Below the pieces are notes generated by a model. It worked only from the letters and a program-made list of their open reading frames with translations. It ran no database searches and was not told the origin of the DNA. From Niastella populi (lineage in GTDB: Bacteria > Bacteroidota > Bacteroidia > Chitinophagales > Chitinophagaceae): a DNA stretch of 64,000 nucleotides. The stretch spans positions 1-64,000 of the forward strand of contig NZ_LWBP01000206.1 in assembly GCF_002078015.1 (NCBI RefSeq), in the 5' to 3' direction. Shown one piece after another: positions 1-64,000 of the stretch; the first letter of the stretch is position 1, and each line of letters begins with the position of its first letter. The position numbers and the translations under genes were made by a program.

Positions 1-177
1 AATTTGTGGCCCGATACAGAGTTTACCATTTTTCGATCCTATAAAGATCAGGATATAAAAGGGAAACGAGACATCATTAATTTATTCACGCCACTATCTA
101 TAAACCGTGCTTCCGGAAAAATTAATTCCTTAAAGATCAATGAAACGCTAGCGCTGATTGTTGAATTCCGAAAATAA
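1..177 (+). CDS. C-terminal end of an unrecognised protein (cut by window edge)
   Basis: Frame 1 is open from the first base to a TAA at 175-177 and gives about 58 residues beginning NLWPDTEFTIFRSYKDQD and ending LALIVEFRK. I recognise no family. The start lies outside the window. The short gap (58 nt) and same orientation as the small gene at 236 suggest the two belong together. Composition is A/T-rich compared with the chromosomal genes further right, which fits an accessory region but does not prove it. Confidence 0.5.
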   Translation, partial: NLWPDTEFTIFRSYKDQDIKGKRDIINLFTPLSINRASGKINSLKINETLALIVEFRK

Positions 178-235
178 ATTTGATTTACATTTTTCGGTTC
201 TAACTATTAGTTATTTACAATAAAATAAAAACAAC

Positions 236-484
236 ATGAAACAGCTTCTATATGAAAATGCGAAAGATTTTTCACCGAGGAAAGTTTCAGCAGAGCTGGC
301 GGTAAGGATATTAAACCGCAATGGCATTCAGGTAAACAAGGAAAACGCTCAAATAATATTAGATTTCCTGTATCGCATTGCACAAACATTTAAAACCCAG
401 CATAAAGATAATTCTTGCAAACCTGAACCTATAAAGGAAATCGAACCCCTGGAATCAGCCTTCCTATTGGGTCCTATGTATTAA
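236..484 (+). CDS. Small 82-residue hypothetical protein
   Basis: The start is ATG and the product is 82 residues. The central part (about residues 10-52: FSPRKVSAELAVRILNRNG, then an ILDFLYRIAQ helix) looks like a compact two-helix soluble domain. The tail is Pro/Glu-rich and ends LLGPMY. I recall similar small proteins in Bacteroidota accessory DNA next to recombinase or mobilisation genes, but this is memory rather than a search. No signal peptide or membrane segment is visible. It lies just downstream of the tmRNA 3' end, a common integration point, so it may mark the edge of an element. Confidence 0.6.
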   Translation: MKQLLYENAKDFSPRKVSAELAVRILNRNGIQVNKENAQIILDFLYRIAQTFKTQHKDNSCKPEPIKEIEPLESAFLLGPMY

Positions 485-522
485 TAGCCAGAAAAAAATC
501 GTTCTCTAAAAAAACTCGAACC

Positions 523-543
523 CCGATTTTACATCCAAATCGG
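523..543. terminator. Small hairpin after the 82-residue gene
   Basis: CCGATTT and AAATCGG form a perfect 7-bp stem around a 7-nt loop, 38 nt after the stop at 484. The following sequence lacks a T-run, so termination is only possible. It may separate the small gene from the tmRNA that is read toward it. Confidence 0.3.
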
Positions 544-580
544 TGAGATAAATTAAAGATAATCAGGAGCTTGCTAAAAC

Positions 581-615
581 AAAAAAAGCGAATGATCAGA
601 TCTGACCATTCGCTT
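581..615 (-). terminator. Intrinsic terminator of tmRNA
   Basis: A near-perfect 30-nt palindrome (586-615), centred on AGATCT with outer arms AAGCGAATG/CATTCGCTT, is followed on the minus strand by seven T (587-581). It begins 4 nt after the tmRNA 3' end. The stem plus T-run is a textbook Rho-independent terminator. Confidence 0.85.
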
Positions 616-618
616 ACG

Positions 619-988
619 TGGAGGTGACCGGATTCGAACCGGTGTCCAAACATATTCTCCAAAAGCTTTCTACATGTTTATTCCGGCATTGTTTGTCGGG
701 AAATAGCAGGAGACGGACGAACCAATTATTTCCTTAGCTGGATAGTCTTATGCAACCGGCACAGCCTACGGTCGCAGCATTCTGTGTTTGTTTTTAAGTC
801 GGCGGCGGGGCGTGGTAACAGAACGACCTGCCCGGCGGCCCTAATGACTACTTAATCACTGATTAGGCAGCCATGGCAAATTGAGTATTGCCATTTGTGT
901 TTTGAATATTCAGATTAACGTGCTAATTATCCAACGCACGACATGCTTACACCTTCAAAGATCTACGCTGTCAAAACCATACACCCCC
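619..988 (-). ncRNA. ssrA: tmRNA (transfer-messenger RNA)
   Basis: The minus strand shows both halves of the alanyl-tRNA-like domain. The 5' end GGGGGTG (988-982) pairs with CACCTCC near the 3' end (one G-U pair), followed by discriminator A at 619. The T-arm ACCGG-TTCGAAT-CCGGT is intact. CCA is not encoded. The tag reading frame ends ...NTNGNTQFAMAA with TAA at 865-863, a hydrophobic end of the usual MAA/LAA type. Going back in frame, the first stop is a TAG, so the resume codon lies just after it and the tag is at most about 18-19 residues (VNLNIQNTNGNTQFAMAA or a little shorter). tmRNA with SmpB rescues stalled ribosomes and tags the nascent chains for proteolysis. Confidence 0.95.
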
Positions 989-994
989 AAAATA

Positions 995-1109
995 GTTTGT
1001 GGTTTGTAGTTTATTGTTTGTTGTTTTTTCCTCATTCGGGCGACCCTACTGCTTGCGGCCTTCCGAACGTTCGGCTAAACCTCAACGACGAACCACAACA
1101 TGCAAAACT
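995..1109. repeat. Degenerate GT-rich / AC-rich repeat arms upstream of tmRNA
   Basis: A tract of GTTTGTGG-like units (995-1025) is followed by a loosely complementary AACCACAAC-like tract (1083-1109). The first 31 bases match the tract at 12938-12968 with only two differences by eye, so this is a dispersed repeat and not simple sequence. The rest of the gap between tmRNA and rseP (1110-1242) shows no gene. The tract lies where the tmRNA promoter should be; I see no clear TTTG/TAnnTTTG pair. Confidence 0.6.
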
Positions 1110-1234
1110 AATGCAATTTCCCCGCTTCTGCCAACATTACACCGTTTACCCTTAAATTTTTCATTTACAATAACATATCGTCAGCCGCTGCTGACAAAAT
1201 TGATGTGGTCGGGTAACGTAATATGGGGCAGGAC

Positions 1235-1273
1235 AAAAAAACAACCCCGTCGCGGCTGTACCACAACGGGGTT
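1235..1273 (-). terminator. Intrinsic terminator downstream of rseP
   Basis: AACCCCGT and ACGGGGTT form a perfect 8-bp stem (1243-1250 with 1266-1273) around a 15-nt loop, followed on the minus strand by GTTTTTTT. It lies about 80 nt after the rseP stop. A hairpin with the same stem and a similar 15-nt loop occurs at 43522-43552. Confidence 0.8.
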
Positions 1274-1305
1274 TATTAGAAAAGATATTTTTAGCTTTTA
1301 CCTTT

Positions 1306-1350
1306 TGATTTTGGCTTTCAGCTTTGAGCCTTCAGCGTTCTGCGTTCCCC
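1306..1350. repeat. Degenerate repeat tract at the rseP stop
   Basis: Imperfect units of the type GCTTTCAGC, GCCTTCAGC and GCGTTCTGCGTT run up to the rseP stop codon. The 12-mer GCGTTCTGCGTT is the reverse complement of AACGCAGAACGC, whose core recurs at 2848-2858, 2944-2955 and about 7157-7168. Confidence 0.55.
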
Positions 1351-2712
1351 TTAGTGCTTAAATAAATATCGCCAGAAGTCAAGCCCCAGCGCATATGCCA
1401 TTACACCCAGCAACAATATCATACCCGCCATTTGCGCATACTCCATGAACTTATCGCCTGGCTTGCGGCCGGTAATGATCTCATACAGCGTGAACAAAAC
1501 GTGCCCGCCATCGAGGGCCGGTATGGGCAGAATGTTCATGAACGCAAGTACAATGCTCAACAGCGCGGTCATTGACCAGAAGCGCTCCCAATCCCACTCG
1601 GCGCCAAACATGTTACCGATAGTTAAAAAGCTGCCCAGCGATTCGCTGGCTTTTACTTCCTTACTGGTGAACAGCAGTTTGAAATTCTGTACGTTCATCA
1701 CCAGCATGCTCCAGCCTTTGGCCACACCTGCGGGCAATGATTCAAAGAAGGTATATTTCTTTACAGCGAAGTTGAGGAATTTCTGCGGCTGGCGGAAGAA
1801 GAACCCAATGCTGGCATCGGCGCCCAGTTTCACCTTTATATTGGCTGTATCTGTGTTGTTACGCAGTACGGTCAAAGTTACTTCCTGGTTCTTCAAGCTT
1901 TTCTTTTTATCGCTCAGTTCGAAGAAGGAACCTATAGGCTGTCCGTTCAGGCCAATGATCTGATCGTCTTTTTGCAGTGCGCCGGAAGTGAATTTTGCAT
2001 CCTTCATTACGCTGTCAACCACAGCGGGGAATTTGGGATATGCCAGCGGATCGCCCTTGCGTTTGATGAGCTGACTGATGGTGCCTTCCGGTACATTTAC
2101 ATCGATATTTTGTCCGGCCCTTATAACCTGAATGGTCTTTGCTTCGTTCAGGATAATATCGGTGCTCAGCCGGCTGAAATTTTCGATCTCATTACCATTT
2201 ACGGCTACGATCTTATCGCCATCCTGCAAACCGATGCTTTTTCCGAGGCTGTCTACATAAACACCATAGGTGGCATTTTTTGCAGGCAGGTATTCTTCAC
2301 CCCAATGCCACAGGATCATGGCGAATAAAAAGAAGCCTAGTATAAGGTTAACCGTAACACCGCCGATCATGATGATCAACCGTTGCCAGGGTTTCTTGCT
2401 GCGGAACTCCCAGGGCTGGGGAGGCATTTTCATTTGCTCCTTATCCATACTTTCGTCGATCATACCCGAGATCTTCACATAACCGCCCAATGGCAGCCAG
2501 CCGATACCGTAAACGGTATCGCCGATCTTCTTCTTCACCAGAGAAAACCAGGGATCAAAAAACAGATAGAACTTTTCAACCCTGCATTTAAACCATTTGG
2601 CGGGCAGAAAATGGCCCATCTCATGTAGTACAACAAGTATAGATAAGCATAATATTAATTGTCCGGCTTTTATACCTACTACAGCCCAATCTATTGCTAA
2701 CAATGTGATCAT
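1351..2712 (-). CDS. rseP: RIP metalloprotease RseP (site-2 protease)
   Basis: A 453-residue inner-membrane zinc protease that cuts transmembrane segments of substrates such as anti-sigma factors after a first periplasmic cut. The zinc motif HEMGH is at residues 30-34, inside the first membrane helix. The second catalytic motif, NILPIPALDGGH, lies near residues 393-405 in a later helix. Two PDZ-like regions lie between (around 125-210 and 210-300). Length and order match the family. The start is ATG. It is followed by a terminator and preceded by dxr on the same strand, a common pairing of envelope and isoprenoid genes. The stop codon lies beside a degenerate repeat tract (1310-1350). Confidence 0.96.
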   Translation of the reverse strand: MITLLAIDWAVVGIKAGQLILCLSILVVLHEMGHFLPAKWFKCRVEKFYLFFDPWFSLVKKKIGDTVYGIGWLPLGGYVKISGMIDESMDKEQMKMPPQPWEFRSKKPWQRLIIMIGGVTVNLILGFFLFAMILWHWGEEYLPAKNATYGVYVDSLGKSIGLQDGDKIVAVNGNEIENFSRLSTDIILNEAKTIQVIRAGQNIDVNVPEGTISQLIKRKGDPLAYPKFPAVVDSVMKDAKFTSGALQKDDQIIGLNGQPIGSFFELSDKKKSLKNQEVTLTVLRNNTDTANIKVKLGADASIGFFFRQPQKFLNFAVKKYTFFESLPAGVAKGWSMLVMNVQNFKLLFTSKEVKASESLGSFLTIGNMFGAEWDWERFWSMTALLSIVLAFMNILPIPALDGGHVLFTLYEIITGRKPGDKFMEYAQMAGMILLLGVMAYALGLDFWRYLFKH

Positions 2713-2817
2713 ATTAACGCTAAATACGCGGTGTGTTTATTTTAAAATACGCTCAAAATATCGAATAATCCCGCAATTCGGTTAACCGTTCACAAAAATT
2801 CCATAATTATTAACCGA

Positions 2818-2957
2818 AATAGGCTGAAGGCTGAACGCTTAAGGCTTAACGCAGAACGTCAGTTCCTCCATTTCCAGCCATAAAAGCATTTGCAACCACC
2901 TGCAGGTGCAGCATTCAGGTTTTGCTTCCGCGTTCTGCTTTCCGCGTTCTGCGTTAC
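2818..2957. repeat. Inverted pair of degenerate repeat tracts between rseP and dxr
   Basis: The left arm (2818-2858) has GGCTGAA/CGCTTAA/CGCAGAACG units. The right arm (about 2924-2957) has CGCGTTCTGC units, the complementary sense. TAACGCAGAACG in the left arm is matched exactly in inverse in the right arm. The right arm starts directly at the dxr stop codon (TAG at 2960-2958). The 65 nt between the arms show no gene. Confidence 0.6.
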
Positions 2958-4127
2958 CTACAATTTTAACAGTGAGGCAGCAAAATTACGGGCCTCCCCA
3001 TCGCTTTCAAAATATTCTTCCAGCGTGGGTTTCTCTATGACCGGCACATGTTGTAGTGTTCGTTCAATGAGATCGGTCATATCTAAAAAACCAATACGAT
3101 TGCGTAAAAATGCGAATACGGCAATTTCATTGGCGGCATTCAATACGCAGGGCTGGTTTCCTCCCCTGAACAGGGCTTCCGTGGCCAGCACCAGGTTACG
3201 GAATGTTTTGGTATCGGGCTCCTCGAATGTAAGCTGGCTGGGACTTTTGAAATTATACCGGGGAAACTGATTGGGTATGCGGTGCGGAAAAGCCAGGGCA
3301 TACTGAATCGGCAGTTTCATATCGGGCAAACCCATCTGGGCTTTTATACTGCCATCTTCAAACTGAACGAGGCTATGTATAATACTTTGCGGATGAACAA
3401 GTACCTGTACCTGATCGGGGCCCAGGTCGAATAACCAGCGGGCTTCGATCATCTCGAGCCCTTTGTTCATCAGCGTGGCTGAATCGATGGTGATCTTGGC
3501 GCCCATTTGCCAGTTGGGATGCTGCAGCGCGTGATCGCGCTTTACATTCACCAGGTAATTGGGTTTCTTGCCAAGGAACGGACCGCCGCTCGCGGTTAAG
3601 ATCACTTTCTCGATCTTGTTGCGGGTTTCGCCAACAAGGCACTGGAATATGGCTGAATGTTCCGAATCTACGGGAATGACAGGCACTCTTTTTTCGATGG
3701 CCTTCTGCATTACGATATCACCGGCCACTACCAGCGTTTCCTTATTGGCCAGCGCAATGGCCTTACCGCTTTCGAGCGCGCATAGCGTAGGGCGTAAGCC
3801 GGCAAAACCAACGATGGCAGCCAGCATCATGTCGTAACAATCCATACCCGCCACATCTTCCAGCGCTTTTTCGCCCGCAAATACTTTTACATCGGTATGT
3901 GATAAAGCGTCTTTTACAATGGGATACTTCCTGTCGTCACCTATTACGACAATATTCGGGTTGAACTGCAATGCCTGTTTTATCAATAACTCCTCGTTAC
4001 TGAATGCAGTAAGTATTTCAGCAGTGAATTTATCGGTATTGGCGGCTATTACTTCCAACGCCTGACAGCCAATTGAGCCTGTTGAGCCAAATATTGCTAT
4101 ACGTCTCTGTGGAAAACTGTTCGACAT
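2958..4127 (-). CDS. dxr: 1-deoxy-D-xylulose 5-phosphate reductoisomerase
   Basis: A 389-residue cytosolic enzyme that converts DXP to 2-C-methyl-D-erythritol 4-phosphate with NADPH, the committed step of the MEP isoprenoid pathway. The N-terminal Rossmann motif GSTGSIGCQALEVI begins near residue 14. The central region has NKETLV and PVDSEHSAIFQCL (metal and substrate site) and the flexible-loop motif SGGPFLG. The C-terminal helical domain contains LNAANEIAVFAFL. Length is as usual for the family. The start is ATG at 4127. It is upstream of rseP on the same strand, separated by a repeat-bearing gap of 245 nt. Confidence 0.97.
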   Translation of the reverse strand: MSNSFPQRRIAIFGSTGSIGCQALEVIAANTDKFTAEILTAFSNEELLIKQALQFNPNIVVIGDDRKYPIVKDALSHTDVKVFAGEKALEDVAGMDCYDMMLAAIVGFAGLRPTLCALESGKAIALANKETLVVAGDIVMQKAIEKRVPVIPVDSEHSAIFQCLVGETRNKIEKVILTASGGPFLGKKPNYLVNVKRDHALQHPNWQMGAKITIDSATLMNKGLEMIEARWLFDLGPDQVQVLVHPQSIIHSLVQFEDGSIKAQMGLPDMKLPIQYALAFPHRIPNQFPRYNFKSPSQLTFEEPDTKTFRNLVLATEALFRGGNQPCVLNAANEIAVFAFLRNRIGFLDMTDLIERTLQHVPVIEKPTLEEYFESDGEARNFAASLLKL

Positions 4128-4183
4128 GTTCCGGTTTCAATAATTAGTTTTAGTAAGCTAAATCAGACGCCTTAACGTTAAAA

Positions 4184-5677
4184 CTACTCTACATATTTTT
4201 CGAGTGCCGATGCAATATTGCGGTCATTGCTTAACCGCGGCACTTTATTCTGACCGCCTAATTTACCAATGGATTTCATATAGTCGATGAACCCATGCTT
4301 CTTAACCGGGCGAATATGTAATGGTAACAATATATTGCCAGTGATCAGGTCGTTATAATAAATGTTCCTGTTGCGTAAATTAACGTCAACCTTTTCTGCA
4401 AACCGTTCGAGGTTGTGGGGTTTATTTTCAAACTCAATGAACCACTCATGGTACGATTTGCCTTTACCCTGTGTTATCATGGGCGCCACGGTGAACTCTG
4501 TAATATGAACGCCTTCTTCTTCTGCAGCCCTGATGAGGCTTTGTTCAACTTCCTCTCCTATTACGTGCTCGCCGAATGCCGAAATAAAATGTTTGATGCG
4601 GCCTGTTACCACCAGCCTGTACGGGTTGGTTGAAACAAATTTAACCGTATCGCCGATATTATAACCCCATAAACCGGCATTGCTGTTGACGATAAGGGCA
4701 TAATTCTCGCCCACTTTCACATCTTTCAGCGATAAACGCGTTGGGTTGGCATTGAATATTTCACCGGCAGGAACAAACTCAAAGAATATGCCGCTGTTCG
4801 TATTAAGCAATAAACCTTCTGCATCCTGTGAATCCTGGAACGCCATAAAACCTTCCGATGCAGGGAATGTTTCAATAGCAGCTACTTTTCCACCGATGCT
4901 TTCGAACAATTTGTTCCTGTAGGGTTCAAAGTTTACGCCGCCATGCACCAGTACCGAAAAATTAGGGAAGATCTCTTTGATCTTTTTTCCTGTTTTCTCG
5001 TTCAACCGGTCGAAATACATTTGCGCCCATGGTGGAATACCACTTATGAGGGTCATATCCTGGTTAATGGTTTCCGCAACAATTTTATCGAGCTTGGTTT
5101 CCCAGTCATCGATGCAATTGGTTTCGTATGACGGCAGTTGATTTTTGCGCAGGTAACTGGGCACATGATGGTTCACGATACCGCTTAAACGGCCGGTAGG
5201 AATTCCGCCAATGCGTTCCAGTTCGGGCGAACCCGATAAAAAGATCATTTTACCATCGGTGAAGTTGGTATTTCCCGATTCGGCAATATAACATAACAGG
5301 GCATTGCGTGCCGTGTTGATATGATTGTCGATACTTTCTTTGCTGATGGGAATATACTTTACACCGCTCGTAGTGCCGGAGGTTTTTGCCAGGTAAATGG
5401 GCAGGCCTTTCCAAAGCACATTATGTTTGCCTTCCTTTATCTTTTCTATATAGGGCTTGAACTGTTCGTAATCGCGAATGGGTACGGCCTGTACATATTC
5501 TTCATGCACGTTGATTTCCGGTAAACGGTGATCTTTACCAAACTCAGTAGCCTTACCTGTTTTAAGCAGCTCTTTCAGGATGTTTTCCTGGTCAGCTACT
5601 GCAGTGGTCATGCCCTTTTTTATGCCTTTATATACGTAATGGGCAAATGGTTTTGCCAGAAACGATTTTATTTTCAT
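4184..5677 (-). CDS. GH3 auxin-responsive-promoter family protein (acyl-adenylating)
   Basis: 497 residues with the adenylate-forming (ANL) fold of the GH3 family. The phosphate-binding loop AKTSGTTSGVKYIPIS lies near residue 95, and a later FGEHVIGEEVEQ segment is typical of the C-terminal part. Plant GH3 enzymes conjugate amino acids to acyl acids. Bacterial members are common in Bacteroidota but their substrate is not established, so only acyl adenylation can be inferred. No signal peptide is seen, so it is probably cytosolic. The start is ATG. It lies 56 nt upstream of dxr on the same strand and may be co-transcribed. Confidence 0.9.
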   Translation of the reverse strand: MKIKSFLAKPFAHYVYKGIKKGMTTAVADQENILKELLKTGKATEFGKDHRLPEINVHEEYVQAVPIRDYEQFKPYIEKIKEGKHNVLWKGLPIYLAKTSGTTSGVKYIPISKESIDNHINTARNALLCYIAESGNTNFTDGKMIFLSGSPELERIGGIPTGRLSGIVNHHVPSYLRKNQLPSYETNCIDDWETKLDKIVAETINQDMTLISGIPPWAQMYFDRLNEKTGKKIKEIFPNFSVLVHGGVNFEPYRNKLFESIGGKVAAIETFPASEGFMAFQDSQDAEGLLLNTNSGIFFEFVPAGEIFNANPTRLSLKDVKVGENYALIVNSNAGLWGYNIGDTVKFVSTNPYRLVVTGRIKHFISAFGEHVIGEEVEQSLIRAAEEEGVHITEFTVAPMITQGKGKSYHEWFIEFENKPHNLERFAEKVDVNLRNRNIYYNDLITGNILLPLHIRPVKKHGFIDYMKSIGKLGGQNKVPRLSNDRNIASALEKYVE

Positions 5678-6064
5678 TGAATCCCGTATTCCATCGTTAG
5701 GAAAAACAAACCTACGTCAATTAGTGATATGCGCAAAGACTGATTTAGGGTAATTGACGCAAAGCTATTATTAACTCGTTCACTGCCTGATTGTTCGCCA
5801 ACCCGGTTGTTAAAAAACCATTAGAACCGGGTACCAGTTACTGGTTACCGGTTTCCGGATGCCGGATAACCGGTAACAGGCATCATTAAGACAGCCGGAT
5901 ATTATATATAATAATATAGCCTCAAATGCTAAACCGGTGTTTGCTTGGGGCATAAACGATTAACAATCAATATTTCTTACTAATTTGCCCGAAAATCGGG
6001 TACTTTTCCCCTGAAAATTGAAAAAAAAGTAGCGTTAATGCCTTCACAATCTGGTGCAAACCCT
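5678..6064. other. Divergent gap between the GH3 gene and rplU
   Basis: No gene is seen. At 5845-5876 there is an imperfect palindrome (TTACCGGTTTCCGG against CCGGATAACCGGTAA, one-base offset) embedded in a tract of degenerate ACCGGTTAC-like units (about 5826-5880). A related fragment is at about 36317-36343. Confidence 0.5.
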
Positions 6065-6072
6065 TACCTTTG
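6065..6072 (+). promoter_or_regulatory. Probable -7 box of the rplU promoter
   Basis: TACCTTTG fits the Bacteroidota -7 consensus TAnnTTTG and is followed by the usual CA. It lies 22 nt before the rplU ATG. No clear TTTG is seen at the -33 position. Confidence 0.5.
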
Positions 6073-6093
6073 CACTCCTAATTTTGGAAACCT

Positions 6094-6396
6094 ATGTTTG
6101 CAATAGTTAAAATCGCCGGACAACAATTTAAGGTTCAAAAGGACCAAACTTTATTTGTACCGCGTGTGGACGGTAAAGCCGGAGACAATGTGGAATTTTC
6201 TGAGATTCTCCTGTTAGATGATTCAGGTAAACTGTCAGTAGGCAGTGCTGTAAAAGGTGCTGTAAAGGCTGAGATCCTCGACCAGGTACAAGGCGATAAA
6301 GTGATCGCTTTTAAAATGAAAAGAAGGAAAGGTTTCCGCAAAAAGCACGGTCATCGCACACACTACACAAAAATTAAAGTAACAGCAATCGCTTAA
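6094..6396 (+). CDS. rplU: 50S ribosomal protein L21
   Basis: 100 residues, the normal size for bacterial L21. It starts MFAIVKIAGQQFKV, the conserved beginning of the family, and carries the basic rRNA-binding segment KMKRRKGFRKKHGHRTHYT near the end. It binds 23S rRNA in the large subunit. rpmA follows 148 nt later on the same strand, the near-universal pairing. The gap between them holds several GATC/AGATCT words but no gene. Confidence 0.98.
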   Translation: MFAIVKIAGQQFKVQKDQTLFVPRVDGKAGDNVEFSEILLLDDSGKLSVGSAVKGAVKAEILDQVQGDKVIAFKMKRRKGFRKKHGHRTHYTKIKVTAIA

Positions 6397-6544
6397 TTTA
6401 TTCCCGATCGCAGATCTCAGATCTTTGGTTCAACGTAATAGTTAATTCAGGTTTGAGATCGGCTTTATGGAATACATGTAGCAGTTGTTAACTGGTTTTT
6501 GAGTTTTAAATAAGTATTATTCAAAATTTTTCAAACAATCTACC

Positions 6545-6802
6545 ATGGCACATAAAAAAGGGGAAGGCAGTGTAAAGAACGGTCGCGACTCACAAAGCAA
6601 ACGCCTTGGCGTTAAGATCTACGGTGGTCAGTCTGCTATTGCAGGTAACATCATCGTTCGTCAACGTGGCACTGTGTATCATCCCGGAAAAAATGTTGGT
6701 ATCGGAAGAGACTACACCATTTTCGCTTTGACTGATGGTGTTGTTGAATTCAGAAAGACCAAAAACGATAAAACTATCGTTAGCGTAGCATCGGTTGCAT
6801 AA
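6545..6802 (+). CDS. rpmA: 50S ribosomal protein L27
   Basis: 85 residues beginning [24 protein letters not shown]. This corresponds to the canonical [22 protein letters not shown] start, whose tail reaches the peptidyl-transferase centre. No N-terminal leader of the Firmicutes type is present. Length is typical. It is second in the rplU-rpmA unit. A 9-bp A/T-rich stem follows (6825-6847). Confidence 0.98.
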
Positions 6803-6824
6803 GCATGTTAAGTGTATAGTGATT

Positions 6825-6847
6825 TTTTTTCACAAAAAGTGAAAAAA
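6825..6847 (+). terminator. Possible weak terminator after rpmA
   Basis: TTTTTTCAC and GTGAAAAAA form a perfect 9-bp stem around a loop of five A. The stem is mostly A-T and no long T-run follows, so this is a weak call. Confidence 0.35.
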
Positions 6848-6857
6848 GTTTTGGCGG

Positions 6858-6886
6858 TTTGAAATTAGTTTTTATTTTTACACTTG
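6858..6886 (+). promoter_or_regulatory. Probable promoter of the small basic protein
   Basis: TTTG at 6858-6861 is followed after 17 nt by TACACTTG (6879-6886), one base from the Bacteroidota -7 consensus TAnnTTTG. It lies 38 nt before the ATG at 6925. Confidence 0.45.
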
Positions 6887-6924
6887 TTAAATTCTATTTT
6901 ACTAACCGTTAAATTCACAAAAAC

Positions 6925-7017
6925 ATGGCAACTAAGAAAAAAGCTGCAAAAAAAGCTGCTAAGAAAGCCGCAAAGAAAGCTGCTCCAAAGAAAAAGAAAG
7001 CTGCAAAGAAGAAATAA
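6925..7017 (+). CDS. 30-residue lysine/alanine-rich basic protein
   Basis: ATG to TAA gives 30 residues made almost only of Lys and Ala with one Thr and one Pro (starts MATKKKAAKKAAKKAA, ends KKAAKKK). This matches the C-terminal tail of histone H1 or of bacterial H1-like nucleoid proteins without any globular part. It has its own plausible promoter (6858-6886) and a strong terminator (7048-7075), so it looks like a real monocistronic gene. A role in binding DNA or RNA is inferred from charge only. It is too short for most gene finders. Confidence 0.7.
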   Translation: MATKKKAAKKAAKKAAKKAAPKKKKAAKKK

Positions 7018-7047
7018 CTTCGGCTTCTTGGAAAGCAAAAAATATCA

Positions 7048-7075
7048 AAGTCCCGAATTACTTCGGGACTTTTTT
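7048..7075 (+). terminator. Intrinsic terminator of the small basic protein
   Basis: AAGTCCCGAA and TTCGGGACTT form a 10-bp stem with a 4-nt loop, followed directly by T residues. It begins 31 nt after the stop codon. Confidence 0.88.
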
Positions 7076-7095
7076 AATGCCCCTAATACGCCGGA

Positions 7096-7172
7096 TGCTT
7101 AACGCTTCACGCTGAAAGCTTCACGCGGAACGCGGAACACTAAAGGCAGAACGCAACACGCAGAACGCAATA
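7096..7172. repeat. Degenerate GAACGC/CACGC repeat tract
   Basis: Imperfect units such as GCTTAACGC, TTCACGC, GGAACGCGG and GCAGAACGC follow one another. The CGCAGAACGC core also occurs at 2849-2858 and, inverted, at 1335-1346 and 2944-2955. The rest of the gap up to pyc (7173-7781) shows no gene, RNA or clear promoter. Confidence 0.55.
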
Positions 7173-7781
7173 CCCTCAAAGCGGCATTCCAAAGCTTCCC
7201 GGCACTGTCACTACATCGCTCCCAACCCTGAAACCCGCTCCCAGCCTGCATTTCATGCGAACGAAAAATAGCCAACGGGAAACGTTTATCATATCGCCCC
7301 CAACGTTTATTAATTACCCGATGATCCTGCTTCGCAAAAAAAATTCGCCACCGCCCGTTGCCATTAATTACAACGCCTGCATCAATTCTTCATTCCATGC
7401 CTGGGCACTGGCCAACAGTATCAACATCACAGCATCATGAATAAAACTTTGCGGTAAGGCCCGGAACGATCAGCGCTTAACCACCTTAAAGTAAAGAAAG
7501 GCAATCCGCCTGTTCCGTTTTTCTTATTTTTACACTGTATTAAGCATCTCTCTTCCTGTTTTAATATGCCTGTTTAAAACCAACTACCTCCTGCAGCCCT
7601 GGTACCATTTTTTTAATGTCACATGTGAACCGGTAGTCATCATACTTCGCACCCTTTGTACGGATGTATGATATTACGTTGTTTTAGCGTGCGCCGCTCA
7701 TGAAGAGCGACCCACCCCATGCCCTGAGCATTCATTGGATTCCATTATCGATATACAAAACAAAAACTACAACTGCTTGAC

Positions 7782-10700
7782 ATGTTTAAGAAAATTCTTG
7801 TTGCCAACCGTGGCGAAATCGCCATCAGGGTGCTTCGTGCCGCTACCGAATTGAACATTAAGACCATTGCCGTTTACACGTTTGAAGACCGCTATTCGCT
7901 GCATCGCTATAAAGCCGATGAAGCATATCAGATCGGTAAAAACGATGATCCGCTCAAACCTTATCTCGATATCGAAGAGATCATCGGCGTTGCCAAACGC
8001 GAGCATGCCGATGCCATTCACCCCGGTTACGGTTTCCTGTCAGAGAACGCCCGCTTTGCCCAACGGTGCGCCGAAGAGAAGATCGCATTTGTTGGCCCCA
8101 CGGCCCGCATCATGGAACAACTGGGCGATAAGATCGCCGCCAAGAAAGTGGCCAGGCAGGCCAGCGTTCCCATGATCGAAGACAGCCAGGCTGATATTCA
8201 GTCGCCCGAAACTGCCATACAGGAGGCACGCCGTATCGGCTACCCCATCATCATTAAAGCAGCAGCCGGTGGCGGCGGCCGCGGTATGCGGGTGGTACGC
8301 AATGAAGAAGAACTTGGGAAAACGGTTCTGGAAGCCCGTAATGAAGCCAGAACGGCCTTCGGTAACGACACCGTATTCTTCGAGAAGTTCATTGAATCGC
8401 CTAAACACATTGAAGTGCAGATCCTCGGCGATCATCATGGCAATATCATTCACCTGTTCGAACGCGACTGCTCCGTTCAACGCCGTTTTCAAAAAGTAGT
8501 AGAGGTGGCGCCCGCCATTTCTTTACAACAAGAAACAAGGCAGCAACTGCACAACTATGCCATTCGCATTTGTAAACAGGTGGGCTATAACAATGCAGGC
8601 ACCGTTGAATTCCTGGTCGATAAGGCCGGCAACATCTACTTTATCGAAGTGAACCCGCGCATACAGGTTGAGCATACGGTCACTGAAGAAATAACCGGTA
8701 TCGATATCGTTAAATGCCAGCTGCTGGTTGCGCAGGGACATGCGCTCACCGATGCGCCAATCAATATACAATCGCAGGAACAGTTGCAGATCTCCGGCGT
8801 GGCCATCCAGTGCCGCGTAACAACGGAAGACCCTTCCAATAATTTCAAACCCGATTTCGGTACCCTCATCGCCTATCGCAATGCGGGCGGTCCCGGTATC
8901 AGGCTCGATGAAGGCAGCTCCTACCCCGGTGTCAGCATCTCGCCTTTCTTCGATTCACTATTGGTTAAGATCACCGCCAGCGGCCGCAACCTTGCCGAAA
9001 CCTGCGACCGCCTCGTTCGCACATTGAAAGAATTCCGTATCCGCGGGGTAAAGACCAACATCCCATTCCTTGAAAACGTTTTACAGCACGATACTTTCCA
9101 AAGCGGGCAGGCTACCGTTGATTTTATCGATAACCACAGCGAGCTGTTTCATTTAGCACCCCGCATGGACCGCGGCACCAAGGCGCTGCAATACCTTGCC
9201 GAGATCATTGTGAACGGGAATCCCGATGTGCCGGCAGTTAATCAAAACATTACCTTCCGTACACCGGTTGTGCCCGATAATGTACAACAACATATTACCA
9301 AAGGCTCAAAAGACCGGCTCACCGAATTGGGCCGCGATAAATTCATCGACTGGCTGAAAACTTCCCGCAGCATTCAATATACCGATACTACTTTCCGCGA
9401 TGCGCACCAGTCGCTGCTGGCCACACGTGTACGTACTACCGATATGCTGAAGGTGGCGGAAACCGTTGCCAAAAATCACCCGGAGATCTTCTCCCTTGAA
9501 ATGTGGGGCGGCGCCACCTTCGATGTAGCGCTTCGTTTTTTGCATGAATGCCCCTGGCAGCGGCTGCAGCTGATGCGCGAACGCATACCCAATATCTTAT
9601 TCCAGATGCTGATCCGCGGCTCTAACGCCGTGGGTTATACCGCTTACCCCGATAACCTCGTTGAAACCTTTATCGAAGAAAGCTGGCGCAACGGGAAAGG
9701 CATCGATATCTTCCGCATTTTCGATTCACTGAACTGGCTCGAAGGCATGCAGGTAAGCATTAATGCGGTTAGGGAACGAACAGGCGGCATTGCCGAAGCC
9801 TGTATTTGCTATACCGGCGATTTCCTCGATCCCGAACGCAATCACAAATTCAACCTGCAATACTATCTTGACCTTGCCAAACGCCTTGAAGACGCCGGCG
9901 CTCATATTCTTGCCATAAAAGATATGGCCGGACTGTTAAAGCCCATGCAGGCAGGTATACTGGTGAGTGAACTGAAAAAAGCCATCGACATTCCCATTCA
10001 CCTGCATACGCACGATACCTCATCGATACAGTCAGCCACCTATTTAAAAGCCATAGAGGCGGGGGTTGACGTAATTGACGTGGCGCTCGCTTCTATGTCG
10101 GGCCTCACCTCGCAACCCAATTTCAATTCCATTGTAGCCATGATGAAGGGCCATCCGCGGGAATTGCCGGTGAACCTGCATAAGTTGAATGAACTCTCGA
10201 ACTATTGGGAAGATGTGCGCGAATTCTATTACCCCTTCGAATCGCAATTGAAAGCCGGCACGGCAGAAGTGTTCGATCATGAAATTCCGGGCGGACAATA
10301 CTCCAACCTGCGGCCGCAGGCCCGTTCGCTGGGACTGGAAGACCAGTTCACGAGCATCAAAAAGAATTACGTAGTGGTGAATAAACTGTTTGGCGATATC
10401 GTAAAAGTAACGCCCTCATCGAAAGTAGTGGGCGATATGGCGCTGTTCATGACAGCCAACGAATATACCGAACAGGATATCTTCGAAAAGGGAGAAAGCA
10501 TTTCTTTTCCCGATTCGGTGATCGGTTTGTTCCGTGGCGACCTGGGGCAAACACCCGGCGGTTTTCCGGAAACATTGCAGCAACTCATTCTTAAAAATGA
10601 AAAACCGTTTACCGACCGGCCCAACGCGCATTTGCAACCGCTGAACCTCGACGCCGCCATGCAACAATTCCAGGCGAAATACGGCAAACAATATTCCCGC

Positions 10701-11216
10701 CCCGACCTGTTGTCGTCGCTCTTCTACCCCAAAGTATTCGACGAATACCATCAGTTCAAGACCATATTCGGCGAAGTGTATTATGTTCCGTCGCCTGTTT
10801 TCTTTTACGGACTGAAGCCAAATGAAGAAACGCTGATAGAACTGGCGCCGGGCAAAAGTATTCTTATCAAATTCCTGCATATGAGCAACGTTGATGAGAA
10901 TGGATATAAACAGGTATTTTTTAAACTGAACGGGCAAACCCGCTCTATTTTTATAAAGGACAAAAGTTTCACCTCGGTAAAGCCAACGCATAAAAAAGTA
11001 AACGCTGCCAACGAGATCGGCGCCCCGCTGCAGGGCAAGTTGTCGAAAATACTGGTGAAGGCCGGCGACAAAGTGCAAAAGAACAGCCCGCTGTTTGTAA
11101 TTGAAGCCATGAAAATGGAAAGCACCATTGTTGCCCCCGCCGAAGGAGTGGTTCAGCACGTGGTGTTGAATGAGGGTGTGTTCGTAGCGCAGGATGATGT
11201 GGTGGTGGAGTTGTAA
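7782..11216 (+). CDS. pyc: Pyruvate carboxylase
   Basis: 1144 residues, the full length of a single-chain pyruvate carboxylase, which makes oxaloacetate from pyruvate, bicarbonate and ATP to refill the citrate cycle. The biotin carboxylase part occupies about residues 1-460 (start MFKKILVANRGEIAIRV, glycine loop AAGGGGRGMRVV, and VEFLVDKAGNIYFIEVNPR). The carboxyltransferase part follows from about 530 (TDTTFRDAHQSLLATRVRT, metal ligands in HLHTHDT). The C-terminal biotinyl domain carries EAMKMES with the biotinylated Lys about 35 residues from the end. The start is ATG. The next gene begins 40 nt later. Confidence 0.98.
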   Translation: MFKKILVANRGEIAIRVLRAATELNIKTIAVYTFEDRYSLHRYKADEAYQIGKNDDPLKPYLDIEEIIGVAKREHADAIHPGYGFLSENARFAQRCAEEKIAFVGPTARIMEQLGDKIAAKKVARQASVPMIEDSQADIQSPETAIQEARRIGYPIIIKAAAGGGGRGMRVVRNEEELGKTVLEARNEARTAFGNDTVFFEKFIESPKHIEVQILGDHHGNIIHLFERDCSVQRRFQKVVEVAPAISLQQETRQQLHNYAIRICKQVGYNNAGTVEFLVDKAGNIYFIEVNPRIQVEHTVTEEITGIDIVKCQLLVAQGHALTDAPINIQSQEQLQISGVAIQCRVTTEDPSNNFKPDFGTLIAYRNAGGPGIRLDEGSSYPGVSISPFFDSLLVKITASGRNLAETCDRLVRTLKEFRIRGVKTNIPFLENVLQHDTFQSGQATVDFIDNHSELFHLAPRMDRGTKALQYLAEIIVNGNPDVPAVNQNITFRTPVVPDNVQQHITKGSKDRLTELGRDKFIDWLKTSRSIQYTDTTFRDAHQSLLATRVRTTDMLKVAETVAKNHPEIFSLEMWGGATFDVALRFLHECPWQRLQLMRERIPNILFQMLIRGSNAVGYTAYPDNLVETFIEESWRNGKGIDIFRIFDSLNWLEGMQVSINAVRERTGGIAEACICYTGDFLDPERNHKFNLQYYLDLAKRLEDAGAHILAIKDMAGLLKPMQAGILVSELKKAIDIPIHLHTHDTSSIQSATYLKAIEAGVDVIDVALASMSGLTSQPNFNSIVAMMKGHPRELPVNLHKLNELSNYWEDVREFYYPFESQLKAGTAEVFDHEIPGGQYSNLRPQARSLGLEDQFTSIKKNYVVVNKLFGDIVKVTPSSKVVGDMALFMTANEYTEQDIFEKGESISFPDSVIGLFRGDLGQTPGGFPETLQQLILKNEKPFTDRPNAHLQPLNLDAAMQQFQAKYGKQYSRPDLLSSLFYPKVFDEYHQFKTIFGEVYYVPSPVFFYGLKPNEETLIELAPGKSILIKFLHMSNVDENGYKQVFFKLNGQTRSIFIKDKSFTSVKPTHKKVNAANEIGAPLQGKLSKILVKAGDKVQKNSPLFVIEAMKMESTIVAPAEGVVQHVVLNEGVFVAQDDVVVEL

Positions 11217-11256
11217 TTCCTTAATTTAGCCCCCAGTTCAACCAGAACCAAATACT

Positions 11257-12933
11257 ATGATCGACAACTATTTCATCGCCGACCAATTTTCCCTGCTGGC
11301 CAAACTGATGGATATGCATGGCGAAAATTCGTTCCGCTCGAGAACCTATTCCAGCGCCGCCTTTGCTATTGAAAAAGTAACACAGTCACTGGCAGAAATA
11401 CCGGAAGATAAACTGGTAACCGTTAAAGGCATCGGTGATTCAGTGGCCAAAAAAGTGATTGAAATACTGCGCACCGGCAAACTGGGCGCCCTTGAAGAAA
11501 TAGTGGCTAAAACCCCACCCGGCGTACTGGAGATGATGAACATAAAAGGCCTTGGCCCCAAAAAAATCGCCACCATCTGGAAAGAAATGGGTGTTGAATC
11601 GGTTGGTGAACTTTTATATGCCTGTAACGAAAACCGTTTGTTACTGTACAAAGGGTTCGGACAAAAAACGCAACAGAACGTACAGGAGGCCATTGAATTT
11701 TATATGAAGAACCAGGGCAGCCACCTGTATGCCGAAACGGAAGCCTATGCTGTCGTAATTGACGCCACGCTGAAAAAACAATTCACCGATAAACTGTTCG
11801 CCATAACCGGGCAATTCAGGCGCCAGGCCGAGATCATCGACCGGCTAGAATGGGTGACCACGGCTACCGATACCGAACTGCTCGCTTTCCTCGGCGCCAA
11901 CAATTACACCACCAAAGAAACGCTGGAAGATATCTTCTCGGTGTTAGGTCCCGAAAATGTATTGCTGAAATTCTACCGGGCCACCCCTGAATCATTTTAT
12001 TCTGTGCTTTTTCAAACCAGCGGCAGCGAAGAATTTATTACCGCCTGCGCAGCTTTACCGGGCTGGAACAGCACAATAACCTGCGAGTCGGAAGAAGCTA
12101 TTTTTACCGCCCTGCAACTACCGGTGATAGCGGCGCCCCTGCGGGAGAAAGCAAAAGCGCTTACGAACATAAAAAACAATCCGGCCGACCTGATAAAACC
12201 CGAAGATATAAAGGGCATCATTCACAGCCACAGCCAGTGGAGCGATGGGGTGCATACCGTGGAAGAAATGGCAAAAGCCTGTATTGATAAGGGTTATGAA
12301 TACCTGGTGATCAGCGATCACAGCAAAAGCGCCGCTTATGCCAACGGCTTAACCGAAGAACGCATTCGCGAACAACACCGGTACATCGATGAGCTGAATG
12401 AAAAGCTGAAGCCATTCAAAATATTCAAAAGTATTGAATGTGACATTTTAGGCGATGGCGCACTCGATTACTCAAACAATGTGCTCGCAACGTTCGATCT
12501 GGTGATCGCCTCGGTGCATTCAAACCTGAAAATGACCGAAGAAAAAGCGATGATGCGTTTACTGAACGCCATTCGTAACCCATACACAACAATTTTGGGC
12601 CATATGACCGGCAGGTTATTGCTTAGCCGTCCCGGTTACCCGGTTGATCATGTAAGCGTTATAGATGCCTGCCTGGAAAACCATGTGGTGATAGAGCTGA
12701 ATGCCCACCCCCGCCGTTTGGATATCGACTGGCGGTGGATCGATTATGCCATTGAAAAAGGCGTGCTGATCTCCATCGACCCCGATGCCCACTCCATTGA
12801 AGGGTATGATTGCCGTTATGGCGTACTGGCGGCGCAAAAAGGCGGACTAACGAAACAACAGAATCTCAGTAGTTATTCTCTCGCCGAATTTGAAGCCTAT
12901 TTGGTGAATAGAAGAAAAGCAAGAGGAATATAA
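11257..12933 (+). CDS. polX: PolX-type protein with PHP domain, palm apparently degenerate
   Basis: 558 residues in bacterial PolX order. An 8-kDa-like region with helix-hairpin-helix segments (VKGIGDSVAKKV, IKGLGPKKIATIW) covers about 1-150. A palm-like region covers about 160-300. A C-terminal PHP domain runs from about 320. The PHP metal ligands are all visible (HSHSQWSDG with H323/H325/D330, SDHSKS, ECDIL, SVHSN, NAHPRR, DPDAH), so 3'-5' exonuclease or endonuclease activity is likely. The palm motif normally read as GSxRRxxETxxDxD is here GQFRRQAEIIDRLE (about 185-198), with Gln for Ser and Arg/Glu for the two metal-binding Asp. Polymerase activity is therefore doubtful. It lies 40 nt behind pyc. 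Confidence 0.88.
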   Translation: MIDNYFIADQFSLLAKLMDMHGENSFRSRTYSSAAFAIEKVTQSLAEIPEDKLVTVKGIGDSVAKKVIEILRTGKLGALEEIVAKTPPGVLEMMNIKGLGPKKIATIWKEMGVESVGELLYACNENRLLLYKGFGQKTQQNVQEAIEFYMKNQGSHLYAETEAYAVVIDATLKKQFTDKLFAITGQFRRQAEIIDRLEWVTTATDTELLAFLGANNYTTKETLEDIFSVLGPENVLLKFYRATPESFYSVLFQTSGSEEFITACAALPGWNSTITCESEEAIFTALQLPVIAAPLREKAKALTNIKNNPADLIKPEDIKGIIHSHSQWSDGVHTVEEMAKACIDKGYEYLVISDHSKSAAYANGLTEERIREQHRYIDELNEKLKPFKIFKSIECDILGDGALDYSNNVLATFDLVIASVHSNLKMTEEKAMMRLLNAIRNPYTTILGHMTGRLLLSRPGYPVDHVSVIDACLENHVVIELNAHPRRLDIDWRWIDYAIEKGVLISIDPDAHSIEGYDCRYGVLAAQKGGLTKQQNLSSYSLAEFEAYLVNRRKARGI

Positions 12934-12937
12934 AGCT

Positions 12938-13091
12938 GTTTGTGGTTTGTGGTTTATGGTTTGTTGTTGCTCCGCGCCTTGAGTCCGCAGTTTTGTTTCG
13001 AAGATCCCGATCTTTAAGATTTAGATGTTTCGAACACAATCAGGTGGCTCGAATAAAAGCAACCATAAACTACAAACCATAAACCACAAAC
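12938..13091. repeat. Two 33-bp inverted repeat arms between convergent genes
   Basis: The left arm (12938-12970) and right arm (13059-13091) are both 33 bases. The right arm read on the minus strand matches the left at 28 of 33 positions. Each is built from degenerate TGGTTTG/TGGTTTA units. An 88-nt spacer separates them and contains CGAAGAT/TTCGAA words but no gene. The left arm starts 4 nt after the polX stop and the right arm ends 32 nt from the kinase stop, so a stem formed here would sit in both 3' ends. Confidence 0.75.
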
Positions 13092-13123
13092 TGAATCTTC
13101 GAAGACGCAAAGCATCATTTAAA

Positions 13124-16100
13124 CTAACTCACTCTTAATAAAGGTATTTTCACATAGAAAGTAGTACCTACGTTTTCTTTCGTTACAAACCAGATCTCCC
13201 CTTTTGCCTGCTCAACAATACCTTTACTCATGGCAAGGCCAAGCCCCGTTCCTGATGTTTTGGTGGTAAAGTTCGGCGTAAAGATGCGCGATTGCGTTTG
13301 TTCGGGTATACCGTCCCCATTATCGGTTACGCTTACCGTAATAAATTCTCCATTCAACTGCTCATTCATCCTGATGATGCGCTGATCGCGGTTGGCGCAG
13401 GCTTCCACCGCATTTTGCAGTAGGTTGGTGAATAACCGGTTCAGCTGTGTGCGGTCGGCAAACAACAATACTTTGTTATCAACCGGCGTCCATTGAAAAT
13501 CGAGGTTGCCGCCGGAATTGTATAGCGAGGCCAGCGATTGCAGCATTTCGTGCAGATCGAATACTTCGTTCTTGGGATTACCGATGTTTGCAAACTGCGA
13601 GAAATCGGAGGCTATCTTCGACAGGTGATCTATTTGCTCAACCAGTGTTTTGGCCACATTGGTAGTAAGCTTTTTTACATCGGTTGAATTATTATCTATC
13701 GCTTTTTGCAGGTACTGAATGCTCAGCTTCATGGGCGTAAGCGGGTTCTTGATCTCATGCGCCACCTGCCGGGCCATCTGCCGCCAGGCGCCCTCCCGTT
13801 CGCTTTTCGCCAACGCTTCGGCACTTTCATCGAGTTTCTGCACCATCTTGTTATACTCCTTCACCAGTACCCCTATTTCATCGTCACGTTTCCATTCAAT
13901 GGCTTCGTTCATTTTCCGCAGCCCCACCTCACGCATCTTTTGGCTGATAATGGTAAACGACTGGGTGATGCGATTGGTAATAAGCAGCGCGATACCACCC
14001 GCAATCAAAAAGATGAATGCATTCAGGTTTATAACCGTTACCACAAAGTTCGAGATCTCCTGTTTCAACTCATTTTGTGTTGTATACGATGGAATATTCA
14101 GGAACGCGACCGCATCTCCCAATTCGTTTCGTATGGGCGAATAAATACTTAAATAATCGAGCTTACCCACCTGTTCATTGGTAACCGTTTGCACCTGCTG
14201 CAGATTGTACAATCTATAATAGGCCAGCGGGTTCATTTTTGTGCTCAATACACCGCTGTAATAGATGTTCATTTCGTTCTCTTTGTTACTGGTAACCCGC
14301 AGGCTGCCTACGGTATCATACAGGTTTACATCCATGCCGTGCACATCGGAAATATCTTTGATCAGCATTTCCATTTGCTCGCTGAACACCGGTTCATAAA
14401 ATAAAGAATCAATACCTGCATGATGCTGGTTGATATGGGTTTGAACCTGGTTCACCATGATGTGCATGGCGCGGGTAAGCCGGTCCTGGTTATTGCGCTG
14501 GTAGCGGTTGATAAAGAAAAGGATGGTGGCCACCCCGATAACGATGAACGAAAGCAAACTCACCATCAGGATGGTGCTATGGATCTGTGACCGGATGCTT
14601 AACTGCATGTACTGCTTCAATGCCGGCCAGTGAAAACGGCTGCGGATGACGATGGAGCTCAACCGGTAAAACGCCAGCAGGAACAGGAAGGTGCTGAACA
14701 GGTAAGCGAACAGGGTAATTGCCTCAATGAACGAATTTCGCTTGCGGGCAATGATAACCACTTTATCTGAAGAAGGCCGGTACCATAATTCTTCAAAGGA
14801 ATTATTGCGCTGGCGAAAGAATTTATCTGCCGGTAAATGCCAGTTGTTCGCCAAATGTGTAGGGAAGGCATAATCGTTATAATTCTGTATCAGGGTGCGC
14901 GTACTGTCGTAAATGGCGTATGAATACACCGATGAATACTGTTCGGGCAACATTACGTTGTTCTGCCTGAACAACTCAGGTGTTAACGCTTCATTTTTAT
15001 ACAACCTGGGATCGGCTAGTACGAACAGGGTGCCCAACTTTTGCCCGCCGGCATTAGCTTCCCGTTTGAAGATATAAGAGAATTTATCGAACGACTGTTC
15101 ATAATAACGCATGCCCGGAATGGCAGTTTTTCTACCCTGGATCTGGAAGATCGTGTTAAGCGTATCATATGAAGCCTGTTCGTCGTTGAACAGCGGGGAA
15201 TCGGTAGAGTCGAAGGTGAAGATCCTGATATTGTATTTATTGTTCACCTCGAGGCTTCGGCGTATGATACTGTCTTTAAGATATAAATTGGATTGTGATT
15301 TGCTGAACCGGTTCATATTCTGCACCACAAAATTGCTGTCGATGTACGCCATATCCACACTCAGCAGGTGCTCACTGGTAGGGTCGGCCTGCAGCGCCAG
15401 CTTTTCGGCAAAACGTTTACGGTGATCCAGTTCAATTTTTCCGTTCTCAAAAATGATCACGGCCGACATGGAAAAAGAGAACACAAATAACCAGAACAAT
15501 ACTTCCGATACATTCAGCCTGAAGTTCAAACCGGCGAAAATGCGTTGTTGCATCAGCCACATAAAGGCCAGCAGCCAGGGCAATACATACAGCCCCAGCT
15601 CAACGATACTGTTATTGCCGGTGAACGTCAATACCAGTAACCCTACTGCCGCAGCAATAATGAACATAAAATAATTGCGGTCGCCAACCATTTTACCGGC
15701 TACTGTCAATAAGATCTGCGACATGAAGAAATAACTCAGCGCCAGCGTGGCCAGCACAACAAAGCCAACGAAGCTATATGGTGTTGCAATTAAACTGAAG
15801 AAGTTGGTTACGTTAAACGAGATCTTGGCATCGGATACCATCGTTTGCAGAATGGCCGCAAACATAAAGGTTATGATCACCAACCCGCCTATCGTTGCCG
15901 TGAGCGCCAGCCAGTTTTGCCAGGGCTCGCGGTAAGGGCGTATAGCCGGGATGTTTATGCGCCGGTTTATGAATGTTAGTACCCAGCATAACAACAGGGC
16001 ATTGATGAGCAGGTCGCCCAGCGAACTGAGTACATAACTGGAGCCATAAATGGCCGGGTCGAACAACTCGAACTGCCGCAGGGCCAATATATCGGGAAAG

Positions 16101-16972
16101 CCATACACGATCAGCCTCATGGCCCCTACGACACCGGTAAGCAATGCAAAGCCGTACAGGTTGCCATACATGCGGCAAACATAATCGGCCAACTGGTGCA
16201 GAAAAAGGAATAACAAAAAGAAACCGGCTACCACACAAACGATTACCCAGATGTTATGTGGCCTTCCATGCAGCGTATTTTGCTGCAGGTAGAACAATAC
16301 ATCGCCCGAAATACTTTTTACCGGGAAATCGGTTATCGTATTGGAAATATCAACCTGCTGGGTGGCGTTCTTCAGACCAACAAACTCCTTTTGCAGGTTC
16401 TCCGTTTCTACGTTGAACTTCCATTTTCGCATAACCGGAATAAGCGCATCGGCCACCAGCCGCCGGTCGTTCCGCAGCAGTAAAACCCTTGAAGTATGAA
16501 CATACAACCCGTTCGATAACCGCTCCAGTTTGCTGCGTGTACTGTCTTCCCTGATGTATAACCCGTTCGACAACCGTTCCATACGGTTACTCACGCTGTC
16601 TTCGGGCGTTTGTTTAACGGGAATGATCAATTGCGTATTCCAGAATAGCAGAACAGGCGACACATCGAAGGCCATATCCGTTTCATCGTAGATATATAAG
16701 CCGTACCCTTTTTTGTTATCGAGCAACTCCAATAAGGTAGCCTCGGTATATTTCTGATCAACCAGTTTGCCCATTAAGGCCGTATCGCTGGTCGTTTGCT
16801 GAAAGTCTTTTTCCTTTTGCTGTATCCTGTTCTGAATGAGCCGGGCAAAATACCGCGGCGAAGTGACATCGGTAACATATTTGTTCAGGATATAAGCAAG
16901 GGTGAACAGGCTAATGGCAGCCAACAATGTATACGTATACCTGTTCAATAATTTATGCTGCAGATTATTCAA
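13124..16972 (-). CDS. Large membrane sensor histidine kinase (NtrY-like)
   Basis: 1282 residues. An N-terminal membrane helix (about 14-31) is followed by an extracytoplasmic stretch, a block of several membrane helices (about 250-520), a second extracytoplasmic region, a further helix pair and a HAMP-like linker. The kinase core follows: H-box QVAHEIKNPLTPMKLS with His about 1072, N-box NRLFTNLLQNAVEA, G-boxes DNGDGIPE and TGTGLGLAMSKGIV. The H-box is of the NtrY type. No response regulator is adjacent. The only start in position is TTG at 16972, overlapping the mazG stop (TTGA), which indicates translational coupling. Residues 125-142 and 143-160 are an 18-residue tandem duplication. Confidence 0.92.
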   Translation of the reverse strand: MNNLQHKLLNRYTYTLLAAISLFTLAYILNKYVTDVTSPRYFARLIQNRIQQKEKDFQQTTSDTALMGKLVDQKYTEATLLELLDNKKGYGLYIYDETDMAFDVSPVLLFWNTQLIIPVKQTPEDSVSNRMERLSNGLYIREDSTRSKLERLSNGLYVHTSRVLLLRNDRRLVADALIPVMRKWKFNVETENLQKEFVGLKNATQQVDISNTITDFPVKSISGDVLFYLQQNTLHGRPHNIWVIVCVVAGFFLLFLFLHQLADYVCRMYGNLYGFALLTGVVGAMRLIVYGFPDILALRQFELFDPAIYGSSYVLSSLGDLLINALLLCWVLTFINRRINIPAIRPYREPWQNWLALTATIGGLVIITFMFAAILQTMVSDAKISFNVTNFFSLIATPYSFVGFVVLATLALSYFFMSQILLTVAGKMVGDRNYFMFIIAAAVGLLVLTFTGNNSIVELGLYVLPWLLAFMWLMQQRIFAGLNFRLNVSEVLFWLFVFSFSMSAVIIFENGKIELDHRKRFAEKLALQADPTSEHLLSVDMAYIDSNFVVQNMNRFSKSQSNLYLKDSIIRRSLEVNNKYNIRIFTFDSTDSPLFNDEQASYDTLNTIFQIQGRKTAIPGMRYYEQSFDKFSYIFKREANAGGQKLGTLFVLADPRLYKNEALTPELFRQNNVMLPEQYSSVYSYAIYDSTRTLIQNYNDYAFPTHLANNWHLPADKFFRQRNNSFEELWYRPSSDKVVIIARKRNSFIEAITLFAYLFSTFLFLLAFYRLSSIVIRSRFHWPALKQYMQLSIRSQIHSTILMVSLLSFIVIGVATILFFINRYQRNNQDRLTRAMHIMVNQVQTHINQHHAGIDSLFYEPVFSEQMEMLIKDISDVHGMDVNLYDTVGSLRVTSNKENEMNIYYSGVLSTKMNPLAYYRLYNLQQVQTVTNEQVGKLDYLSIYSPIRNELGDAVAFLNIPSYTTQNELKQEISNFVVTVINLNAFIFLIAGGIALLITNRITQSFTIISQKMREVGLRKMNEAIEWKRDDEIGVLVKEYNKMVQKLDESAEALAKSEREGAWRQMARQVAHEIKNPLTPMKLSIQYLQKAIDNNSTDVKKLTTNVAKTLVEQIDHLSKIASDFSQFANIGNPKNEVFDLHEMLQSLASLYNSGGNLDFQWTPVDNKVLLFADRTQLNRLFTNLLQNAVEACANRDQRIIRMNEQLNGEFITVSVTDNGDGIPEQTQSRIFTPNFTTKTSGTGLGLAMSKGIVEQAKGEIWFVTKENVGTTFYVKIPLLRVS
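16493..16600 (-). repeat. 54-bp tandem duplication inside the kinase gene
   Basis: Two in-frame 54-bp units encode DSVSNRMERLSNGLYIRE and DSTRSKLERLSNGLYVHT. ERLSNGLY is identical in both. The units lie in the extracytoplasmic part after the first membrane helix. Confidence 0.8.
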
Positions 16973-17754
16973 GTATCGGGGTTTTGTTTTTTTATCTCGT
17001 TCCAGATGGCATCCATTTCCGCAAGGGTCATATCGGTAAGGGGTTTGCCCTTTTGTAATGCCGCCTGTTCCATCCGGGTGAACCGGGAAATAAATTTCTT
17101 ATTGGTTTTCTCCAGTGCGTTCTCGGCATCTATCTGCAAAAATCGTGCATAATTGATAAGGGAAAACAGCAGGTCGCCAAACTCTTCCTCTATTTTGTGC
17201 GGGTCATTGGCAGCCACCGCTTCATGCAGTTCTTCCGTTTCTTCCGTAACCTTATCCCAAACCTGTTCGCGGTTATCCCATTCAAAACCAACCTGCCGGG
17301 CTTTTTCCTGCAGGCGGGTAGCTTTTACCACCGCAGGCAGCGATACAGGCACACCGCTTAACACCGATTTCTTGCCTTCTTTTAACTTCAGCTTTTCCCA
17401 GTTCTGTTTTACCTGTTCTTCATTCTCTACCTGTACATCGCCATAAATATGCGGGTGGCGGTGAATGAGTTTTTCGCAAATGCCATGAATCGCTTCTTCG
17501 AGGGTAAACTGTTGTTGCTCAGCGCCAATTTTGGCATAAAACACCAGGTGCAGCATCAGGTCGCCCAACTCTTCTTTGATCCCCTTCCAGTCGTTCTCTG
17601 TAATGGCATCGGCCAGCTCGTACAATTCTTCTATGGTCAGTGGCCTTAAGGTTTGCACGGTTTGCTTTTTGTCCCACGGGCATTTTTCGCGCAGTTCGTC
17701 CATAATTCCTACCAGGCGCATGAATGCTTCAGCCGCCGCTTGATGTTGTGCCAT
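16969..17754 (-). CDS. mazG: Nucleoside triphosphate pyrophosphohydrolase MazG
   Basis: 261 residues with two MazG helical domains, the full E. coli-type arrangement. The first (about 15-115) shows CPWDKKQT and EELGDLMLHLVFYAKIG. The second (about 145-235) shows EFGDLLFSLINYARFL. The acidic EExxE...ExxD residues bind magnesium. The enzyme hydrolyses NTPs and dNTPs to monophosphates and pyrophosphate, cleansing the pool and moderating stress alarm signals. The start is ATG at 17754, 15 nt after the upstream DUF3667 gene. Its stop overlaps the TTG start of the kinase. Confidence 0.96.
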   Translation of the reverse strand: MAQHQAAAEAFMRLVGIMDELREKCPWDKKQTVQTLRPLTIEELYELADAITENDWKGIKEELGDLMLHLVFYAKIGAEQQQFTLEEAIHGICEKLIHRHPHIYGDVQVENEEQVKQNWEKLKLKEGKKSVLSGVPVSLPAVVKATRLQEKARQVGFEWDNREQVWDKVTEETEELHEAVAANDPHKIEEEFGDLLFSLINYARFLQIDAENALEKTNKKFISRFTRMEQAALQKGKPLTDMTLAEMDAIWNEIKKQNPDT

Positions 17755-17769
17755 ATATCACCGGATTTG

Positions 17770-18924
17770 TTAAAATTTAAACACTGCAAATAAAAAGAAC
17801 GCTGCGAACAGTATTATGATCGACCAGAAAGCAGCAAAGTTCAGTATAAGGAATTTCAGGAGGGTCTTTCCCCTGCCCTGCCCGTAAAACTTACGCATCG
17901 CTTTATAGGCATAATATACGCCATATAACAATACCACTGCTTCAATAACGCCAATCCATTGCCAGTTCATCGACTTGTGTATCTTGTTCAAACCAAAATA
18001 CACCAACAGGTTAATGAAGGTAAAGATATACAGGTATATTAAAAATATGGCGTGTGTAACGTACGGGAACTGCTGTTTTTGCCGCCGGTATAACAGGCGA
18101 AGGTAGAATGCGTACAATGGCAGCGATATAAATAACAGGTAAGGGAATGTATGGGTGAATTTCTCCAACAGGTCTTTCATCATCACCTTCTGATCGCCAT
18201 TGTACCGCTCATTCAGTTCTATTTCGCGATACCGCGCGCGACGCTCCCACCAGTTATCCCGTTTACCGGGCGGTAATGCATGCTGCGCAGAGTCATACTC
18301 TTCAACTGACCTGTATTTTCGGTCGGGGTTGGTAATATTCACATCGAACCGGCTTTTTTGTTTCTTCTCCCACTTCTTCTTTTTTTTCATGTACTTTTCC
18401 TTGAACTCATCGGTGGTGCCGGCCGTATCAGCTTCAAGCGTTTTAAGATAAGGTGTAACCGCAAGTACAAACGCACGGTCAATTACCGCTGAATCTTCCT
18501 TGTCTTTCGCATTGGCCAGCGCGGTATTTTTGGCTGAATCGAGGGTCAATTTTGCAACCCCGGCTTTCTCTGACAGTATTCTATCCTCGTTGCGTTCGTT
18601 CCAATTAAAGGTGAACAGCGAATAAAAAATGAGGAAAAATACAGCTGAAGAAAAAACATACATTCTGATGGGGTGCAGGTAACGGGCCCGCCGGCCTTCA
18701 ATATATTCTTTCGGTAAAAATCCCGGGCGGACTATCAGGTATTTGGTTGTACTGAAAAACTTACCGTCGTAGTGGGTAATGTCGTAAAAAAAATGGCTGA
18801 TCAGGCTCCAAACAGTTTCTTTTGGCTCAATATTTTCCTGTCCACAAATATGACACCAGCGCCCGATCAACTCAGCATTACAATTCAGGCAGATTTTCTC
18901 ATGACGTTCTTTACTATGTGACAA
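17770..18924 (-). CDS. DUF3667-type membrane protein with zinc ribbon
   Basis: 384 residues. Near the N-terminus a zinc-ribbon (CLNCNAELIGRWCHICGQ, two CxxC pairs) is followed by the family segment with SLISHFFYDITHYDGKFFST and RPGFLPKEYIEGRR. One membrane helix follows (about 88-105), then a long charged Lys-rich loop (about 110-245), then four or more C-terminal membrane helices. The function of the family is unknown. The only suitable start is TTG at 18924; no ATG precedes the zinc ribbon. mazG follows after 15 nt, so it probably leads a three-gene operon. Confidence 0.85.
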   Translation of the reverse strand: MSHSKERHEKICLNCNAELIGRWCHICGQENIEPKETVWSLISHFFYDITHYDGKFFSTTKYLIVRPGFLPKEYIEGRRARYLHPIRMYVFSSAVFFLIFYSLFTFNWNERNEDRILSEKAGVAKLTLDSAKNTALANAKDKEDSAVIDRAFVLAVTPYLKTLEADTAGTTDEFKEKYMKKKKKWEKKQKSRFDVNITNPDRKYRSVEEYDSAQHALPPGKRDNWWERRARYREIELNERYNGDQKVMMKDLLEKFTHTFPYLLFISLPLYAFYLRLLYRRQKQQFPYVTHAIFLIYLYIFTFINLLVYFGLNKIHKSMNWQWIGVIEAVVLLYGVYYAYKAMRKFYGQGRGKTLLKFLILNFAAFWSIIILFAAFFLFAVFKF

Positions 18925-19044
18925 AGCAGAAATTTTAACTAAAAATAAGGAAACGGGTTATTTTACAGAAAAATTCACTGATCAGTTGTATTATTGGACC
19001 AAATTATTCGTTACTAAAGCGCAAAAAATTAAGCTGTTTATAAT

Positions 19045-19881
19045 ATGACCAGAATATTGGGGTTGTCACTTCTTATTAGTTTTATTGCTCATACGGGGTA
19101 TGGTCAGCACTACTACAATGACATTGTAATGACCGGCGAAATTGCCAAAAAAAGAGCGGTTTACCAGGCCAATAAGGTGAAAAGCGTAAAAATGACCAGC
19201 TTCGACGGCAATAATCAACCTATTGAGGGGTTCAGCAGCGCACAGGCTGTAGGCGGCAATTTTGCCACCATTACCACCGAAACGTTGAACAGCCTTAGCG
19301 GTAAGGACGAGATTACGCATTATTTTAACGATAAAGGACAACTTACCCAAAGCATCGATACCACCGATGGCAACAAGGTGATCATTCAATATACTTACGA
19401 TGCCGGCAACCAGATCGCAGGCATTGTGAATATGTCGTTCTCACCCGGCGGCTACTCAACCAGGGAACAACACCTGTGGTTTTATAATAAAGCCGGCAAA
19501 CCGGAAAAAATGCTGAAGATCAAAAACGGCACCGATACTACCGTTGTCAGCTTCAGGCTCGATGAAAAAGAAAATGTAGGCGAGGAAAGAAGCGTTCATG
19601 CCGGCACCGAACAACCTGCATTCTATTACTACTATGATGATAAAAACCGGCTGACCGATGTAGTTAGATACAATAACCGCGCTAAAAGATTGTTACCCGA
19701 TTATATTTTCGAATACGATGAAGCAGGCCGTATATCCATGATGCTGGTGACCACCGCAGGCGGCGCCGATTATCAAAGATGGTTGTACAAATACGACGAA
19801 AAAGGTTTGAAGCAGCGTGACGAGTGTTACAGCAAGAACAAAATGCTGATCGGGAAGATCGAATACAGTTATAAGTTCTAA
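19045..19881 (+). CDS. Secreted protein with YD-repeat-like segments
   Basis: 278 residues with a signal peptide (MTRILGLSLLISFIAHTGYG). The remainder is rich in short beta-strand units of the YD/RHS kind, for example YTYDAGNQIAGIVN, YYDDKNRLTDVVRY and EYDEAGRISMMLV. Such units bind carbohydrate or form shells in RHS proteins, but this protein is too short for a shell and has no toxin domain. The function is not recognised. It stands alone between divergent and convergent neighbours and is followed by a strong bidirectional terminator. Confidence 0.75.
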   Translation: MTRILGLSLLISFIAHTGYGQHYYNDIVMTGEIAKKRAVYQANKVKSVKMTSFDGNNQPIEGFSSAQAVGGNFATITTETLNSLSGKDEITHYFNDKGQLTQSIDTTDGNKVIIQYTYDAGNQIAGIVNMSFSPGGYSTREQHLWFYNKAGKPEKMLKIKNGTDTTVVSFRLDEKENVGEERSVHAGTEQPAFYYYYDDKNRLTDVVRYNNRAKRLLPDYIFEYDEAGRISMMLVTTAGGADYQRWLYKYDEKGLKQRDECYSKNKMLIGKIEYSYKF

Positions 19882-19896
19882 GTGATAAGTTTCCAT

Positions 19897-19935
19897 AAAA
19901 ATGGGCGCCTGTGTAACACAAGCGCCCATTTTTTT
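19897..19935. terminator. Bidirectional terminator between convergent genes
   Basis: AAAAATGGGCGC and GCGCCCATTTTT form a 12-bp stem (19897-19908 with 19922-19933), flanked by A on the left and T on the right, so it can serve both the gene ending at 19881 and the one ending at 19981. A short GTGAGCGGTGAATTGTGAG tract follows at 19946-19966. Confidence 0.85.
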
Positions 19936-19980
19936 ATAGTTAATAGTGAGCGGTGAATTGTGAGGGAGTTCGCGAATTTC

Positions 19981-22548
19981 TTATTTTACCGGCCTTATCA
20001 CACTGGCAATATAGGCTACCAGCACACAAATAAGTACCGCCGCCGCAGGATACAGGAAGAAATTAATAACACCGGCCGCCTGAATAAAATACAAACAGAT
20101 GGCGCTTACAATAAATCCGATAATAATTCCGGCGCTGTGAATGCGCGGGAAGAAAATACCGGCCACAAACATCCCGGCCAGGCAACCACCGAATAAGCCG
20201 ATGATCTTTATGTACTGGTCCCAGATGGAAGCATTGCGCAGGTATACCATATAAATAGCGATCAAACAACCCAGCGCACCCAGAACAACGGTGGTCCAGC
20301 GGGCAAATACAAATCGTTGTTTATCGGTGCTTGCGGGCTTTACGCTTTGATAAAAATCGGTAGTTATAACCGTAGCAATAGAGTTCATACTGCTGCTGAT
20401 GGTCGACATGGTGGCGGCAAACAAACCGGCGATAACGAGGCCGGCCAAACCCGAAGGCAACTGATTGCTTATGTACCAGGGAAAAACATCGTCGGTGCGG
20501 CCATGCGGGTTCAATGCAGCCGGGTGATGTTTATAATAAACCCATAACGCAGTACCTACGCTAAAGAAAATAAGCGACGCCGGTATTACAAGTATGGCAT
20601 TGGTGTAAATCGATTTCTTTGCTTCTTTTTCTGTAGAGGTGGTAAGATAACGCTGCACTACTACCTGGTCAGATGAATAGGTTACCAGTTGCGTTAAAAA
20701 TCCGCCAACGAACACTACCCACAATACCGGTTCGGTGATGGTCCAATCGGTAATAGCCAGCCGGAATTTATCGTGCTGCATGGCTTCATTGAACAATTGT
20801 CCGAAACCGCCATTCATTGAATTGGCTATAAAGAAAAGTGTTGCCAGGGCGCCGCCCAACAATACACCCACCTGCATTACTTCGGTCCATACCACTGCTT
20901 CTATACCGCCCGATACGCTATAGGCGGTAGTGATAATACTGGTGCCTACGATACAAAGAAAGATATCGATACCGGTGACCGCACTCAACACAAGTGCCGG
21001 TAAGTAAATTACGATGCCCAACCTGCTCACCTGGAACAATACAAACGTTAAACTGCCCAGCCATTTTACCTGGCGGTTGAAGCGGATGTTCAGGTATTCA
21101 TATACGCTGGTGAGTTTTAGTTTACGGAAATAGGGCAAATAAAAATAAACGACTATCGGCGCCACCACCACTATCATTACATTGTTCAGGAGATAAACCC
21201 AATCGGTGGCATAGGCTTTTGCGGGAATGGCAATAAACGTCAATGCGCTTAGTTTGGAACCGAAGATACTGAGGCCCGCCGCCCACCAGGGAATTTTACC
21301 ACCGCCGAGGAAAAAGCCGCTTGTAGTGCGTTGCATGTTCCGCGATACTATAACGCTGATGGCTATCACCAGTATAAAGTAAATGCCTACAATGGTCCAG
21401 TCGAACAACCGAAAACCGCCGGGTGGTTGTATGGGTGTTGCCATCAATACGCGGTTGGTGCGGGTACCGGGGCGCACCTCACCACCCGGAAGCACCAGGT
21501 TACCATTCCAGATCACAGTGGTTGTGGTAACCGGCGCCCAGGTGCTGGCATTGGGGTTGCTCTCCGCATCGGCCAGTTTTTCTGTGTTGACATCTCCTAT
21601 TGTGCTCCATGAATTGGTAATGGAATTGTACATCCACACCGCGCTTGAAAAGCCCGGATGTTTTTGTTGCAGCGCAGCATTCTGATCGAAATAATTCCCG
21701 TTGTCGCCGCCAAACAACAGCAAATGGGTTTGCCCGGTTGTAAACGCGGGCGAGGGCGCGGCGGTTACCGGTTGCGGCAGATCGGCAATTCTTTGCCAGC
21801 CGGCCGATTTACCGGGAACATATTTGTATGCATCTTTTAAAAAGGTTCGATGCAGGATGCTATCGCCTGGTTGTTTTTCAATTGCAGCGCCGCTGAATAA
21901 ATAAAAAGCGCCCTCCTGGGTGCCGGCAACCGCCAGCATTCTGGCTGCTCCGGGCCAGGCGCCGGGAGATGCCCATGAACGTTGTGCTGCAGGCAATGCC
22001 AGATCGAGCACCCAGAAATTCTTTTCGGCCTGCGTAGCGGTTGGCTCTTTTGTTCCACCGGCTATATACAGTTTCGAACCGATCATTATCCCGCACGCAT
22101 TGGCAATGGGTGTAGGTAATGAAGGCAGGTTTTCCGTTTCTATAACGCCGTTCTTATACCGCAGAATCAGCACATCGCTGTAATGACGGCTTGCGTCACT
22201 GCCGCCGGCAATGATCACACCATCCTGCCAGGTGCAGGAAACACCATAAGCCAGCGGATGGGGTAAACGGCCTGCTTCTTTCCATTGACCGTTTGCCTGT
22301 TCAAGAACAAAGATTTTATCGTACCAGGTTTTGTTACCGCCGTTCCAGGGTGTGCCGCCCTTTCCAAAATTTGAACCGCCGGCAACCAGCAGGGCGCCGT
22401 TCGATACACCTGCAAATGAACCGGCGTAACCAACTTCATCGGGTATGGCAGGCAACTGCGCCCACTGCAGGTAGGGCTTGGTTGAGTCGTTACCAAAACC
22501 GGTAATACCAAGAAGGAGAAGAAATATATAGAGAATTCGTTTTTTCAT
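19981..22548 (-). CDS. Kelch mutarotase fused to a sodium:solute symporter (sialic acid uptake)
   Basis: 855 residues from the ATG at 22548. A longer frame opening at a GTG (22629) would run through a repeat tract and spoil the signal peptide MKKRILYIFLLLLGITG. Residues about 25-372 are a kelch propeller of the cyclically permuted mutarotase family (NanM-like; repeated GALLVAGGSN, VIIAGGSD, LYIAGGT, LLLFGGDNG). Residues about 381-855 are a sodium:solute symporter with 13 or so helices (VSRNMQRTTSGFFLGGGKIPW is the usual start of that family). In NanM systems the propeller speeds anomer exchange of N-acetylneuraminate. Here it would sit outside the membrane, joined to its importer. It is the last gene of the sialic acid locus, 156 nt after nanA. 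Confidence 0.9.
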   Translation of the reverse strand: MKKRILYIFLLLLGITGFGNDSTKPYLQWAQLPAIPDEVGYAGSFAGVSNGALLVAGGSNFGKGGTPWNGGNKTWYDKIFVLEQANGQWKEAGRLPHPLAYGVSCTWQDGVIIAGGSDASRHYSDVLILRYKNGVIETENLPSLPTPIANACGIMIGSKLYIAGGTKEPTATQAEKNFWVLDLALPAAQRSWASPGAWPGAARMLAVAGTQEGAFYLFSGAAIEKQPGDSILHRTFLKDAYKYVPGKSAGWQRIADLPQPVTAAPSPAFTTGQTHLLLFGGDNGNYFDQNAALQQKHPGFSSAVWMYNSITNSWSTIGDVNTEKLADAESNPNASTWAPVTTTTVIWNGNLVLPGGEVRPGTRTNRVLMATPIQPPGGFRLFDWTIVGIYFILVIAISVIVSRNMQRTTSGFFLGGGKIPWWAAGLSIFGSKLSALTFIAIPAKAYATDWVYLLNNVMIVVVAPIVVYFYLPYFRKLKLTSVYEYLNIRFNRQVKWLGSLTFVLFQVSRLGIVIYLPALVLSAVTGIDIFLCIVGTSIITTAYSVSGGIEAVVWTEVMQVGVLLGGALATLFFIANSMNGGFGQLFNEAMQHDKFRLAITDWTITEPVLWVVFVGGFLTQLVTYSSDQVVVQRYLTTSTEKEAKKSIYTNAILVIPASLIFFSVGTALWVYYKHHPAALNPHGRTDDVFPWYISNQLPSGLAGLVIAGLFAATMSTISSSMNSIATVITTDFYQSVKPASTDKQRFVFARWTTVVLGALGCLIAIYMVYLRNASIWDQYIKIIGLFGGCLAGMFVAGIFFPRIHSAGIIIGFIVSAICLYFIQAAGVINFFLYPAAAVLICVLVAYIASVIRPVK

Positions 22549-22563
22549 ATTGCTTTTCGTTAC

Positions 22564-22654
22564 GGCGAGTGGAAAATGGCGAGCCTCGCAATTATTCAGA
22601 ATGCCAAAAGTTCGACACCTACTCGCCACTAGCTACTCTCCATTAGCCATTCAC
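22564..22654. repeat. Inverted degenerate repeat arms between nanA and the symporter gene
   Basis: The left arm (22564-22584, GGCGAGTGG/ATGGCGAG units) and right arm (about 22619-22654, CTCGCCACT/CTCTCCATT/GCCATTCACC units) are complementary in sense. The left arm runs into CCTCGCAATT, a word close to CCTCGCGAATTT found after a similar tract at about 35895. Confidence 0.6.
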
Positions 22655-22704
22655 CAAAGACCTTTACAAGCCTGATGCATCACTTTATATACAGATCATT
22701 TTAT

Positions 22705-23643
22705 TTAAAATACAGTCGCTGCCTTTGGCTTACAGATCCAGTCAAAGAAACCAATACTTTTCAGATCTGCTTCCAGCAGTTTATATTCATGCTCTTTGAA
22801 CGGGTTCAGTGGATAGCGTACATTGCCGCAATCGAAACCGATCAGTTTCATCATCGCTTTTTGCGCACGCAATCCGCCGTACTTTACGATAACACGCACC
22901 ATTTCCACTGAAATATATTGCAATCGCTGCGCCTCTTTCAGGTTGCCTTTTTTGAATTCTTCCATCAGCGTATTGTACAAAGGCGCTACAAAATTATACG
23001 TGCTGCCAATAAATCCATTGGCGCCGGTGGCCAGTGCGCTCAGCAACATTTCATCGGTACCGTACAGGATATCGTATTTATTATTGCTGAAGTTAACGCA
23101 AGCCTGGTAGTCGTGGATCAGCGGGGCGGTATATTTAATACCGGCAAAAGAGGGGATGGCCTCGCCTGCTTTTTCAAGCAGCTTCACCATATCGAGACTG
23201 ATACCTGTCAATACCGGGATATTATAATAATAAAGCGGCAATGATGGCGCCCCTTTGGCAATCTCCTGCAAACACGCCACCAGCAGATCGATGGAATCAA
23301 CTTTAAAATAAGTAGAGGGTGTTGCCGAGATGCAATCGGCGCCGATCTGTTGCGCATGTTCTGCCAGGTGGCGGGCTTCCGTAATGCTGTTATGCCCTAC
23401 ATGCACAAATACCAGCAGTCGTTTATCCGCAGCTTTTACAAATGCTTCGGCCAGTTGTTTTCTCTCTTCTGTGGTCAGGGATGGCCCTTCACCGGTGCTT
23501 CCGCATACAAACATGCCCTTTACCTTATTATCGATCAAAAGGTTCACTACATCGGGTACTTTGCTGAAATTGATGCTTCCATCAGGGTACATGGGTGTAA
23601 AAGGAGCCGATAACAGTCCGCTAATGTGACTTGGTGTGTTCAT
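22705..23643 (-). CDS. nanA: N-acetylneuraminate lyase
   Basis: 312 residues of the DapA/NanA aldolase family. It splits N-acetylneuraminate to N-acetylmannosamine and pyruvate through a Schiff base. Visible site residues are CGSTGEGPSLTTEER (carboxylate binding), YYYNIPVLTG (catalytic Tyr) and GIKYT (Schiff-base Lys). YGTDEMLL matches the GxDE segment that distinguishes sialic acid lyases from dihydrodipicolinate synthases. The fold is a TIM barrel and the protein is cytosolic. It lies 13 nt downstream of the sialidase, in one operon. Confidence 0.92.
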   Translation of the reverse strand: MNTPSHISGLLSAPFTPMYPDGSINFSKVPDVVNLLIDNKVKGMFVCGSTGEGPSLTTEERKQLAEAFVKAADKRLLVFVHVGHNSITEARHLAEHAQQIGADCISATPSTYFKVDSIDLLVACLQEIAKGAPSLPLYYYNIPVLTGISLDMVKLLEKAGEAIPSFAGIKYTAPLIHDYQACVNFSNNKYDILYGTDEMLLSALATGANGFIGSTYNFVAPLYNTLMEEFKKGNLKEAQRLQYISVEMVRVIVKYGGLRAQKAMMKLIGFDCGNVRYPLNPFKEHEYKLLEADLKSIGFFDWICKPKAATVF

Positions 23644-23656
23644 TATCTATATTGGT

Positions 23657-24817
23657 TTATTTCTGTTTCAACAATTCTTTCGCTGCCAGCTTTTGAAAAA
23701 CGATGGTTTCATAGGGATGCTTTTTTCCCGCTTCATATAAACAACCGATGTCTCCGCCCGGCAACAGCACCATACAGGAATAGGCCGACGGACCTGTATA
23801 AAGGGTACGGATAACCGGCCAGGTTTGTCCTTCATCGAAGCTTGCCCTGATGGTCATGTTTATCCGTTTGGCCGATGCCGGGTTCAGGAACAGCATACAA
23901 CTTTTTGTTTTCTTACCCGGCCACGAATACCTTAATATACTTGCCTGGCAAACCGGTTCAACCAGCGCCGGCACGTTGGCAGGGGCCGTCCAGGTAATGC
24001 CGCCATCATAACTGATCGCATAGGCGCGGCAATTACGCTGAAAATACGAGCGCATGTTCATGAGCAATGTACCATTGCCATCGGCCACTTCTATCACCTG
24101 GCATTCGTTCATCTTCGGCGTAATGGTGCCGCCCAGTTTCCAGGTGGCGCCATGATCGTCGCTATAGATGCTGTGCGAACCCATATTGGGATGGCCCTGT
24201 TTTGGAATAGTGGTTGAGTCGTCATAACTGAAATCGCAGGGGATCACCAGGCGGCCTTTGTGCAGGCCATTTTGTATCTGAATGCCAATACCCGGACCGG
24301 TGGCATACCAACCCCACTCCTTCTTTTTGGTGGCAGCAGTGATGTTTTCAGGAGCCGACCACGTAAGGCCATCGTCCCTGCTTCTGCTTATCCATACGGT
24401 ACGGGTACTGCGGCTGAGCTTTTTTATTATATCGCCTTCTTTATCATCGCCGAGGTTGTGAGTCATCAGTAAACATATGGCGCCGGTTTCGGCATCCACC
24501 ACGGGGCAGGGATTGCCGCAGGTGTTGGCGCTATCGTCCCAGATAACCTGCTGCGCACTCCAGGTGCGGCCGCCATCGGTTGAGCGCTTCACCAACATAT
24601 CGATATCACCGGCATCGGCCGCGTTGTTCCTGCGACCTTCGCAAAACGCCAGCAGGGTTCCGTTATTCGTTGTAACGATGGCGGGAATGCGGTAACTTTT
24701 ATAACCGTCGGTGCCAGATACGAAGAGCGCCATTGTATCGGGCGTAGAACGTACCTGTGCACAAACGGGTATCCATAGCTGCGTAACCAATACGAGTAAA
24801 AAATATATTCTTTGCAT
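23657..24817 (-). CDS. Secreted exo-alpha-sialidase
   Basis: 386 residues with signal peptide [21 protein letters not shown]. The catalytic Arg motif YRIPAIV is near residue 42, followed by the acidic segment FCEGRRN. Five Asp-boxes are visible ([40 protein letters not shown]), defining the six-bladed GH33 propeller. It releases terminal sialic acid from host or microbial glycans in the periplasm or outside the cell. It has short gaps to nanA (13 nt) and to the upstream lyase gene (9 nt), so it is translated from the same message. Confidence 0.94.
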
Positions 24818-24826
24818 AGTTTGTTC

Positions 24827-25780
24827 CTATCTGTAAGTGTTCGCTTCAGTTAAAATAAAAAACTCCGGCATCATTTCGCGGGCAATAGCCCGCAGCCTGG
24901 CCACTTCACTTTCATCGATGCCCTGGTAGGGCCAGCGCAATCTGGTGCCTGCATTTGTCCAACCGCCAATGGCAGCCAGTAATTTGTCAGCCGCCTGATT
25001 GGTGTATCCTTTGTCATCGATATACGGAGCTATGTGCTGGTTCATGAACAACCGGATCCGCCGTTCGAGTTTCAATGCACGCGGCAGATCGGTCAACATC
25101 ATTTCATACCATTGCTGCGCAGCACCAGGGTGCAAACAGGCTACGTTCGAATAGGCGCCATGTGCGCCGTAACTGATACCCGTAGCAAGATGATGGCCCG
25201 GTACAAACACGGAGATCCCGGGCGCATATTTTTTCATGGCTGCATACCATTGTTCATCGCCTCCGCCAACCTTGCAACCAACCAGTTCTATCCCTGCTTC
25301 CTGCAGCTGGTAAAACTCTTCGGGGGTCAATCGCTTTTTGGCATGAGGCGGATTGTATAGAACCAGTCCCACCTCCCCGGCTACTTCGGTTAACTCTTTC
25401 AGGTAGCTGATGGCTTCCCGCATACCGGGGGCCGACCAATCGGGCAGAATTACCTGGATAGCGCCCGGCTGCAAAGCAGCAGCCCGTTTAACGCGATCGC
25501 GCGCCATAACCGGAATGGGATGACAGGCGCCGATCTGGAAAGGCATACCCGCCGCATGGCATTTCTCAGCCAGCAGGGTATTGATGGTATCAAACTCTTC
25601 TTCGGTTTGATTGTAAAACTCACCGGCAGTACCATTTGAATAAATGCCATTCACCTGCATGGCGATAATGGTATCTATCTCTTCTTCCAGCTTGCGGTAA
25701 TCGATGCTGTCATCATTATTGATGGGTAGTAACAACGTGGCCCAATTACCTTTGATATCTGCTGCCTGTAGTGGAATCAT
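24827..25780 (-). CDS. DapA-family lyase of unassigned substrate
   Basis: 317 residues. The TIM-barrel aldolase signatures are present: SNGTAGEFYNQTEEE (carboxylate loop), GLVLYNPPHAKKRLTPEE (catalytic Tyr) and VGCKVGGGDEQW (Schiff-base Lys). The GxDE signature of sialic acid lyases is replaced by FVPGHHLATG, so it is not a second NanA. It also lacks the context of lysine synthesis. It lies between SusD and the sialidase, with 9 nt to the latter, so it probably acts on a sugar acid or on a sialic acid variant. The substrate is inference. Confidence 0.82.
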   Translation of the reverse strand: MIPLQAADIKGNWATLLLPINNDDSIDYRKLEEEIDTIIAMQVNGIYSNGTAGEFYNQTEEEFDTINTLLAEKCHAAGMPFQIGACHPIPVMARDRVKRAAALQPGAIQVILPDWSAPGMREAISYLKELTEVAGEVGLVLYNPPHAKKRLTPEEFYQLQEAGIELVGCKVGGGDEQWYAAMKKYAPGISVFVPGHHLATGISYGAHGAYSNVACLHPGAAQQWYEMMLTDLPRALKLERRIRLFMNQHIAPYIDDKGYTNQAADKLLAAIGGWTNAGTRLRWPYQGIDESEVARLRAIAREMMPEFFILTEANTYR

Positions 25781-25839
25781 ATATCTTATTTAATAACAAC
25801 TGGTTGTTTCCATTAGCACATTGGTACATTGCTATTTGA

Positions 25840-25886
25840 GGTGTGCCGCACTTTCCCGGCTGTGTCAAATGTAAGTGTGGCACACC
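25840..25886. promoter_or_regulatory. Intercistronic hairpin behind susD
   Basis: GGTGTGCCGCACTT (25840-25853) and AAGTGTGGCACACC (25873-25886) form a 14-bp stem with one mismatch and a 19-nt loop. It starts 7 nt after the SusD stop and lacks a T-run. It may stabilise or partly terminate the susCD message so that downstream enzymes are made in smaller amounts. Half of it resembles the terminator at 47638-47661. Confidence 0.55.
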
Positions 25887-25893
25887 CTGCCTA

Positions 25894-27366
25894 TTAATAT
25901 CCATCCGTTTGTTCCAACTGCCCGTTATTGGCCAGCACATTGGCGGCCAGCGGCCAGAACAGGGGTGTGGTTTTTCCAACCAGGTTCGGCACATAGTTGT
26001 ACACATCGATAGTACCGCCCTTATGGAAGCGAACGAGATCATACCAGCGCTTGTTCTCAAAGAACAACTCCCGGCCGCGTTCATCTAGTATTTCTTTTTC
26101 AACACTTAATTTATCGGCAGCGCCTGTATAATCACCGATGCCTGCGCGGTTACGGGTTTTGTTCAGGTATTCGATCGCTTTTGTCGTATTACTTATTCCG
26201 GCATAGGCTTCCGCAGCCATAAGGAATACTTCACCCAACCGGTACATGATGATATCATTATCGGGCACGCGGTCATCGGCATATTTTGTTCCGGGTAATT
26301 TGGTGATCCAGGAAATTTTTGGTGTGGCGCCGTGGCGTTCGGTAACCCAGGTAAATGGAATTCGTTTGTCGTCACCTGCAAACAGCGCTTTTGATTTGGG
26401 GCTGATCTGGTAAGCGCCCTGTCCGTTGGAAGTAGTGATACAATATGGTAAACTATCCAGGTTGGTGGCGCCGGTTATACCGGTGAGATAAGGAAGGGCG
26501 TTGATCGCATAATTGTTGAAGCTTTCATCGCGGTTAAAGTAAGCCGCCAGTATTATTTCACTGTTGGCGCGCGAAGTAGTGACTTCCCGGAAATCGGTTC
26601 GCAGGCTGAGGCCGGATATTTTTTCCACTTCCGCCAACGCCGCAATAGCGTCATTAAAATCACTGGCGCCGCCTGCAAGCACTTTGGCGCTCCATAACTT
26701 CGCATCTGCTTTCAATGTTTGCGCGGCAGCGTAGGAGAACCGATACCTGCTGGTAATTGCCTTTTCAGGAAAGAGGGAAATGGCCCGGTCAAGATCGGTA
26801 ATGATCTGTTTTATTACTTCCGTCGCTTCCGACCGCGGCAACCGGGGCACATTCTCATCGGTAATTGCCTGCAGCATCAACGGTGCATCGCCAATTATAC
26901 GCACCAGGCTGAAATAGAGGTACGCCCGTAAGCTGAGCGCTTCTGCAATCACTTTTTTCTTTGTGTTCTCATTGGTGAACGGAAAGGTTTCGATCTTCGA
27001 CAACAGCAGGTTGCAGTTGCCAATGGCCTTATACCAGTTGGTGTAATCGAACGCGCCGGTAGTTGGGGTTATGTTGTGCGTCCATGCCTGGGTAAACCGG
27101 GAGTTGAGCGCCGAGATCAGTTCTTCACCGCGTTCGGTTCCGTAAGTAAGGTTATTGGCAATACCGGTTATGTTCTGGGGGCCTGTTCGGGCCGAGCCGC
27201 GCAGGTACATATAAATTCCCACAACGTACGGATCAAAATCACTTTCGTTTTGAAAATAGTCGGCATCGGTAATGGACGATTCCGTTTTTGCCTCCAGTAA
27301 CTTTTCACAGCCGGTGCCAATGATCAGCAGCCAGCAGCTTATTGTAAGAAGAAATAATTTGTTCAT
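25894..27366 (-). CDS. SusD/RagB outer-membrane lipoprotein (sialic acid locus)
   Basis: 490 residues. The lipoprotein signal peptide ends in GTGCEKLLEAK (lipobox Cys about residue 19). The body has the helical TPR-like SusD fold, and the C-terminal part contains YRLGEVFLMAAEAYAGI, a standard SusD segment, and LDERGRELFFENKRWYDLVR, the most conserved signature of the family. It caps the SusC barrel and captures glycan. It follows susC after 30 nt. Given the operon, the ligand is probably a sialylated or sialic-acid-containing compound. Confidence 0.95.
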   Translation of the reverse strand: MNKLFLLTISCWLLIIGTGCEKLLEAKTESSITDADYFQNESDFDPYVVGIYMYLRGSARTGPQNITGIANNLTYGTERGEELISALNSRFTQAWTHNITPTTGAFDYTNWYKAIGNCNLLLSKIETFPFTNENTKKKVIAEALSLRAYLYFSLVRIIGDAPLMLQAITDENVPRLPRSEATEVIKQIITDLDRAISLFPEKAITSRYRFSYAAAQTLKADAKLWSAKVLAGGASDFNDAIAALAEVEKISGLSLRTDFREVTTSRANSEIILAAYFNRDESFNNYAINALPYLTGITGATNLDSLPYCITTSNGQGAYQISPKSKALFAGDDKRIPFTWVTERHGATPKISWITKLPGTKYADDRVPDNDIIMYRLGEVFLMAAEAYAGISNTTKAIEYLNKTRNRAGIGDYTGAADKLSVEKEILDERGRELFFENKRWYDLVRFHKGGTIDVYNYVPNLVGKTTPLFWPLAANVLANNGQLEQTDGY

Positions 27367-27396
27367 ATGCTGTTATTACAATCGTTACAAATTGAT

Positions 27397-30300
27397 TTAC
27401 TTAAACCGTACGGTTGCCCCCAATGAAAACTGGCGCGGACGCGGATAACCGATGGCATCGAAACCGCTGTAGGTTTCGGGGTTCACACCTTTATACTTTG
27501 TGAGATAACCTATATTATATATGCTGCCGAAAACATTCACTCCGCCCAGCCTGGCTTTCTTCACCAGTTCTTTCGGCAGGTCGTAGCCCAGGTATATTTC
27601 GCGGAAGGCAAGGAAATAACCTTTCTCGAACATGGTGCTTACATCAACGCCATAGGAGTTACTGGTTCCAACGGCAGATACCTGGCGAATATAATTGCGC
27701 TGTCCAAAATCGTAATCGGCAAAAGAGAAACGCGCATATTTTTTACCCACGTCGCCGGGCTGTTTCCAGATATCACCGCCCAGCGCTTCGGCGGGCGCCC
27801 CTTCATTGAAGGCCCGGCCCTGCCCTAACGAACGGGCCAAAGCGCCGTTGCTGATCACATGCCCCAATGCATAGTCCATGGCAAAACGCAACGTAAAGCT
27901 TTTATAAGTGAAGGTATTTTGCATACCGCCAATTTTGTCGGGCGCCCGGTAACCCATGAACACCATGTCGCGGCTGTCGATCACGTTATCTCCGTTGAGG
28001 TCGGCCCAGATATAATCACCGGCCCGCTTGCCTACGGTTTGGCCCGAAGGAGAAGCCATCAGGTCTTTTTTACCCCAGGCAGCAGCGTCGGCATCGGTTG
28101 AAAAAACGCCATCCACTTTGAATGCATACAAGCTATAGGGCCGTTCTCCTTCAGCTATGCCACCCACTTCCACTTCGCTCTTTGAGGAAGGGTCGTATAC
28201 CACGCCGCCGTTCTGGCGATTTTTAATGCGGTCATTATCTGGCAGGTCAACCACAACTGTCCTATTCAGCGCAAAGGAGAAATTGGTTTTCCATGTAAAT
28301 TCCTTATACTTTAAAACAGTGGCTGATAATTCAACTTCTACGCCCCTGTTGCGTATGGTTCCATTGTTATAGGTGATCGAAGCAAACGGTCCTTCCAGTG
28401 GTAATGGCTTCGAAGCCAGCCTGTCTTTGGTGAGTTTGTTATAATAGTCTACCGTTAACATGATCCTGTTCTGGAAAAAAGCGGCATCAACCGCCAGGTC
28501 GATCGTTTCGGTAGATTCCCATTTCAGGTTGGGATTGGCCAGGCCATGGCGTACGATACCGGTTGTTTGCGCATAACCTGTTCCCAGGTAATTGCCATAT
28601 GTATCGGCCAGTTCCAGATCACTTAAACCGGCATTTCCCCAGCTTGCCCGCAGCTTTAAGGCATTTACATACCTGGAACGCCAGAACGCTTCGTTGTGCA
28701 TGTTCCAGCCAACCGATAATGCGGGGAAGGTAGCATACTTATTACCGGGAGCGAAGTAGGAAAATCCATCATAGCGAAGTGAACCGCCTACCAGGTACCT
28801 GTTATCATAGTCATAATTGAACTGACCGAAATAGCTGGCCGATCTGCGCTCCGTTAAAGTAGTGTTCAGATCGGTTACATTGGTTACGGTTTGCCCGTTC
28901 ACTATCGATGTGGTGGGCTCTTCAATGGTATACACGTAATCATTGGTAGCCCGCTGCGAACCTACCGTAACGATACTTCGTTGTACGCGCGTATAGTTAA
29001 ACCCAGCCAGCACACTTATGTTATGATCATTGAATGACCGGTCATATTGTAAGATCTGATCAATCATCAACTGCCGCAGGTTATTGGTGTTCTGATATTT
29101 CTGACGGCTGGTCGATAACTGTACGGAACCGGGATACGCTTTTCTGAATAACATATTCCGGTAATCATCGAGGATGTATGATACCGCCGGTCTGAAGTGC
29201 AGGCCTTTCAAAATAGTTACATCGCCGGCCAAACGTGATACAATGCGCTCGGTATTCACCCGGGAATCGTCATACTTCAACGTATGGAAACGGTTGCGGG
29301 TACTTGTTACTTCACCGAATGTAGGCGTGCCATCATCGCGAAATATGCGGATCAGCGGTGTTACGCGCGTAGCGCGCACCAGGTCGTTTGTATAGGATTC
29401 AACATAATTGGGGATCACATTCTGGTAGTTCACACTTGCATCGAGTTTGAAATTGCTGGTGACCCTGAAACCGAAATTGCCCAATACATTATAACGTTTG
29501 TAGTTGGTGCCCACAAAAATGCCGGCCTGGTTCACATAACCCAGCGATACATTATAGCTGGCATTCTCACCGCCGCCGTTCACACTGGCATTGTAATTAT
29601 CTGAAATGCCGGTATTCCACAACAGATCCTGGTAATTGTTATCTGCAAACAACAGCCGTGTTCCGGGATTAACAGGGTCATCCATCACCTGCCAGCCTTT
29701 TGTGAGCAGATCATCTACATACTCCTGTCCCTCTACAGCCACAATGTTATCGTACAATGCGGTCAGGTTGATGCTGTTGCTGTACTGGCCTTTTTGCGTG
29801 AACACGGTAGTGCCGGCCGAAAAACCACCTTTGTTAAGCAGGTTGTCTTTATTCAATGCATCGGAGGTTTGCTGAACGGTGGTACGGGCCAGTGTGAGGT
29901 AATCTTTGGCGCTCAGGTAATCATAGTCGCGCATCTGGGTTTCCCAGTTACGGCGGTAATTAAAGGTGATGGTAGGTTTTGCGCCGAACTTACCTGATCT
30001 TGTTTTTATGACAATTACGCCATTTGCGCCGCGGGCGCCATATGCAGCCGTAGAAGCGGCATCTTTCATTACCTGGAACGATTCGATATCGTCTGGATTT
30101 ATATCGTTGAGTGAGCGGAAGATCCCATCTATCACTACCAACGGGCCGCTGTCATCGACGCTGCTGTTAGCCCGGCCGCCGCTGGTGCCCAAACCCGTAC
30201 CGTATGTATTGAGTTTGGTACCGCCACGAATAAGAATATTGTTGGCTCCCGACCCCGGCTGCCCGTTCACAATGGGCACCGACACGCCGGCCAGTTTTCC

Positions 30301-30735
30301 CTGAATGGCCTGTATGGGGTTGGGGTTGGGCGTATTTTGCAACTCCTCAGTGGCGAGCTTCGAAACGGAAGCCGCCGTTTTGTTCCTGGTCTGTTGCATA
30401 TATCCCACCACCACCACATCTGTTAAGGCGGTGGCCTCGGCGTCGAGGGAAATATTGATTATGTTCTGTCCATTTAGGGCCACTTCCTTAGGCTGGGCGC
30501 CGATGTAGGAAAACACCAGGGTGTCGTTCAGCGTATTCACTTTTAGCTGAAACTTCCCATTGATGTCGGTAACAGTGGCCCGGGCGGCGCCTTTTACAGT
30601 AACTGTTACATTACCAAGCTTTTCTGAAGTTGAGTTCGTTACAGTACCCGAAACGATCGGAATGGTTTGTCCTAAGCCAACTGCACTCATCAGTAACCAG
30701 CAGCCAGTGAGGAACCAGGTGAGAATCTTTTTCAT
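27397..30735 (-). CDS. SusC/RagA TonB-linked outer-membrane transporter (sialic acid locus)
   Basis: 1112 residues. The signal peptide ends at about residue 22. A carboxypeptidase-regulatory-like domain follows (about 27-105), then the TonB-dependent plug with IQAIQGKLAGVSV and MKDAASTAAYGARGANGVIVI, then a 22-strand barrel ending LGATVRFK with a terminal basic residue after Phe. It imports substrate into the periplasm using TonB energy. It is the first gene of the operon, preceded by a full promoter and a GntR-type operator (30770-30815). The start is ATG. Confidence 0.96.
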   Translation of the reverse strand: MKKILTWFLTGCWLLMSAVGLGQTIPIVSGTVTNSTSEKLGNVTVTVKGAARATVTDINGKFQLKVNTLNDTLVFSYIGAQPKEVALNGQNIINISLDAEATALTDVVVVGYMQQTRNKTAASVSKLATEELQNTPNPNPIQAIQGKLAGVSVPIVNGQPGSGANNILIRGGTKLNTYGTGLGTSGGRANSSVDDSGPLVVIDGIFRSLNDINPDDIESFQVMKDAASTAAYGARGANGVIVIKTRSGKFGAKPTITFNYRRNWETQMRDYDYLSAKDYLTLARTTVQQTSDALNKDNLLNKGGFSAGTTVFTQKGQYSNSINLTALYDNIVAVEGQEYVDDLLTKGWQVMDDPVNPGTRLLFADNNYQDLLWNTGISDNYNASVNGGGENASYNVSLGYVNQAGIFVGTNYKRYNVLGNFGFRVTSNFKLDASVNYQNVIPNYVESYTNDLVRATRVTPLIRIFRDDGTPTFGEVTSTRNRFHTLKYDDSRVNTERIVSRLAGDVTILKGLHFRPAVSYILDDYRNMLFRKAYPGSVQLSTSRQKYQNTNNLRQLMIDQILQYDRSFNDHNISVLAGFNYTRVQRSIVTVGSQRATNDYVYTIEEPTTSIVNGQTVTNVTDLNTTLTERRSASYFGQFNYDYDNRYLVGGSLRYDGFSYFAPGNKYATFPALSVGWNMHNEAFWRSRYVNALKLRASWGNAGLSDLELADTYGNYLGTGYAQTTGIVRHGLANPNLKWESTETIDLAVDAAFFQNRIMLTVDYYNKLTKDRLASKPLPLEGPFASITYNNGTIRNRGVEVELSATVLKYKEFTWKTNFSFALNRTVVVDLPDNDRIKNRQNGGVVYDPSSKSEVEVGGIAEGERPYSLYAFKVDGVFSTDADAAAWGKKDLMASPSGQTVGKRAGDYIWADLNGDNVIDSRDMVFMGYRAPDKIGGMQNTFTYKSFTLRFAMDYALGHVISNGALARSLGQGRAFNEGAPAEALGGDIWKQPGDVGKKYARFSFADYDFGQRNYIRQVSAVGTSNSYGVDVSTMFEKGYFLAFREIYLGYDLPKELVKKARLGGVNVFGSIYNIGYLTKYKGVNPETYSGFDAIGYPRPRQFSLGATVRFK

Positions 30736-30769
30736 AATGGCTTGTCGTTAGTTTTGCAATTACGTATTT

Positions 30770-30780
30770 ATGTACTACAT
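30770..30780. promoter_or_regulatory. Probable operator for the FadR-type GntR regulator
   Basis: ATGTACTACAT is a perfect palindrome about one central base. It contains the GT-N3-AC core typical of FadR-subfamily GntR operators. It lies at the expected start of transcription, 5-15 nt beyond the -7 box of the susC promoter, a position where binding would block initiation. Confidence 0.55.
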
Positions 30781-30784
30781 ATTA

Positions 30785-30815
30785 CAAATATAGAACTCTC
30801 CTCATTTAATCCAAA
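30785..30815 (-). promoter_or_regulatory. Promoter of the sialic acid operon
   Basis: On the minus strand, TTTG (30815-30812) and TATATTTG (30792-30785) are separated by 19 nt. This is an exact match to the Bacteroidota -33/-7 consensus TTTG and TAnnTTTG. The leader to the susC ATG at 30735 would be about 40 nt. The rest of the 405-nt divergent gap up to the regulator (30816-31101) shows no gene. Confidence 0.7.
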
Positions 30816-31101
30816 TAAATTTGTGCGGCAATTTAGCCATGATAACTTTGTTACCTGTTCTACGCATAGTGTGGCAACCAGGAACTGTCGGTTCTTCCCT
30901 TCTTCATAACTGTACAGTGTGCTTTATGTCAATATCTTAGGTATATAAAATCACCAGCTTTGGAAATGAACCTTTTGCTACGGGCAGGTCATGTCGGGGC
31001 TGTTTTACAGGCAGGTTATGCAATCGATTGTGTAAACAAAAAATCCCATATGAACATTTTATAACACTTCATTTTCCCACCTAAAACAGGCTTAATATTA
31101 A

Positions 31102-31135
31102 GTCTTACATATTCACCTAATTTTTATTACTTTTG
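31102..31135 (+). promoter_or_regulatory. Promoter and possible autoregulatory site of the GntR gene
   Basis: TACTTTTG (31128-31135) matches TAnnTTTG and ends 5 nt before the ATG, which would give a very short or absent leader. At 31102-31113 GTCTTACATATT shares the GT-N3-AC core and the following ATATT with the operator at 30770, and it lies near the -33 position. No TTTG -33 box is seen. Confidence 0.4.
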
Positions 31136-31140
31136 ATCAT

Positions 31141-31836
31141 ATGAGCATCGAAAAAGATCTTTTTAAACTGAAGCCTATCGCTTATACTACGATGGCCGAC
31201 CAGGTGGAAAACCACCTGCGTGAGTACATCATTAAGCGTTCTATTAAACCGGGTGACCCTATACCGAAAGAAACCGAAATAGCCCAGGCATTAGGGGTTA
31301 GCCGCAATGTGGTGCGTGAGGCGCTCAGCCGTTTGCGGATGCTCGGGATGATCGAGTCGCGTAAAAAACGCGGAATGATCCTTACACAACCCGACGTAAT
31401 GAAAGGCCTCGAGCTGATCATTCATCCTACCATACTCGATGAACATGTTCGTAAACAATTGTTCGAACTGCGGCTGGTGCTGGAAGTAGGTTTGGGCGAT
31501 CTGTTGTTCCGCCGTAAGTCGGAGGAGCACCTGAAAAAACTGGATGCCATAGTTGAACGTGAACATAAAGCCACTACTCAAATTGAGCGTATACGCTGCG
31601 AAGTTGATTTTCACTCCACCTTATATGAAATGGCGGGCAATGAAACATTGAAACGTTTCCAGGATATTTTAATGCCGGTATTTGAATATGTGGTAGAATA
31701 CGAATCGAAACTCGATCATACTTCTGTTGGCTCGGTAACCCATGCCGATCTTGTAAAAATATTATACAGCAACAATGCCGAAGCGTATCCGAACGCAATG
31801 CGCAAGCATTTGATGCCACACCTCGATCATCTGTAG
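31141..31836 (+). CDS. FadR-subfamily GntR regulator of the sialic acid locus
   Basis: 231 residues. The N-terminal winged helix (about 18-85) shows VENHLREYIIKRSIKPGDPI and ETEIAQALGVSRNVVREALS, the GntR signature. An FCD ligand-binding domain (about 95-225) follows with LFELRLVLEVGLG and VDFHSTLYEMAGNE, including a metal-binding His set. It faces the SusC operon and probably represses it until sialic acid or a catabolite such as N-acetylmannosamine binds, as NanR does in E. coli. The target and ligand are inferred from position and from the shared operator-like sites in the gap. Confidence 0.92.
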   Translation: MSIEKDLFKLKPIAYTTMADQVENHLREYIIKRSIKPGDPIPKETEIAQALGVSRNVVREALSRLRMLGMIESRKKRGMILTQPDVMKGLELIIHPTILDEHVRKQLFELRLVLEVGLGDLLFRRKSEEHLKKLDAIVEREHKATTQIERIRCEVDFHSTLYEMAGNETLKRFQDILMPVFEYVVEYESKLDHTSVGSVTHADLVKILYSNNAEAYPNAMRKHLMPHLDHL

Positions 31837-31847
31837 AACAGCCAGTG

Positions 31848-31924
31848 ACAGGCGAAAGCCAAAAGCCGAAAGCAAATACATACGAAAGATTGTATTTGCT
31901 TTTTCGCTTTTAAACTCAGGCTTT
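31848..31924. repeat. Imperfect inverted repeat behind the GntR gene
   Basis: GGCGAAAGCCAAAAGCC units on the left and GCTTTTTCGC/GGCTTTGGCC units on the right are complementary around the perfect inner stem AGCAAATAC / GTATTTGCT (loop ATACGAAAGATT). The inner stem is followed by T residues and may terminate the regulator message. AAGCAAATACA also occurs at about 35319-35329. Confidence 0.6.
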
Positions 31925-32041
31925 GGCCATTAGACCTTAGCATTTCTTTAACACCCGTTATTCCCCGGTTAATAATAAAGTTTTTGAATAAACTTTAAAC
32001 TTTTCTGCCGTCATATCGTAGTAATAAACTATCACGCAATA

Positions 32042-32638
32042 ATGTTCGATATGAAACACGCAATCGTTTTCGGCAGCATATTCATGCTTTCAGCAGCAGC
32101 CGCATTTTCCCAGGAAGTGGTTTCGCTGAATGAGCCCATTCATTTCGCCTCACTTAAGTTGAACAGATCACCAAGAGAAGAGACCGGTAGTATAAGAAGA
32201 GAGAAAGCAGCCACGTTACCCAACTGTTCCACCGGGCAACACTTTGAAACCGATTTCCCGAATGCTGCCAATGTAAGCTGGAGAAGAGCGGGTTTCGAAG
32301 AAGCACAATTCACGTTGAACGGAAAAGAATGGAAAGCATTTTATGATTACAACCATGACCTCATAGGCACTACAACGGCAGTAGAGTATTCCGTTTTACC
32401 TGAAGCCGCCCGTAAATATATTGAGAAGCATTATAGCGGCTATGCCGCTCACCAGGTGATCCTGTTCAACGACAATGCGTACAACGGCAGTGATATGGTT
32501 TTATATGGTAATGCGTTCGATGATGCAGACAATTATTTTGTTATGCTTTCGAACAGTAACAAAACAATGGTGCTGCAGGTGAACCTGGAGGGCGTGGTGA
32601 CCTACTTCAGCGATCTTTCTTACAGTAATGTTAAATAA
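32042..32638 (+). CDS. Secreted PepSY-like protein
   Basis: 198 residues, or 195 if the second ATG (32051) is used. That start would put the signal peptide MKHAIVFGSIFMLSAAAAFS directly at the N-terminus and may be the true one. The mature part has the PepSY-like (BLIP-like) fold often seen in Bacteroidota: FETDFPNAANVSWRRAGFEEAQF, then KEWKAFYDYNHDLIGTTTAV, then LPEAARKYIEKHYSGYAAHQV. These proteins are periplasmic and of unknown function. It is transcribed alone, with the receiver-domain gene 103 nt downstream. Confidence 0.8.
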   Translation: MFDMKHAIVFGSIFMLSAAAAFSQEVVSLNEPIHFASLKLNRSPREETGSIRREKAATLPNCSTGQHFETDFPNAANVSWRRAGFEEAQFTLNGKEWKAFYDYNHDLIGTTTAVEYSVLPEAARKYIEKHYSGYAAHQVILFNDNAYNGSDMVLYGNAFDDADNYFVMLSNSNKTMVLQVNLEGVVTYFSDLSYSNVK

Positions 32639-32741
32639 CTCTTATAAGTACAGGTTTCCCTTTATGTGATGGAACCTGTTCCCAAATTTTTTGTTAGTCA
32701 ACACAATTAATCATCGTTTGTAAACGTCATTACTACGAATT

Positions 32742-33245
32742 ATGAAAAGGGTGACTATATTACTGGCAGAAGATAATTTGGTATTGGGCCTCTTTGTAAA
32801 ACGCGTATTACAACAGGCAGGTTACCGGGTATGGTACTGTATGAATACGGCTGAAGCATGGCAATATTACGCTGATAAAAATCCCGACCTGGTATTGCTT
32901 GACAACAATCAATCTGCGACACGTACAAATTTCATACTGGCAAGCAGGATCAGACAGGTGAATAAATTAGTTCCCATTCTCTTCCTTTCAGGTAAAACGT
33001 ACGAAGAGGAGATGTATGCCAACATCTGGCCCAAACATACCGTTGAACCGGAAAATACCAATGTAGTGAGCGAAAAGAAGTTACTGGAGCACCTGAACAG
33101 TATATTATCGGTGGCAGCTCCACCTGCAGTTATTGCGCCTGTATTTGATAAAAACCGAATGAAATTGTGCAGTCCTGAAGACATGCTCATACTTACCTCT
33201 TTCTTTGAAGACTCCGTTCACCTGAAAGAATATGTTCCTAATTAA
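32742..33245 (+). CDS. Stand-alone response-regulator receiver protein
   Basis: 167 residues. A CheY-like receiver spans about 3-120: acidic pocket ILLAEDN, phosphoacceptor Asp in DLVLLDNNQ (about residue 51), and conserved Lys in FLSGKTYEEE. There is no output domain; the last 45 residues are Pro/Ala-rich and end DSVHLKEYVPN. It could relay phosphate or act by protein contact. No kinase is next to it; the large kinase at 13.1-17.0 kb is the only one in the window and a link between them is speculation. Confidence 0.87.
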   Translation: MKRVTILLAEDNLVLGLFVKRVLQQAGYRVWYCMNTAEAWQYYADKNPDLVLLDNNQSATRTNFILASRIRQVNKLVPILFLSGKTYEEEMYANIWPKHTVEPENTNVVSEKKLLEHLNSILSVAAPPAVIAPVFDKNRMKLCSPEDMLILTSFFEDSVHLKEYVPN

Positions 33246-33281
33246 GAGGGAACACAGGTCTCCGGTTAAATCCAACATAAA

Positions 33282-33338
33282 AAACCAAATTCCAAAACTA
33301 AACCTCGATGATGAGATTTTGATTCTGGAATTTGGTTT
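33282..33338. terminator. Bidirectional hairpin between convergent genes
   Basis: AAACCAAATTCCA and TGGAATTTGGTTT form a perfect 13-bp stem around a 31-nt loop. It lies between the receiver gene ending at 33245 and the SRPBCC gene ending at 33383 and can serve both. Confidence 0.7.
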
Positions 33339-33382
33339 CCTTTGAATTCGATAATAAACCGAATTCTTCCATCGCACCCGTC

Positions 33383-34060
33383 CTATCTTGGAATTAAGAT
33401 TGTTTGATGTGTTTCAACGAAATCCTTGAATCCGCTGATCTCTTCTTCGAGCATCCTTTTGAATACCGGTGTAAATAAGCGGGCAACCTGTTCTCCGGCC
33501 TTTCCTAACGGCGCATGATACGTGAGCACTACATCGACCGTAGTTCCCTGTCCGCCCAATGAATCGCGAAAACCTATTTTACCGGCATTATCGATCGATG
33601 AACCGGGAAGGCTTTGCCAGGCGATCATTTCGCCATAACGCTCTTTAACGATCTCTGCATGCCATTGCAACGTACCAACCTTACCGGGAATTTCCATTAC
33701 CCAGTTAGAGAACAGTTCATCCTGTTCTTCTACCTTTTGCAGGTGTTTCATGAACAAAGGCAGGTTCGATAAATTGCGCCACATGGCATATACCTCTTCA
33801 CGAGGTTTATTTACGATCATCGACACCCTGATATTGAGTGTACGGCCTGCTGCCACTTTTTCTATTGAATGATATACTTCGCTAAAGGTGCGTTTACCGG
33901 CGATACCCTTATAGGCGAGAAAACAACCTACAGCGGCCTTTAAAAACCGGTTGGAAGAATTTTTGTTGAATGCACTGCCGATCAGCATAACTCCTCCCGC
34001 TACGGAAGCCAGCCGCTGACAGGTGGCTGCGCTCATTAATTTGTCCCTATTGGTGTGCAT
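33383..34060 (-). CDS. SRPBCC (START-like) family protein with N-terminal membrane segment
   Basis: 225 residues. The first 50 form a short hydrophobic DUF2892-like region (LASVAGGVMLIGSAFN, FLKAAVGCFLAYKGI), likely two membrane helices. Residues about 70-215 form an SRPBCC domain of the polyketide-cyclase/coenzyme-Q-binding kind (VSMIVNKPREEVYAMWRNLSNLPLFMKHLQKVE, then WHAEIVKERYGEMIAWQSLPGS). Such proteins bind hydrophobic ligands; the ligand here is unknown. The start is ATG. It is monocistronic. Confidence 0.85.
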   Translation of the reverse strand: MHTNRDKLMSAATCQRLASVAGGVMLIGSAFNKNSSNRFLKAAVGCFLAYKGIAGKRTFSEVYHSIEKVAAGRTLNIRVSMIVNKPREEVYAMWRNLSNLPLFMKHLQKVEEQDELFSNWVMEIPGKVGTLQWHAEIVKERYGEMIAWQSLPGSSIDNAGKIGFRDSLGGQGTTVDVVLTYHAPLGKAGEQVARLFTPVFKRMLEEEISGFKDFVETHQTILIPR

Positions 34061-34199
34061 AAGGAATAATTTTTAAGTGGATAGTTAGTATAGTATTGCA
34101 TTAAGTATCAAAATACTATACCACCCACGTTGGGGGGACAACCGTTACTATTATTACCTATAGGGTGAAATTGTTGCTTTTTTTCTACAAACGGGGAGT

Positions 34200-34307
34200 T
34201 GTTCAGTTATTCAGTTGTTCAGTTCTCAGTTCATAGTTCTCAGTTCACAGTTCTTAGTTCACAGTTCACAGTTCTCAGTTTTTAGTTTTTAGTTTTTAGT
34301 TTTTTTA
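34200..34307. repeat. Tandem AGTTC/CAGTT degenerate repeat behind moaCB
   Basis: About 108 bases of imperfect 7-10-bp units (TTCAGTTG, TTCTCAGTTCA, TTCACAGTTC, then TTTTAGT) lie 43 nt after the moaCB stop. The complementary sense (GAACTGTGAACTG) occurs at 36374-36424, so the two tracts are inverted around moaCB, moaE and moaD. Confidence 0.7.
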
Positions 34308-34349
34308 GGCGGCCTCTCGTCTTTATGCCTATTGGCTTTCGCCTGTTGC

Positions 34350-35264
34350 CTATTGGTCATGCCGCATTCCTTCAGCCACTCTGAAAATATGAAGCAGGTA
34401 AGGGAACAGCGCATCCATGCTTTCTTCGGTGCCCCGGGTTGAACCTGGCAGTGTAAGTATCAGCGTGTTACCGATAAAACCGGCTATGCCGCGCGATAAC
34501 ATGGCATAGGGTGTACGCTGCTGGCCGTATTGCCGCGCCGCTTCCATAATACCGGGAATGGTACGATCGAGTAAGGGCTCAATAGATTCAGGCGTTACAT
34601 CGCGGGGAGAAAGACCGGTACCACCGGTAAACAAAACGAGATTATATTTTTCGTTCACCAGTTGTTTAACTGTTGATTGTATGGCATCCTTTTCATCGGG
34701 AATGATCTTGTACAAACCCGTGTTGAGGTTATATTGTTTTAATTTTTGCAGAATAACTTTCCCGGCCCTGTCCTCTTTATCACCGGCCGAAATGCTGTCA
34801 CTGCAAACGACCACCGCGCAAAGCAGGTTCCTGGAAACAGCATCTTTGAAGTCGGTTTTGCCGCCTTTTTTATTGACGAGTTTTATGGTGCTGATCTCGA
34901 TCTCCTTATCGATCGGCTTCAGCATATCGTACATCGTTAACGCCGTCACCGATGCGCCATGCATGGCTTCCACTTCTACCCCCGTCTTATAAATAGTATG
35001 TACTTCTACCGTTACAATCACATTCAATCCTTCAATCGTATGCGTAATGCCTGCATACTCTACCGGCAGGGGATGACAATCGGGAATAACATCACTTGTT
35101 TTTTTTATGGCAAGTAATCCTGCGGCGCGACTGAACTCAAACACATCGCCCTTGGGCACTTTGCGTTGCAGGATGGCATCTATCGTTTCCTGTTTTGATA
35201 CTTTTACAATTGCAGTGGCGGTGGCTTGTCTTAAGCTGGATACTTTATTAGTAATATTTATCAT
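34350..35264 (-). CDS. moaCB: Fused molybdenum cofactor proteins MoaC-MoaB
   Basis: 304 residues. Residues 1 to about 147 are MoaC (cyclic pyranopterin monophosphate synthase), with CHPLPVEY, KTGVEVEAMHGASVTALTMYDM and VNKKGGKTDF. Residues about 148-304 are a MoaB/Mog-type domain that adenylates molybdopterin, with VVCSDSISAGDKEDRAG, FTGGTGLSPRDVTPE and LPGSTRGTEESMDALFP. Both parts carry the usual site residues, so both activities are probable. Such fusions occur in Bacteroidota. It is the last gene of the moa operon, 149 nt after moaE. The start is ATG. Confidence 0.95.
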   Translation of the reverse strand: MINITNKVSSLRQATATAIVKVSKQETIDAILQRKVPKGDVFEFSRAAGLLAIKKTSDVIPDCHPLPVEYAGITHTIEGLNVIVTVEVHTIYKTGVEVEAMHGASVTALTMYDMLKPIDKEIEISTIKLVNKKGGKTDFKDAVSRNLLCAVVVCSDSISAGDKEDRAGKVILQKLKQYNLNTGLYKIIPDEKDAIQSTVKQLVNEKYNLVLFTGGTGLSPRDVTPESIEPLLDRTIPGIMEAARQYGQQRTPYAMLSRGIAGFIGNTLILTLPGSTRGTEESMDALFPYLLHIFRVAEGMRHDQ

Positions 35265-35284
35265 TGAATTGGATCAAAGTGAGT

Positions 35285-35345
35285 CAAAAAAAGCTATAAG
35301 CCGTAAGCTGCAAGCTATAAGCAAATACAGCGCGGCAACCGGGAA
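35285..35345. repeat. Degenerate AAGCTATAAGC repeat between moaCB and moaE
   Basis: Imperfect TAAGCTGCAAGC/TATAAGC units (35285-35325) end in AAGCAAATACAG. After a short spacer CTGTATTCCC gives a partial inner stem followed by T residues. AAGCAAATACA is shared with the hairpin behind the GntR gene. Confidence 0.55.
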
Positions 35346-35413
35346 CTGTATTCCCTTTTTCATTCTGCATTTAACTTTTACATTCGTAATTGAACATTCG
35401 ATATTCAATAATT

Positions 35414-35860
35414 CTATTTATTCTCTTTCCATTGATAACTTTCATCTTCAAAAATCTCTTTCCCCCAAATCGGTAATTCCGCTTTTAATCTTTCCACCAC
35501 TTCATTGCAGGCATCGATGGCGGCTTTGCGGTGTGCCGATGATGTGAACACAAACAAACAAATTTCGCCGGCTGCAATTGTACCCAGACTGTGATGCACG
35601 TGCATGCACACCAGCGGATATTTTGCAAAGATCTCTTCCCTTATCAGGTGCATTTTTTCCAGCGCCATTTCTTCATAAGCAGTATACGTTATCGCTTTTA
35701 CCGTATTGCCTTCGATCACATCGGCACGCACCTGTCCCAGGAAAATGCTATGCCCCCCAATATTTGTTTTGGTATTGTGCTTTTGAATGCTGTCAGCAAT
35801 AAAGGAAGCCGCAATGGGTCCCTGGGTGAATATATTCTTTGGTTTGCGTTCTGTGATCAT
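35414..35860 (-). CDS. moaE: Molybdopterin synthase catalytic subunit MoaE
   Basis: 148 residues. It shows GGHSIFLGQVRAD, then YEEMALEKMHLIREE, VHVHHSLGTIAAGEICLFV (with HH and the GEI segment) and PIWGKEIFEDESYQW, whose Lys residues contact the pterin. It transfers two sulfurs from MoaD thiocarboxylate to cyclic pyranopterin monophosphate. Length is normal. The start is ATG. moaD lies upstream after a 168-nt repeat-bearing gap. Confidence 0.96.
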   Translation of the reverse strand: MITERKPKNIFTQGPIAASFIADSIQKHNTKTNIGGHSIFLGQVRADVIEGNTVKAITYTAYEEMALEKMHLIREEIFAKYPLVCMHVHHSLGTIAAGEICLFVFTSSAHRKAAIDACNEVVERLKAELPIWGKEIFEDESYQWKENK

Positions 35861-35867
35861 GATGTGC

Positions 35868-36022
35868 TATTTGGTGAATGGTCAATGGTCAATGCCTCGC
35901 GAATTTTTAAATTTATTTAAGCCCTTGCACCGCCCGAAATTCGAGCCGGTTGCCAAAGAAGGCCGCGCTTAAGTTTGCCGTTTCACAGCCTGCCCCGATA
36001 TAGTCGGGGTTTGCCGTTTCAC
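35868..36022. repeat. Repeat-bearing gap between moaE and moaD
   Basis: GGTGAATGGTCAATGGTCAATG (tandem TCAATGG units, about 35873-35894) runs into CCTCGCGAATTT. Further on, GTTTGCCGTTTCAC occurs twice (35973-35986 and 36009-36022), separated by a CCCCGA/TCGGGG hairpin (35993-36009). No gene is seen. Confidence 0.6.
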
Positions 36023-36028
36023 GATAAC

Positions 36029-36262
36029 CTACCCCCCCGCAAATGGCGGCAATAAAGCTACCGTATTGTTTCCCGATAACGCGGTATGCCCGGTTACAAT
36101 CTGTTTGTCAACGGCAATGATATAAGGTTTATTCACCAGCGCCGGATAACGTTGATTCAACTGATCTATCAATTCGCTGGTATCCGCCGCATTCTCTATC
36201 ATTACGGGATTGTTCCCCATAACATCTGTAAGTTGTCCAAACACAATAACCTGTACCGGCAT
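36029..36262 (-). CDS. moaD: Molybdopterin synthase sulfur carrier MoaD
   Basis: 77 residues with the ubiquitin-like beta-grasp pattern and the essential C-terminal Gly-Gly (LLPPFAGG). It starts MPVQVIVFGQLTDVMG. The terminal glycine is adenylated by a MoeB-type enzyme and converted to a thiocarboxylate that gives sulfur to MoaE. No moeB is present in the window. The start is ATG. Confidence 0.95.
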   Translation of the reverse strand: MPVQVIVFGQLTDVMGNNPVMIENAADTSELIDQLNQRYPALVNKPYIIAVDKQIVTGHTALSGNNTVALLPPFAGG

Positions 36263-36373
36263 TTTATTTAGTTTATTTCCGTATCACAAATTTACTTAAT
36301 TCCTTTATAGCAGCGCCGGTTACCGGTTTCCGGTTACCAGGCAGCTTTTTCAAATGTCAAAACCTCACCAACC

Positions 36374-36424
36374 GAGAACTACGAACTATGAATTATGAAC
36401 TGTGAACTGTGAACTGTGAACTAG
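36374..36424. repeat. GAACTGTGAACT tandem repeat touching the moeA stop codon
   Basis: Units GAACTACGAACTATGAATTATGAACTG and GTGAACT repeat with a period of about 7-10 and run into the moeA stop (TAG at 36423-36421). A degenerate ACCGGTTACC tract lies at 36317-36343. The 158-nt gap holds no gene. Confidence 0.65.
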
Positions 36425-37602
36425 GCAATCAAATGAACTTCCACCTCCTCCCCCACTCCATACTCCATTTTTTCCTCGGGCAAAACCAGTAAACAATTGG
36501 CCATGGCAAAGGACCTCAACCGGTACGATTCCTGCGAATCGAGCGGCACAACCGTTTTCCCGTCATAATATCCTTTTAAAAAGAAAGTGAGCGCGGCTGT
36601 TTTTGAGTATGCCCTGCCCAGCGGCGCCAGTACTGTTTTCAGTACCGGTTTCAATTGCATCAGTTGCTCAAGCGCCGGAATAACATACTCATAAAAACAG
36701 GTAAGCACCGACGATGGATTACCCGGCAACCCGAATACCCATTTTTTCCCTTTTCGGCCCACAAACAGCGGTTTTCCCGGCCGTTGCTTTAGTTTATGGA
36801 ACAAGGTAGTAACCCCGCATTCAGCAGCTGCCTGCGGCACAAAATCATAATTACCTACACTTACCCCGCCCGTCAATAACACCACGTCGCTATTGTCGAG
36901 CGCATATTGTAAAGTATCTTTTACCGTTTGGGGATCGTCCTTTGCTTCGAATACCGGCACTTCTTCTATCAGTAACGACTGCAATGCTGCCCGCAACTGG
37001 TACGAATTGCATTCGTATACCTGTCCGTAATGTAATGGCTTGCCGGGCTGTTGCAGTTCGTTGCCGGTTACAATGATACTCATAACCGGTGTGGGATAAA
37101 CCGTTACTTCCGATACACCGGTCGTTGCCAGAAAGCCTATAGCCGCTGGCGTTAGTACATCGCCTTTCAGCAGCGCCATTTCCCCGGCTTTTATTTCAGA
37201 ACCTTTGGGGCGCACATTCAGCCCGGTTTTCAACTGCTCATCGTGAATATGTAACTGCCCGTTGTTCACCTCCGTTTTTTCCTGCATAACGACCGTATCG
37301 GCGCCGGCAGGAACGGGCGCGCCGGTAAAGATGCGCATGGCCTGGTTGCCCTGCAGTGTCGACAGTCCGGGCGCACCGGCGGGCACTTCGCCCTGGATGC
37401 TTAATGTTTTATGCAACTCATAACCGGCAAACGACAAAGCATAACCGTCCATGGCCGATTGATCGAATGCAGGAATATCCGTTTGGGCTGTTACATCGGC
37501 TGCCAGCACGCGGCCTGCCGCCTGTTGTAATGGAATGGTTACCGGCGGCAATGCAGTGGCATTGTCGCGGATCATATTTTTTGCTTCTGTTACAGAAATC
37601 AT
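36421..37602 (-). CDS. moeA: Molybdopterin molybdenumtransferase MoeA
   Basis: 393 residues in the four-domain MoeA layout: FDQSAMDGYAL near residue 45, IFTGAPVPAGADTVVMQE near 90, VTGNELQQPG near 175, LLTGGVSVGNYDFVPQA near 240 and VFGLPGNPSSVLTCF near 290. It inserts molybdate into adenylated molybdopterin. Length is typical. The start is ATG, 10 nt after moaA, so the two are coupled. Downstream comes moaD. Confidence 0.97.
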   Translation of the reverse strand: MISVTEAKNMIRDNATALPPVTIPLQQAAGRVLAADVTAQTDIPAFDQSAMDGYALSFAGYELHKTLSIQGEVPAGAPGLSTLQGNQAMRIFTGAPVPAGADTVVMQEKTEVNNGQLHIHDEQLKTGLNVRPKGSEIKAGEMALLKGDVLTPAAIGFLATTGVSEVTVYPTPVMSIIVTGNELQQPGKPLHYGQVYECNSYQLRAALQSLLIEEVPVFEAKDDPQTVKDTLQYALDNSDVVLLTGGVSVGNYDFVPQAAAECGVTTLFHKLKQRPGKPLFVGRKGKKWVFGLPGNPSSVLTCFYEYVIPALEQLMQLKPVLKTVLAPLGRAYSKTAALTFFLKGYYDGKTVVPLDSQESYRLRSFAMANCLLVLPEEKMEYGVGEEVEVHLIA

Positions 37603-37612
37603 GTCGCTGGTA

Positions 37613-38593
37613 TTAACCTCCGATGGTGATCATGCTGCGGTTCTGAATAGCACTGGCTTCCAGGTGCTCGAAATCGGTATTGAACTGTCCGCCCAGTTCT
37701 TTCTTCTTGGCATGAATACTCTGGCGGATCAAAGGAATGATGTCGCCCCCGTTTCGTATGGTAGTAAGAAGATCGGTTTCTTCCTGGGAGAAAAGACAAT
37801 TTTTCATTTTGCCGTCAGCGGTCAGTCGCATGCGATTGCAGGTACTGCAAAACGGCGCGCTCATGGTGCTGATAACGGCAAAGGTGCCGGCGTGGCCCGG
37901 TACCAGGTATTTTTTTGCGGTATCGTTCAGCTCACCTTTTAACGGCAGGAACGAATACTCCGCTTCTATGATCTGTAATATTTGCTGCCAGGTGAGCACC
38001 TTGTTGCTCGTCCACCGGTTTCCCTGAAACGGCATGAACTCGATAAAACGCACATGCACCGGCGTGTTTTTTGTCCAGGCAATAAAACTGTTGATCTCCT
38101 GGTCATTGAAATCTTTCATCACCACCACATTCACTTTGGCGCGAATGTCGTTTTCGATCAACAGGTGAATATTATCGTATACCCGTTTGAACTGGTCGCG
38201 GCGGGTGATCAGTTGAAATTTATCGGCCTGCAGCGTATCCAGACTAACATTAAGCGAGGTAATACCGGCCTGTTTTAACGTGGGCAGAAATTCATGCAGG
38301 CGGGCGCCATTGGTAGTTAGCGTTAAGGTAACCGGCAGTTTCGACAGGGCCAGAATAATATCGGCGGCATCTTTACGTACCAGCGGTTCCCCGCCGGTAA
38401 GCCTGATCTTTTTTACGCCCAGGCTCACGAACGTTTTCGCAATAGTCTCTATCTCATGCGCCTGCATCAGTTTTGAGGCGGGCGTAAACTCATACTCCTC
38501 TTCAGGCATACAATAAAAACAGCGAAAATTGCAATTGTCGGTCAGCGAGATCCGCAAATAGTCGTGCACCCTGTTAAACTGATCAATTATCAT
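37613..38593 (-). CDS. moaA: GTP 3',8-cyclase MoaA
   Basis: 326 residues. This radical-SAM enzyme begins molybdenum cofactor synthesis from GTP. The SAM cluster motif is C21-x3-C25-x2-C28 (DNCNFRCFYCMPE). The C-terminal second cluster is in FCSTCNRMRL followed by NCLFS. GGEPLVRKD is the SAM-binding GGEP segment. The protein ends in Gly-Gly as the E. coli enzyme does, which is needed for activity. The start is ATG. Confidence 0.97.
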   Translation of the reverse strand: MIIDQFNRVHDYLRISLTDNCNFRCFYCMPEEEYEFTPASKLMQAHEIETIAKTFVSLGVKKIRLTGGEPLVRKDAADIILALSKLPVTLTLTTNGARLHEFLPTLKQAGITSLNVSLDTLQADKFQLITRRDQFKRVYDNIHLLIENDIRAKVNVVVMKDFNDQEINSFIAWTKNTPVHVRFIEFMPFQGNRWTSNKVLTWQQILQIIEAEYSFLPLKGELNDTAKKYLVPGHAGTFAVISTMSAPFCSTCNRMRLTADGKMKNCLFSQEETDLLTTIRNGGDIIPLIRQSIHAKKKELGGQFNTDFEHLEASAIQNRSMITIGG

Positions 38594-38602
38594 TACCCGT
38601 AA

Positions 38603-38743
38603 AGTTAGTTATTAGTTAACAGGTTAACAAGTTAACAGGTTGACAGGGACCCTCAACTTTGAAAACCTGACAATATTCAGACTTATCTATTTTTAACGGT
38701 TGTATTTTCCTTGTCAACTCGTCAACCGGTCAACTCGTCAACT
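38603..38743. repeat. Inverted repeat arms that overlap the mocA stop codon
   Basis: The left arm (38603-38648: TTAACAGG, TTAACAAG, TTGACAGG units) and right arm (38711-38743: TCAACTCG, TCAACCGG units) are complementary in sense, with 62 nt between. The last four codons and stop of mocA (38741-38730, KLTS-stop) are inside the right arm, so the repeat supplies coding sequence. Confidence 0.7.
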
Positions 38744-39320
38744 TCCTATACTCCCCCTCCGTATCTATATCAAATTCCCCTTCTGGAAAGGGTACCGGAA
38801 CCACTTCGTCGGGGTGCTGCTGTATAATTTTTTTCGCACCCGTGTCGCCCTGCAAATCAAGCAGTTGGGGAAACAGGGATTTATCGAACAGGGCGGGAAT
38901 ACCCAGGGTACCGCCATAGGCACTGGCCACAATGCTTTTGTTGCTTTCCTGCCGCTCATTGATAAGTTCCAACAGCAAAGCGGCCGAAACGAACGGCTGA
39001 TCGCAAACCATAAAGATCACCTGGTCGGGCGATGGCGTGCGATCGAGCAGGGCCTGTAAACCGCACCGGATCGACGAAGCTATCCCCTGCTCCCAGTCGG
39101 GATTGAAAACAACATGCACCTGGGCAGGGTTCAACCCGGCTACCAGTTGATCGGCATTGGCGCCCGTTACCACTACCGGCCGCGTGGTGATGGCCATTGC
39201 CGTTTGCACCGCATGTTGCAACAGTGTTTTACCCTGCCAGGGTAACAATTGCTTTGGCCGTCCCAACCGGGAAGATGCGCCTGCGGCAAGAATTACTATA
39301 TCTGTATGAAAGATGGTCAT
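38730..39320 (-). CDS. mocA: Molybdenum cofactor cytidylyltransferase-like protein
   Basis: About 196 residues from the ATG at 39320. An upstream TTG (39371) would add 17 residues before the nucleotide-binding motif and is less likely. The N-terminal MobA/MocA fold motif VILAAGASSRLGRPKQLLPW is followed by VFNPDWEQGIASSIRCGL and FMVCDQPFVSAALL. The pattern is MocA-like (CTP, for xanthine-oxidase-type enzymes) rather than MobA, which agrees with the neighbouring xdhC and the divergent oxidoreductase. It begins 43 nt after the xdhC stop. Confidence 0.88.
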   Translation of the reverse strand: MTIFHTDIVILAAGASSRLGRPKQLLPWQGKTLLQHAVQTAMAITTRPVVVTGANADQLVAGLNPAQVHVVFNPDWEQGIASSIRCGLQALLDRTPSPDQVIFMVCDQPFVSAALLLELINERQESNKSIVASAYGGTLGIPALFDKSLFPQLLDLQGDTGAKKIIQQHPDEVVPVPFPEGEFDIDTEGEYRKLTS

Positions 39321-39363
39321 TCCTGATGATTTTAATAAGTAACCTGTTACACCTTTAAGCTTT

Positions 39364-40521
39364 TCAACCAACCTTCACTTCCTCAATCTCCTTCTCTACC
39401 CGCGGATGAATGGTATCGGCACTGTTGCGCAATGATTCGCCATTTCTGCCGGCAATAACCGCCTTTATTTCTGCCACCATCGATAGTGCGATCTCTTCGG
39501 CATTTTCGGCGCCAATATTCAATCCTACCGGTCCATATACCATTGCCAGTTGTTCAGGCGTTGGCACTATGCCTTCCGCCTTTAATTCATCGAGCATGCG
39601 CACCAGTTTCTTACGCGGGCCCAGCATACCAATATAGGTAATGCGTTGTGTTAATAACTGGCGGAATATTTTGAGGTCATAATTATAATTATGCGTCATC
39701 AGCACAAAAACGGTTTGCGCATCAACGGCAACCTGTTGCAGTACCTGGTCTGATTTTGCTACCAGCACCTGGCTGGCGGTAGGGAACCGGGCAGGCGTTG
39801 CATACGCAGGCCGTCCATCGGCTACCATTACCCGCCAACCCAGCAAATGCGCCATTTGCGCAACGGGTATGGCGTCGTTTCCCGCTCCGATGATGATGAG
39901 CGAAACAGCCGGTTGTATGAGTTCGATAAATGCCGTGAATTGTTTGCCTTCCGATACATACGTTTTTGTAGCCGACACCTGGTTTATAAAGGCGGTTTTT
40001 GCGTCGGTGGTCAATGCCTGCTGCAATGCATCATTGCTCATACGCGCGGTAACGGTGCCGCCCGGTAATTGAAGTAAGCAGGTGCCCGGCTGTACTTCGC
40101 GCCGGTCGTTCAGCGAAAAAAGCATTACCAGCACGGCATGTTGCCGCTGGCTGTTGATGGTCTTTAATAATCGTATGGGATTATCGGGTTGCGCGGGTAA
40201 TATCGGTTCTATAACAATATGTATAATGCCTTCGCACCCGAGGCCAACACCCAGTTTGGCATCATCTTCATCTGTTGTATCGTAGGTCACCAGCATGGGC
40301 TGCTGCCGCTCCATCACCAGCAATGCTTTACGCAGGGCATCGCCCTCGAGGCAACCGCCGCTGATGGCGCCGGTAAGCTGTCCGTCCTGGGTGATCAACA
40401 TGCGCGCGCCGGGCCGGCGGTAGGAAGAACCCTGTACATGTACCACGGTGGCCAGTGCGGTCTGTTTCCCCTTTTGTTGCGCCTCCTCGAAGGCCTGTAT
40501 AATGGCCTGTATTTCTTTCAT
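39364..40521 (-). CDS. xdhC: XdhC/CoxI-family molybdenum enzyme maturation factor
   Basis: About 385 residues from the ATG at 40521 (an upstream TTG at 40551 is less likely). The N-terminal XdhC/CoxI domain has ATVVHVQGSSYRRPGARMLI and ISGGCLEGDALRKA with the conserved Cys. The C-terminal Rossmann domain has LIIIGAGNDAIPVAQMAHLLGW and YIGMLGPRKK. XdhC binds molybdenum cofactor, protects it, helps add the terminal sulfur and hands it to xanthine-dehydrogenase-type enzymes. It is the first gene of the minus operon and is divergent from its probable client at 40786. Confidence 0.93.
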   Translation of the reverse strand: MKEIQAIIQAFEEAQQKGKQTALATVVHVQGSSYRRPGARMLITQDGQLTGAISGGCLEGDALRKALLVMERQQPMLVTYDTTDEDDAKLGVGLGCEGIIHIVIEPILPAQPDNPIRLLKTINSQRQHAVLVMLFSLNDRREVQPGTCLLQLPGGTVTARMSNDALQQALTTDAKTAFINQVSATKTYVSEGKQFTAFIELIQPAVSLIIIGAGNDAIPVAQMAHLLGWRVMVADGRPAYATPARFPTASQVLVAKSDQVLQQVAVDAQTVFVLMTHNYNYDLKIFRQLLTQRITYIGMLGPRKKLVRMLDELKAEGIVPTPEQLAMVYGPVGLNIGAENAEEIALSMVAEIKAVIAGRNGESLRNSADTIHPRVEKEIEEVKVG

Positions 40522-40785
40522 TTGATAATCAATAATTTTTTCATTTGCCAAACGGAACCCACCATAAAATTTTCATCATTAACAAAAGAAATTGCCCGAA
40601 TTTTTTATGGCTCATTTCAGATGTAATTCTTTTAACACATCTCCACTAAAGTTACAACAGTTGAAACACATAATTTGATGCAAATTCGACCAACGGCGTT
40701 GGGCATATTTTGGTCACTATTAGAATAATTTATCAGGAACCTCTTCCGCACTGTCGTAACTTAAAGGTTCAAATCACTCAATTTT

Positions 40786-41268
40786 ATGGCTTCGTACAAA
40801 CTCAGTATCAACGGAAGTTCTTTTTCCGTAGAAGCTGATCCCAAAATGCCACTGCTATGGGTTCTGCGCGATCTGTTGAATTTAACCGGTACCAAATATG
40901 GCTGCGGTATGTCGCAATGCGGCGCCTGCACCGTGCATTTGAACGGCAATGCCATTCGCTCCTGCACCATGCCTGTTTCGGCCGTAGGCACGCAGAAAAT
41001 AACCACCATTGAAGGGTTGAGCACCGATAATTCGCACACCGTGCAGCAGGCCTGGATCGCTGAACAGGTTCCGCAATGCGGTTATTGCCAAACCGGGCAG
41101 ATCATGTCGGCAGTGGCCCTGCTGAAACGAAATCCCAATCCTACCGACCGCGATATCGACATGGCCATGCAGGGAAATATCTGCCGCTGCGGCACCTATC
41201 CCCGCATTCGTAAAGCCATTCACAAGGCGGCAGCCATGATGAAACAACCGCCGGCTAAAGGTTTTTAG
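40786..41268 (+). CDS. 2Fe-2S subunit of a xanthine-oxidase-family enzyme (IorA-like)
   Basis: 160 residues, a complete small subunit with two iron-sulfur clusters. The plant-ferredoxin-type motif [15 protein letters not shown] is near residue 43. The second helical cluster has [13 protein letters not shown] and [12 protein letters not shown]. It passes electrons from the molybdenum site to an outside acceptor. No FAD subunit is present, as in isoquinoline 1-oxidoreductase-type two-subunit enzymes. The start is ATG. The large subunit begins 63 nt later. Confidence 0.95.
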
Positions 41269-41331
41269 TGCCACTGCCATGGCAGCATTGGCGGTACGCC
41301 GAACCTTCTACCTGTTAACTCAAACTTCGTT

Positions 41332-43494
41332 ATGCAACAAAAACATTCCATCGATCGCCGCGCCTTTTTGAAATTAAGCAGTTTCACCGGCGCTGCGCTC
41401 ACCATAGGTTTTTACTTCCCTGCACTGGGCAGGGAAACTGCGGCCATCGTTACCGCTTCCACCGCCGAAAACCTCGGCATTGCACTGAACGCATTTATTT
41501 CTATTGATAAGAACGGAAGCGTATCCATTCTCAACCACCGCTCCGAAATGGGCCAGGGGTCATACCAGGCGGTTCCGCAAATGATTGCCGAAGAACTGGA
41601 AGTTTCGCTCGATCAGGTGTCGATCTCCTTTGCGCCCGGTCACCAGAATAAATACGGCAACCAGATAACCGGCGGCAGTTCAACCGTTCGCGGCGCCTGG
41701 AAACACCTGTTGAGAACCGGCGCCACTGCCCGCGAAATGCTGATTGAAGCGGCTGCCAAAATATGGAGTGTACCGAAAGATGAATGCTATGCGCAAAATG
41801 GCGAGGTCATTCATCGCCCAAGCAACAAAAAACTCGGTTACGGCGAACTGGTAGAAGAAGCTTCGAAGCTTACGCCGCCCAAACAGGTGGTGTTGAAAGA
41901 AAGAAAAAAATACAACCTCATTGGCAAACCATTGCCCCGGCAGGATACGCCTTTAAAGGTCAATGGCAGGGCTGAATTTGGAATGGATAAAAAACTGCCC
42001 GGCATGTTGTATGCCGTGGTAGAACGCAGTCCGCACTTTTTAGGAAAAGTAAAAAGTTATGACGACAGCGCCGTAAAGAAAATGCCCGGCGTTAAACACG
42101 TCATTAAAGTACATATGCCGGTGTTCAACACCGTAAGGGAAGGTATAGCCATCGTTGCCGACAATACCTGGGCCGCCATGCAGGCGCGCAAGGCGCTGAA
42201 AGTAGAATGGGATACTACCGGTTTTGAACACCTCGATACAGCCGCACTGTACAACCGCATGAAAGAAGATCTGAAAAAACCCGGTTTATCACAACGCACC
42301 GGCGGCAATTTCGAGGCAACGTTTGCAAAGGCTTCAAAAAAAGTGGAAGCCGTTTATGAAACGCCATACGAAGCGCATGCCTGTATGGAACCGGTGAATT
42401 GCGTGGCCGATGTAAAAGAGGATAGAGCGGAAATATGGGGGCCAATTCAGGGGCCCGACTGGATCCAGCGCGACCTGGCCGACCGCCTTAAAATACCCAT
42501 TGATAAAATAACGGTTAATATGACTTTTTTAGGCGGCGGTTTTGGCCGGAAAGCCTTTACCGATTACACTACCGAAGCCGCATTAATAAGTAAAGAAATA
42601 AAAGCCCCTGTACAGGTAGTATGGACGCGCGAAGATGATATGACACAGGGGCCTTTTCGCCCCGGCGCCATGTATGAATGCAAAGCCGGGTTGAACAATG
42701 GCCGCATTGCAGCCTTTCAAACAAAAATGGCAGCGCAGAACATGGGCCATCAAAACCCGGGCGCCGATAAAACCAGCTTTAACGACAGCATCACCGAAGG
42801 TTTGCCCGAACCGTATTTAAATTCGATAGATCATTATAGTTTTTCAGATATACCAACCGAATCGCCGATACCTGTAATGTGGTGGCGTTCGGTGTATTCC
42901 TCTACCAATGGTTTTGCCTATGAAAGTTTTATCGATGAACTGGCCGTTGCGGCCGAAAAGGATCCGCTCGATCTCCGGCGCGCACATTTGCGCGATGAAC
43001 GTTACCTCGCCATTATTGACAAGCTGGAAGAAATAACGGGCTGGAAATCGCGCGGCAAAAATTCCGGCTGGGGTGTAGCCATCACCGAATGTTTTAAAAG
43101 CATAGTGGGCGAAGCGGTAAAAGTGTCGAAACAGGCCGATGGTAAATTAAAGATCGACCGCATTGTAGCTGTAATGGATTGCGGCTGGTATGTGAACCCC
43201 GATATCATCAAAGCACAGGTAGAAGGCAGCATCGTAATGGCATTGGGCGCTGCAACAACACATGCAACGAATTTTACCGATGGCAAAGCAGTTGAAACGA
43301 ATTTTCATCAATACCGCATGCCGCGCATAAGCGATGTGCCCGATATGGAAATATATATTATGGAAAACGAAGAGAAACCCGGCGGCGTAGGCGAACCGGG
43401 CTTACCACCATTCGCACCGGCATTATGTAATGCGATCTTCGATCTTACAGGAAAGCGGATACGCAAACTGCCGTTCAATATGAATGAGGTGTAA
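41332..43494 (+). CDS. Molybdopterin-binding subunit of an isoquinoline-oxidoreductase-like enzyme
   Basis: 720 residues. A Tat signal (DRRAFLKLSSFTGAA, twin Arg about residues 9-10) sends the folded complex to the periplasm. The body is an aldehyde-oxidase/xanthine-dehydrogenase molybdopterin subunit: SEMGQGSYQAVPQMIAEEL, GGGFGRKAFTDYTTEAALI, RPGAMYECKAG and, near the end, GGVGEPGLPPFAPALCNAI with the catalytic Glu. The order fits the IorB subfamily, which hydroxylates N-heterocycles or aldehydes. The substrate is unknown. The small subunit would be carried along by the same Tat signal. A terminator follows (43522-43552). Confidence 0.94.
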   Translation: MQQKHSIDRRAFLKLSSFTGAALTIGFYFPALGRETAAIVTASTAENLGIALNAFISIDKNGSVSILNHRSEMGQGSYQAVPQMIAEELEVSLDQVSISFAPGHQNKYGNQITGGSSTVRGAWKHLLRTGATAREMLIEAAAKIWSVPKDECYAQNGEVIHRPSNKKLGYGELVEEASKLTPPKQVVLKERKKYNLIGKPLPRQDTPLKVNGRAEFGMDKKLPGMLYAVVERSPHFLGKVKSYDDSAVKKMPGVKHVIKVHMPVFNTVREGIAIVADNTWAAMQARKALKVEWDTTGFEHLDTAALYNRMKEDLKKPGLSQRTGGNFEATFAKASKKVEAVYETPYEAHACMEPVNCVADVKEDRAEIWGPIQGPDWIQRDLADRLKIPIDKITVNMTFLGGGFGRKAFTDYTTEAALISKEIKAPVQVVWTREDDMTQGPFRPGAMYECKAGLNNGRIAAFQTKMAAQNMGHQNPGADKTSFNDSITEGLPEPYLNSIDHYSFSDIPTESPIPVMWWRSVYSSTNGFAYESFIDELAVAAEKDPLDLRRAHLRDERYLAIIDKLEEITGWKSRGKNSGWGVAITECFKSIVGEAVKVSKQADGKLKIDRIVAVMDCGWYVNPDIIKAQVEGSIVMALGAATTHATNFTDGKAVETNFHQYRMPRISDVPDMEIYIMENEEKPGGVGEPGLPPFAPALCNAIFDLTGKRIRKLPFNMNEV

Positions 43495-43521
43495 GAGCAG
43501 ATGAGAAAATCAAGATCAGGC

Positions 43522-43557
43522 AACCCCGTCACCGGTTTTCCAGAACGGGGTTTATTA
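43522..43557 (+). terminator. Intrinsic terminator of the oxidoreductase operon
   Basis: AACCCCGT and ACGGGGTT pair (43522-43529 with 43545-43552) around a 15-nt loop and are followed by TTATTATT. Stem and loop length equal those of the rseP terminator at 1243-1273, and 9 of 15 loop bases agree. Confidence 0.75.
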
Positions 43558-43619
43558 TTGAGGTTACGCTCTGTGGACTTTACCCGATGCGGGATGCCGG
43601 GAACGAACGTATAGTCAAT

Positions 43620-43647
43620 AAAAAAGGACGGCCAGTAATGACCATCC
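43620..43647 (-). terminator. Intrinsic terminator of the pectate-lyase-like gene
   Basis: On the minus strand GGATGGTCA and TGGCCGTCC pair over 9 bp (two G-U pairs in RNA) with a TTAC loop and a run of six T. It lies about 70 nt after the stop at 43715. Confidence 0.75.
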
Positions 43648-43714
43648 CGTAGTTGCCTAAAAGCGTGAACCATCTATAATGCACAGCATTAAACTAAGTT
43701 CTGGTACGAAGCAA

Positions 43715-46700
43715 TTATTCAATCACTACCTTGTTCATAAAGACCACTTCACCCGTTGCTTTATTTACTCCTTTTATAAAATAAGTACCCGATGTTGAAA
43801 TAGTAAATGGCTTCACTACGCCGCTGGCAAGCGTTTCTTCCTTTCCAATCATTTTGCCATCGACATTATAAATCCGCACAACAGTAATTCCATCCGCATT
43901 GGTAAGCAATACATTGAATTGCCCTCTTGCCGGAACCGGCCAAACCTTCACCTGTGGTATTGCATCACTGCCATTCACTGTGCGAATTGCTGAAACGGTT
44001 TGTTTGCCATCAAAATCTTTCTGCAACAGCCTGTAATATGTTACGCCATTATGATCGTTGACGTCCTGCGTTTCATATTCCAGTTTTACCGGGCTGTTGC
44101 CGTTATCTGCCTTACTGTCGATTTTGCCTATGGTCGTAAACGGACTACCGGGTGAGAATGTACGCTGCACTTCAAAATAATCGTTGTGCGACTCCTGTTC
44201 CGTTTGCCAGTTAAGGCTTACGGTTGACGCATCTTTTCTTTTTGCTTTGAAATTAACCAGGGTTACGGGCAGCACCGCATCGGGAGTGGCCAGTATATTC
44301 ACGGTGCGTGTCATGGCGCTTCCTTCAGCATCGGTTACTGTAAATTCAAATGAGGCCAGCCCGTTTGCTGCCGGGGTAAACAACACAGTACCGGGGTTAG
44401 CGGCATCAGGCACTACAGAACCGTTCACCGCATTGGCAGTTATAAACACGGGGTTATTGGTATACCCGCGGGCCAGCGTTTTCAGGTCGAGCGAAAAAGG
44501 TGTGGCAGGCAAAATAAAATAGTGCAGGCCGCCCATCCACTCCAGGTATTCATCCAGTTGGGTAAAGCCATCCATATCGGCATCGCTGTTGGCATCTGAA
44601 AAATCATTGGCGCCTGAATTTACATTTAGTCCTTTTAGCGTTTCCCACCAGTTGGGTAAACCGTCATTATCGGAATCGAATGCAGCGTCGCGTTGTATGG
44701 CCGGATAGTTTTCCCAACCGCCTACATCGCTTTCTTTATCGGGTAAACCCGGATACCCCGATACGCTTCCCGAATACGTATAAGTGCCGTTCAACGTTTC
44801 ATTCACAACCCTGATATCATGATCGTCGAAAACAGGTTGGTTACTGCCTACATTCGAAAGCACGCGCTTATAGGCGTCTTTGGCCGTTTGGGTTGCAATG
44901 TGGGAATCAAAGAATGGCGAGCTCACGAAGGTTGTCCAGTTTACAATGGCGCCATTGCTTATGCGAATGCGGCGGCCAAGGTCCTGTGTGCTTTCATCAA
45001 AATAACCGGGCATTACATTGCCTTCGCAATAATATTGCTGGGTACCCAGCCCTACTCCTTCATGATCGGCGGTTAACGCAACAAAAATGCGGCTTGCGGC
45101 GCCGGGTTTATAATAGTTGTTTACAAAATTCACCTGGTGGGCGCCTCCATCGGTAGTGCGGCCGCGCCAGTTGTACACGACGTTGTTACGAATATCGAGT
45201 TTACCTGAATAGTAGCCATTACCATCGAGGCCGCCGCCCAAACTCCAGTTGCGGCCTTCGCAATGCGCCAGTAAATTATGGTGGAAGCTTCCGATATAGC
45301 CACCGATCGTTGCGGCATAACCGTGTGCGGTTCCCGCCGGGTAGTTCTGGTGGCCCGCTACGTTCAGCGCTTCCGAGATCAGGGTACGTTGCAGGGTTAC
45401 GTTTTTGGCGTTCCGCGAGCTGAATGCTTCATCGATGGTCCAGCTGACGGAGCAGTTGTCAACGATACTGAAATCGCCCACACAGCCCATACCATCGGTG
45501 GTAGCCGTACCGCCTACCCGTACCCGCAGGTGACGTATAACAATATCTTTACCACCTGCGCCAAAGGGATTGCCTTTAATACAAATTCCTTTACCGGGCG
45601 CGGTTTGTCCGGCAATGGTTATATAGTTCTGTGAAACCGTCAATCGCGAATTTAGGGTGATGATACCCGACACATCGAATACAATGGTACGCGGGCCAAT
45701 ATCATTGGTAACGGCTTCGCGCAAGCTGCCGGGGCCGCTGTCATCGAGCGTGGTTACATGCACCACCCTGCCACCGCGGCCGCCGCGGGCAAACCGGCCA
45801 TACCCTTCTGCATCTTTAAATGCCAGCTGGCGCGGGCGGTAGTACCAGATATTCCCCCTGGTGATATTGCCATCGGCATCCTCCTGGTCGACCCGCCAGT
45901 AATACGAATTCATACTGTATTGGGCCGAAGCGGTATAAGCCGTAGTCGTTAACCGGCCTTTGTATAACGACGAAGCAGGCGTTGCGCCGGCAACAGCAGC
46001 AGAATCGATGCCGATATATACATGGCTGGCTACCGCATTGGCGGCATTCGTCCAACTGGTGTTCAGGGTGCCGTTATCTGCATCAACATGTTCATCGCCA
46101 TGCGCCGGGAAAGGCAATTTTGCCTGGTAAAGCGGGTTGGCGGTATTGAGCTCGATGCCGTTGAGCATAAAATTCCTGTTGGAAGCGCCGGTGGTGGTAT
46201 CGGCAACAAATAATAACACCACATCCTGTCCGGCCAGGGCATCGGCATACATATAAGCGACAGGCACATTGGAAGTAATGGTTTCGCGAACGCTCAATGC
46301 GAGGTTATCGTATTTCATTACGCCATTTACATACACATCGATCGGGGCGAAGGTGTTGGTAGCCGGGTTATCGACGTTGTTATGATAAGTAAGGAAACTG
46401 TGCCGGCCGGCCGGCAAACCGCTGATGCGCATCTCTATCTGCGCACCGCTGTTCCCACTATTTACCCGCACGCCATCACATACCAAACGGGCAAAAAAAG
46501 GCGTTTGTATACCGGCCTTGTACCAGTTGGTACTGAGCTTATCGCCATACGGCCCCTTTCTGATAAGCTTAACGGTAACACCACCGCTTAGTGAAATCGT
46601 TGCGGTATCGAGCGTTGCAGCAGGCAGTGCCCACCCGGTGTACCCCGGCTCCAGTACTTCTGCATCGGGCCGGCCGGTTTGGTTGAGATCGATCTTGTGA

Positions 46701-46798
46701 ACAGGATTTTGCGGGAAAGCCGTAAAATAGCAGCCAACAAATAGCAGGGTCGCAAATAAAGTGCATACACACTTTGTAGCTCGTTGAAAGCAAAGCAT
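43715..46798 (-). CDS. Secreted multidomain pectate-lyase-like protein with T9SS sorting domain
   Basis: 1027 residues. A signal peptide covers the first 30 or so. An N-terminal carbohydrate-binding (malectin-like) region and a fibronectin-like stretch reach about residue 325. A right-handed beta-helix of the polysaccharide lyase 1 type follows (YGRFARGGRGGRVVHVTTLDD near 335, then IVDNCSVSWTIDEAFS). A calcium-binding acidic stretch (DSDNDGLPNWWE... DADMDGF) starts near 708, then a cadherin-like domain. The last 75 residues (from VKVWPVPARGQFNV) are a type A T9SS C-terminal domain, so it is exported by the type IX system. It stands alone with no SusCD beside it. Pectate is the likely but not proven substrate. 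Confidence 0.9.
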   Translation of the reverse strand: MLCFQRATKCVCTLFATLLFVGCYFTAFPQNPVHKIDLNQTGRPDAEVLEPGYTGWALPAATLDTATISLSGGVTVKLIRKGPYGDKLSTNWYKAGIQTPFFARLVCDGVRVNSGNSGAQIEMRISGLPAGRHSFLTYHNNVDNPATNTFAPIDVYVNGVMKYDNLALSVRETITSNVPVAYMYADALAGQDVVLLFVADTTTGASNRNFMLNGIELNTANPLYQAKLPFPAHGDEHVDADNGTLNTSWTNAANAVASHVYIGIDSAAVAGATPASSLYKGRLTTTAYTASAQYSMNSYYWRVDQEDADGNITRGNIWYYRPRQLAFKDAEGYGRFARGGRGGRVVHVTTLDDSGPGSLREAVTNDIGPRTIVFDVSGIITLNSRLTVSQNYITIAGQTAPGKGICIKGNPFGAGGKDIVIRHLRVRVGGTATTDGMGCVGDFSIVDNCSVSWTIDEAFSSRNAKNVTLQRTLISEALNVAGHQNYPAGTAHGYAATIGGYIGSFHHNLLAHCEGRNWSLGGGLDGNGYYSGKLDIRNNVVYNWRGRTTDGGAHQVNFVNNYYKPGAASRIFVALTADHEGVGLGTQQYYCEGNVMPGYFDESTQDLGRRIRISNGAIVNWTTFVSSPFFDSHIATQTAKDAYKRVLSNVGSNQPVFDDHDIRVVNETLNGTYTYSGSVSGYPGLPDKESDVGGWENYPAIQRDAAFDSDNDGLPNWWETLKGLNVNSGANDFSDANSDADMDGFTQLDEYLEWMGGLHYFILPATPFSLDLKTLARGYTNNPVFITANAVNGSVVPDAANPGTVLFTPAANGLASFEFTVTDAEGSAMTRTVNILATPDAVLPVTLVNFKAKRKDASTVSLNWQTEQESHNDYFEVQRTFSPGSPFTTIGKIDSKADNGNSPVKLEYETQDVNDHNGVTYYRLLQKDFDGKQTVSAIRTVNGSDAIPQVKVWPVPARGQFNVLLTNADGITVVRIYNVDGKMIGKEETLASGVVKPFTISTSGTYFIKGVNKATGEVVFMNKVVIE

Positions 46799-47136
46799 AC
46801 GTTAGTTTTAAAATGGTTTTGTAGAACAGTAATAAATAAATGGCTTCCGGAAATCAGTAGCCGGAACAACCTCCAGGTTGAGCTAACAAACAATAAAATG
46901 AAATGATTTCGTACAGGGGAGCGACAGTGCTATCAGGTTAGAACATAGCAACGCAATCGCATATGGCAAATTAGTTACCCTGCAACCGGTTAAAAATGGA
47001 ATATCTTATTTTTTTGATGTACTATTCTTTTATTCCAACGCATAACAGGTATGTTTAAACTGTAATAACGAAGCTTACGAATGACGAATGCTCTTAATTA
47101 TACGAGTTGTATCTTTATATATAAACCGGGGCGCGT
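46799..47136. other. Divergent gap without a gene
   Basis: 338 nt between the lyase gene and the S24-like gene. TATCTTTA (47110-47117) resembles a -7 box and lies 19 nt before the ATG at 47137. No convincing -33 box, RNA or repeat tract is seen. Confidence 0.5.
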
Positions 47137-47628
47137 ATGGAAAGCGATAACAATAAAGGATTGAACGGCCTGGAAGCCGCCTTGGGCAAACCCAGGTACT
47201 ATATCGATGCGCCCGATAAACTCCCTGGTGAAAATTATTACTGGTTTCCGAATGTGGGCGATAGCATGACGGATAATACCCCGGGCTCCATTCCCGGCGG
47301 CAGTCTTACCCTTGGCCGGTTGCTAACCGTTGATAACATAACGGAAATACCCCTGCACCGCCCCATGGTTTTTATTATTGAATACAAAGGAGAACAATTC
47401 TGTTTGCTGAAAAGCCCCGCCGGCACCAGGGCTATCGATACAACTGACGAAAACACCGGTTCTGCAGCGCTTTGCCTGCGCAGTTACCATCCCGGCCCCG
47501 GTTATGACGATCTTTGGGTGCCGTTTCAAAATATCAGGTACATTTTCGTGGTGGAAAGAGTTCGCCGCCCAAACGGAACGGAGTTTGTTCCCGAAGAAAA
47601 AGAAGTGACAAGAATTAAAAATAAATAG
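47137..47628 (+). CDS. S24/LexA-like peptidase-fold protein without a DNA-binding domain
   Basis: 163 residues. The segment PNVGDSMTDNTPGSIPGGSLTLG matches the S24 signature in which the GDSM serine (S43) is the nucleophile. EQFCLLKS about 49 residues later supplies a Lys (K92) in the position of the general base. The N-terminal 35 residues are too short for a helix-turn-helix and no Ala-Gly cleavage site is visible, so this is not a LexA or CI-type repressor. The last part is basic and ends in VTRIKNK. It could be a stand-alone protease or sensor. It converges with HD-Pnk through a shared terminator. Confidence 0.72.
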   Translation: MESDNNKGLNGLEAALGKPRYYIDAPDKLPGENYYWFPNVGDSMTDNTPGSIPGGSLTLGRLLTVDNITEIPLHRPMVFIIEYKGEQFCLLKSPAGTRAIDTTDENTGSAALCLRSYHPGPGYDDLWVPFQNIRYIFVVERVRRPNGTEFVPEEKEVTRIKNK

Positions 47629-47634
47629 GATCAT

Positions 47635-47667
47635 AAAAGTGCCACACTTTCAGGATGTGGCACTTTT
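47635..47667. terminator. Bidirectional terminator between the S24-like gene and HD-Pnk
   Basis: AAAAGTGCCACA and TGTGGCACTTTT form a perfect 12-bp stem with a 9-nt loop, flanked by A and T runs. Both convergent genes end within 11 nt of it. GTGCCACACTTTC also occurs with one change in the susD hairpin (25844-25856). Confidence 0.88.
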
Positions 47668-47677
47668 TATTTCCGCA

Positions 47678-48787
47678 TCAGTCTTTGATATAGTAACTCA
47701 CTTCATGCGCTTCCCAGGGCGCAGGCACCTCCAGTTTGGCAACCAGCTTATCCACTGCATTTTTAGGCACTACCGCCTCTCGGTGTTTATTCTGCACATG
47801 CAGCTTTTGATAAGGCACTTCTACGTATACTATTTTTACATAGGCCTTATAGGTCACAAACAGGTCGATCAGTTGTGAACGCATTTGCCTGGTTATATTG
47901 GTGGCGTTCCACACAAAAGACCGCTTTTTGCGCAAATGCTCCCGCGCCTGTTCCTTTGCCAGCTGTACTACCGTGCCATTCCCGCTTTTATCGGTAGGCG
48001 ATATTTTATGCGCACGGCGTATTTCATCGAGGTTAACAACAGGCCAGTCTTTATAATGCTGCCGCACATAAGTATCCTTTCCTGAGCCCGGCAAACCGCA
48101 AAGCATAACAACGGTGGCGCCAAAATCATCATACGGAACAAAATCGGGCGCGCTGCCCTGTTTATTGAAATAATGGTATTGCGCATTGGGCGTTTTAAAC
48201 GCTTTTGGCTTTCCCCAGCAATCATGTTCCTGGCACAATGCTTCAAACAGATCTATCCGATACAAAAGGTCGTGCCGGTCATCGCATATTCTTCCCAATG
48301 CATCAGCCCTTGCCAGCAGGGATAACAATTGCGTGTTCACCATCAGGGCGGTTTCTATCACCGTTCTCGCCGGGTCCCTTCTTTCAATAGCCCAAATGGG
48401 CTGGCCATGAAAGCGCACCAACTGTACGATCTGTTCCCTGATCGTAAAAGGCGCCGGCAGTTCGGTATATAAAATTTGCCGCGCTGTTGCCGCTCCTTTT
48501 TTTGAATGCCCTTTTGAGGTAATACTGCCATCCGGTTCATGCACCGTAGTGGAGCGTTTTTCAACATCGTGCAACAATGCCGCCGCCCATAATATTTCCT
48601 GTTCCTGCGCCGGCAGGCGCTTATAACCCGCCAGCTGCTGCAGGGCTTCCATCACCATCCGCGTATGAATGGCCACATTGCCTTCGGCATGATGCACGGG
48701 ATCTTGCGGAACCGCTTCCATATCCTGTACCCAATCGAACTTTTCTTCTAAACTATCCCAGTCTTTATTGGTAGTTAACATCCACAT
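47678..48787 (-). CDS. HD-Pnk: HD phosphoesterase fused to a 5'-OH polynucleotide kinase
   Basis: About 369 residues. The N-terminal HD domain has NVAIHTRMVMEAL, AALLHDVEKRS (the HD pair) and later His in RFHGQPIW; it would remove 2',3'-cyclic or 3'-phosphate ends. The C-terminal P-loop kinase has VVMLCGLPGSGKDTYVRQHY, VVNLDEIRR and VWNATNITRQMR; it would phosphorylate 5'-OH ends. This is the architecture of Runella HD-Pnk, an end-healing enzyme. An AAGGAGGAC ribosome site lies inside the first codons of a longer frame (ATG 48802) and points to the ATG at 48787, which I take as the start. It overlaps the end of the RNA ligase gene by 23 nt, so the two are coupled. Confidence 0.9.
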   Translation of the reverse strand: MWMLTTNKDWDSLEEKFDWVQDMEAVPQDPVHHAEGNVAIHTRMVMEALQQLAGYKRLPAQEQEILWAAALLHDVEKRSTTVHEPDGSITSKGHSKKGAATARQILYTELPAPFTIREQIVQLVRFHGQPIWAIERRDPARTVIETALMVNTQLLSLLARADALGRICDDRHDLLYRIDLFEALCQEHDCWGKPKAFKTPNAQYHYFNKQGSAPDFVPYDDFGATVVMLCGLPGSGKDTYVRQHYKDWPVVNLDEIRRAHKISPTDKSGNGTVVQLAKEQAREHLRKKRSFVWNATNITRQMRSQLIDLFVTYKAYVKIVYVEVPYQKLHVQNKHREAVVPKNAVDKLVAKLEVPAPWEAHEVSYYIKD

Positions 48788-49478
48788 AATGTCCTCCTTC
48801 ATGTTTTAAACCTGCACGTTTCCAGTTCCGCGTCCAGTGCTCGTTTGTTTTTACGTGCCCTTTGCGCACCCATTTAAAAACATTGTGCGCAAACTCATCG
48901 CGATGGAAACCGGCTGCATTCCGGCTTACGATACCTTCCAGCGTGCATCGCTTTCCGGTAGCGGTATCAACCGGTTCAAAAGCACCGGCAGTTGTTACGA
49001 TGTTCATTATTTTCTGCTCGAACAATTTCCTGTCGCCAGGTGTGTGTTCCATTTCAATCTGCGGCACGGCAGGCAGATCGAGCATAGCTGCATAGAATTG
49101 TACTTCTTCCCAGCTTAGCCAGCGATCCTGTTCCCGCACTGCAAATACATAAAAATGATGATCGAGCTGTTGATACCTTATGGAATGCACCGCATACAGG
49201 TTCTCTAAAAAGATTTCCAGGCCGCCGAGGTCGTTCTTCACCCGTTGCCAGAATTCCCGCAACGTGGCCGTCCATGGCGAAGTGGTGGGCGCCGCGTGCG
49301 AACGCGCAAATACGCCCCTTTTGCTCAAACAGTTATTTTCACCGTCGAGCTTTTCGGTATGTACTACCGTTTTTATTTGTTGAAGGTCGCTCCAATAATC
49401 ATAATTGATCCTGTCATCACTGGTTGTTCCCGGCGAAAAGGGATAATGATACGTGCGACCGTATTTCTCTGATTGCAT
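48765..49478 (-). CDS. ATP-dependent RNA ligase family protein
   Basis: About 237 residues from ATG 49478; the frame extends 2 codons to a TTG, which is less likely. Nucleotidyltransferase motif I is TEKLDGENN, whose Lys (about 43) takes AMP. Motif III-like FYVFAVRE, motif IV EGIVSR (CTLEGIVSRNAAG) and motif V VFKWVRKGHVK follow in order. The size fits small RNA ligases lacking extra domains. It joins 3'-OH and 5'-phosphate ends made by HD-Pnk, whose start codon overlaps its end. Together they form a complete heal-and-seal repair pair. Confidence 0.9.
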   Translation of the reverse strand: MQSEKYGRTYHYPFSPGTTSDDRINYDYWSDLQQIKTVVHTEKLDGENNCLSKRGVFARSHAAPTTSPWTATLREFWQRVKNDLGGLEIFLENLYAVHSIRYQQLDHHFYVFAVREQDRWLSWEEVQFYAAMLDLPAVPQIEMEHTPGDRKLFEQKIMNIVTTAGAFEPVDTATGKRCTLEGIVSRNAAGFHRDEFAHNVFKWVRKGHVKTNEHWTRNWKRAGLKHEGGHYVDVNYQ

Positions 49479-49825
49479 AAACAAAGTAATACGTGATCAG
49501 GGCTGCAAAAACAGCACCTTCAAAATTGTTAAGATAAAAGAAAAGCTGTAACGCTCTTAATGAAGCGTATCAATGAGAAAGGATTATATGTGGAGGCGAT
49601 TACATAACACAGGCTTTACCTTGTTTCGAATTGAGGGCAAAATTACACTTTTTTCGGTGTAATCAAAATGAAGCGTTAAATACGTGCATCCTTTGCCGGT
49701 ACAGCCGGCAATATTTGCCGAACCTGGTTAAAGCAAGTGTTTTATGCCGTAAATTTAGAATTTCCAGGCCTTTAGGCACTACGGCATTCAAATTGCAACA
49801 GAAACATTGAAAAATCCTGTTTATT
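49479..49825. other. Gap without a gene between the RNA ligase and GlsB genes
   Basis: 347 nt. Two small hairpins are visible: ATTACAC/GGTGTAAT around 49633-49654, and TTGCCGG-TACAG-CCGGCAA at 49693-49711. TAAATTTAG near 49748 weakly resembles a -7 box for the following gene. No tRNA or small RNA is recognised. Confidence 0.4.
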
Positions 49826-50113
49826 ATGACACTCACCGAGTTATTGATACTTCTTGTAATCGCCGCCATTTGCGGGGCGGTTGGACAGTCTCTGGCAGGC
49901 TACGATCTGGGCGGTTGCCTGGTTTCAATAGTAGTTGGTTTTATCGGCGCATACATCGGCTTATGGCTGGCAGGCAAATTCGGACTGCCTGAAATATTTG
50001 CCATCAGAGTTGGCGGAAAAACATTTCCGATCATCTGGGCTGTTGTGGGGTCGGCGCTTTTTACCCTCATAATAGCACTGATACGGGGGGCTATTTTCGG
50101 GCGCCGCATATAA
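49826..50113 (+). CDS. GlsB/YeaQ/YmgE-family membrane protein
   Basis: 95 residues with three hydrophobic helices, each with small residues (LLILLVIAAICGAVGQSLAG; GCLVSIVVGFIGAYIGLWLAG; IIWAVVGSALFTLIIALIRG). The Gly-rich spacing is typical of the transglycosylase-associated protein family. Members are stress-induced inner-membrane proteins in other bacteria; the biochemical role is unsettled. The start is ATG. It is monocistronic, with its own terminator. Confidence 0.92.
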   Translation: MTLTELLILLVIAAICGAVGQSLAGYDLGGCLVSIVVGFIGAYIGLWLAGKFGLPEIFAIRVGGKTFPIIWAVVGSALFTLIIALIRGAIFGRRI

Positions 50114-50153
50114 ATAATTCGACAGGGCATTCCATCATACTTTTCAACTCAGT

Positions 50154-50186
50154 AAAAGGCAGCGACAACATGCTGCCTTTTCTTTT
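50154..50186 (+). terminator. Intrinsic terminator of the GlsB-like gene
   Basis: AAAAGGCAGC and GCTGCCTTTT pair over 10 bp (50154-50163 with 50172-50181), followed by CTTTTT. It starts 40 nt after the stop. The rest of the gap up to 50495 shows no gene and no clear promoter for the next SusC. Confidence 0.85.
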
Positions 50187-50495
50187 TGCGTCATAAAGCC
50201 ATCTTCGTTTATTACAAATTGATATGTTCCCTACGCGCAGATTAACATCACCAACTTTTTTACACACGCCCGTCATTGCAAACTTCGACATCGATCAAAC
50301 GTTCAAAAACCCTGGCCGCCCAAAATTAAAATTTCAAATCAACATTACGAGATACCTCTCTCATGAAAACTTTTAACCTGCGAGGCATGAAATTTTCAGC
50401 AATTGTTTTGTTAAATCTGTAAAACTGCCAATTAATGTGCAAACACATTATTTGACTGAACAGATCTTTTTGTGCACAGATAAAACTGACCGCAT

Positions 50496-53400
50496 ATGAG
50501 ATTTTCTGCACCTCACCAAAGCCAGCTTCGGCTGTTGATTTACACAGCCCTTACGCTCACCTTTATTCTTCTACAGTATCGCTTAGCAAATGCAGCTGAT
50601 GAAAAAAGATTTATTCCCGTCAGAGGGACGGTAACTTCCGCAATTGACCAGCAACCGCTACCGGGGGTTTCGGTAACTATAAAAGGAACAAATACCGGTA
50701 CGGCAACAGATGCCGCCGGAACTTTCAGTTTCAACAATGTTGAAGCCAATGCAACACTGGTATTCAGCTTTGTAGGTTATCAAACAATGGAAGTGCCTGT
50801 AAGAAACCGCCAGGTGATCGATATTGTATTACAGGTGGAAAGCGGTATGCTCCTTGAAACGGTGGTTACCGCCATTGCCATCCGGCGCGATAAAAAATCG
50901 CTTGGCTATTCCGCCCCTGTTGTTAAAAGCGAAGAACTGCTTACGGGCCGCAATACCAGTCCGTTAAATGCATTACAGGGAAAAGTGGCGGGCGTAAATA
51001 TCACCAGTACATCCAGCGCACCCAACAGTTCTTCCCGTATCGTGTTGCGGGGCGGTTCTTCCATTTCGGGCAACAACCAGGCGTTGATGGTTATAGACGG
51101 TATTCCCATCGATAACTCTGACTTCCTTGGCGGAAGCGATGTTCGTTCAACTCAAAATAGCGGTGTGGTTGATCCAAGAAGTACGGTGAACTTCGGTAAC
51201 CGCGGAAATGACATCAACCCGGAAGATATAGAATCGATCACCGTTTTGAAAGGCCCCACAGCAGCCGCGTTATACGGGTCAAGAGCTTCGAACGGCGCCA
51301 TTATCATAACAACGAAATCGGGCAGAAAAGGACAGAAGAATGAAGTAACCGTTAGTTCAACCGTCACATTCTCTAATGTATTGAAACTGCCGCGGTTCCA
51401 GAATAGTTTTGGCCAGGGGTATGCAATTGATATTCTGCCGGATGGCTCTTTGGAATATTACAACGATCCTATCGAGAACTGGAGCTGGGGGCCCCCATTT
51501 ACCGGCGAAATGCAGGAATGGGGACAACAGATCAATGGTGTTCGGCAACAAAAACCGTATTCGGCACAGGAAAAAAATGTTCGGAAATTTTTTGAGCTGG
51601 GAAGGATGATCAGTAACACCGCAACATTCGCCGGGTCGGGAGAAAAGACTACTTTCTACTTATCTCTCAATAGTCTGAACTCCGACGGTATCATGCCCGA
51701 CGACAAAGACACCTACAACCGTTACAATGCACGCTTCAATGGTTCCGCGCAATTCACTAATAAATTCTCAGCCAGCATTGGCCTTAACTATAGCCGGGTG
51801 AACAGCAATCTGGTACAGGGCGGACAGGGCCCGGGCTCGGTTTATGACAACCTGCTTCAAACGCCACGCGATATTCCTATTGACAAACTGGGCGACCTGA
51901 GCAATCCCTATAACGGTTATGGATTTTTAAATGAACGGGGTGAACAGGTATATGGCTTTTATGGCGGTTATACCGTTAGTCCATATTTTATTCTGCAGAA
52001 TTATAAAAATGAAAATGATGTAGACCGGATTGTGGGTAATTTCACCATCACCTGGGAACCAACGGAATGGTTGAACGTGGTGGAAAGAGTGGGCGCCGAT
52101 GTATACTCAGACCGCAGAAGATTTAAATACCCTAAGTTCACCTATTACCCTGCCGATGAAGAAACCGGCAACTACTCGCGTTCGAATGTGCAGTCGGAAG
52201 TTGGACAATACCGGGAAAACAATTTCAACATCAGCGAAATTGTACATGATCTTATGATAACCGGTAAGAAAGACTTTGGCGATCTCAGCACCAGCCTGTT
52301 GCTGGGGCATAACATCAGGCAAAGGACCGCTACCCTGCTCGATGCAAGCACCAATGAATCGTTCGGGGTGATCGTTCCAGGCTGGTACAATCTCGATAAC
52401 AGTAATGGGCCGTTATACAATTTTAACGATTTCAGCCGCCGGCGCCTGATGGGCATCTATGCGCAACTTACGTTAGGCTACGATCAAACGCTCTTCCTCG
52501 ATCTTACAGCGCGGAACGACTGGTCGTCGACCCTGCCGAAAAACAACCGTTCTTTCTTTTACCCAAGCGCCAGCGCTTCGTTCGTGTTTACGGAATTGAT
52601 GAGGAACAGCAGGCTGGCCGACATACTCGACTATGGTAAACTACGCGCCAGTATAGCACAGGTTGGTAACGATGCCAACCCCTACCTGCTGGAGAATTAT
52701 TATGCAAGACCGGAAATAGAAGGCAATTTCGGAAGCACTACATTTCCTTTTAACGGTGTACCCGGCTTAACAAGGTTTGGCCGGATCGCAAACCCTGATC
52801 TGAAACCCGAGATCACAACAGCCTGGGAAGTAGGTACGGAAATGAATTTCTGGAACAACCGGTTATACCTTGATTTCACTTATTACAAAAACAGGTCGAA
52901 AGACCAGATCCTCACTATTCCGATTTCCGAAGCGTCGGGCTTTACTTCAAAAGTTATCAATGGCGGTATAGTGGAAAATAAAGGAGTTGAATTAAGCGTG
53001 CGCGGTACACCTATACGGGCACAGTCGGGCTTTTCACTGGAACTGTTTGGTACTTATACCCGCAACCGCAGCAAGGTGGTTGATCTTCAACTGGAAGGCG
53101 TAACGCAGGTTTCGCTGGGCGGTTTGGCCGATATGTCGGCCGTAGCGGCAGAAGGAAAACCATATGGAACTTTTTATGGTGTGGATGTATTGACCGATGA
53201 AGAAGGAAGAGTGATCGTAGACCCATCTTCCGGTATTCCGCTGGAAACGCCGGGCGCTGTATATTTCGATTCCTATAATCCTGACTACATAGCCTCCTGG
53301 GGAATGAATGCCCGTTATAAAGGGTTTGCATTGAGTGTTTTGTTCGACACAAAACAGGGCGGACAATTTGTTTCACGCACAAAAGATATAATGGCCTTTG

Positions 53401-53810
53401 TAGGCACTTCCTGGGAAACGGTAGAGTATGGCCGCGAACCCTATTTGTTCCCCAACTCGGTTTATTATGATCAGTCAGATAAACTGGTCACCAACACCGA
53501 CGCGAAAGTGCTGCCCCAGGACTATTTCAGCAATTTGCCTTATGGCCGTAATGTGATCGACGCCTCGTATGTAAAACTGCGTGAAGTGAGCCTGAGCTAT
53601 AAAATCCCAAGGAATGTACTTAAAAATTCTCTATTTGGGGATTTGACCTTCGGCATCTTCGGGAACAACCTGGTTTTGTGGACGCCTTCACAGAATAAGT
53701 ATGTCGACCCGGAGATCAATTCCGCAGGCGCCACCAATTTGCAGGGCTTCGACTTTACAGCCCAGCCCTCGCAACGGAATTTTGGTTTTAACATAAGTGC
53801 AAGTTTCTGA
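50496..53810 (+). CDS. SusC/RagA TonB-linked outer-membrane transporter (second pair)
   Basis: 1104 residues. The signal peptide ends near LANAA (about residue 34). A carboxypeptidase-regulatory-like domain follows (about 42-115: VTSAIDQQPLPGVSVTIKGT), then the plug (LNALQGKVAGVNIT, VLKGPTAAALYGSRASNGAIII) and the beta-barrel ending FGFNISASF with the usual terminal Phe. It differs clearly from the sialic acid SusC. The SusD partner follows after 21 nt. No enzyme, regulator or sigma factor lies beside the pair, so the substrate cannot be deduced. Confidence 0.96.
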   Translation: MRFSAPHQSQLRLLIYTALTLTFILLQYRLANAADEKRFIPVRGTVTSAIDQQPLPGVSVTIKGTNTGTATDAAGTFSFNNVEANATLVFSFVGYQTMEVPVRNRQVIDIVLQVESGMLLETVVTAIAIRRDKKSLGYSAPVVKSEELLTGRNTSPLNALQGKVAGVNITSTSSAPNSSSRIVLRGGSSISGNNQALMVIDGIPIDNSDFLGGSDVRSTQNSGVVDPRSTVNFGNRGNDINPEDIESITVLKGPTAAALYGSRASNGAIIITTKSGRKGQKNEVTVSSTVTFSNVLKLPRFQNSFGQGYAIDILPDGSLEYYNDPIENWSWGPPFTGEMQEWGQQINGVRQQKPYSAQEKNVRKFFELGRMISNTATFAGSGEKTTFYLSLNSLNSDGIMPDDKDTYNRYNARFNGSAQFTNKFSASIGLNYSRVNSNLVQGGQGPGSVYDNLLQTPRDIPIDKLGDLSNPYNGYGFLNERGEQVYGFYGGYTVSPYFILQNYKNENDVDRIVGNFTITWEPTEWLNVVERVGADVYSDRRRFKYPKFTYYPADEETGNYSRSNVQSEVGQYRENNFNISEIVHDLMITGKKDFGDLSTSLLLGHNIRQRTATLLDASTNESFGVIVPGWYNLDNSNGPLYNFNDFSRRRLMGIYAQLTLGYDQTLFLDLTARNDWSSTLPKNNRSFFYPSASASFVFTELMRNSRLADILDYGKLRASIAQVGNDANPYLLENYYARPEIEGNFGSTTFPFNGVPGLTRFGRIANPDLKPEITTAWEVGTEMNFWNNRLYLDFTYYKNRSKDQILTIPISEASGFTSKVINGGIVENKGVELSVRGTPIRAQSGFSLELFGTYTRNRSKVVDLQLEGVTQVSLGGLADMSAVAAEGKPYGTFYGVDVLTDEEGRVIVDPSSGIPLETPGAVYFDSYNPDYIASWGMNARYKGFALSVLFDTKQGGQFVSRTKDIMAFVGTSWETVEYGREPYLFPNSVYYDQSDKLVTNTDAKVLPQDYFSNLPYGRNVIDASYVKLREVSLSYKIPRNVLKNSLFGDLTFGIFGNNLVLWTPSQNKYVDPEINSAGATNLQGFDFTAQPSQRNFGFNISASF

Positions 53811-53831
53811 TAACCTTATAAATAACAGGTC

Positions 53832-55298
53832 ATGAAAGTTATTATCAATATAAGATACAAATGGCTGCTTATTATACCGGTTATAATTACCGGTATCACA
53901 GGTTGCAAAAAGTTTTTAGATACCAACGACAATCCGAACCTGTCGTCCAACGCCTCTGTTGAACTGTTGCTGCCCGCTGCGCAGGCTGCTATCGGTCACG
54001 CGCTTGGCAATCCGCTGCAGATCCATGGTGGTATCTGGGCGCAATTCTGGACACAAAACCCAACTTCATCGCAATACCGAAGCCTCGACCAGTATTCGGT
54101 AACCACTACTTCTTTCGACAGACCATGGCGTATGTTGTATTCCGATGCAGCGCAGGATCTTCAGGAAATACTGACCCTTACCGAAGGTAAGCCGGCATAC
54201 AATCAATATACCGCTATCGCCTACCTGATGAAGGCATATACGTTCCAGCTGGCAACCGATGCCTTTGGCGATGTGCCGCTCACCCAGGCTGCCGATGCGT
54301 CTGTTACCAATCCCGATTACAATCCACAGCAACAGGTGTACGACAGTATACTATCGTATGCTGACAGGGCTATTTCATTGATCGATGTAGATGCGGATGT
54401 ACACCCCTCTACCGATGACCTCATATTCCAGGGCGATATGGAACAATGGCTGCGTTTTGCCAATACGTTTAAATTACGCGCATTGTTAAGATTATCGGAA
54501 GTAGCGCCGCAACGGGCCGCCGCCGGCATTCAAACATTGAACAATGCATTATTCCTCGAGGAAGATGCGGAAATCGAATACAGTACAGTGGGTGGAAATC
54601 AAAATCCATTGTTCTCCGAAATGCTTGGCTTAAGCCGGGTACAAAACCTGGTGGCCAGTGAAACGGTTGCAAAGTATATGACGCAGAACCGCGACCCGCG
54701 GTCGGAAATTTTCTTTACCCGGTACAGAAATACAGCCGGTACAATAGATTCGATCATTGGTATAAAGCAGGGATCATTCAGAACGAATACAAGGATATTT
54801 TCATTACCCTCTACCCTCGTAGGCGCCAACGCCAGGAACGACCAAAGCGCCAATGCCCCGGTGAAATTCATGTCGGCCGCAGAAAGTTATTTCCTGCAGG
54901 CTGAAGCACGGGTACGCGGCTGGTTAACAACCGGAGAAACCGCTTTGAATTTATTCAGGGAAGGTATCAGGGCCAGCTTTGAATCATATAATGTACCAAA
55001 CGTTGAAACGTACATTACCTCCTCACCTGCTGCACAATGGCCTGGTGAAACAGGACAGCAGGTAAGGGCAATAATTATTCAGAAATGGCTGGCCATGACG
55101 GGCAACCAGGGTTTTGAAGCCTGGACCGAATGGCGCCGCACCGGTTATCCCGATTTCCTGGTGGTATCTGCAGCAACAGCACTGGGCGATGACAGAATGC
55201 CTGCTCGTTTGTTATATCCAAGCTCTGAAGTTACCAGGAACGTAAACTTCCCCGGCATAAAACAAATATATGAACCCGTGTGGTGGGATGTAGATTAG
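53832..55298 (+). CDS. SusD/RagB-like outer-membrane lipoprotein (second pair)
   Basis: 488 residues. The lipobox is in TGITGCKKFLD (Cys about residue 18). It begins DTNDNPNLSSNASVELLLPAAQ and has HGGIWAQFWTQNP, marks of the SusD-like subfamily seen in many SusC pairs of unknown substrate. Further segments are AYTFQLATDAFGDVPLTQA and AESYFLQAEARVRGW, and near the C-terminus GFEAWTEWRRTGYPDF. It caps the barrel encoded just upstream. It converges with a TetR gene whose stop is 9 nt away. Confidence 0.94.
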   Translation: MKVIINIRYKWLLIIPVIITGITGCKKFLDTNDNPNLSSNASVELLLPAAQAAIGHALGNPLQIHGGIWAQFWTQNPTSSQYRSLDQYSVTTTSFDRPWRMLYSDAAQDLQEILTLTEGKPAYNQYTAIAYLMKAYTFQLATDAFGDVPLTQAADASVTNPDYNPQQQVYDSILSYADRAISLIDVDADVHPSTDDLIFQGDMEQWLRFANTFKLRALLRLSEVAPQRAAAGIQTLNNALFLEEDAEIEYSTVGGNQNPLFSEMLGLSRVQNLVASETVAKYMTQNRDPRSEIFFTRYRNTAGTIDSIIGIKQGSFRTNTRIFSLPSTLVGANARNDQSANAPVKFMSAAESYFLQAEARVRGWLTTGETALNLFREGIRASFESYNVPNVETYITSSPAAQWPGETGQQVRAIIIQKWLAMTGNQGFEAWTEWRRTGYPDFLVVSAATALGDDRMPARLLYPSSEVTRNVNFPGIKQIYEPVWWDVD

Positions 55299-55307
55299 AA
55301 AAAAAGG

Positions 55308-55907
55308 TTAAGCCTTTACACCGTTAAATAAGCTATCGGCCATAAATACAAGCTGGCTGCCGGTTAAATTAAAATCATCTTCCAGAAAAAGTTTGTGGGC
55401 AGTGGCCTTCAACGTTATGTTGATCATCGCAGCCCACAAACCCATTTCTGCATTGTTCATCATTTTAACTTCCCGCTGGCTGATACCAAGAATTAGCACA
55501 TCCTTTATCAGCTCTTCCAGGTACGAGTCGCGCTTTTTGATAATGTTGTCAAACAGAAAATGGTTCTCGTACAGGTCTGTTTTGAAGATCCCAAACTTAT
55601 TGGCCTTTTGCTTTACATCTGTAAGTAAAGTGGTAAACAATACCCTGAATTGATTCGAAGCCGATCCTTCTTGTCTTACCGCCGCTGCAACCTGGGTCTG
55701 GCTGGTTGAGATATCGTTTAAAATAACCGCCTCAAAGATCTCCTCCTTCGTCTTATAATAATAATATAATGCGCTTTTCGACTTGCCTACCTGGCGGGCA
55801 ATATCCTCCATGGTGGTCTTCTTAAACCCAAATCTTTCAAACAGATCCCGGGCGCCATTTAGTATTTCCTCCCTGAACGGGTCCTTTACATCTTGACTAT
55901 TCGACAT
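55308..55907 (-). CDS. TetR-family regulator A
   Basis: 199 residues. The N-terminal helix-turn-helix (about 12-58) shows ARDLFERFGFKKTTMEDIARQV and KSKSALYYYYKTKEEIFEAV. The rest is an all-helical ligand and dimer domain. The start is ATG at 55907, which lies inside the palindrome TCGAC-N7-GTCGA (55901-55917), so it may repress itself. It is divergent from the efflux operon and its own TetR. Confidence 0.93.
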   Translation of the reverse strand: MSNSQDVKDPFREEILNGARDLFERFGFKKTTMEDIARQVGKSKSALYYYYKTKEEIFEAVILNDISTSQTQVAAAVRQEGSASNQFRVLFTTLLTDVKQKANKFGIFKTDLYENHFLFDNIIKKRDSYLEELIKDVLILGISQREVKMMNNAEMGLWAAMINITLKATAHKLFLEDDFNLTGSQLVFMADSLFNGVKA

Positions 55908-55917
55908 TTTTGGTCGA
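55901..55917. promoter_or_regulatory. TetR-type operator at the start of regulator A
   Basis: TCGAC and GTCGA arms are spaced 7 nt apart, with TTTTTGGTCGATTT on the right side. The TTTGGTCGA word is also found at 56136-56144 in front of regulator B. It overlaps the ATG of regulator A. Confidence 0.45.
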
Positions 55918-56118
55918 TTTAAAGTGATTTCTACAAATATACAGAATCCTGACCGATCTCATTTTCTCAAAAACCAGAAACGATAGAGAAACCGGGCGTT
56001 CCGGCTGTTTACTTTGTATACACTATGTATATCAAGTATTTATTAGTGCTTTAGACTGCTCTACAACACCGATCGCTGCCTGGCAGCCACCCGCTTTCAC
56101 ATTGCTTTAACAATTTAA

Positions 56119-56185
56119 TTCGACCGTTTTTACAATTTGGTCGAAAAGTCATACTATCTTTGACCAATCAACCAATTTAGTCGAA
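56119..56185. promoter_or_regulatory. Promoter and operator region of the efflux operon
   Basis: TTCGACC-N13-GGTCGAA (56119-56145) is a perfect 7-bp inverted repeat. CAATTTGGTCGAA (56133) and CAATTTAGTCGAA (56173) are direct copies 40 bp apart. TATCTTTG (56155-56162) fits TAnnTTTG and lies between the copies, 29 nt before the ATG, with a TTTG at 56136 (spacing 15, short). Regulators binding these boxes would cover the promoter. Confidence 0.55.
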
Positions 56186-56191
56186 TATTTA

Positions 56192-56839
56192 ATGAACGAA
56201 ATCACTATACTTCAAACAGCCTGTCGCTTATTCACCACCCAGGGCATCCAGCTCTTTACCATGGATGAAATTGCGTCACGGCTGGCGATCTCGAAAAAGA
56301 CCCTTTACCGGTTCTTTACCTCGCGCCAGGACCTGGTTCAGCAGGTTTGTCAACTGGTGGCAGCCGACTACAGCCAGCAGATGGAAGCGGCTGCCGGCCC
56401 GGAAGCTGATAACCTCCAACGCGTGCTTGGCTTTATGGCCGTCAATGTCGCTTTCTGTAAAAAGAACAGCCTTGCCTTTTTTTCCGATCTGCAAAAACAT
56501 TATCCGGCTGAGTATTTACACCTCACCACAACGCTCAACAGCATTACCGAGCAGCGGCTGCTGAAAGTGCTTGAAGATGGAATCGTAGAAGGCGTGTTCC
56601 GCGGAAGCCTGCACCCCAAACTGATAGTTACGCTTATACAGCAACATATAAAACGCGATTTCGAATTCGCCGCCGAACTGGTGAACGATTACTCGAAAGA
56701 TGAAGTATTCAGACAGGGCATGTACCTGTTCCTGTACGGCATCATAGCCCCTGAAGCCATTCCCCAACTGGAAAATGAACTGAAAAGGTACAGCCAGGCC
56801 AACAGGATGGCACATACGGAAAAGAACGAATCACTATAA
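56192..56839 (+). CDS. TetR/AcrR-family regulator B of the efflux operon
   Basis: 215 residues. The helix-turn-helix (about 8-52) is FTMDEIASRLAISKKTLYRFFTSRQDLVQQ. The C-terminal domain is helical and differs from regulator A. The start is ATG. tolC follows after 30 nt, so it is the first gene of the operon and probably represses it until an efflux substrate binds. Confidence 0.93.
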   Translation: MNEITILQTACRLFTTQGIQLFTMDEIASRLAISKKTLYRFFTSRQDLVQQVCQLVAADYSQQMEAAAGPEADNLQRVLGFMAVNVAFCKKNSLAFFSDLQKHYPAEYLHLTTTLNSITEQRLLKVLEDGIVEGVFRGSLHPKLIVTLIQQHIKRDFEFAAELVNDYSKDEVFRQGMYLFLYGIIAPEAIPQLENELKRYSQANRMAHTEKNESL

Positions 56840-56869
56840 CAAAAAACAGCTCAATTAAACAGATACTTA

Positions 56870-58234
56870 ATGAAACACAATCAATCGCTTCGAACCCTTG
56901 TTCAACGTTTGGTATTGCTTGTGGCCGGAGTTGGCATCATGTCGGTAGCAGAAGCCCAGACAAAGCCGCTCTCCCTCAAAGAAGCATTACAACAGGCGCT
57001 GAAAAACAAATCGGAAGCAATTAAGGCCAAACTGGATGAAGAGAACAGCCGGAATAAAATTGATGAGGCAAGATCGCAGGCATTGCCGCAAATAAATGGC
57101 AACGCCGGTATTACTTACAACCCCATTCTGCAGTTAAGCGCCGTGCCGGGCGACCTCGCCGGGCAGCCCGGTAAAACGTTGTTGATACCTTTCGGACAAA
57201 AATGGAACAGCAGCGCCTCCGTATCGCTTTCACAAACGCTGTTCGATAAATCGGTTTTCACCGGTTTGAAAGCGGCCAAAACAACGCAGCAGTATTACAA
57301 GCTCGTAAGCAGGCTTACCGATGAGCAGGTAATTGAAAAAGTAGCCACACAATATTACCAGGTGCTGGTACAGCGCCAGCAACTGGTAGTAATCGACAGC
57401 AATATCGCCACCACCACCCGGGTGATGAAGGTTATTGAAGGCCAGTATAAGAACGGACTGGCAAAAAAGATCGATCTCGACAGAAGTAAGGTGAACCTTT
57501 CAAACCTCGAAGCGCAACAACAGCAACTGAACAATGCCGTTCAACTGCAGGAAAACACGCTGAAGTTTTATATGGGTATACCCATTGAAACACCCATCAC
57601 CGTTCCACCTTCTGCACTCGACAGCATTCAGCCCAAACTGGCGATGATGGACGTTATGCCCGATGTAAAAAAACTATCTGACTACCAGGTATTGAAAAAG
57701 CAGGAAGAACTGCTGGTGTTGCAAAAGGAAGCTACTACGGCAGGTTATTATCCCTCTTTATCGCTTTCGGGTAATTATGGTTATACAGGTATAAGCAATA
57801 AGTTTCCTATAGGTACCGGCGCCAACTGGTTCGATTATGCTTCGGTAGGGTTGAACCTGAAGATCCCGATCTTCAACGGCTTCGCCACCCGCTCGAAAGT
57901 GCGGCAGGCTGATGTGGAGATCAAAAAGCTGCAGGCAGATATCAAAAACACCGAACTGTCGCTGAACCTTACCTATCAGAATGCAAGGACCCAGCTTCGC
58001 AACAGCATCATTACACTGAACAATCAGAAAGAGAACGTAGCGCTGGCCGAAGAGGTATATGCCAATACGCAGAACAACTATACGCAGGGCCTCGCGCCGC
58101 TGACAGACCTGCTCGATGCCGAGAATTCGCTTACCACAGCACAAAATAATTATACCTCCGCTTTACTCGATTACCGTATTGCAGAGATACAACTGATAAA
58201 AGCACAGGGAAATTTAAAATCACTCTTAAACTAA
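56870..58234 (+). CDS. TolC-family outer-membrane efflux channel
   Basis: 454 residues with signal peptide ending VAEAQ (about residue 30). Two related helical repeats (about 40-230 and 250-450) contain the heptad-rich coiled-coil hairpins of TolC, for example LKEALQQALKNKSEAIKAKLDEENSRNK starting the first repeat (split across two motifs) and TQGLAPLTDLLDAENSLTTA near the end. It is the exit duct of the tripartite pump. It is 6 nt before the adaptor gene. Confidence 0.94.
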   Translation: MKHNQSLRTLVQRLVLLVAGVGIMSVAEAQTKPLSLKEALQQALKNKSEAIKAKLDEENSRNKIDEARSQALPQINGNAGITYNPILQLSAVPGDLAGQPGKTLLIPFGQKWNSSASVSLSQTLFDKSVFTGLKAAKTTQQYYKLVSRLTDEQVIEKVATQYYQVLVQRQQLVVIDSNIATTTRVMKVIEGQYKNGLAKKIDLDRSKVNLSNLEAQQQQLNNAVQLQENTLKFYMGIPIETPITVPPSALDSIQPKLAMMDVMPDVKKLSDYQVLKKQEELLVLQKEATTAGYYPSLSLSGNYGYTGISNKFPIGTGANWFDYASVGLNLKIPIFNGFATRSKVRQADVEIKKLQADIKNTELSLNLTYQNARTQLRNSIITLNNQKENVALAEEVYANTQNNYTQGLAPLTDLLDAENSLTTAQNNYTSALLDYRIAEIQLIKAQGNLKSLLN

Positions 58235-58240
58235 CATACA

Positions 58241-59308
58241 ATGAAGAAGATCGGAAAGATCATTGTAACAATCGTAGTAATCATAGTGTCTTTAGGCGCT
58301 ATCGCCAAAGTACTTTCGAACAACAAAAAGAAATCGGAAGAAAAGACCAAGATCGTAGCACAGCAAAATGCTTCCGTTTCGGTACGGATCGACACGGTTT
58401 CCCGTGCTGTTCCTGACCTCGATGTAGTTGCCAATGGCAACTTCGCCCCTGCGCAGGAGTTAAAACTGGCCTCCGAAAAATCGGGCCGCGTGGTACATGT
58501 GCTGGCCGATGAAGGCAGTTATGTAAAACAGGGACAAACCGTTGCCACCATCAGGGTCGATCAGCTTTCTGTTGACCTGCACAATGCAGAAGCCAACTAT
58601 CAAACGGCGCGAACCGACCTCGAAAGATATGAGAATGCATTCAAAACCGGTGGGGTAACCCAGCAACAACTCGACCAGGCGCGCCTGAATGTAGTAAATG
58701 CAAAAGCCAAACTCGATCAATCGAAGATCAACCTCGGCGATGCAAACATCCGTGCAACCATCAGCGGTATCGTAAACAAACGTCATATTGAACCCGGCAG
58801 CGTGGTTTCACCCGGTACCGCCCTATTCGATATCGTAAATGTTTCTACCCTGAAACTGAACGTAACCGTAAACGAAGCGCAGATCCCTTACCTGGGTGTT
58901 GGTAAACAGGTAAAAGTAAAAGCAAGCGTATTCCCTGAAAAAACATTTACCGGCAAAATAAATTTCATTGCACCTAAAGCAGATGAAGCGTTGAACTTCC
59001 CGGTGGAGATCACCATCACCAACAATGCCGCCAACCAGTTGAAAGCCGGTATGTATGGTACAGCCATTTTCGATTTCCCTAACCAGTCATCGGTTATTAT
59101 GGTACCCCGTACCGCCTTTGTGGGCAGCGTGAACAGCAAACTGGTATTTGTAGCAGATAACGGGGTTGCGCGGCTGACATCAGTTACGCCCGGCCGGGTA
59201 ATTGGCGATAAAGTTGAAGTATTGAACGGTTTAACGGAAGGTACCCTTGTTATCACCAGCGGACAGATCAATCTTGTTGACGGCAGCAGGGTGAGCATTC
59301 TGCAGTAA
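58241..59308 (+). CDS. RND efflux periplasmic adaptor (membrane fusion protein)
   Basis: 355 residues. An N-terminal membrane anchor (about 6-22) is followed by a lipoyl-like half (KLASEKSGRVVHVLADEGSYVKQGQTV, about 75-100), an alpha-hairpin (about 110-165: RTDLERYENAFKTGGVTQQQLDQ), the second lipoyl half (NIRATISGIVNKRHIEPGSVV), a beta-barrel and a membrane-proximal domain. It links the inner pump to TolC. Codon context and spacing put it in the same operon. Confidence 0.95.
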   Translation: MKKIGKIIVTIVVIIVSLGAIAKVLSNNKKKSEEKTKIVAQQNASVSVRIDTVSRAVPDLDVVANGNFAPAQELKLASEKSGRVVHVLADEGSYVKQGQTVATIRVDQLSVDLHNAEANYQTARTDLERYENAFKTGGVTQQQLDQARLNVVNAKAKLDQSKINLGDANIRATISGIVNKRHIEPGSVVSPGTALFDIVNVSTLKLNVTVNEAQIPYLGVGKQVKVKASVFPEKTFTGKINFIAPKADEALNFPVEITITNNAANQLKAGMYGTAIFDFPNQSSVIMVPRTAFVGSVNSKLVFVADNGVARLTSVTPGRVIGDKVEVLNGLTEGTLVITSGQINLVDGSRVSILQ

Positions 59309-59345
59309 GTGCCGGAACAACCATCATTGTAAAATAATTTTAAAA

Positions 59346-62300
59346 ATGAAATTAGCTGAACTATCCATAAAACGGCCATCCCTCGTGATCGTATTGTTTA
59401 CGATCCTCACACTGGGCGGTTTGTTTAGTTATCAAATGCTGGGGTACGAACTGATCCCGAAATTCGATAGCAACGCGGTAACCATTACTACGGTTTACCC
59501 CGGCGCATCGCCGGCGGAAGTAGAGAACACGGTCACCAAAAAAATTGAAGATGCCGTAGCCTCGCTGGAAAACATCAAAAAGCTGGAATCGAAATCCTAT
59601 GAAAGCATTTCACTGGTAACGATACAGCTGAACAGCGGCGCCGATGCAGATTATTCATTGAACGATGCGCAACGGAAGATCAATGCAATTCTGAAAGACC
59701 TTCCCGAAGACGTTGATCCGCCCTCATTGAATAAATTCTCATTGAGCGATCTTCCCATTCTCACCTTCTCGGCTTCAGCCAAAATGGATGAAGCACAATT
59801 TTATGACCTGATCGACAAACGCATCAGTCCCGCCCTTTCGCGCGTGAACGGTGTGGCGCAGGTAACGCTGGTGGGTGGCCAGGAAAGAGAGATCCAGGTA
59901 AGCCTCGATGCAGAGAAACTGAAGGGATATGGTTTGTCGGTTCCCCAGGTACAACAGATAATCCTCAGTTCTAACCTCGATTTCCCTACCGGTAATGTAC
60001 AAACCCGCGAGCAAAGCATCCTGGTGCGGTTATCGGGTAAATATAAGAACGTGGAAGAAATGCGTAACCTGGTACTGACCTCGAAGAACGGTATTGCCGT
60101 TCGCCTGGGCGATGTGGCCGATGTACAGGACGCCCAAAAAGAAGTTGAAAAGATCAGCCGGGTTAACCAGAAAAACGCCATCGCCATTCAGATCGTTAAA
60201 CAAAGCGACGCCAATGCCGTAGCGGTTGCCGACGACATCAAAAAAAGGGTAACGACACTGGAGCAGCAATATGCGGCCAATGGTTTGCAACTTGAAATTG
60301 CCAACGACAGCACGGTGTTCACCCTCGAAGCCGCCGATTCAGTAGTACATGACCTGTTGCTGGCCGTAGTACTGGTGGCGTTTGTGATGCTGTTCTTCCT
60401 GCACAGTATTCGTAACTCATTGATCGTAATGGTGTCTATTCCGGCTTCATTGATCGCTACGTTCATTGGTATGGCATTGTTGGGTTATACGCTTAACCTG
60501 ATGAGTTTGCTGGGCCTGTCGCTGGTGGTTGGTATCCTTGTAGATGACGCCATTGTGGTGCTGGAAAATATTTACCGGCACATGGAAATGGGTAAGAACC
60601 GGGTACGCGCGGCATTTGATGCCACCAAGGAGATCGGTTTTACCGTAACCGCCATTACCATGGTTATTGTAGTAGTGTTCTTACCAATTGCCTTAAGTAC
60701 CGGTCTTGTTTCGAATATCATTAAACAATTCTGCGTAACCGTAATTATAGCTACGCTGTTGTCATTATTGTCGTCGTTCACCATTGTGCCCTGGCTGTCA
60801 TCACGATTTGGTAAACTGGAACATCTTTCCAACAAATCGATCTTCGGCCGCATCATTTTGGGTTTTGAAAAAGGACTTACCTCTTTCACCCACTGGATCA
60901 CCGGCATTCTGAAATGGTCGTTGAAGCATAAACGCATCACACTGGCCATTGTGGTGGTAATGTTCGTTGGTTCATTGTATATGCTGGCCGGCGGTTACAT
61001 TGGCGGTGAGTTCTTTGCCAAGAGCGACCGCGGCGAGTTCCTGGTACAAATGGAATTACCAAAAGACGCTTCTATTGAACAAACCAACCAGGTTACACAG
61101 AAAGCAGAAGAATTCCTGAGCAAAAAACCGGAGATCGTAAGCCAGGTTACCGCCGTTGGCCAAACCAGCGAAGGTTTCGCCGGCAGCCAGTCAACCGCTT
61201 ATAAATCGGAGATAAGGGTAACGCTGGTTGATCAAAAAGAGCGTGCCGATGATTCGTACGTGTACGCAGCCAAAATAAAACGGGAACTACAGAATGTACT
61301 GGTAGGTGTAAAAGTAAAAACAACACCGGTAGGTATGCTGGGTACGGCAGACCAGGCGCCGCTGGCCCTGGTAGTAATGGCCCCCGACCTCGACAGCGCC
61401 ATGGTTTTTGCCAATGCAGCCCATGAACAACTGAAAAAGATCAAAGGGGCTACTGAAACAAAACTTACCGTTGAAGCGGGAAACCCCGAGATCAATGTAC
61501 AGGTTGACCGCGATAAAATGGCCAGCCTGGGTTTAAGCCTGCAAACCGTTGGGCTAACCATGCAAACCGCCTTTAACGGTAATACCGATGGTAAGTTCAG
61601 GGCCGGTGAATATGAATACGATATCAATATTCGCTATAACAGTTTCAACAGATCGAATATTGAAGATGTGCGTAACCTCGAGTTCACTAACGACCAGGGG
61701 CAGCGCATTAAATTGTCACAGTTCGCCAACATCACCGAATTATCGGGCCCCAGCTTGCTGGAAAGAAGAGATAAAAGCCCTTCTGTAACCGTGCAGGGAC
61801 AAACAGTAGGCCGCCCTTCGGGTACCGTGGCAGGCGAATGGCAAAAGGAATTTGAAAAAATAAGAAAACCTGCAGGCGTAAGTTATGTATGGGGTGGCGA
61901 TATGGAAAACCAGTCGGAAGGTTTTGGAACCCTTGGTGTGGCATTGCTTGCTGCGATCCTGCTGGTGTACCTGGTAATGGTATTACTGTACGACAGCTTT
62001 ATACATCCGCTGGTGGTTTTGTTCTCTGTGCCGCTGTCGTTCATCGGTGCGTTGCTGGCACTGGGATTGACCAACAACTCATTGAACATCTTCACCATCC
62101 TTGGTATCATCATGCTTATCGGTTTGGTTTGTAAGAACGCTATCATGATCGTTGACTTTACCAATCACCGGAAACAGGCAGGTGAAAGTACTTTCAATGC
62201 TTTGATCCAGGCTAACCATGCAAGACTTCGCCCGATCCTGATGACAACCATTGCGATGGTATTTGGGATGTTACCGATCGCTATTGCATCGGGCCCCGGT

Positions 62301-62519
62301 GCAGAATGGAAGAACGGGCTGGCCTGGGTTATCATCGGCGGGTTGATCAGCTCCCTCTTCCTTACCCTGATCATTGTACCCGTTATTTATGCCATTTTCG
62401 ATCATTGGACCGAACGCAGAAAACGCAAAAAACAACAAAAGACGATAGATGAACTGATGGTTGAGGAATATGTACCCGCTGAAAGCGAAGATGGTTTTAC
62501 TCCCGTACACGCAGTTTAG
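59346..62519 (+). CDS. RND efflux permease (HAE1-type)
   Basis: 1057 residues, full length for AcrB-like proton-driven pumps. Helix 1 has IKRPSLVIVLFTILTLGG. Two large periplasmic loops and 12 helices follow in two repeats. Helix 4 carries GLSLVVGILVDDAIVVLENI with the Asp pair for proton relay. The second repeat has LGIIMLIGLVCKNAIMIVDF. The C-terminal tail is charged. It is the last gene of the TetR-TolC-MFP-RND operon, 37 nt behind the adaptor. The drug or lipid exported is unknown. A strong terminator follows. Confidence 0.97.
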   Translation: MKLAELSIKRPSLVIVLFTILTLGGLFSYQMLGYELIPKFDSNAVTITTVYPGASPAEVENTVTKKIEDAVASLENIKKLESKSYESISLVTIQLNSGADADYSLNDAQRKINAILKDLPEDVDPPSLNKFSLSDLPILTFSASAKMDEAQFYDLIDKRISPALSRVNGVAQVTLVGGQEREIQVSLDAEKLKGYGLSVPQVQQIILSSNLDFPTGNVQTREQSILVRLSGKYKNVEEMRNLVLTSKNGIAVRLGDVADVQDAQKEVEKISRVNQKNAIAIQIVKQSDANAVAVADDIKKRVTTLEQQYAANGLQLEIANDSTVFTLEAADSVVHDLLLAVVLVAFVMLFFLHSIRNSLIVMVSIPASLIATFIGMALLGYTLNLMSLLGLSLVVGILVDDAIVVLENIYRHMEMGKNRVRAAFDATKEIGFTVTAITMVIVVVFLPIALSTGLVSNIIKQFCVTVIIATLLSLLSSFTIVPWLSSRFGKLEHLSNKSIFGRIILGFEKGLTSFTHWITGILKWSLKHKRITLAIVVVMFVGSLYMLAGGYIGGEFFAKSDRGEFLVQMELPKDASIEQTNQVTQKAEEFLSKKPEIVSQVTAVGQTSEGFAGSQSTAYKSEIRVTLVDQKERADDSYVYAAKIKRELQNVLVGVKVKTTPVGMLGTADQAPLALVVMAPDLDSAMVFANAAHEQLKKIKGATETKLTVEAGNPEINVQVDRDKMASLGLSLQTVGLTMQTAFNGNTDGKFRAGEYEYDINIRYNSFNRSNIEDVRNLEFTNDQGQRIKLSQFANITELSGPSLLERRDKSPSVTVQGQTVGRPSGTVAGEWQKEFEKIRKPAGVSYVWGGDMENQSEGFGTLGVALLAAILLVYLVMVLLYDSFIHPLVVLFSVPLSFIGALLALGLTNNSLNIFTILGIIMLIGLVCKNAIMIVDFTNHRKQAGESTFNALIQANHARLRPILMTTIAMVFGMLPIAIASGPGAEWKNGLAWVIIGGLISSLFLTLIIVPVIYAIFDHWTERRKRKKQQKTIDELMVEEYVPAESEDGFTPVHAV

Positions 62520-62569
62520 ATGTAAGATAGGATACGCTAAGATAGACAGGCGCTTTTTCATGGATGGAG

Positions 62570-62606
62570 GCAGGACACCGGATTCATTTCCGGGTCCTGC
62601 TTTTTT
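62570..62606 (+). terminator. Intrinsic terminator of the efflux operon
   Basis: GCAGGAC..CCGGA and TCCGG.GTCCTGC pair over about 12 bp (one bulge) with a 6-nt loop, followed by six T. It lies 50 nt after the permease stop. Confidence 0.82.
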
Positions 62607-62673
62607 ATTTACCCCTGCCCGGGCTACGCAATGCCATTCTATTTAGTAGCTTTATATACATTTAGTATTCCAT

Positions 62674-63339
62674 ATGAAACAGTCAGCAATCAATTGGGCA
62701 ACGGCACTGACGCCCTTGTTGAAGAAATATAAGAACACGCCCCATCCGCTTGAAGCCACTAATACTTATCAGTGGATAGTGATGGTTGTACTATCGGCCC
62801 AGGCAACGGATAACCTCGTGAATCAGATCGCGCCTGAATTTTTCAAAAAATATCCCGATATGAAGGCGCTTTCAAAAGCCGATCCGGGATCATTGTTTCC
62901 CATCATTAGTAAAGTGAGGAATTTTGCGCATAAGGCTGCCTGGCTCACGGGGATAGCAAAGCAAATAAAAAGTGACAGTAATATTCCGCTCGAAATAGCA
63001 TCACTTGTAGCATTACCGGGTATCGGTCGAAAATCGGCCAATGTCATTCGCCGGGGCGCAAAAGCGGCGCCGGAAGGGATCATCGTTGATCTGCATACGA
63101 TACGCGTGGCCGGCCGGCTGGGTATTACAGATGCTACGAATGCTGAAAAGATCGAAAAACAGTTAATGGAAATGTTGCCCAAAGCAAAATGGGATGCGGG
63201 CATGGCCCTGTCGTTCCATGGCCGGGAGATCTGCAGGCCGCAACCCGAGTGCCCTATTTGCCCGGTGAAAAAAGTATGTGAATATTATAATGGCCTGAAG
63301 CCAAATGATCCGTTGAAAAAGAAAAGTGGGAAGAAGTAG
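62674..63339 (+). CDS. nth: Endonuclease III (DNA glycosylase/AP lyase)
   Basis: 221 residues. The helix-hairpin-helix LPGIGRKSANVIRRGA carries the catalytic Lys, and VDLHTIRVAGRLG carries the catalytic Asp. The C-terminal 4Fe-4S motif reads C-RPQPE-C-PI-C-PVKKV-C, i.e. C-x5-C-x2-C-x5-C, one residue shorter in the first interval than the usual C-x6-C. It removes oxidised pyrimidines from DNA and nicks the strand. The start is ATG. It has its own transcription unit after the efflux terminator. Confidence 0.95.
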   Translation: MKQSAINWATALTPLLKKYKNTPHPLEATNTYQWIVMVVLSAQATDNLVNQIAPEFFKKYPDMKALSKADPGSLFPIISKVRNFAHKAAWLTGIAKQIKSDSNIPLEIASLVALPGIGRKSANVIRRGAKAAPEGIIVDLHTIRVAGRLGITDATNAEKIEKQLMEMLPKAKWDAGMALSFHGREICRPQPECPICPVKKVCEYYNGLKPNDPLKKKSGKK

Positions 63340-63351
63340 CTTAGATCAATT

Positions 63352-64000
63352 TCAGGTATTGGCATTAATGGCATTCGTAAGCACCTTGAACACTACCTCC
63401 GACATTTGTTTATCGTAGAATTGCAGCAACAGATCTGTTTTATCTTTTTGTAATCCTATACCATCGGCATAGGTGTCGAATGAATGCAATTGGGTAAATG
63501 GTATGGCAAACGACTGCTGACTGGCAGAAAACACCACGCCTTTGCTCGTTACAGCAAATACGCCGGGGTGATTGGAAACTATATGCTCCCTGATGCGTAT
63601 GCTTCTGCTGGCGCCCAGTTTATACGACACCCCTTTTTCTACCCTTAGCCGCACATTGCTGTGCTGCTGTAAATATTCAGAGGTGTTTCTGGCAAACACC
63701 AGGTTGGAACTTATTTCCCAATAAGCCACTTCATCTTTTTGTGTTACAATGGAAGGCGGTTTGCATTCAGGCAAATAACCGCGGTCAAGCGCGTTTAATA
63801 GTGACAGATAATAATAATCTTCCCGCAGCTTTTTATCGATATTGGCCTCTTTAATATTGATGCCCAGTTGTTGCGCCATTTGTCTCAACGCCTGTTGTTC
63901 TTCAACCGTTACCAGTTTATCTGAAACAATATCCTTAAGGGCGTTCTCATATAATTCCACCGCATTCTTCTGATTGATGCGTTTCACCTCATCTTCAGAA
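63352..64000 (-). CDS. Hypothetical protein, cut by the window edge
   Basis: The frame is open from its stop at 63352 to the end of the window (at least 216 residues). A GTG at 63987 could be a start, but the upstream codons stay open (SEDEV...), so the true start is probably outside. The N-terminal part resembles a small TerB-like or helical domain (LYENALKDIVSDKLVTVEEQQALRQMAQQLG). The remainder is beta-rich, with GASRSIRIREHIVSNHPGVFAVTSKGVVFSA in two strands, like a PH-like or tellurite-resistance-associated fold. I do not recognise the family. It is convergent with nth, 12 nt apart. Confidence 0.7.
   Translation of the reverse strand, partial: SEDEVKRINQKNAVELYENALKDIVSDKLVTVEEQQALRQMAQQLGINIKEANIDKKLREDYYYLSLLNALDRGYLPECKPPSIVTQKDEVAYWEISSNLVFARNTSEYLQQHSNVRLRVEKGVSYKLGASRSIRIREHIVSNHPGVFAVTSKGVVFSASQQSFAIPFTQLHSFDTYADGIGLQKDKTDLLLQFYDKQMSEVVFKVLTNAINANT

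Follow-up and report, generated by a model that had tools for sequence, protein, structure and literature searches.

What fills the long gaps of the moa operon of Niastella populi with short degenerate repeats, and do these belong to the operon or to the genome around it? The question arises in a stretch of 64,000 nt (GCF_002078015.1, NZ_LWBP01000206.1, positions 1 to 64,000), here called the window. NCBIfam cut-offs were passed by moaA and the moaC/moaB fusion (moaCB); mocA, moeA, moaD and moaE remained below them, each with the expected family as best match:

38730..39320, minus strand: mocA, best match TIGR03310, below cut-off
37613..38593, minus strand: moaA, TIGR02666 over cut-off
36421..37602, minus strand: moeA, best match NF007960, below cut-off
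36029..36262, minus strand: moaD, best match TIGR01682, below cut-off
35414..35860, minus strand: moaE, molybdopterin synthase/MoaE models, below cut-off
34350..35264, minus strand: moaC/moaB fusion (moaCB), NF002947 over cut-off

The gaps measure 136 nt (mocA-moaA), 10 nt (moaA-moeA), 158 nt (moeA-moaD), 168 nt (moaD-moaE) and 149 nt (moaE-moaCB). Their repeats look like local copies of a genome-wide repeat crowd, that is, small spreading elements and not parts of the operon.

Repeat arrays in the operon gaps

Arrays detected by TRF, together with weaker tracts recognised by eye, are distributed as follows:

38713..38743, minus strand: left arm of a complete inverted element, mRNA-sense GTTGACGA-type octamers (TRF)
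38648..38712, no strand: core or loop between the arms of the mocA-moaA element
38615..38647, minus strand: right arm of CCTGTTAAC-type octamers, the family of 38713-38743 in reverse complement (TRF; inverted pair)
36376..36423, minus strand: AGTTCAC heptamer array over the moeA stop codon (TRF; 0 of 1,000 shuffles)
36316..36338, minus strand: GGTAACC heptamer array, a second and different family in the moeA-moaD gap (TRF)
35974..36022, minus strand: a pair of GTGAAACGGCAAAC pieces downstream of moaD, seen by eye only and scoring under the array threshold
35872..35894, minus strand: CATTGACC/CATTCACC heptamer array just before moaE (TRF)
35381..35408, minus strand: TTGAATA/TCGAATG tract downstream of moaE, weak, seen by eye only and likewise under the array threshold
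35291..35322, minus strand: GCTTATA/GCTTGCA heptamer array before moaCB (TRF; 0 of 1,000 shuffles, narrowly)
34197..34304, minus strand: GAACTGT/GAACTAA array with AACTGAACA octamers behind moaCB (TRF)

As the original prediction had it, each of the four gaps of 136-168 nt holds a degenerate 7-/8-nt tandem array, the best score per gap being reached in 0 of 1,000 Markov shuffles (in the weakest, moaE-moaCB, 11.8 against a shuffle maximum of 11.6), and the tight moaA-moeA pair has none. The mocA-moaA gap carries two tracts of one family in inverted orientation, with the arms 38713-38743 and 38615-38647 pairing; the former covers the last 14 nt of mocA, stop codon included, and the C-termini of both MocA (by eye) and MoaCB are partly array-coded. 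By eye only, a second tract was also seen in the moaD-moaE and moaE-moaCB gaps. An Rfam search of window positions 33000-41000 gave three matches (E 0.11-0.36), far below gathering scores and none on an array.

The claim that every gap owns its family stands insofar as the four gaps differ, but moeA-moaD contains two detected families, and with 18 families among 101 arrays of the window genome (greedy clustering) four random arrays would all differ with a probability of 0.47, so that the diversity needs no explanation. Likewise, the tracts behind moaCB and moeA are indeed the inverse of each other, but the supposed bracket is one of many same-family occurrences and was rejected as a special arrangement: at least 57 further aligned pieces of this family lie in the window genome (40 of 328 candidates scored). 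For the array at 35872-35894, GTSAATGG pairs give 164 matches in the window genome, and the families of the weaker tracts recur at G000:C187, that of 35974-36022 (GTGAAACGGCAAAC) at about 94267 and that of 35381-35408 at about 224470. A design specific to the operon was rejected on these genome-wide families together with the 0.47 probability.

A genome-wide population of often mirrored arrays

The arrays are abundant, frequently have inverted arms, lie near stop codons and carry sense-strand stops in their arms. At threshold 10, the gaps in 464 kb of the window genome yielded 101 arrays. A single shuffled set of gaps yielded none at this threshold (5, 8, 0, 1 and 1 as the threshold rose from 8 to 12), and the control periods 10/11 yielded 7. 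Like the long simple sequence repeats of Mrazek, a class of 5-11 nt units, the arrays are repeated beyond chance in shuffle tests, periods 7 and 8 being strongly dominant, and about 18 unit families were distinguished in this sample by greedy clustering. A 400-kb sample with 18.5 arrays per 100 kb extrapolates to on the order of 1,500 arrays in the window genome. The corresponding density in the sister genome G003 was about 7 per 100 kb (400 kb), against 36 in its 80-kb moa region, at slightly different thresholds.

Adjacent arrays were reverse-complementary in 47 of 109 pairs, compared with 34 of 806 random pairs (17 of the remainder were direct and 44 unrelated), and 68 of 154 array-bearing gaps held a single array only. 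The fullest form consists of a tandem arm, a mirrored arm and, between them, a core whose length was 7-143 nt, with a median of about 50 (cores of up to 160 nt were searched). Terminal inverted repeats are a feature shared with MITEs and other derivatives of insertion sequences. One G003 element aligned to 111 pieces, with a similar core recognised by eye in the 30 loci read. The two arms of an element matched each other only slightly better than they matched arms of other same-family copies (14 up and 10 down of 25, p 0.056), a difference that lends local co-evolution of arms no clear support. Within one array of G004 (58878), units seem by eye to morph gradually. The elements examined revealed neither a transposition event nor a target duplication, nor did they share a fixed sequence at their ends.

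We consider it probable, at roughly 0.6, that short foldback elements, which we read as REPIN/MITE-like, populate the whole genome and that the tracts are copies of them, some complete, others partial or decayed. A left arm of 7-/8-nt tandem units, a core and a reverse-complement right arm would together form one element; such elements may spread as units by copying, with slippage lengthening and shortening their arms, and their effect on the moa operon would be nearly neutral. Terminal inverted repeats with internal tandem repetition also characterise the foldback (FB) elements of Drosophila, which are eukaryotic and far longer than the elements described here.

Arrays tend to lie behind stop codons

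The prediction that the elements sit at gene 3' ends is supported, in that they are mainly placed there: of the 183 arrays closest to a gene's 3' end, counting one for each co-directional and two for each convergent gap, 49% overlap the stop codon or come within 5 nt of it, whereas only 8% of 109 last arrays are as close as 5 nt to a start. Arrays occurred in 37 of 125 convergent, 109 of 466 co-directional and 16 of 149 divergent gaps. In 104 arms behind stops, the sense strand was richer in stop codons in 75, poorer in 17 and tied in 12, and stops in all three frames were found in 50 sense versus 12 antisense strands. Elements may persist at such sites because insertion there would do little harm and because the arm would supply stops in several frames.

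Inverted arms behind stop codons could also be functional 3'-end RNA hairpins, either terminators or mRNA-stability elements, maintained by selection. The fold of the mocA-moaA gap (z -2.2 relative to shuffles) and terminator-like stems with T-runs recognised by eye in some cores agree with this. The other four window gaps, however, fold no better than shuffles (z -0.45 to -0.91), a stem of 8 or more occurs in 6 of 52 cores (expected 2.9), which gives a terminator in every core no support, and in the corresponding gaps orthologous operons lack the hairpins or have others in their place; we regard selected hairpins as very unlikely.

Orthologous gaps and species dialects

Orthologous gaps differ in the presence and the family of their arrays, families form genome-specific dialects, and dispersed copies of one family share similar cores. 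In nine sister species the same gaps are filled by other families or lack a detected array; orthologous filled and empty gaps both occur, with no target duplication recognised by eye. The AGTTCAC array of moeA-moaD, for instance, is missing in G003, G005 and G009, where this gap measures 27 nt. Arrays stand behind both moeA and moaCB in four sisters; read by eye, the two sites differ in family in three of them, and G002 has one family at both, in both orientations behind moaCB.

The predicted link between long gaps and repeats holds in part. Arrays account for some of the unusual gap length: none occurs in the smallest gaps among the orthologues, which measure 3 nt in one genome (moaE-moaCB of G009) and 27 nt in four cases. 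But gaps of similar length in which no array was detected exist too: four of nine genomes have such a gap between mocA and moaA (85-147 nt), two of ten between moaD and moaE (90 and 175 nt), and three of nine between moaCB and the next gene (134-242 nt). Such gaps fulfil half of what the original prediction named as its refutation, although decayed units were seen by eye in some of them. The proposal that the tracts tune the stability of message segments finds little support, as neither family nor presence is conserved in the same gaps, the families are genome-wide and one of five gaps folds clearly better than shuffles.

Dialects were counted as pattern matches on both strands of whole genomes. 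GTSAGTAG pairs numbered 110 in G003, 85 in G009, 1 in G002 and 0 in seven other genomes; GTSAATGG pairs numbered 391 in G004, 164 in the window genome and 4-6 in G003, G005 and G009; GATAATKY triples ranged from 0 to 147 per genome. Reversed-pattern controls gave 0 throughout for GTSAGTAG and GATAATKY, but up to 128 matches for GTSAATGG and up to 69 for another counted pattern, two controls that are uninformative because the reversed pattern resembles the family. Three matches to the GATAAT octamer pattern were noted in virus contigs.

These counts bear on two further explanations. Under microsatellite-like slippage, 7-/8-nt units would arise locally behind genes and decay there, with inverted arms produced by hairpin template switching; such an origin fits the dominance of periods 7 and 8, as in long simple repeats of other bacteria, the frequency of single arrays, the gradual morphing in G004 and the continuity of the mocA arm with coding sequence. 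Local origin does not predict, however, that the same families occupy dozens of unrelated sites, in G003 with similar cores, or that a family with 0 matches in one sister species has over 100 in another, and we hold it to be somewhat unlikely. Alternatively, tandem units with constant and variable positions could be binding sites, spaced by 7-8 nt, for a regulator or nucleoid protein, and RNA binding of the S1, cold-shock or Csr type is discussed for TAACTGA repeats in PMC4679880; about 18 unit families in one genome sample and the change of dialect fit no single specificity, which makes this explanation extremely improbable.

HUH enzymes as possible copying machinery

If foldback elements do spread by copying, an HUH enzyme (Y1 or RAYT-like) might, more speculatively, act in trans on the single-stranded hairpin. 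In one version, a domesticated HUH enzyme would take the arrays as its substrate, copying foldback ssDNA and itself building or lengthening the 7/8-nt arms, so that every species has a rapidly replaced dialect of stop-codon-bearing elements; the candidates would be an aro-linked Y1 resembling TnpA subclass 1.2, or a RAYT-like protein. We judge this version unlikely.

The comparison covered 52 of 97 searched genomes, mostly with one 20-kb stretch each, and all its tests ignore kinship. Among 27 Y1-positive genomes, 17 had arrays, 52 in all over 633 kb, and among 25 Y1-negative ones 9 had arrays, 15 in all over 518 kb, giving p 0.016 by Mann-Whitney and p 0.095, 0.165 and 0.132 by Fisher tests at three cut-offs. 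With a RAYT-like protein at E<=1e-10, arrays were present in 22 of 34 genomes, against 4 of 18 without (Fisher p 0.008); two other cut-offs gave p 0.098 and 0.089.

One element lies directly upstream of the aro-linked Y1 in nine of ten genomes of the genus, whereas in other genera any array occupies this site in only 2 of 11. G009 has elements, none of them beside its Y1, and the high-array genomes G018, G055, G028 and G019 are without a strong aro-type Y1. Seven 200-aa RAYT-like loci were read, and none has an array within 260 nt. Of 30 Y1 homologues examined, 19 carry the Y---Q--HH signature that marks subclass 1.2: all 17 that are not aro-linked and 2 of the 13 that are, these being the two of this genus, while the 11 of other genera have variants. 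Spread in this way, it does not single out array-rich genomes. Low-copy HUH enzymes do occur in the genus.

Significance and comparison with known systems

This class of short repeats is little studied in bacteria, and in this genus it is multi-family, often mirrored and placed behind stop codons. Its fast whole-genome dialect turnover between sisters offers a tractable system for how repeats originate, spread and evolve in concert, and cautions against reading operon function into such tracts. The arrays are also candidate substrates for HUH enzymes; if a domesticated HUH enzyme does act on them, the orphan HUH enzymes in Bacteroidota would gain a substrate, and so perhaps would those in Cyanobacteria, a group with reports of subclass 1.2 (PMC6006769) as well as of heptamer repeats (PMC4679880, PMC4692102).

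Searches of the openly licensed PMC literature found no description of such elements in Chitinophagaceae, nor anything combining Niastella, tandem repeat and intergenic. REP/REPIN sequences are likewise short palindromic extragenic elements in many copies (PMC3733652, PMC6006769), but the arms here are tandem 7/8-mers, with no fixed outer end and no REP-type foot (a GTAG/CGTC-type tetranucleotide) recognised in the loci read, and the seven RAYT-like loci read have no array nearby. The BrickBuilt MITE of Porphyromonas gingivalis, also in Bacteroidota, is a small intergenic element combining a tandem repeat with inverted ends, but has a 23-nt unit in 19 copies and lies 49-591 nt from genes (PMC4596501).

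TAACTGA heptamers form intergenic arrays of similarly patchy phylogeny in Beggiatoaceae, Cyanobacteria and five Bacteroidetes, whose close relatives have shorter gaps devoid of them (MacGregor 2015, PMC4679880); the same paper, citing Mrazek 2007, mentions periods 7 and 8 in long simple repeats of other bacteria. In the main genome described there, one unit sequence lies mostly just upstream of starts, in 169 direct sets with one indirect repeat, whereas the arrays here comprise many families, mainly at 3' ends.

The closest precedent is provided by the inverted heptamer arrays of Xanthomonas (GGGAATC) and Nostoc (GGGGA(C/T)T), which are degenerate and scarce between divergent genes; X. campestris has 186 of them, and in 70 cases they form close inverted pairs (Rehm et al. 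2015, PMC4692102). The arrays here share the tandem heptamers, the frequent close inverted pairs, the location near stop codons on the coding strand and the scarcity in divergent gaps. As treated in PMC4692102, those groups each have one G-rich, quadruplex-forming family; here, about 18 mostly non-G-rich 7-/8-nt families (by reading only, a GGG run is absent from the four counted for dialects and present in a few arrays) undergo species-specific turnover.

Repeat arrays in the moa operon and across the genome

The operon reads mocA-moaA-moeA-moaD-moaE-moaCB on the - strand, with NCBIfam support in which moaA and moaCB pass the cut-off and the other genes are best matches below it. The nearest named relatives of MoaA are those of Longitalea luteola (94%) and Niastella vici (93%), and the window genome is Niastella-type. 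Arrays, that is, degenerate 7- or 8-nt tandem repeats, were found in all four long gaps, as originally noted, and their scores were reached by none of 1,000 shuffles.

Gaps of the moa operon, all on the - strand
mocA-moaA: 136 nt, array-bearing
moaA-moeA: 10 nt
moeA-moaD: 158 nt, two arrays of different families
moaD-moaE: 168 nt, one detected array and a second weak tract seen by eye
moaE-moaCB: 149 nt, one detected array and a second weak tract seen by eye

A complete element occupies the mocA-moaA gap, in which GTTGACGA octamers overrun the mocA stop codon and are followed by a core and by reverse-complement octamers ahead of moaA. Separately, window positions 34061-34190 hold sequence resembling TTGTAGAAAAAAGGCCACAATT and GGTATAGTATTTTGATACTTAATGC. 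It precedes the next gene, is similar in the eight sister genomes for which this gap was seen, and is perhaps that gene's promoter region.

The repeats proved not to be specific to the operon. Beyond itself, the moaCB tract aligns to at least 57 other pieces of the window genome, with 40 of 328 candidates scored (61 rows less the query and three that match the moaE-moaCB tract). At threshold 12, 55 of 60 arrays in 400 kb of one contig had period 7 or 8, and a single simulated sequence contained no arrays of any period; 63 of 66 such arrays in 464 kb were intergenic according to our home-made gene caller. A gap-only scan of the 464 kb at threshold 10 yielded 101 arrays, against 0 in a single shuffled gap set and 7 at the control periods 10/11. 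Greedy clustering assigned these 101 arrays to 18 families, so that four random arrays would all differ with probability 0.47; the families of the operon gaps do differ, as had been noted, and this needs no explanation. The window-genome sample came mostly from one contig, and array densities are uneven, because the moa region of sister species G003 carries 36 arrays per 100 kb, versus 7 per 100 kb in 400 kb elsewhere in that genome.

Further arrays in the window
12938-13091: complete inverted element (GTTTGTGG ... AACCACAAAC) in a convergent gap
2821-2952: array
7097-7169: array
5826-5874: array

Higher-order tandem repeats of arrays, of about 42-43 nt, occur in the window genome at G000:C156:114526-114859 and near G000:C187 position 336569, and look as if a whole arm, one half of an inverted pair, had been amplified.

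Orthologous gaps in sister species

Across the nine sister species (G001-G009), orthologous gaps carried different families or no detected array. In G003, G005 and G009 moeA and moaD are separated by a 27-nt leader; a comparable leader is preceded by some 120-195 nt of array-bearing sequence in the window, G007 and G008. Short gaps were also seen at moaD-moaE in G007 (27 nt) and at moaE-moaCB in G009 (3 nt). The moaA-moeA gap is 10 nt in 9/9 genomes with both genes on the contig, one of them giving -11 from a different start with our own caller. At threshold 9, no array was detected in the mocA-moaA gaps of G002, G005, G008 and G009 (85-147 nt), in the moaD-moaE gaps of G008 (90 nt) and G002 (175 nt), or behind moaCB in G005, G006 and G009 (134-242 nt); these gaps speak against a simple rule that arrays make the gaps. 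Decayed units were visible by eye in some of them. Between window genes 19981-22548 and 22705-23643 no array was detected in the window itself; the matching gap has GTGAGTGG arms (G007, G004 and G009), GTGAGTAG arms (G003) or GAAGTAG arms (G005), and every left arm is accompanied by its matching right arm. Little support is left for the suggestion that the tracts tune message segments.

An extra gene lies between moeA and moaD in G004, G001 and G002 (locus L100, 3806-4609; same place in L101 and L102), its Pfam match in G004 being a TauE/SafE sulfite exporter.

Architecture and placement behind genes

Among 109 neighbouring array pairs sharing a gap (six genomes, threshold 9), 47 were inverted and of the same family, 17 direct, 44 unrelated and 1 ambiguous, compared with 34, 36, 735 and 1 among 806 random within-genome pairs. 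Arrays were present in 109/466 co-directional, 37/125 convergent and 16/149 divergent gaps of at least 30 nt. Nearly half (49%, n = 183) of the arrays nearest a gene 3' end overlapped the stop codon or lay no more than 5 nt from it, and 8% (n = 109) of the last arrays before a start lay within 5 nt of that start.

When only bases behind the gene's stop were counted, 75 of 104 arms had more stop codons in the sense than in the antisense direction, 17 had fewer and 12 tied; all three frames were stopped in 50 arms in sense versus 12 in antisense. Such sense-strand stops fit elements able to land on a gene end yet terminate it. By eye, the final residues of MocA in the window are coded by array units, and MoaCB ends in His-Asp in 7/10 genomes, while a CAATAG unit adds a Gln to it in the window and in G003.

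Species dialects and spread beyond the genus

Dialects were compared by whole-genome pattern matches on both strands, in which a long array is counted many times.

Pattern matches per genome
GTSAGTAG pairs: G003 110, G009 85, G002 1, seven others 0
GTSAGTGG pairs: G007 89, G009 51, G005 50, G003 24, G002 19, rest at most 7, window genome 0
GTSAATGG pairs: G004 391, G008 307, G001 257, window genome 164; lower in G002 88, G006 78, G007 48, G005 6, G009 5, G003 4
GATAATKY triples: G001 147, G004 138, window genome 120, G003 40, G007 40, G002 7, G008 4; 0 in G005, G006, G009

One G003 element used as query matched at least 111 pieces (40 of 69 candidates scored), and most of the 30 loci read, at 23 distinct places, shared the same plan by eye, with a core near GGCTCGCGAATTATTCAGAC..CTGAACAATCGGGAACCC.

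Around moaA (named loci, about 10 kb each), arrays were dense in Longitalea (15), Niastella (5) and Cnuella (3), sparse in Pedobacter (5 in 252 kb, 23 loci) and zero in seven Chitinophaga and three Sediminibacterium loci. Over 52 sampled family genomes outside the genus, density ranged from 0 to 50 per 100 kb. GATAAT octamer tracts also occur in virus-collection contigs L306 (5395-5420, beginning by eye at an apparent stop codon) and L307 (3692-3820).

Candidate HUH drivers

Each of the 10 genus genomes has one strong match to an IS200-like Y1 enzyme (loci L198-L207; L203, G000:C145:137781-138206, in the window genome), located between the genes for DAHP synthase/chorismate mutase and 3-dehydroquinate synthase (neighbours by Pfam for the window genome, by eye for the rest). 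An armed element lies directly upstream in 9/10, G009 being the exception; as a hint of a driver this is suggestive only, because about a quarter of co-directional gaps are filled anyway. In other genera, 2 of 11 homologues in this position have an array there (one in G086, an inverted pair in G095). The signature Y---Q--HH is present in the window genome Y1 and, this one included, in 19 of the 30 homologues read; PMC6006769 uses it, along with low copy number and a distribution mostly confined to Cyanobacteria and Bacteroidetes, to define subclass 1.2.

The other candidate is a 200-aa RAYT-like protein (L209, G000:C253:62089-62688), just below cut-off for the NCBIfam REP-associated tyrosine transposase (73 of 80 bits). 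It was seen in eight of the ten genus genomes (seven by Pfam, G004 by protein search). Reading of seven of its loci showed no arrays beside it, and in the window genome and G004 it is adjoined by a weaker homologue (32-33%). Over the family, arrays co-occurred weakly with Y1 and moderately with the RAYT-like gene, by a statistic that ignores phylogeny.

Comparison with known systems

The observations are most simply explained by a population of small foldback elements, which would be inherited vertically for a while, would drift, decay and be replaced, and would come to rest behind stop codons, a position in which they are tolerated. The nearest described system is the Xanthomonas/Nostoc heptamer repeat (PMC4692102), which shares with the window elements the heptamer period, the inverted pairs and the stop-codon preference but differs in being described there as a G-rich family.
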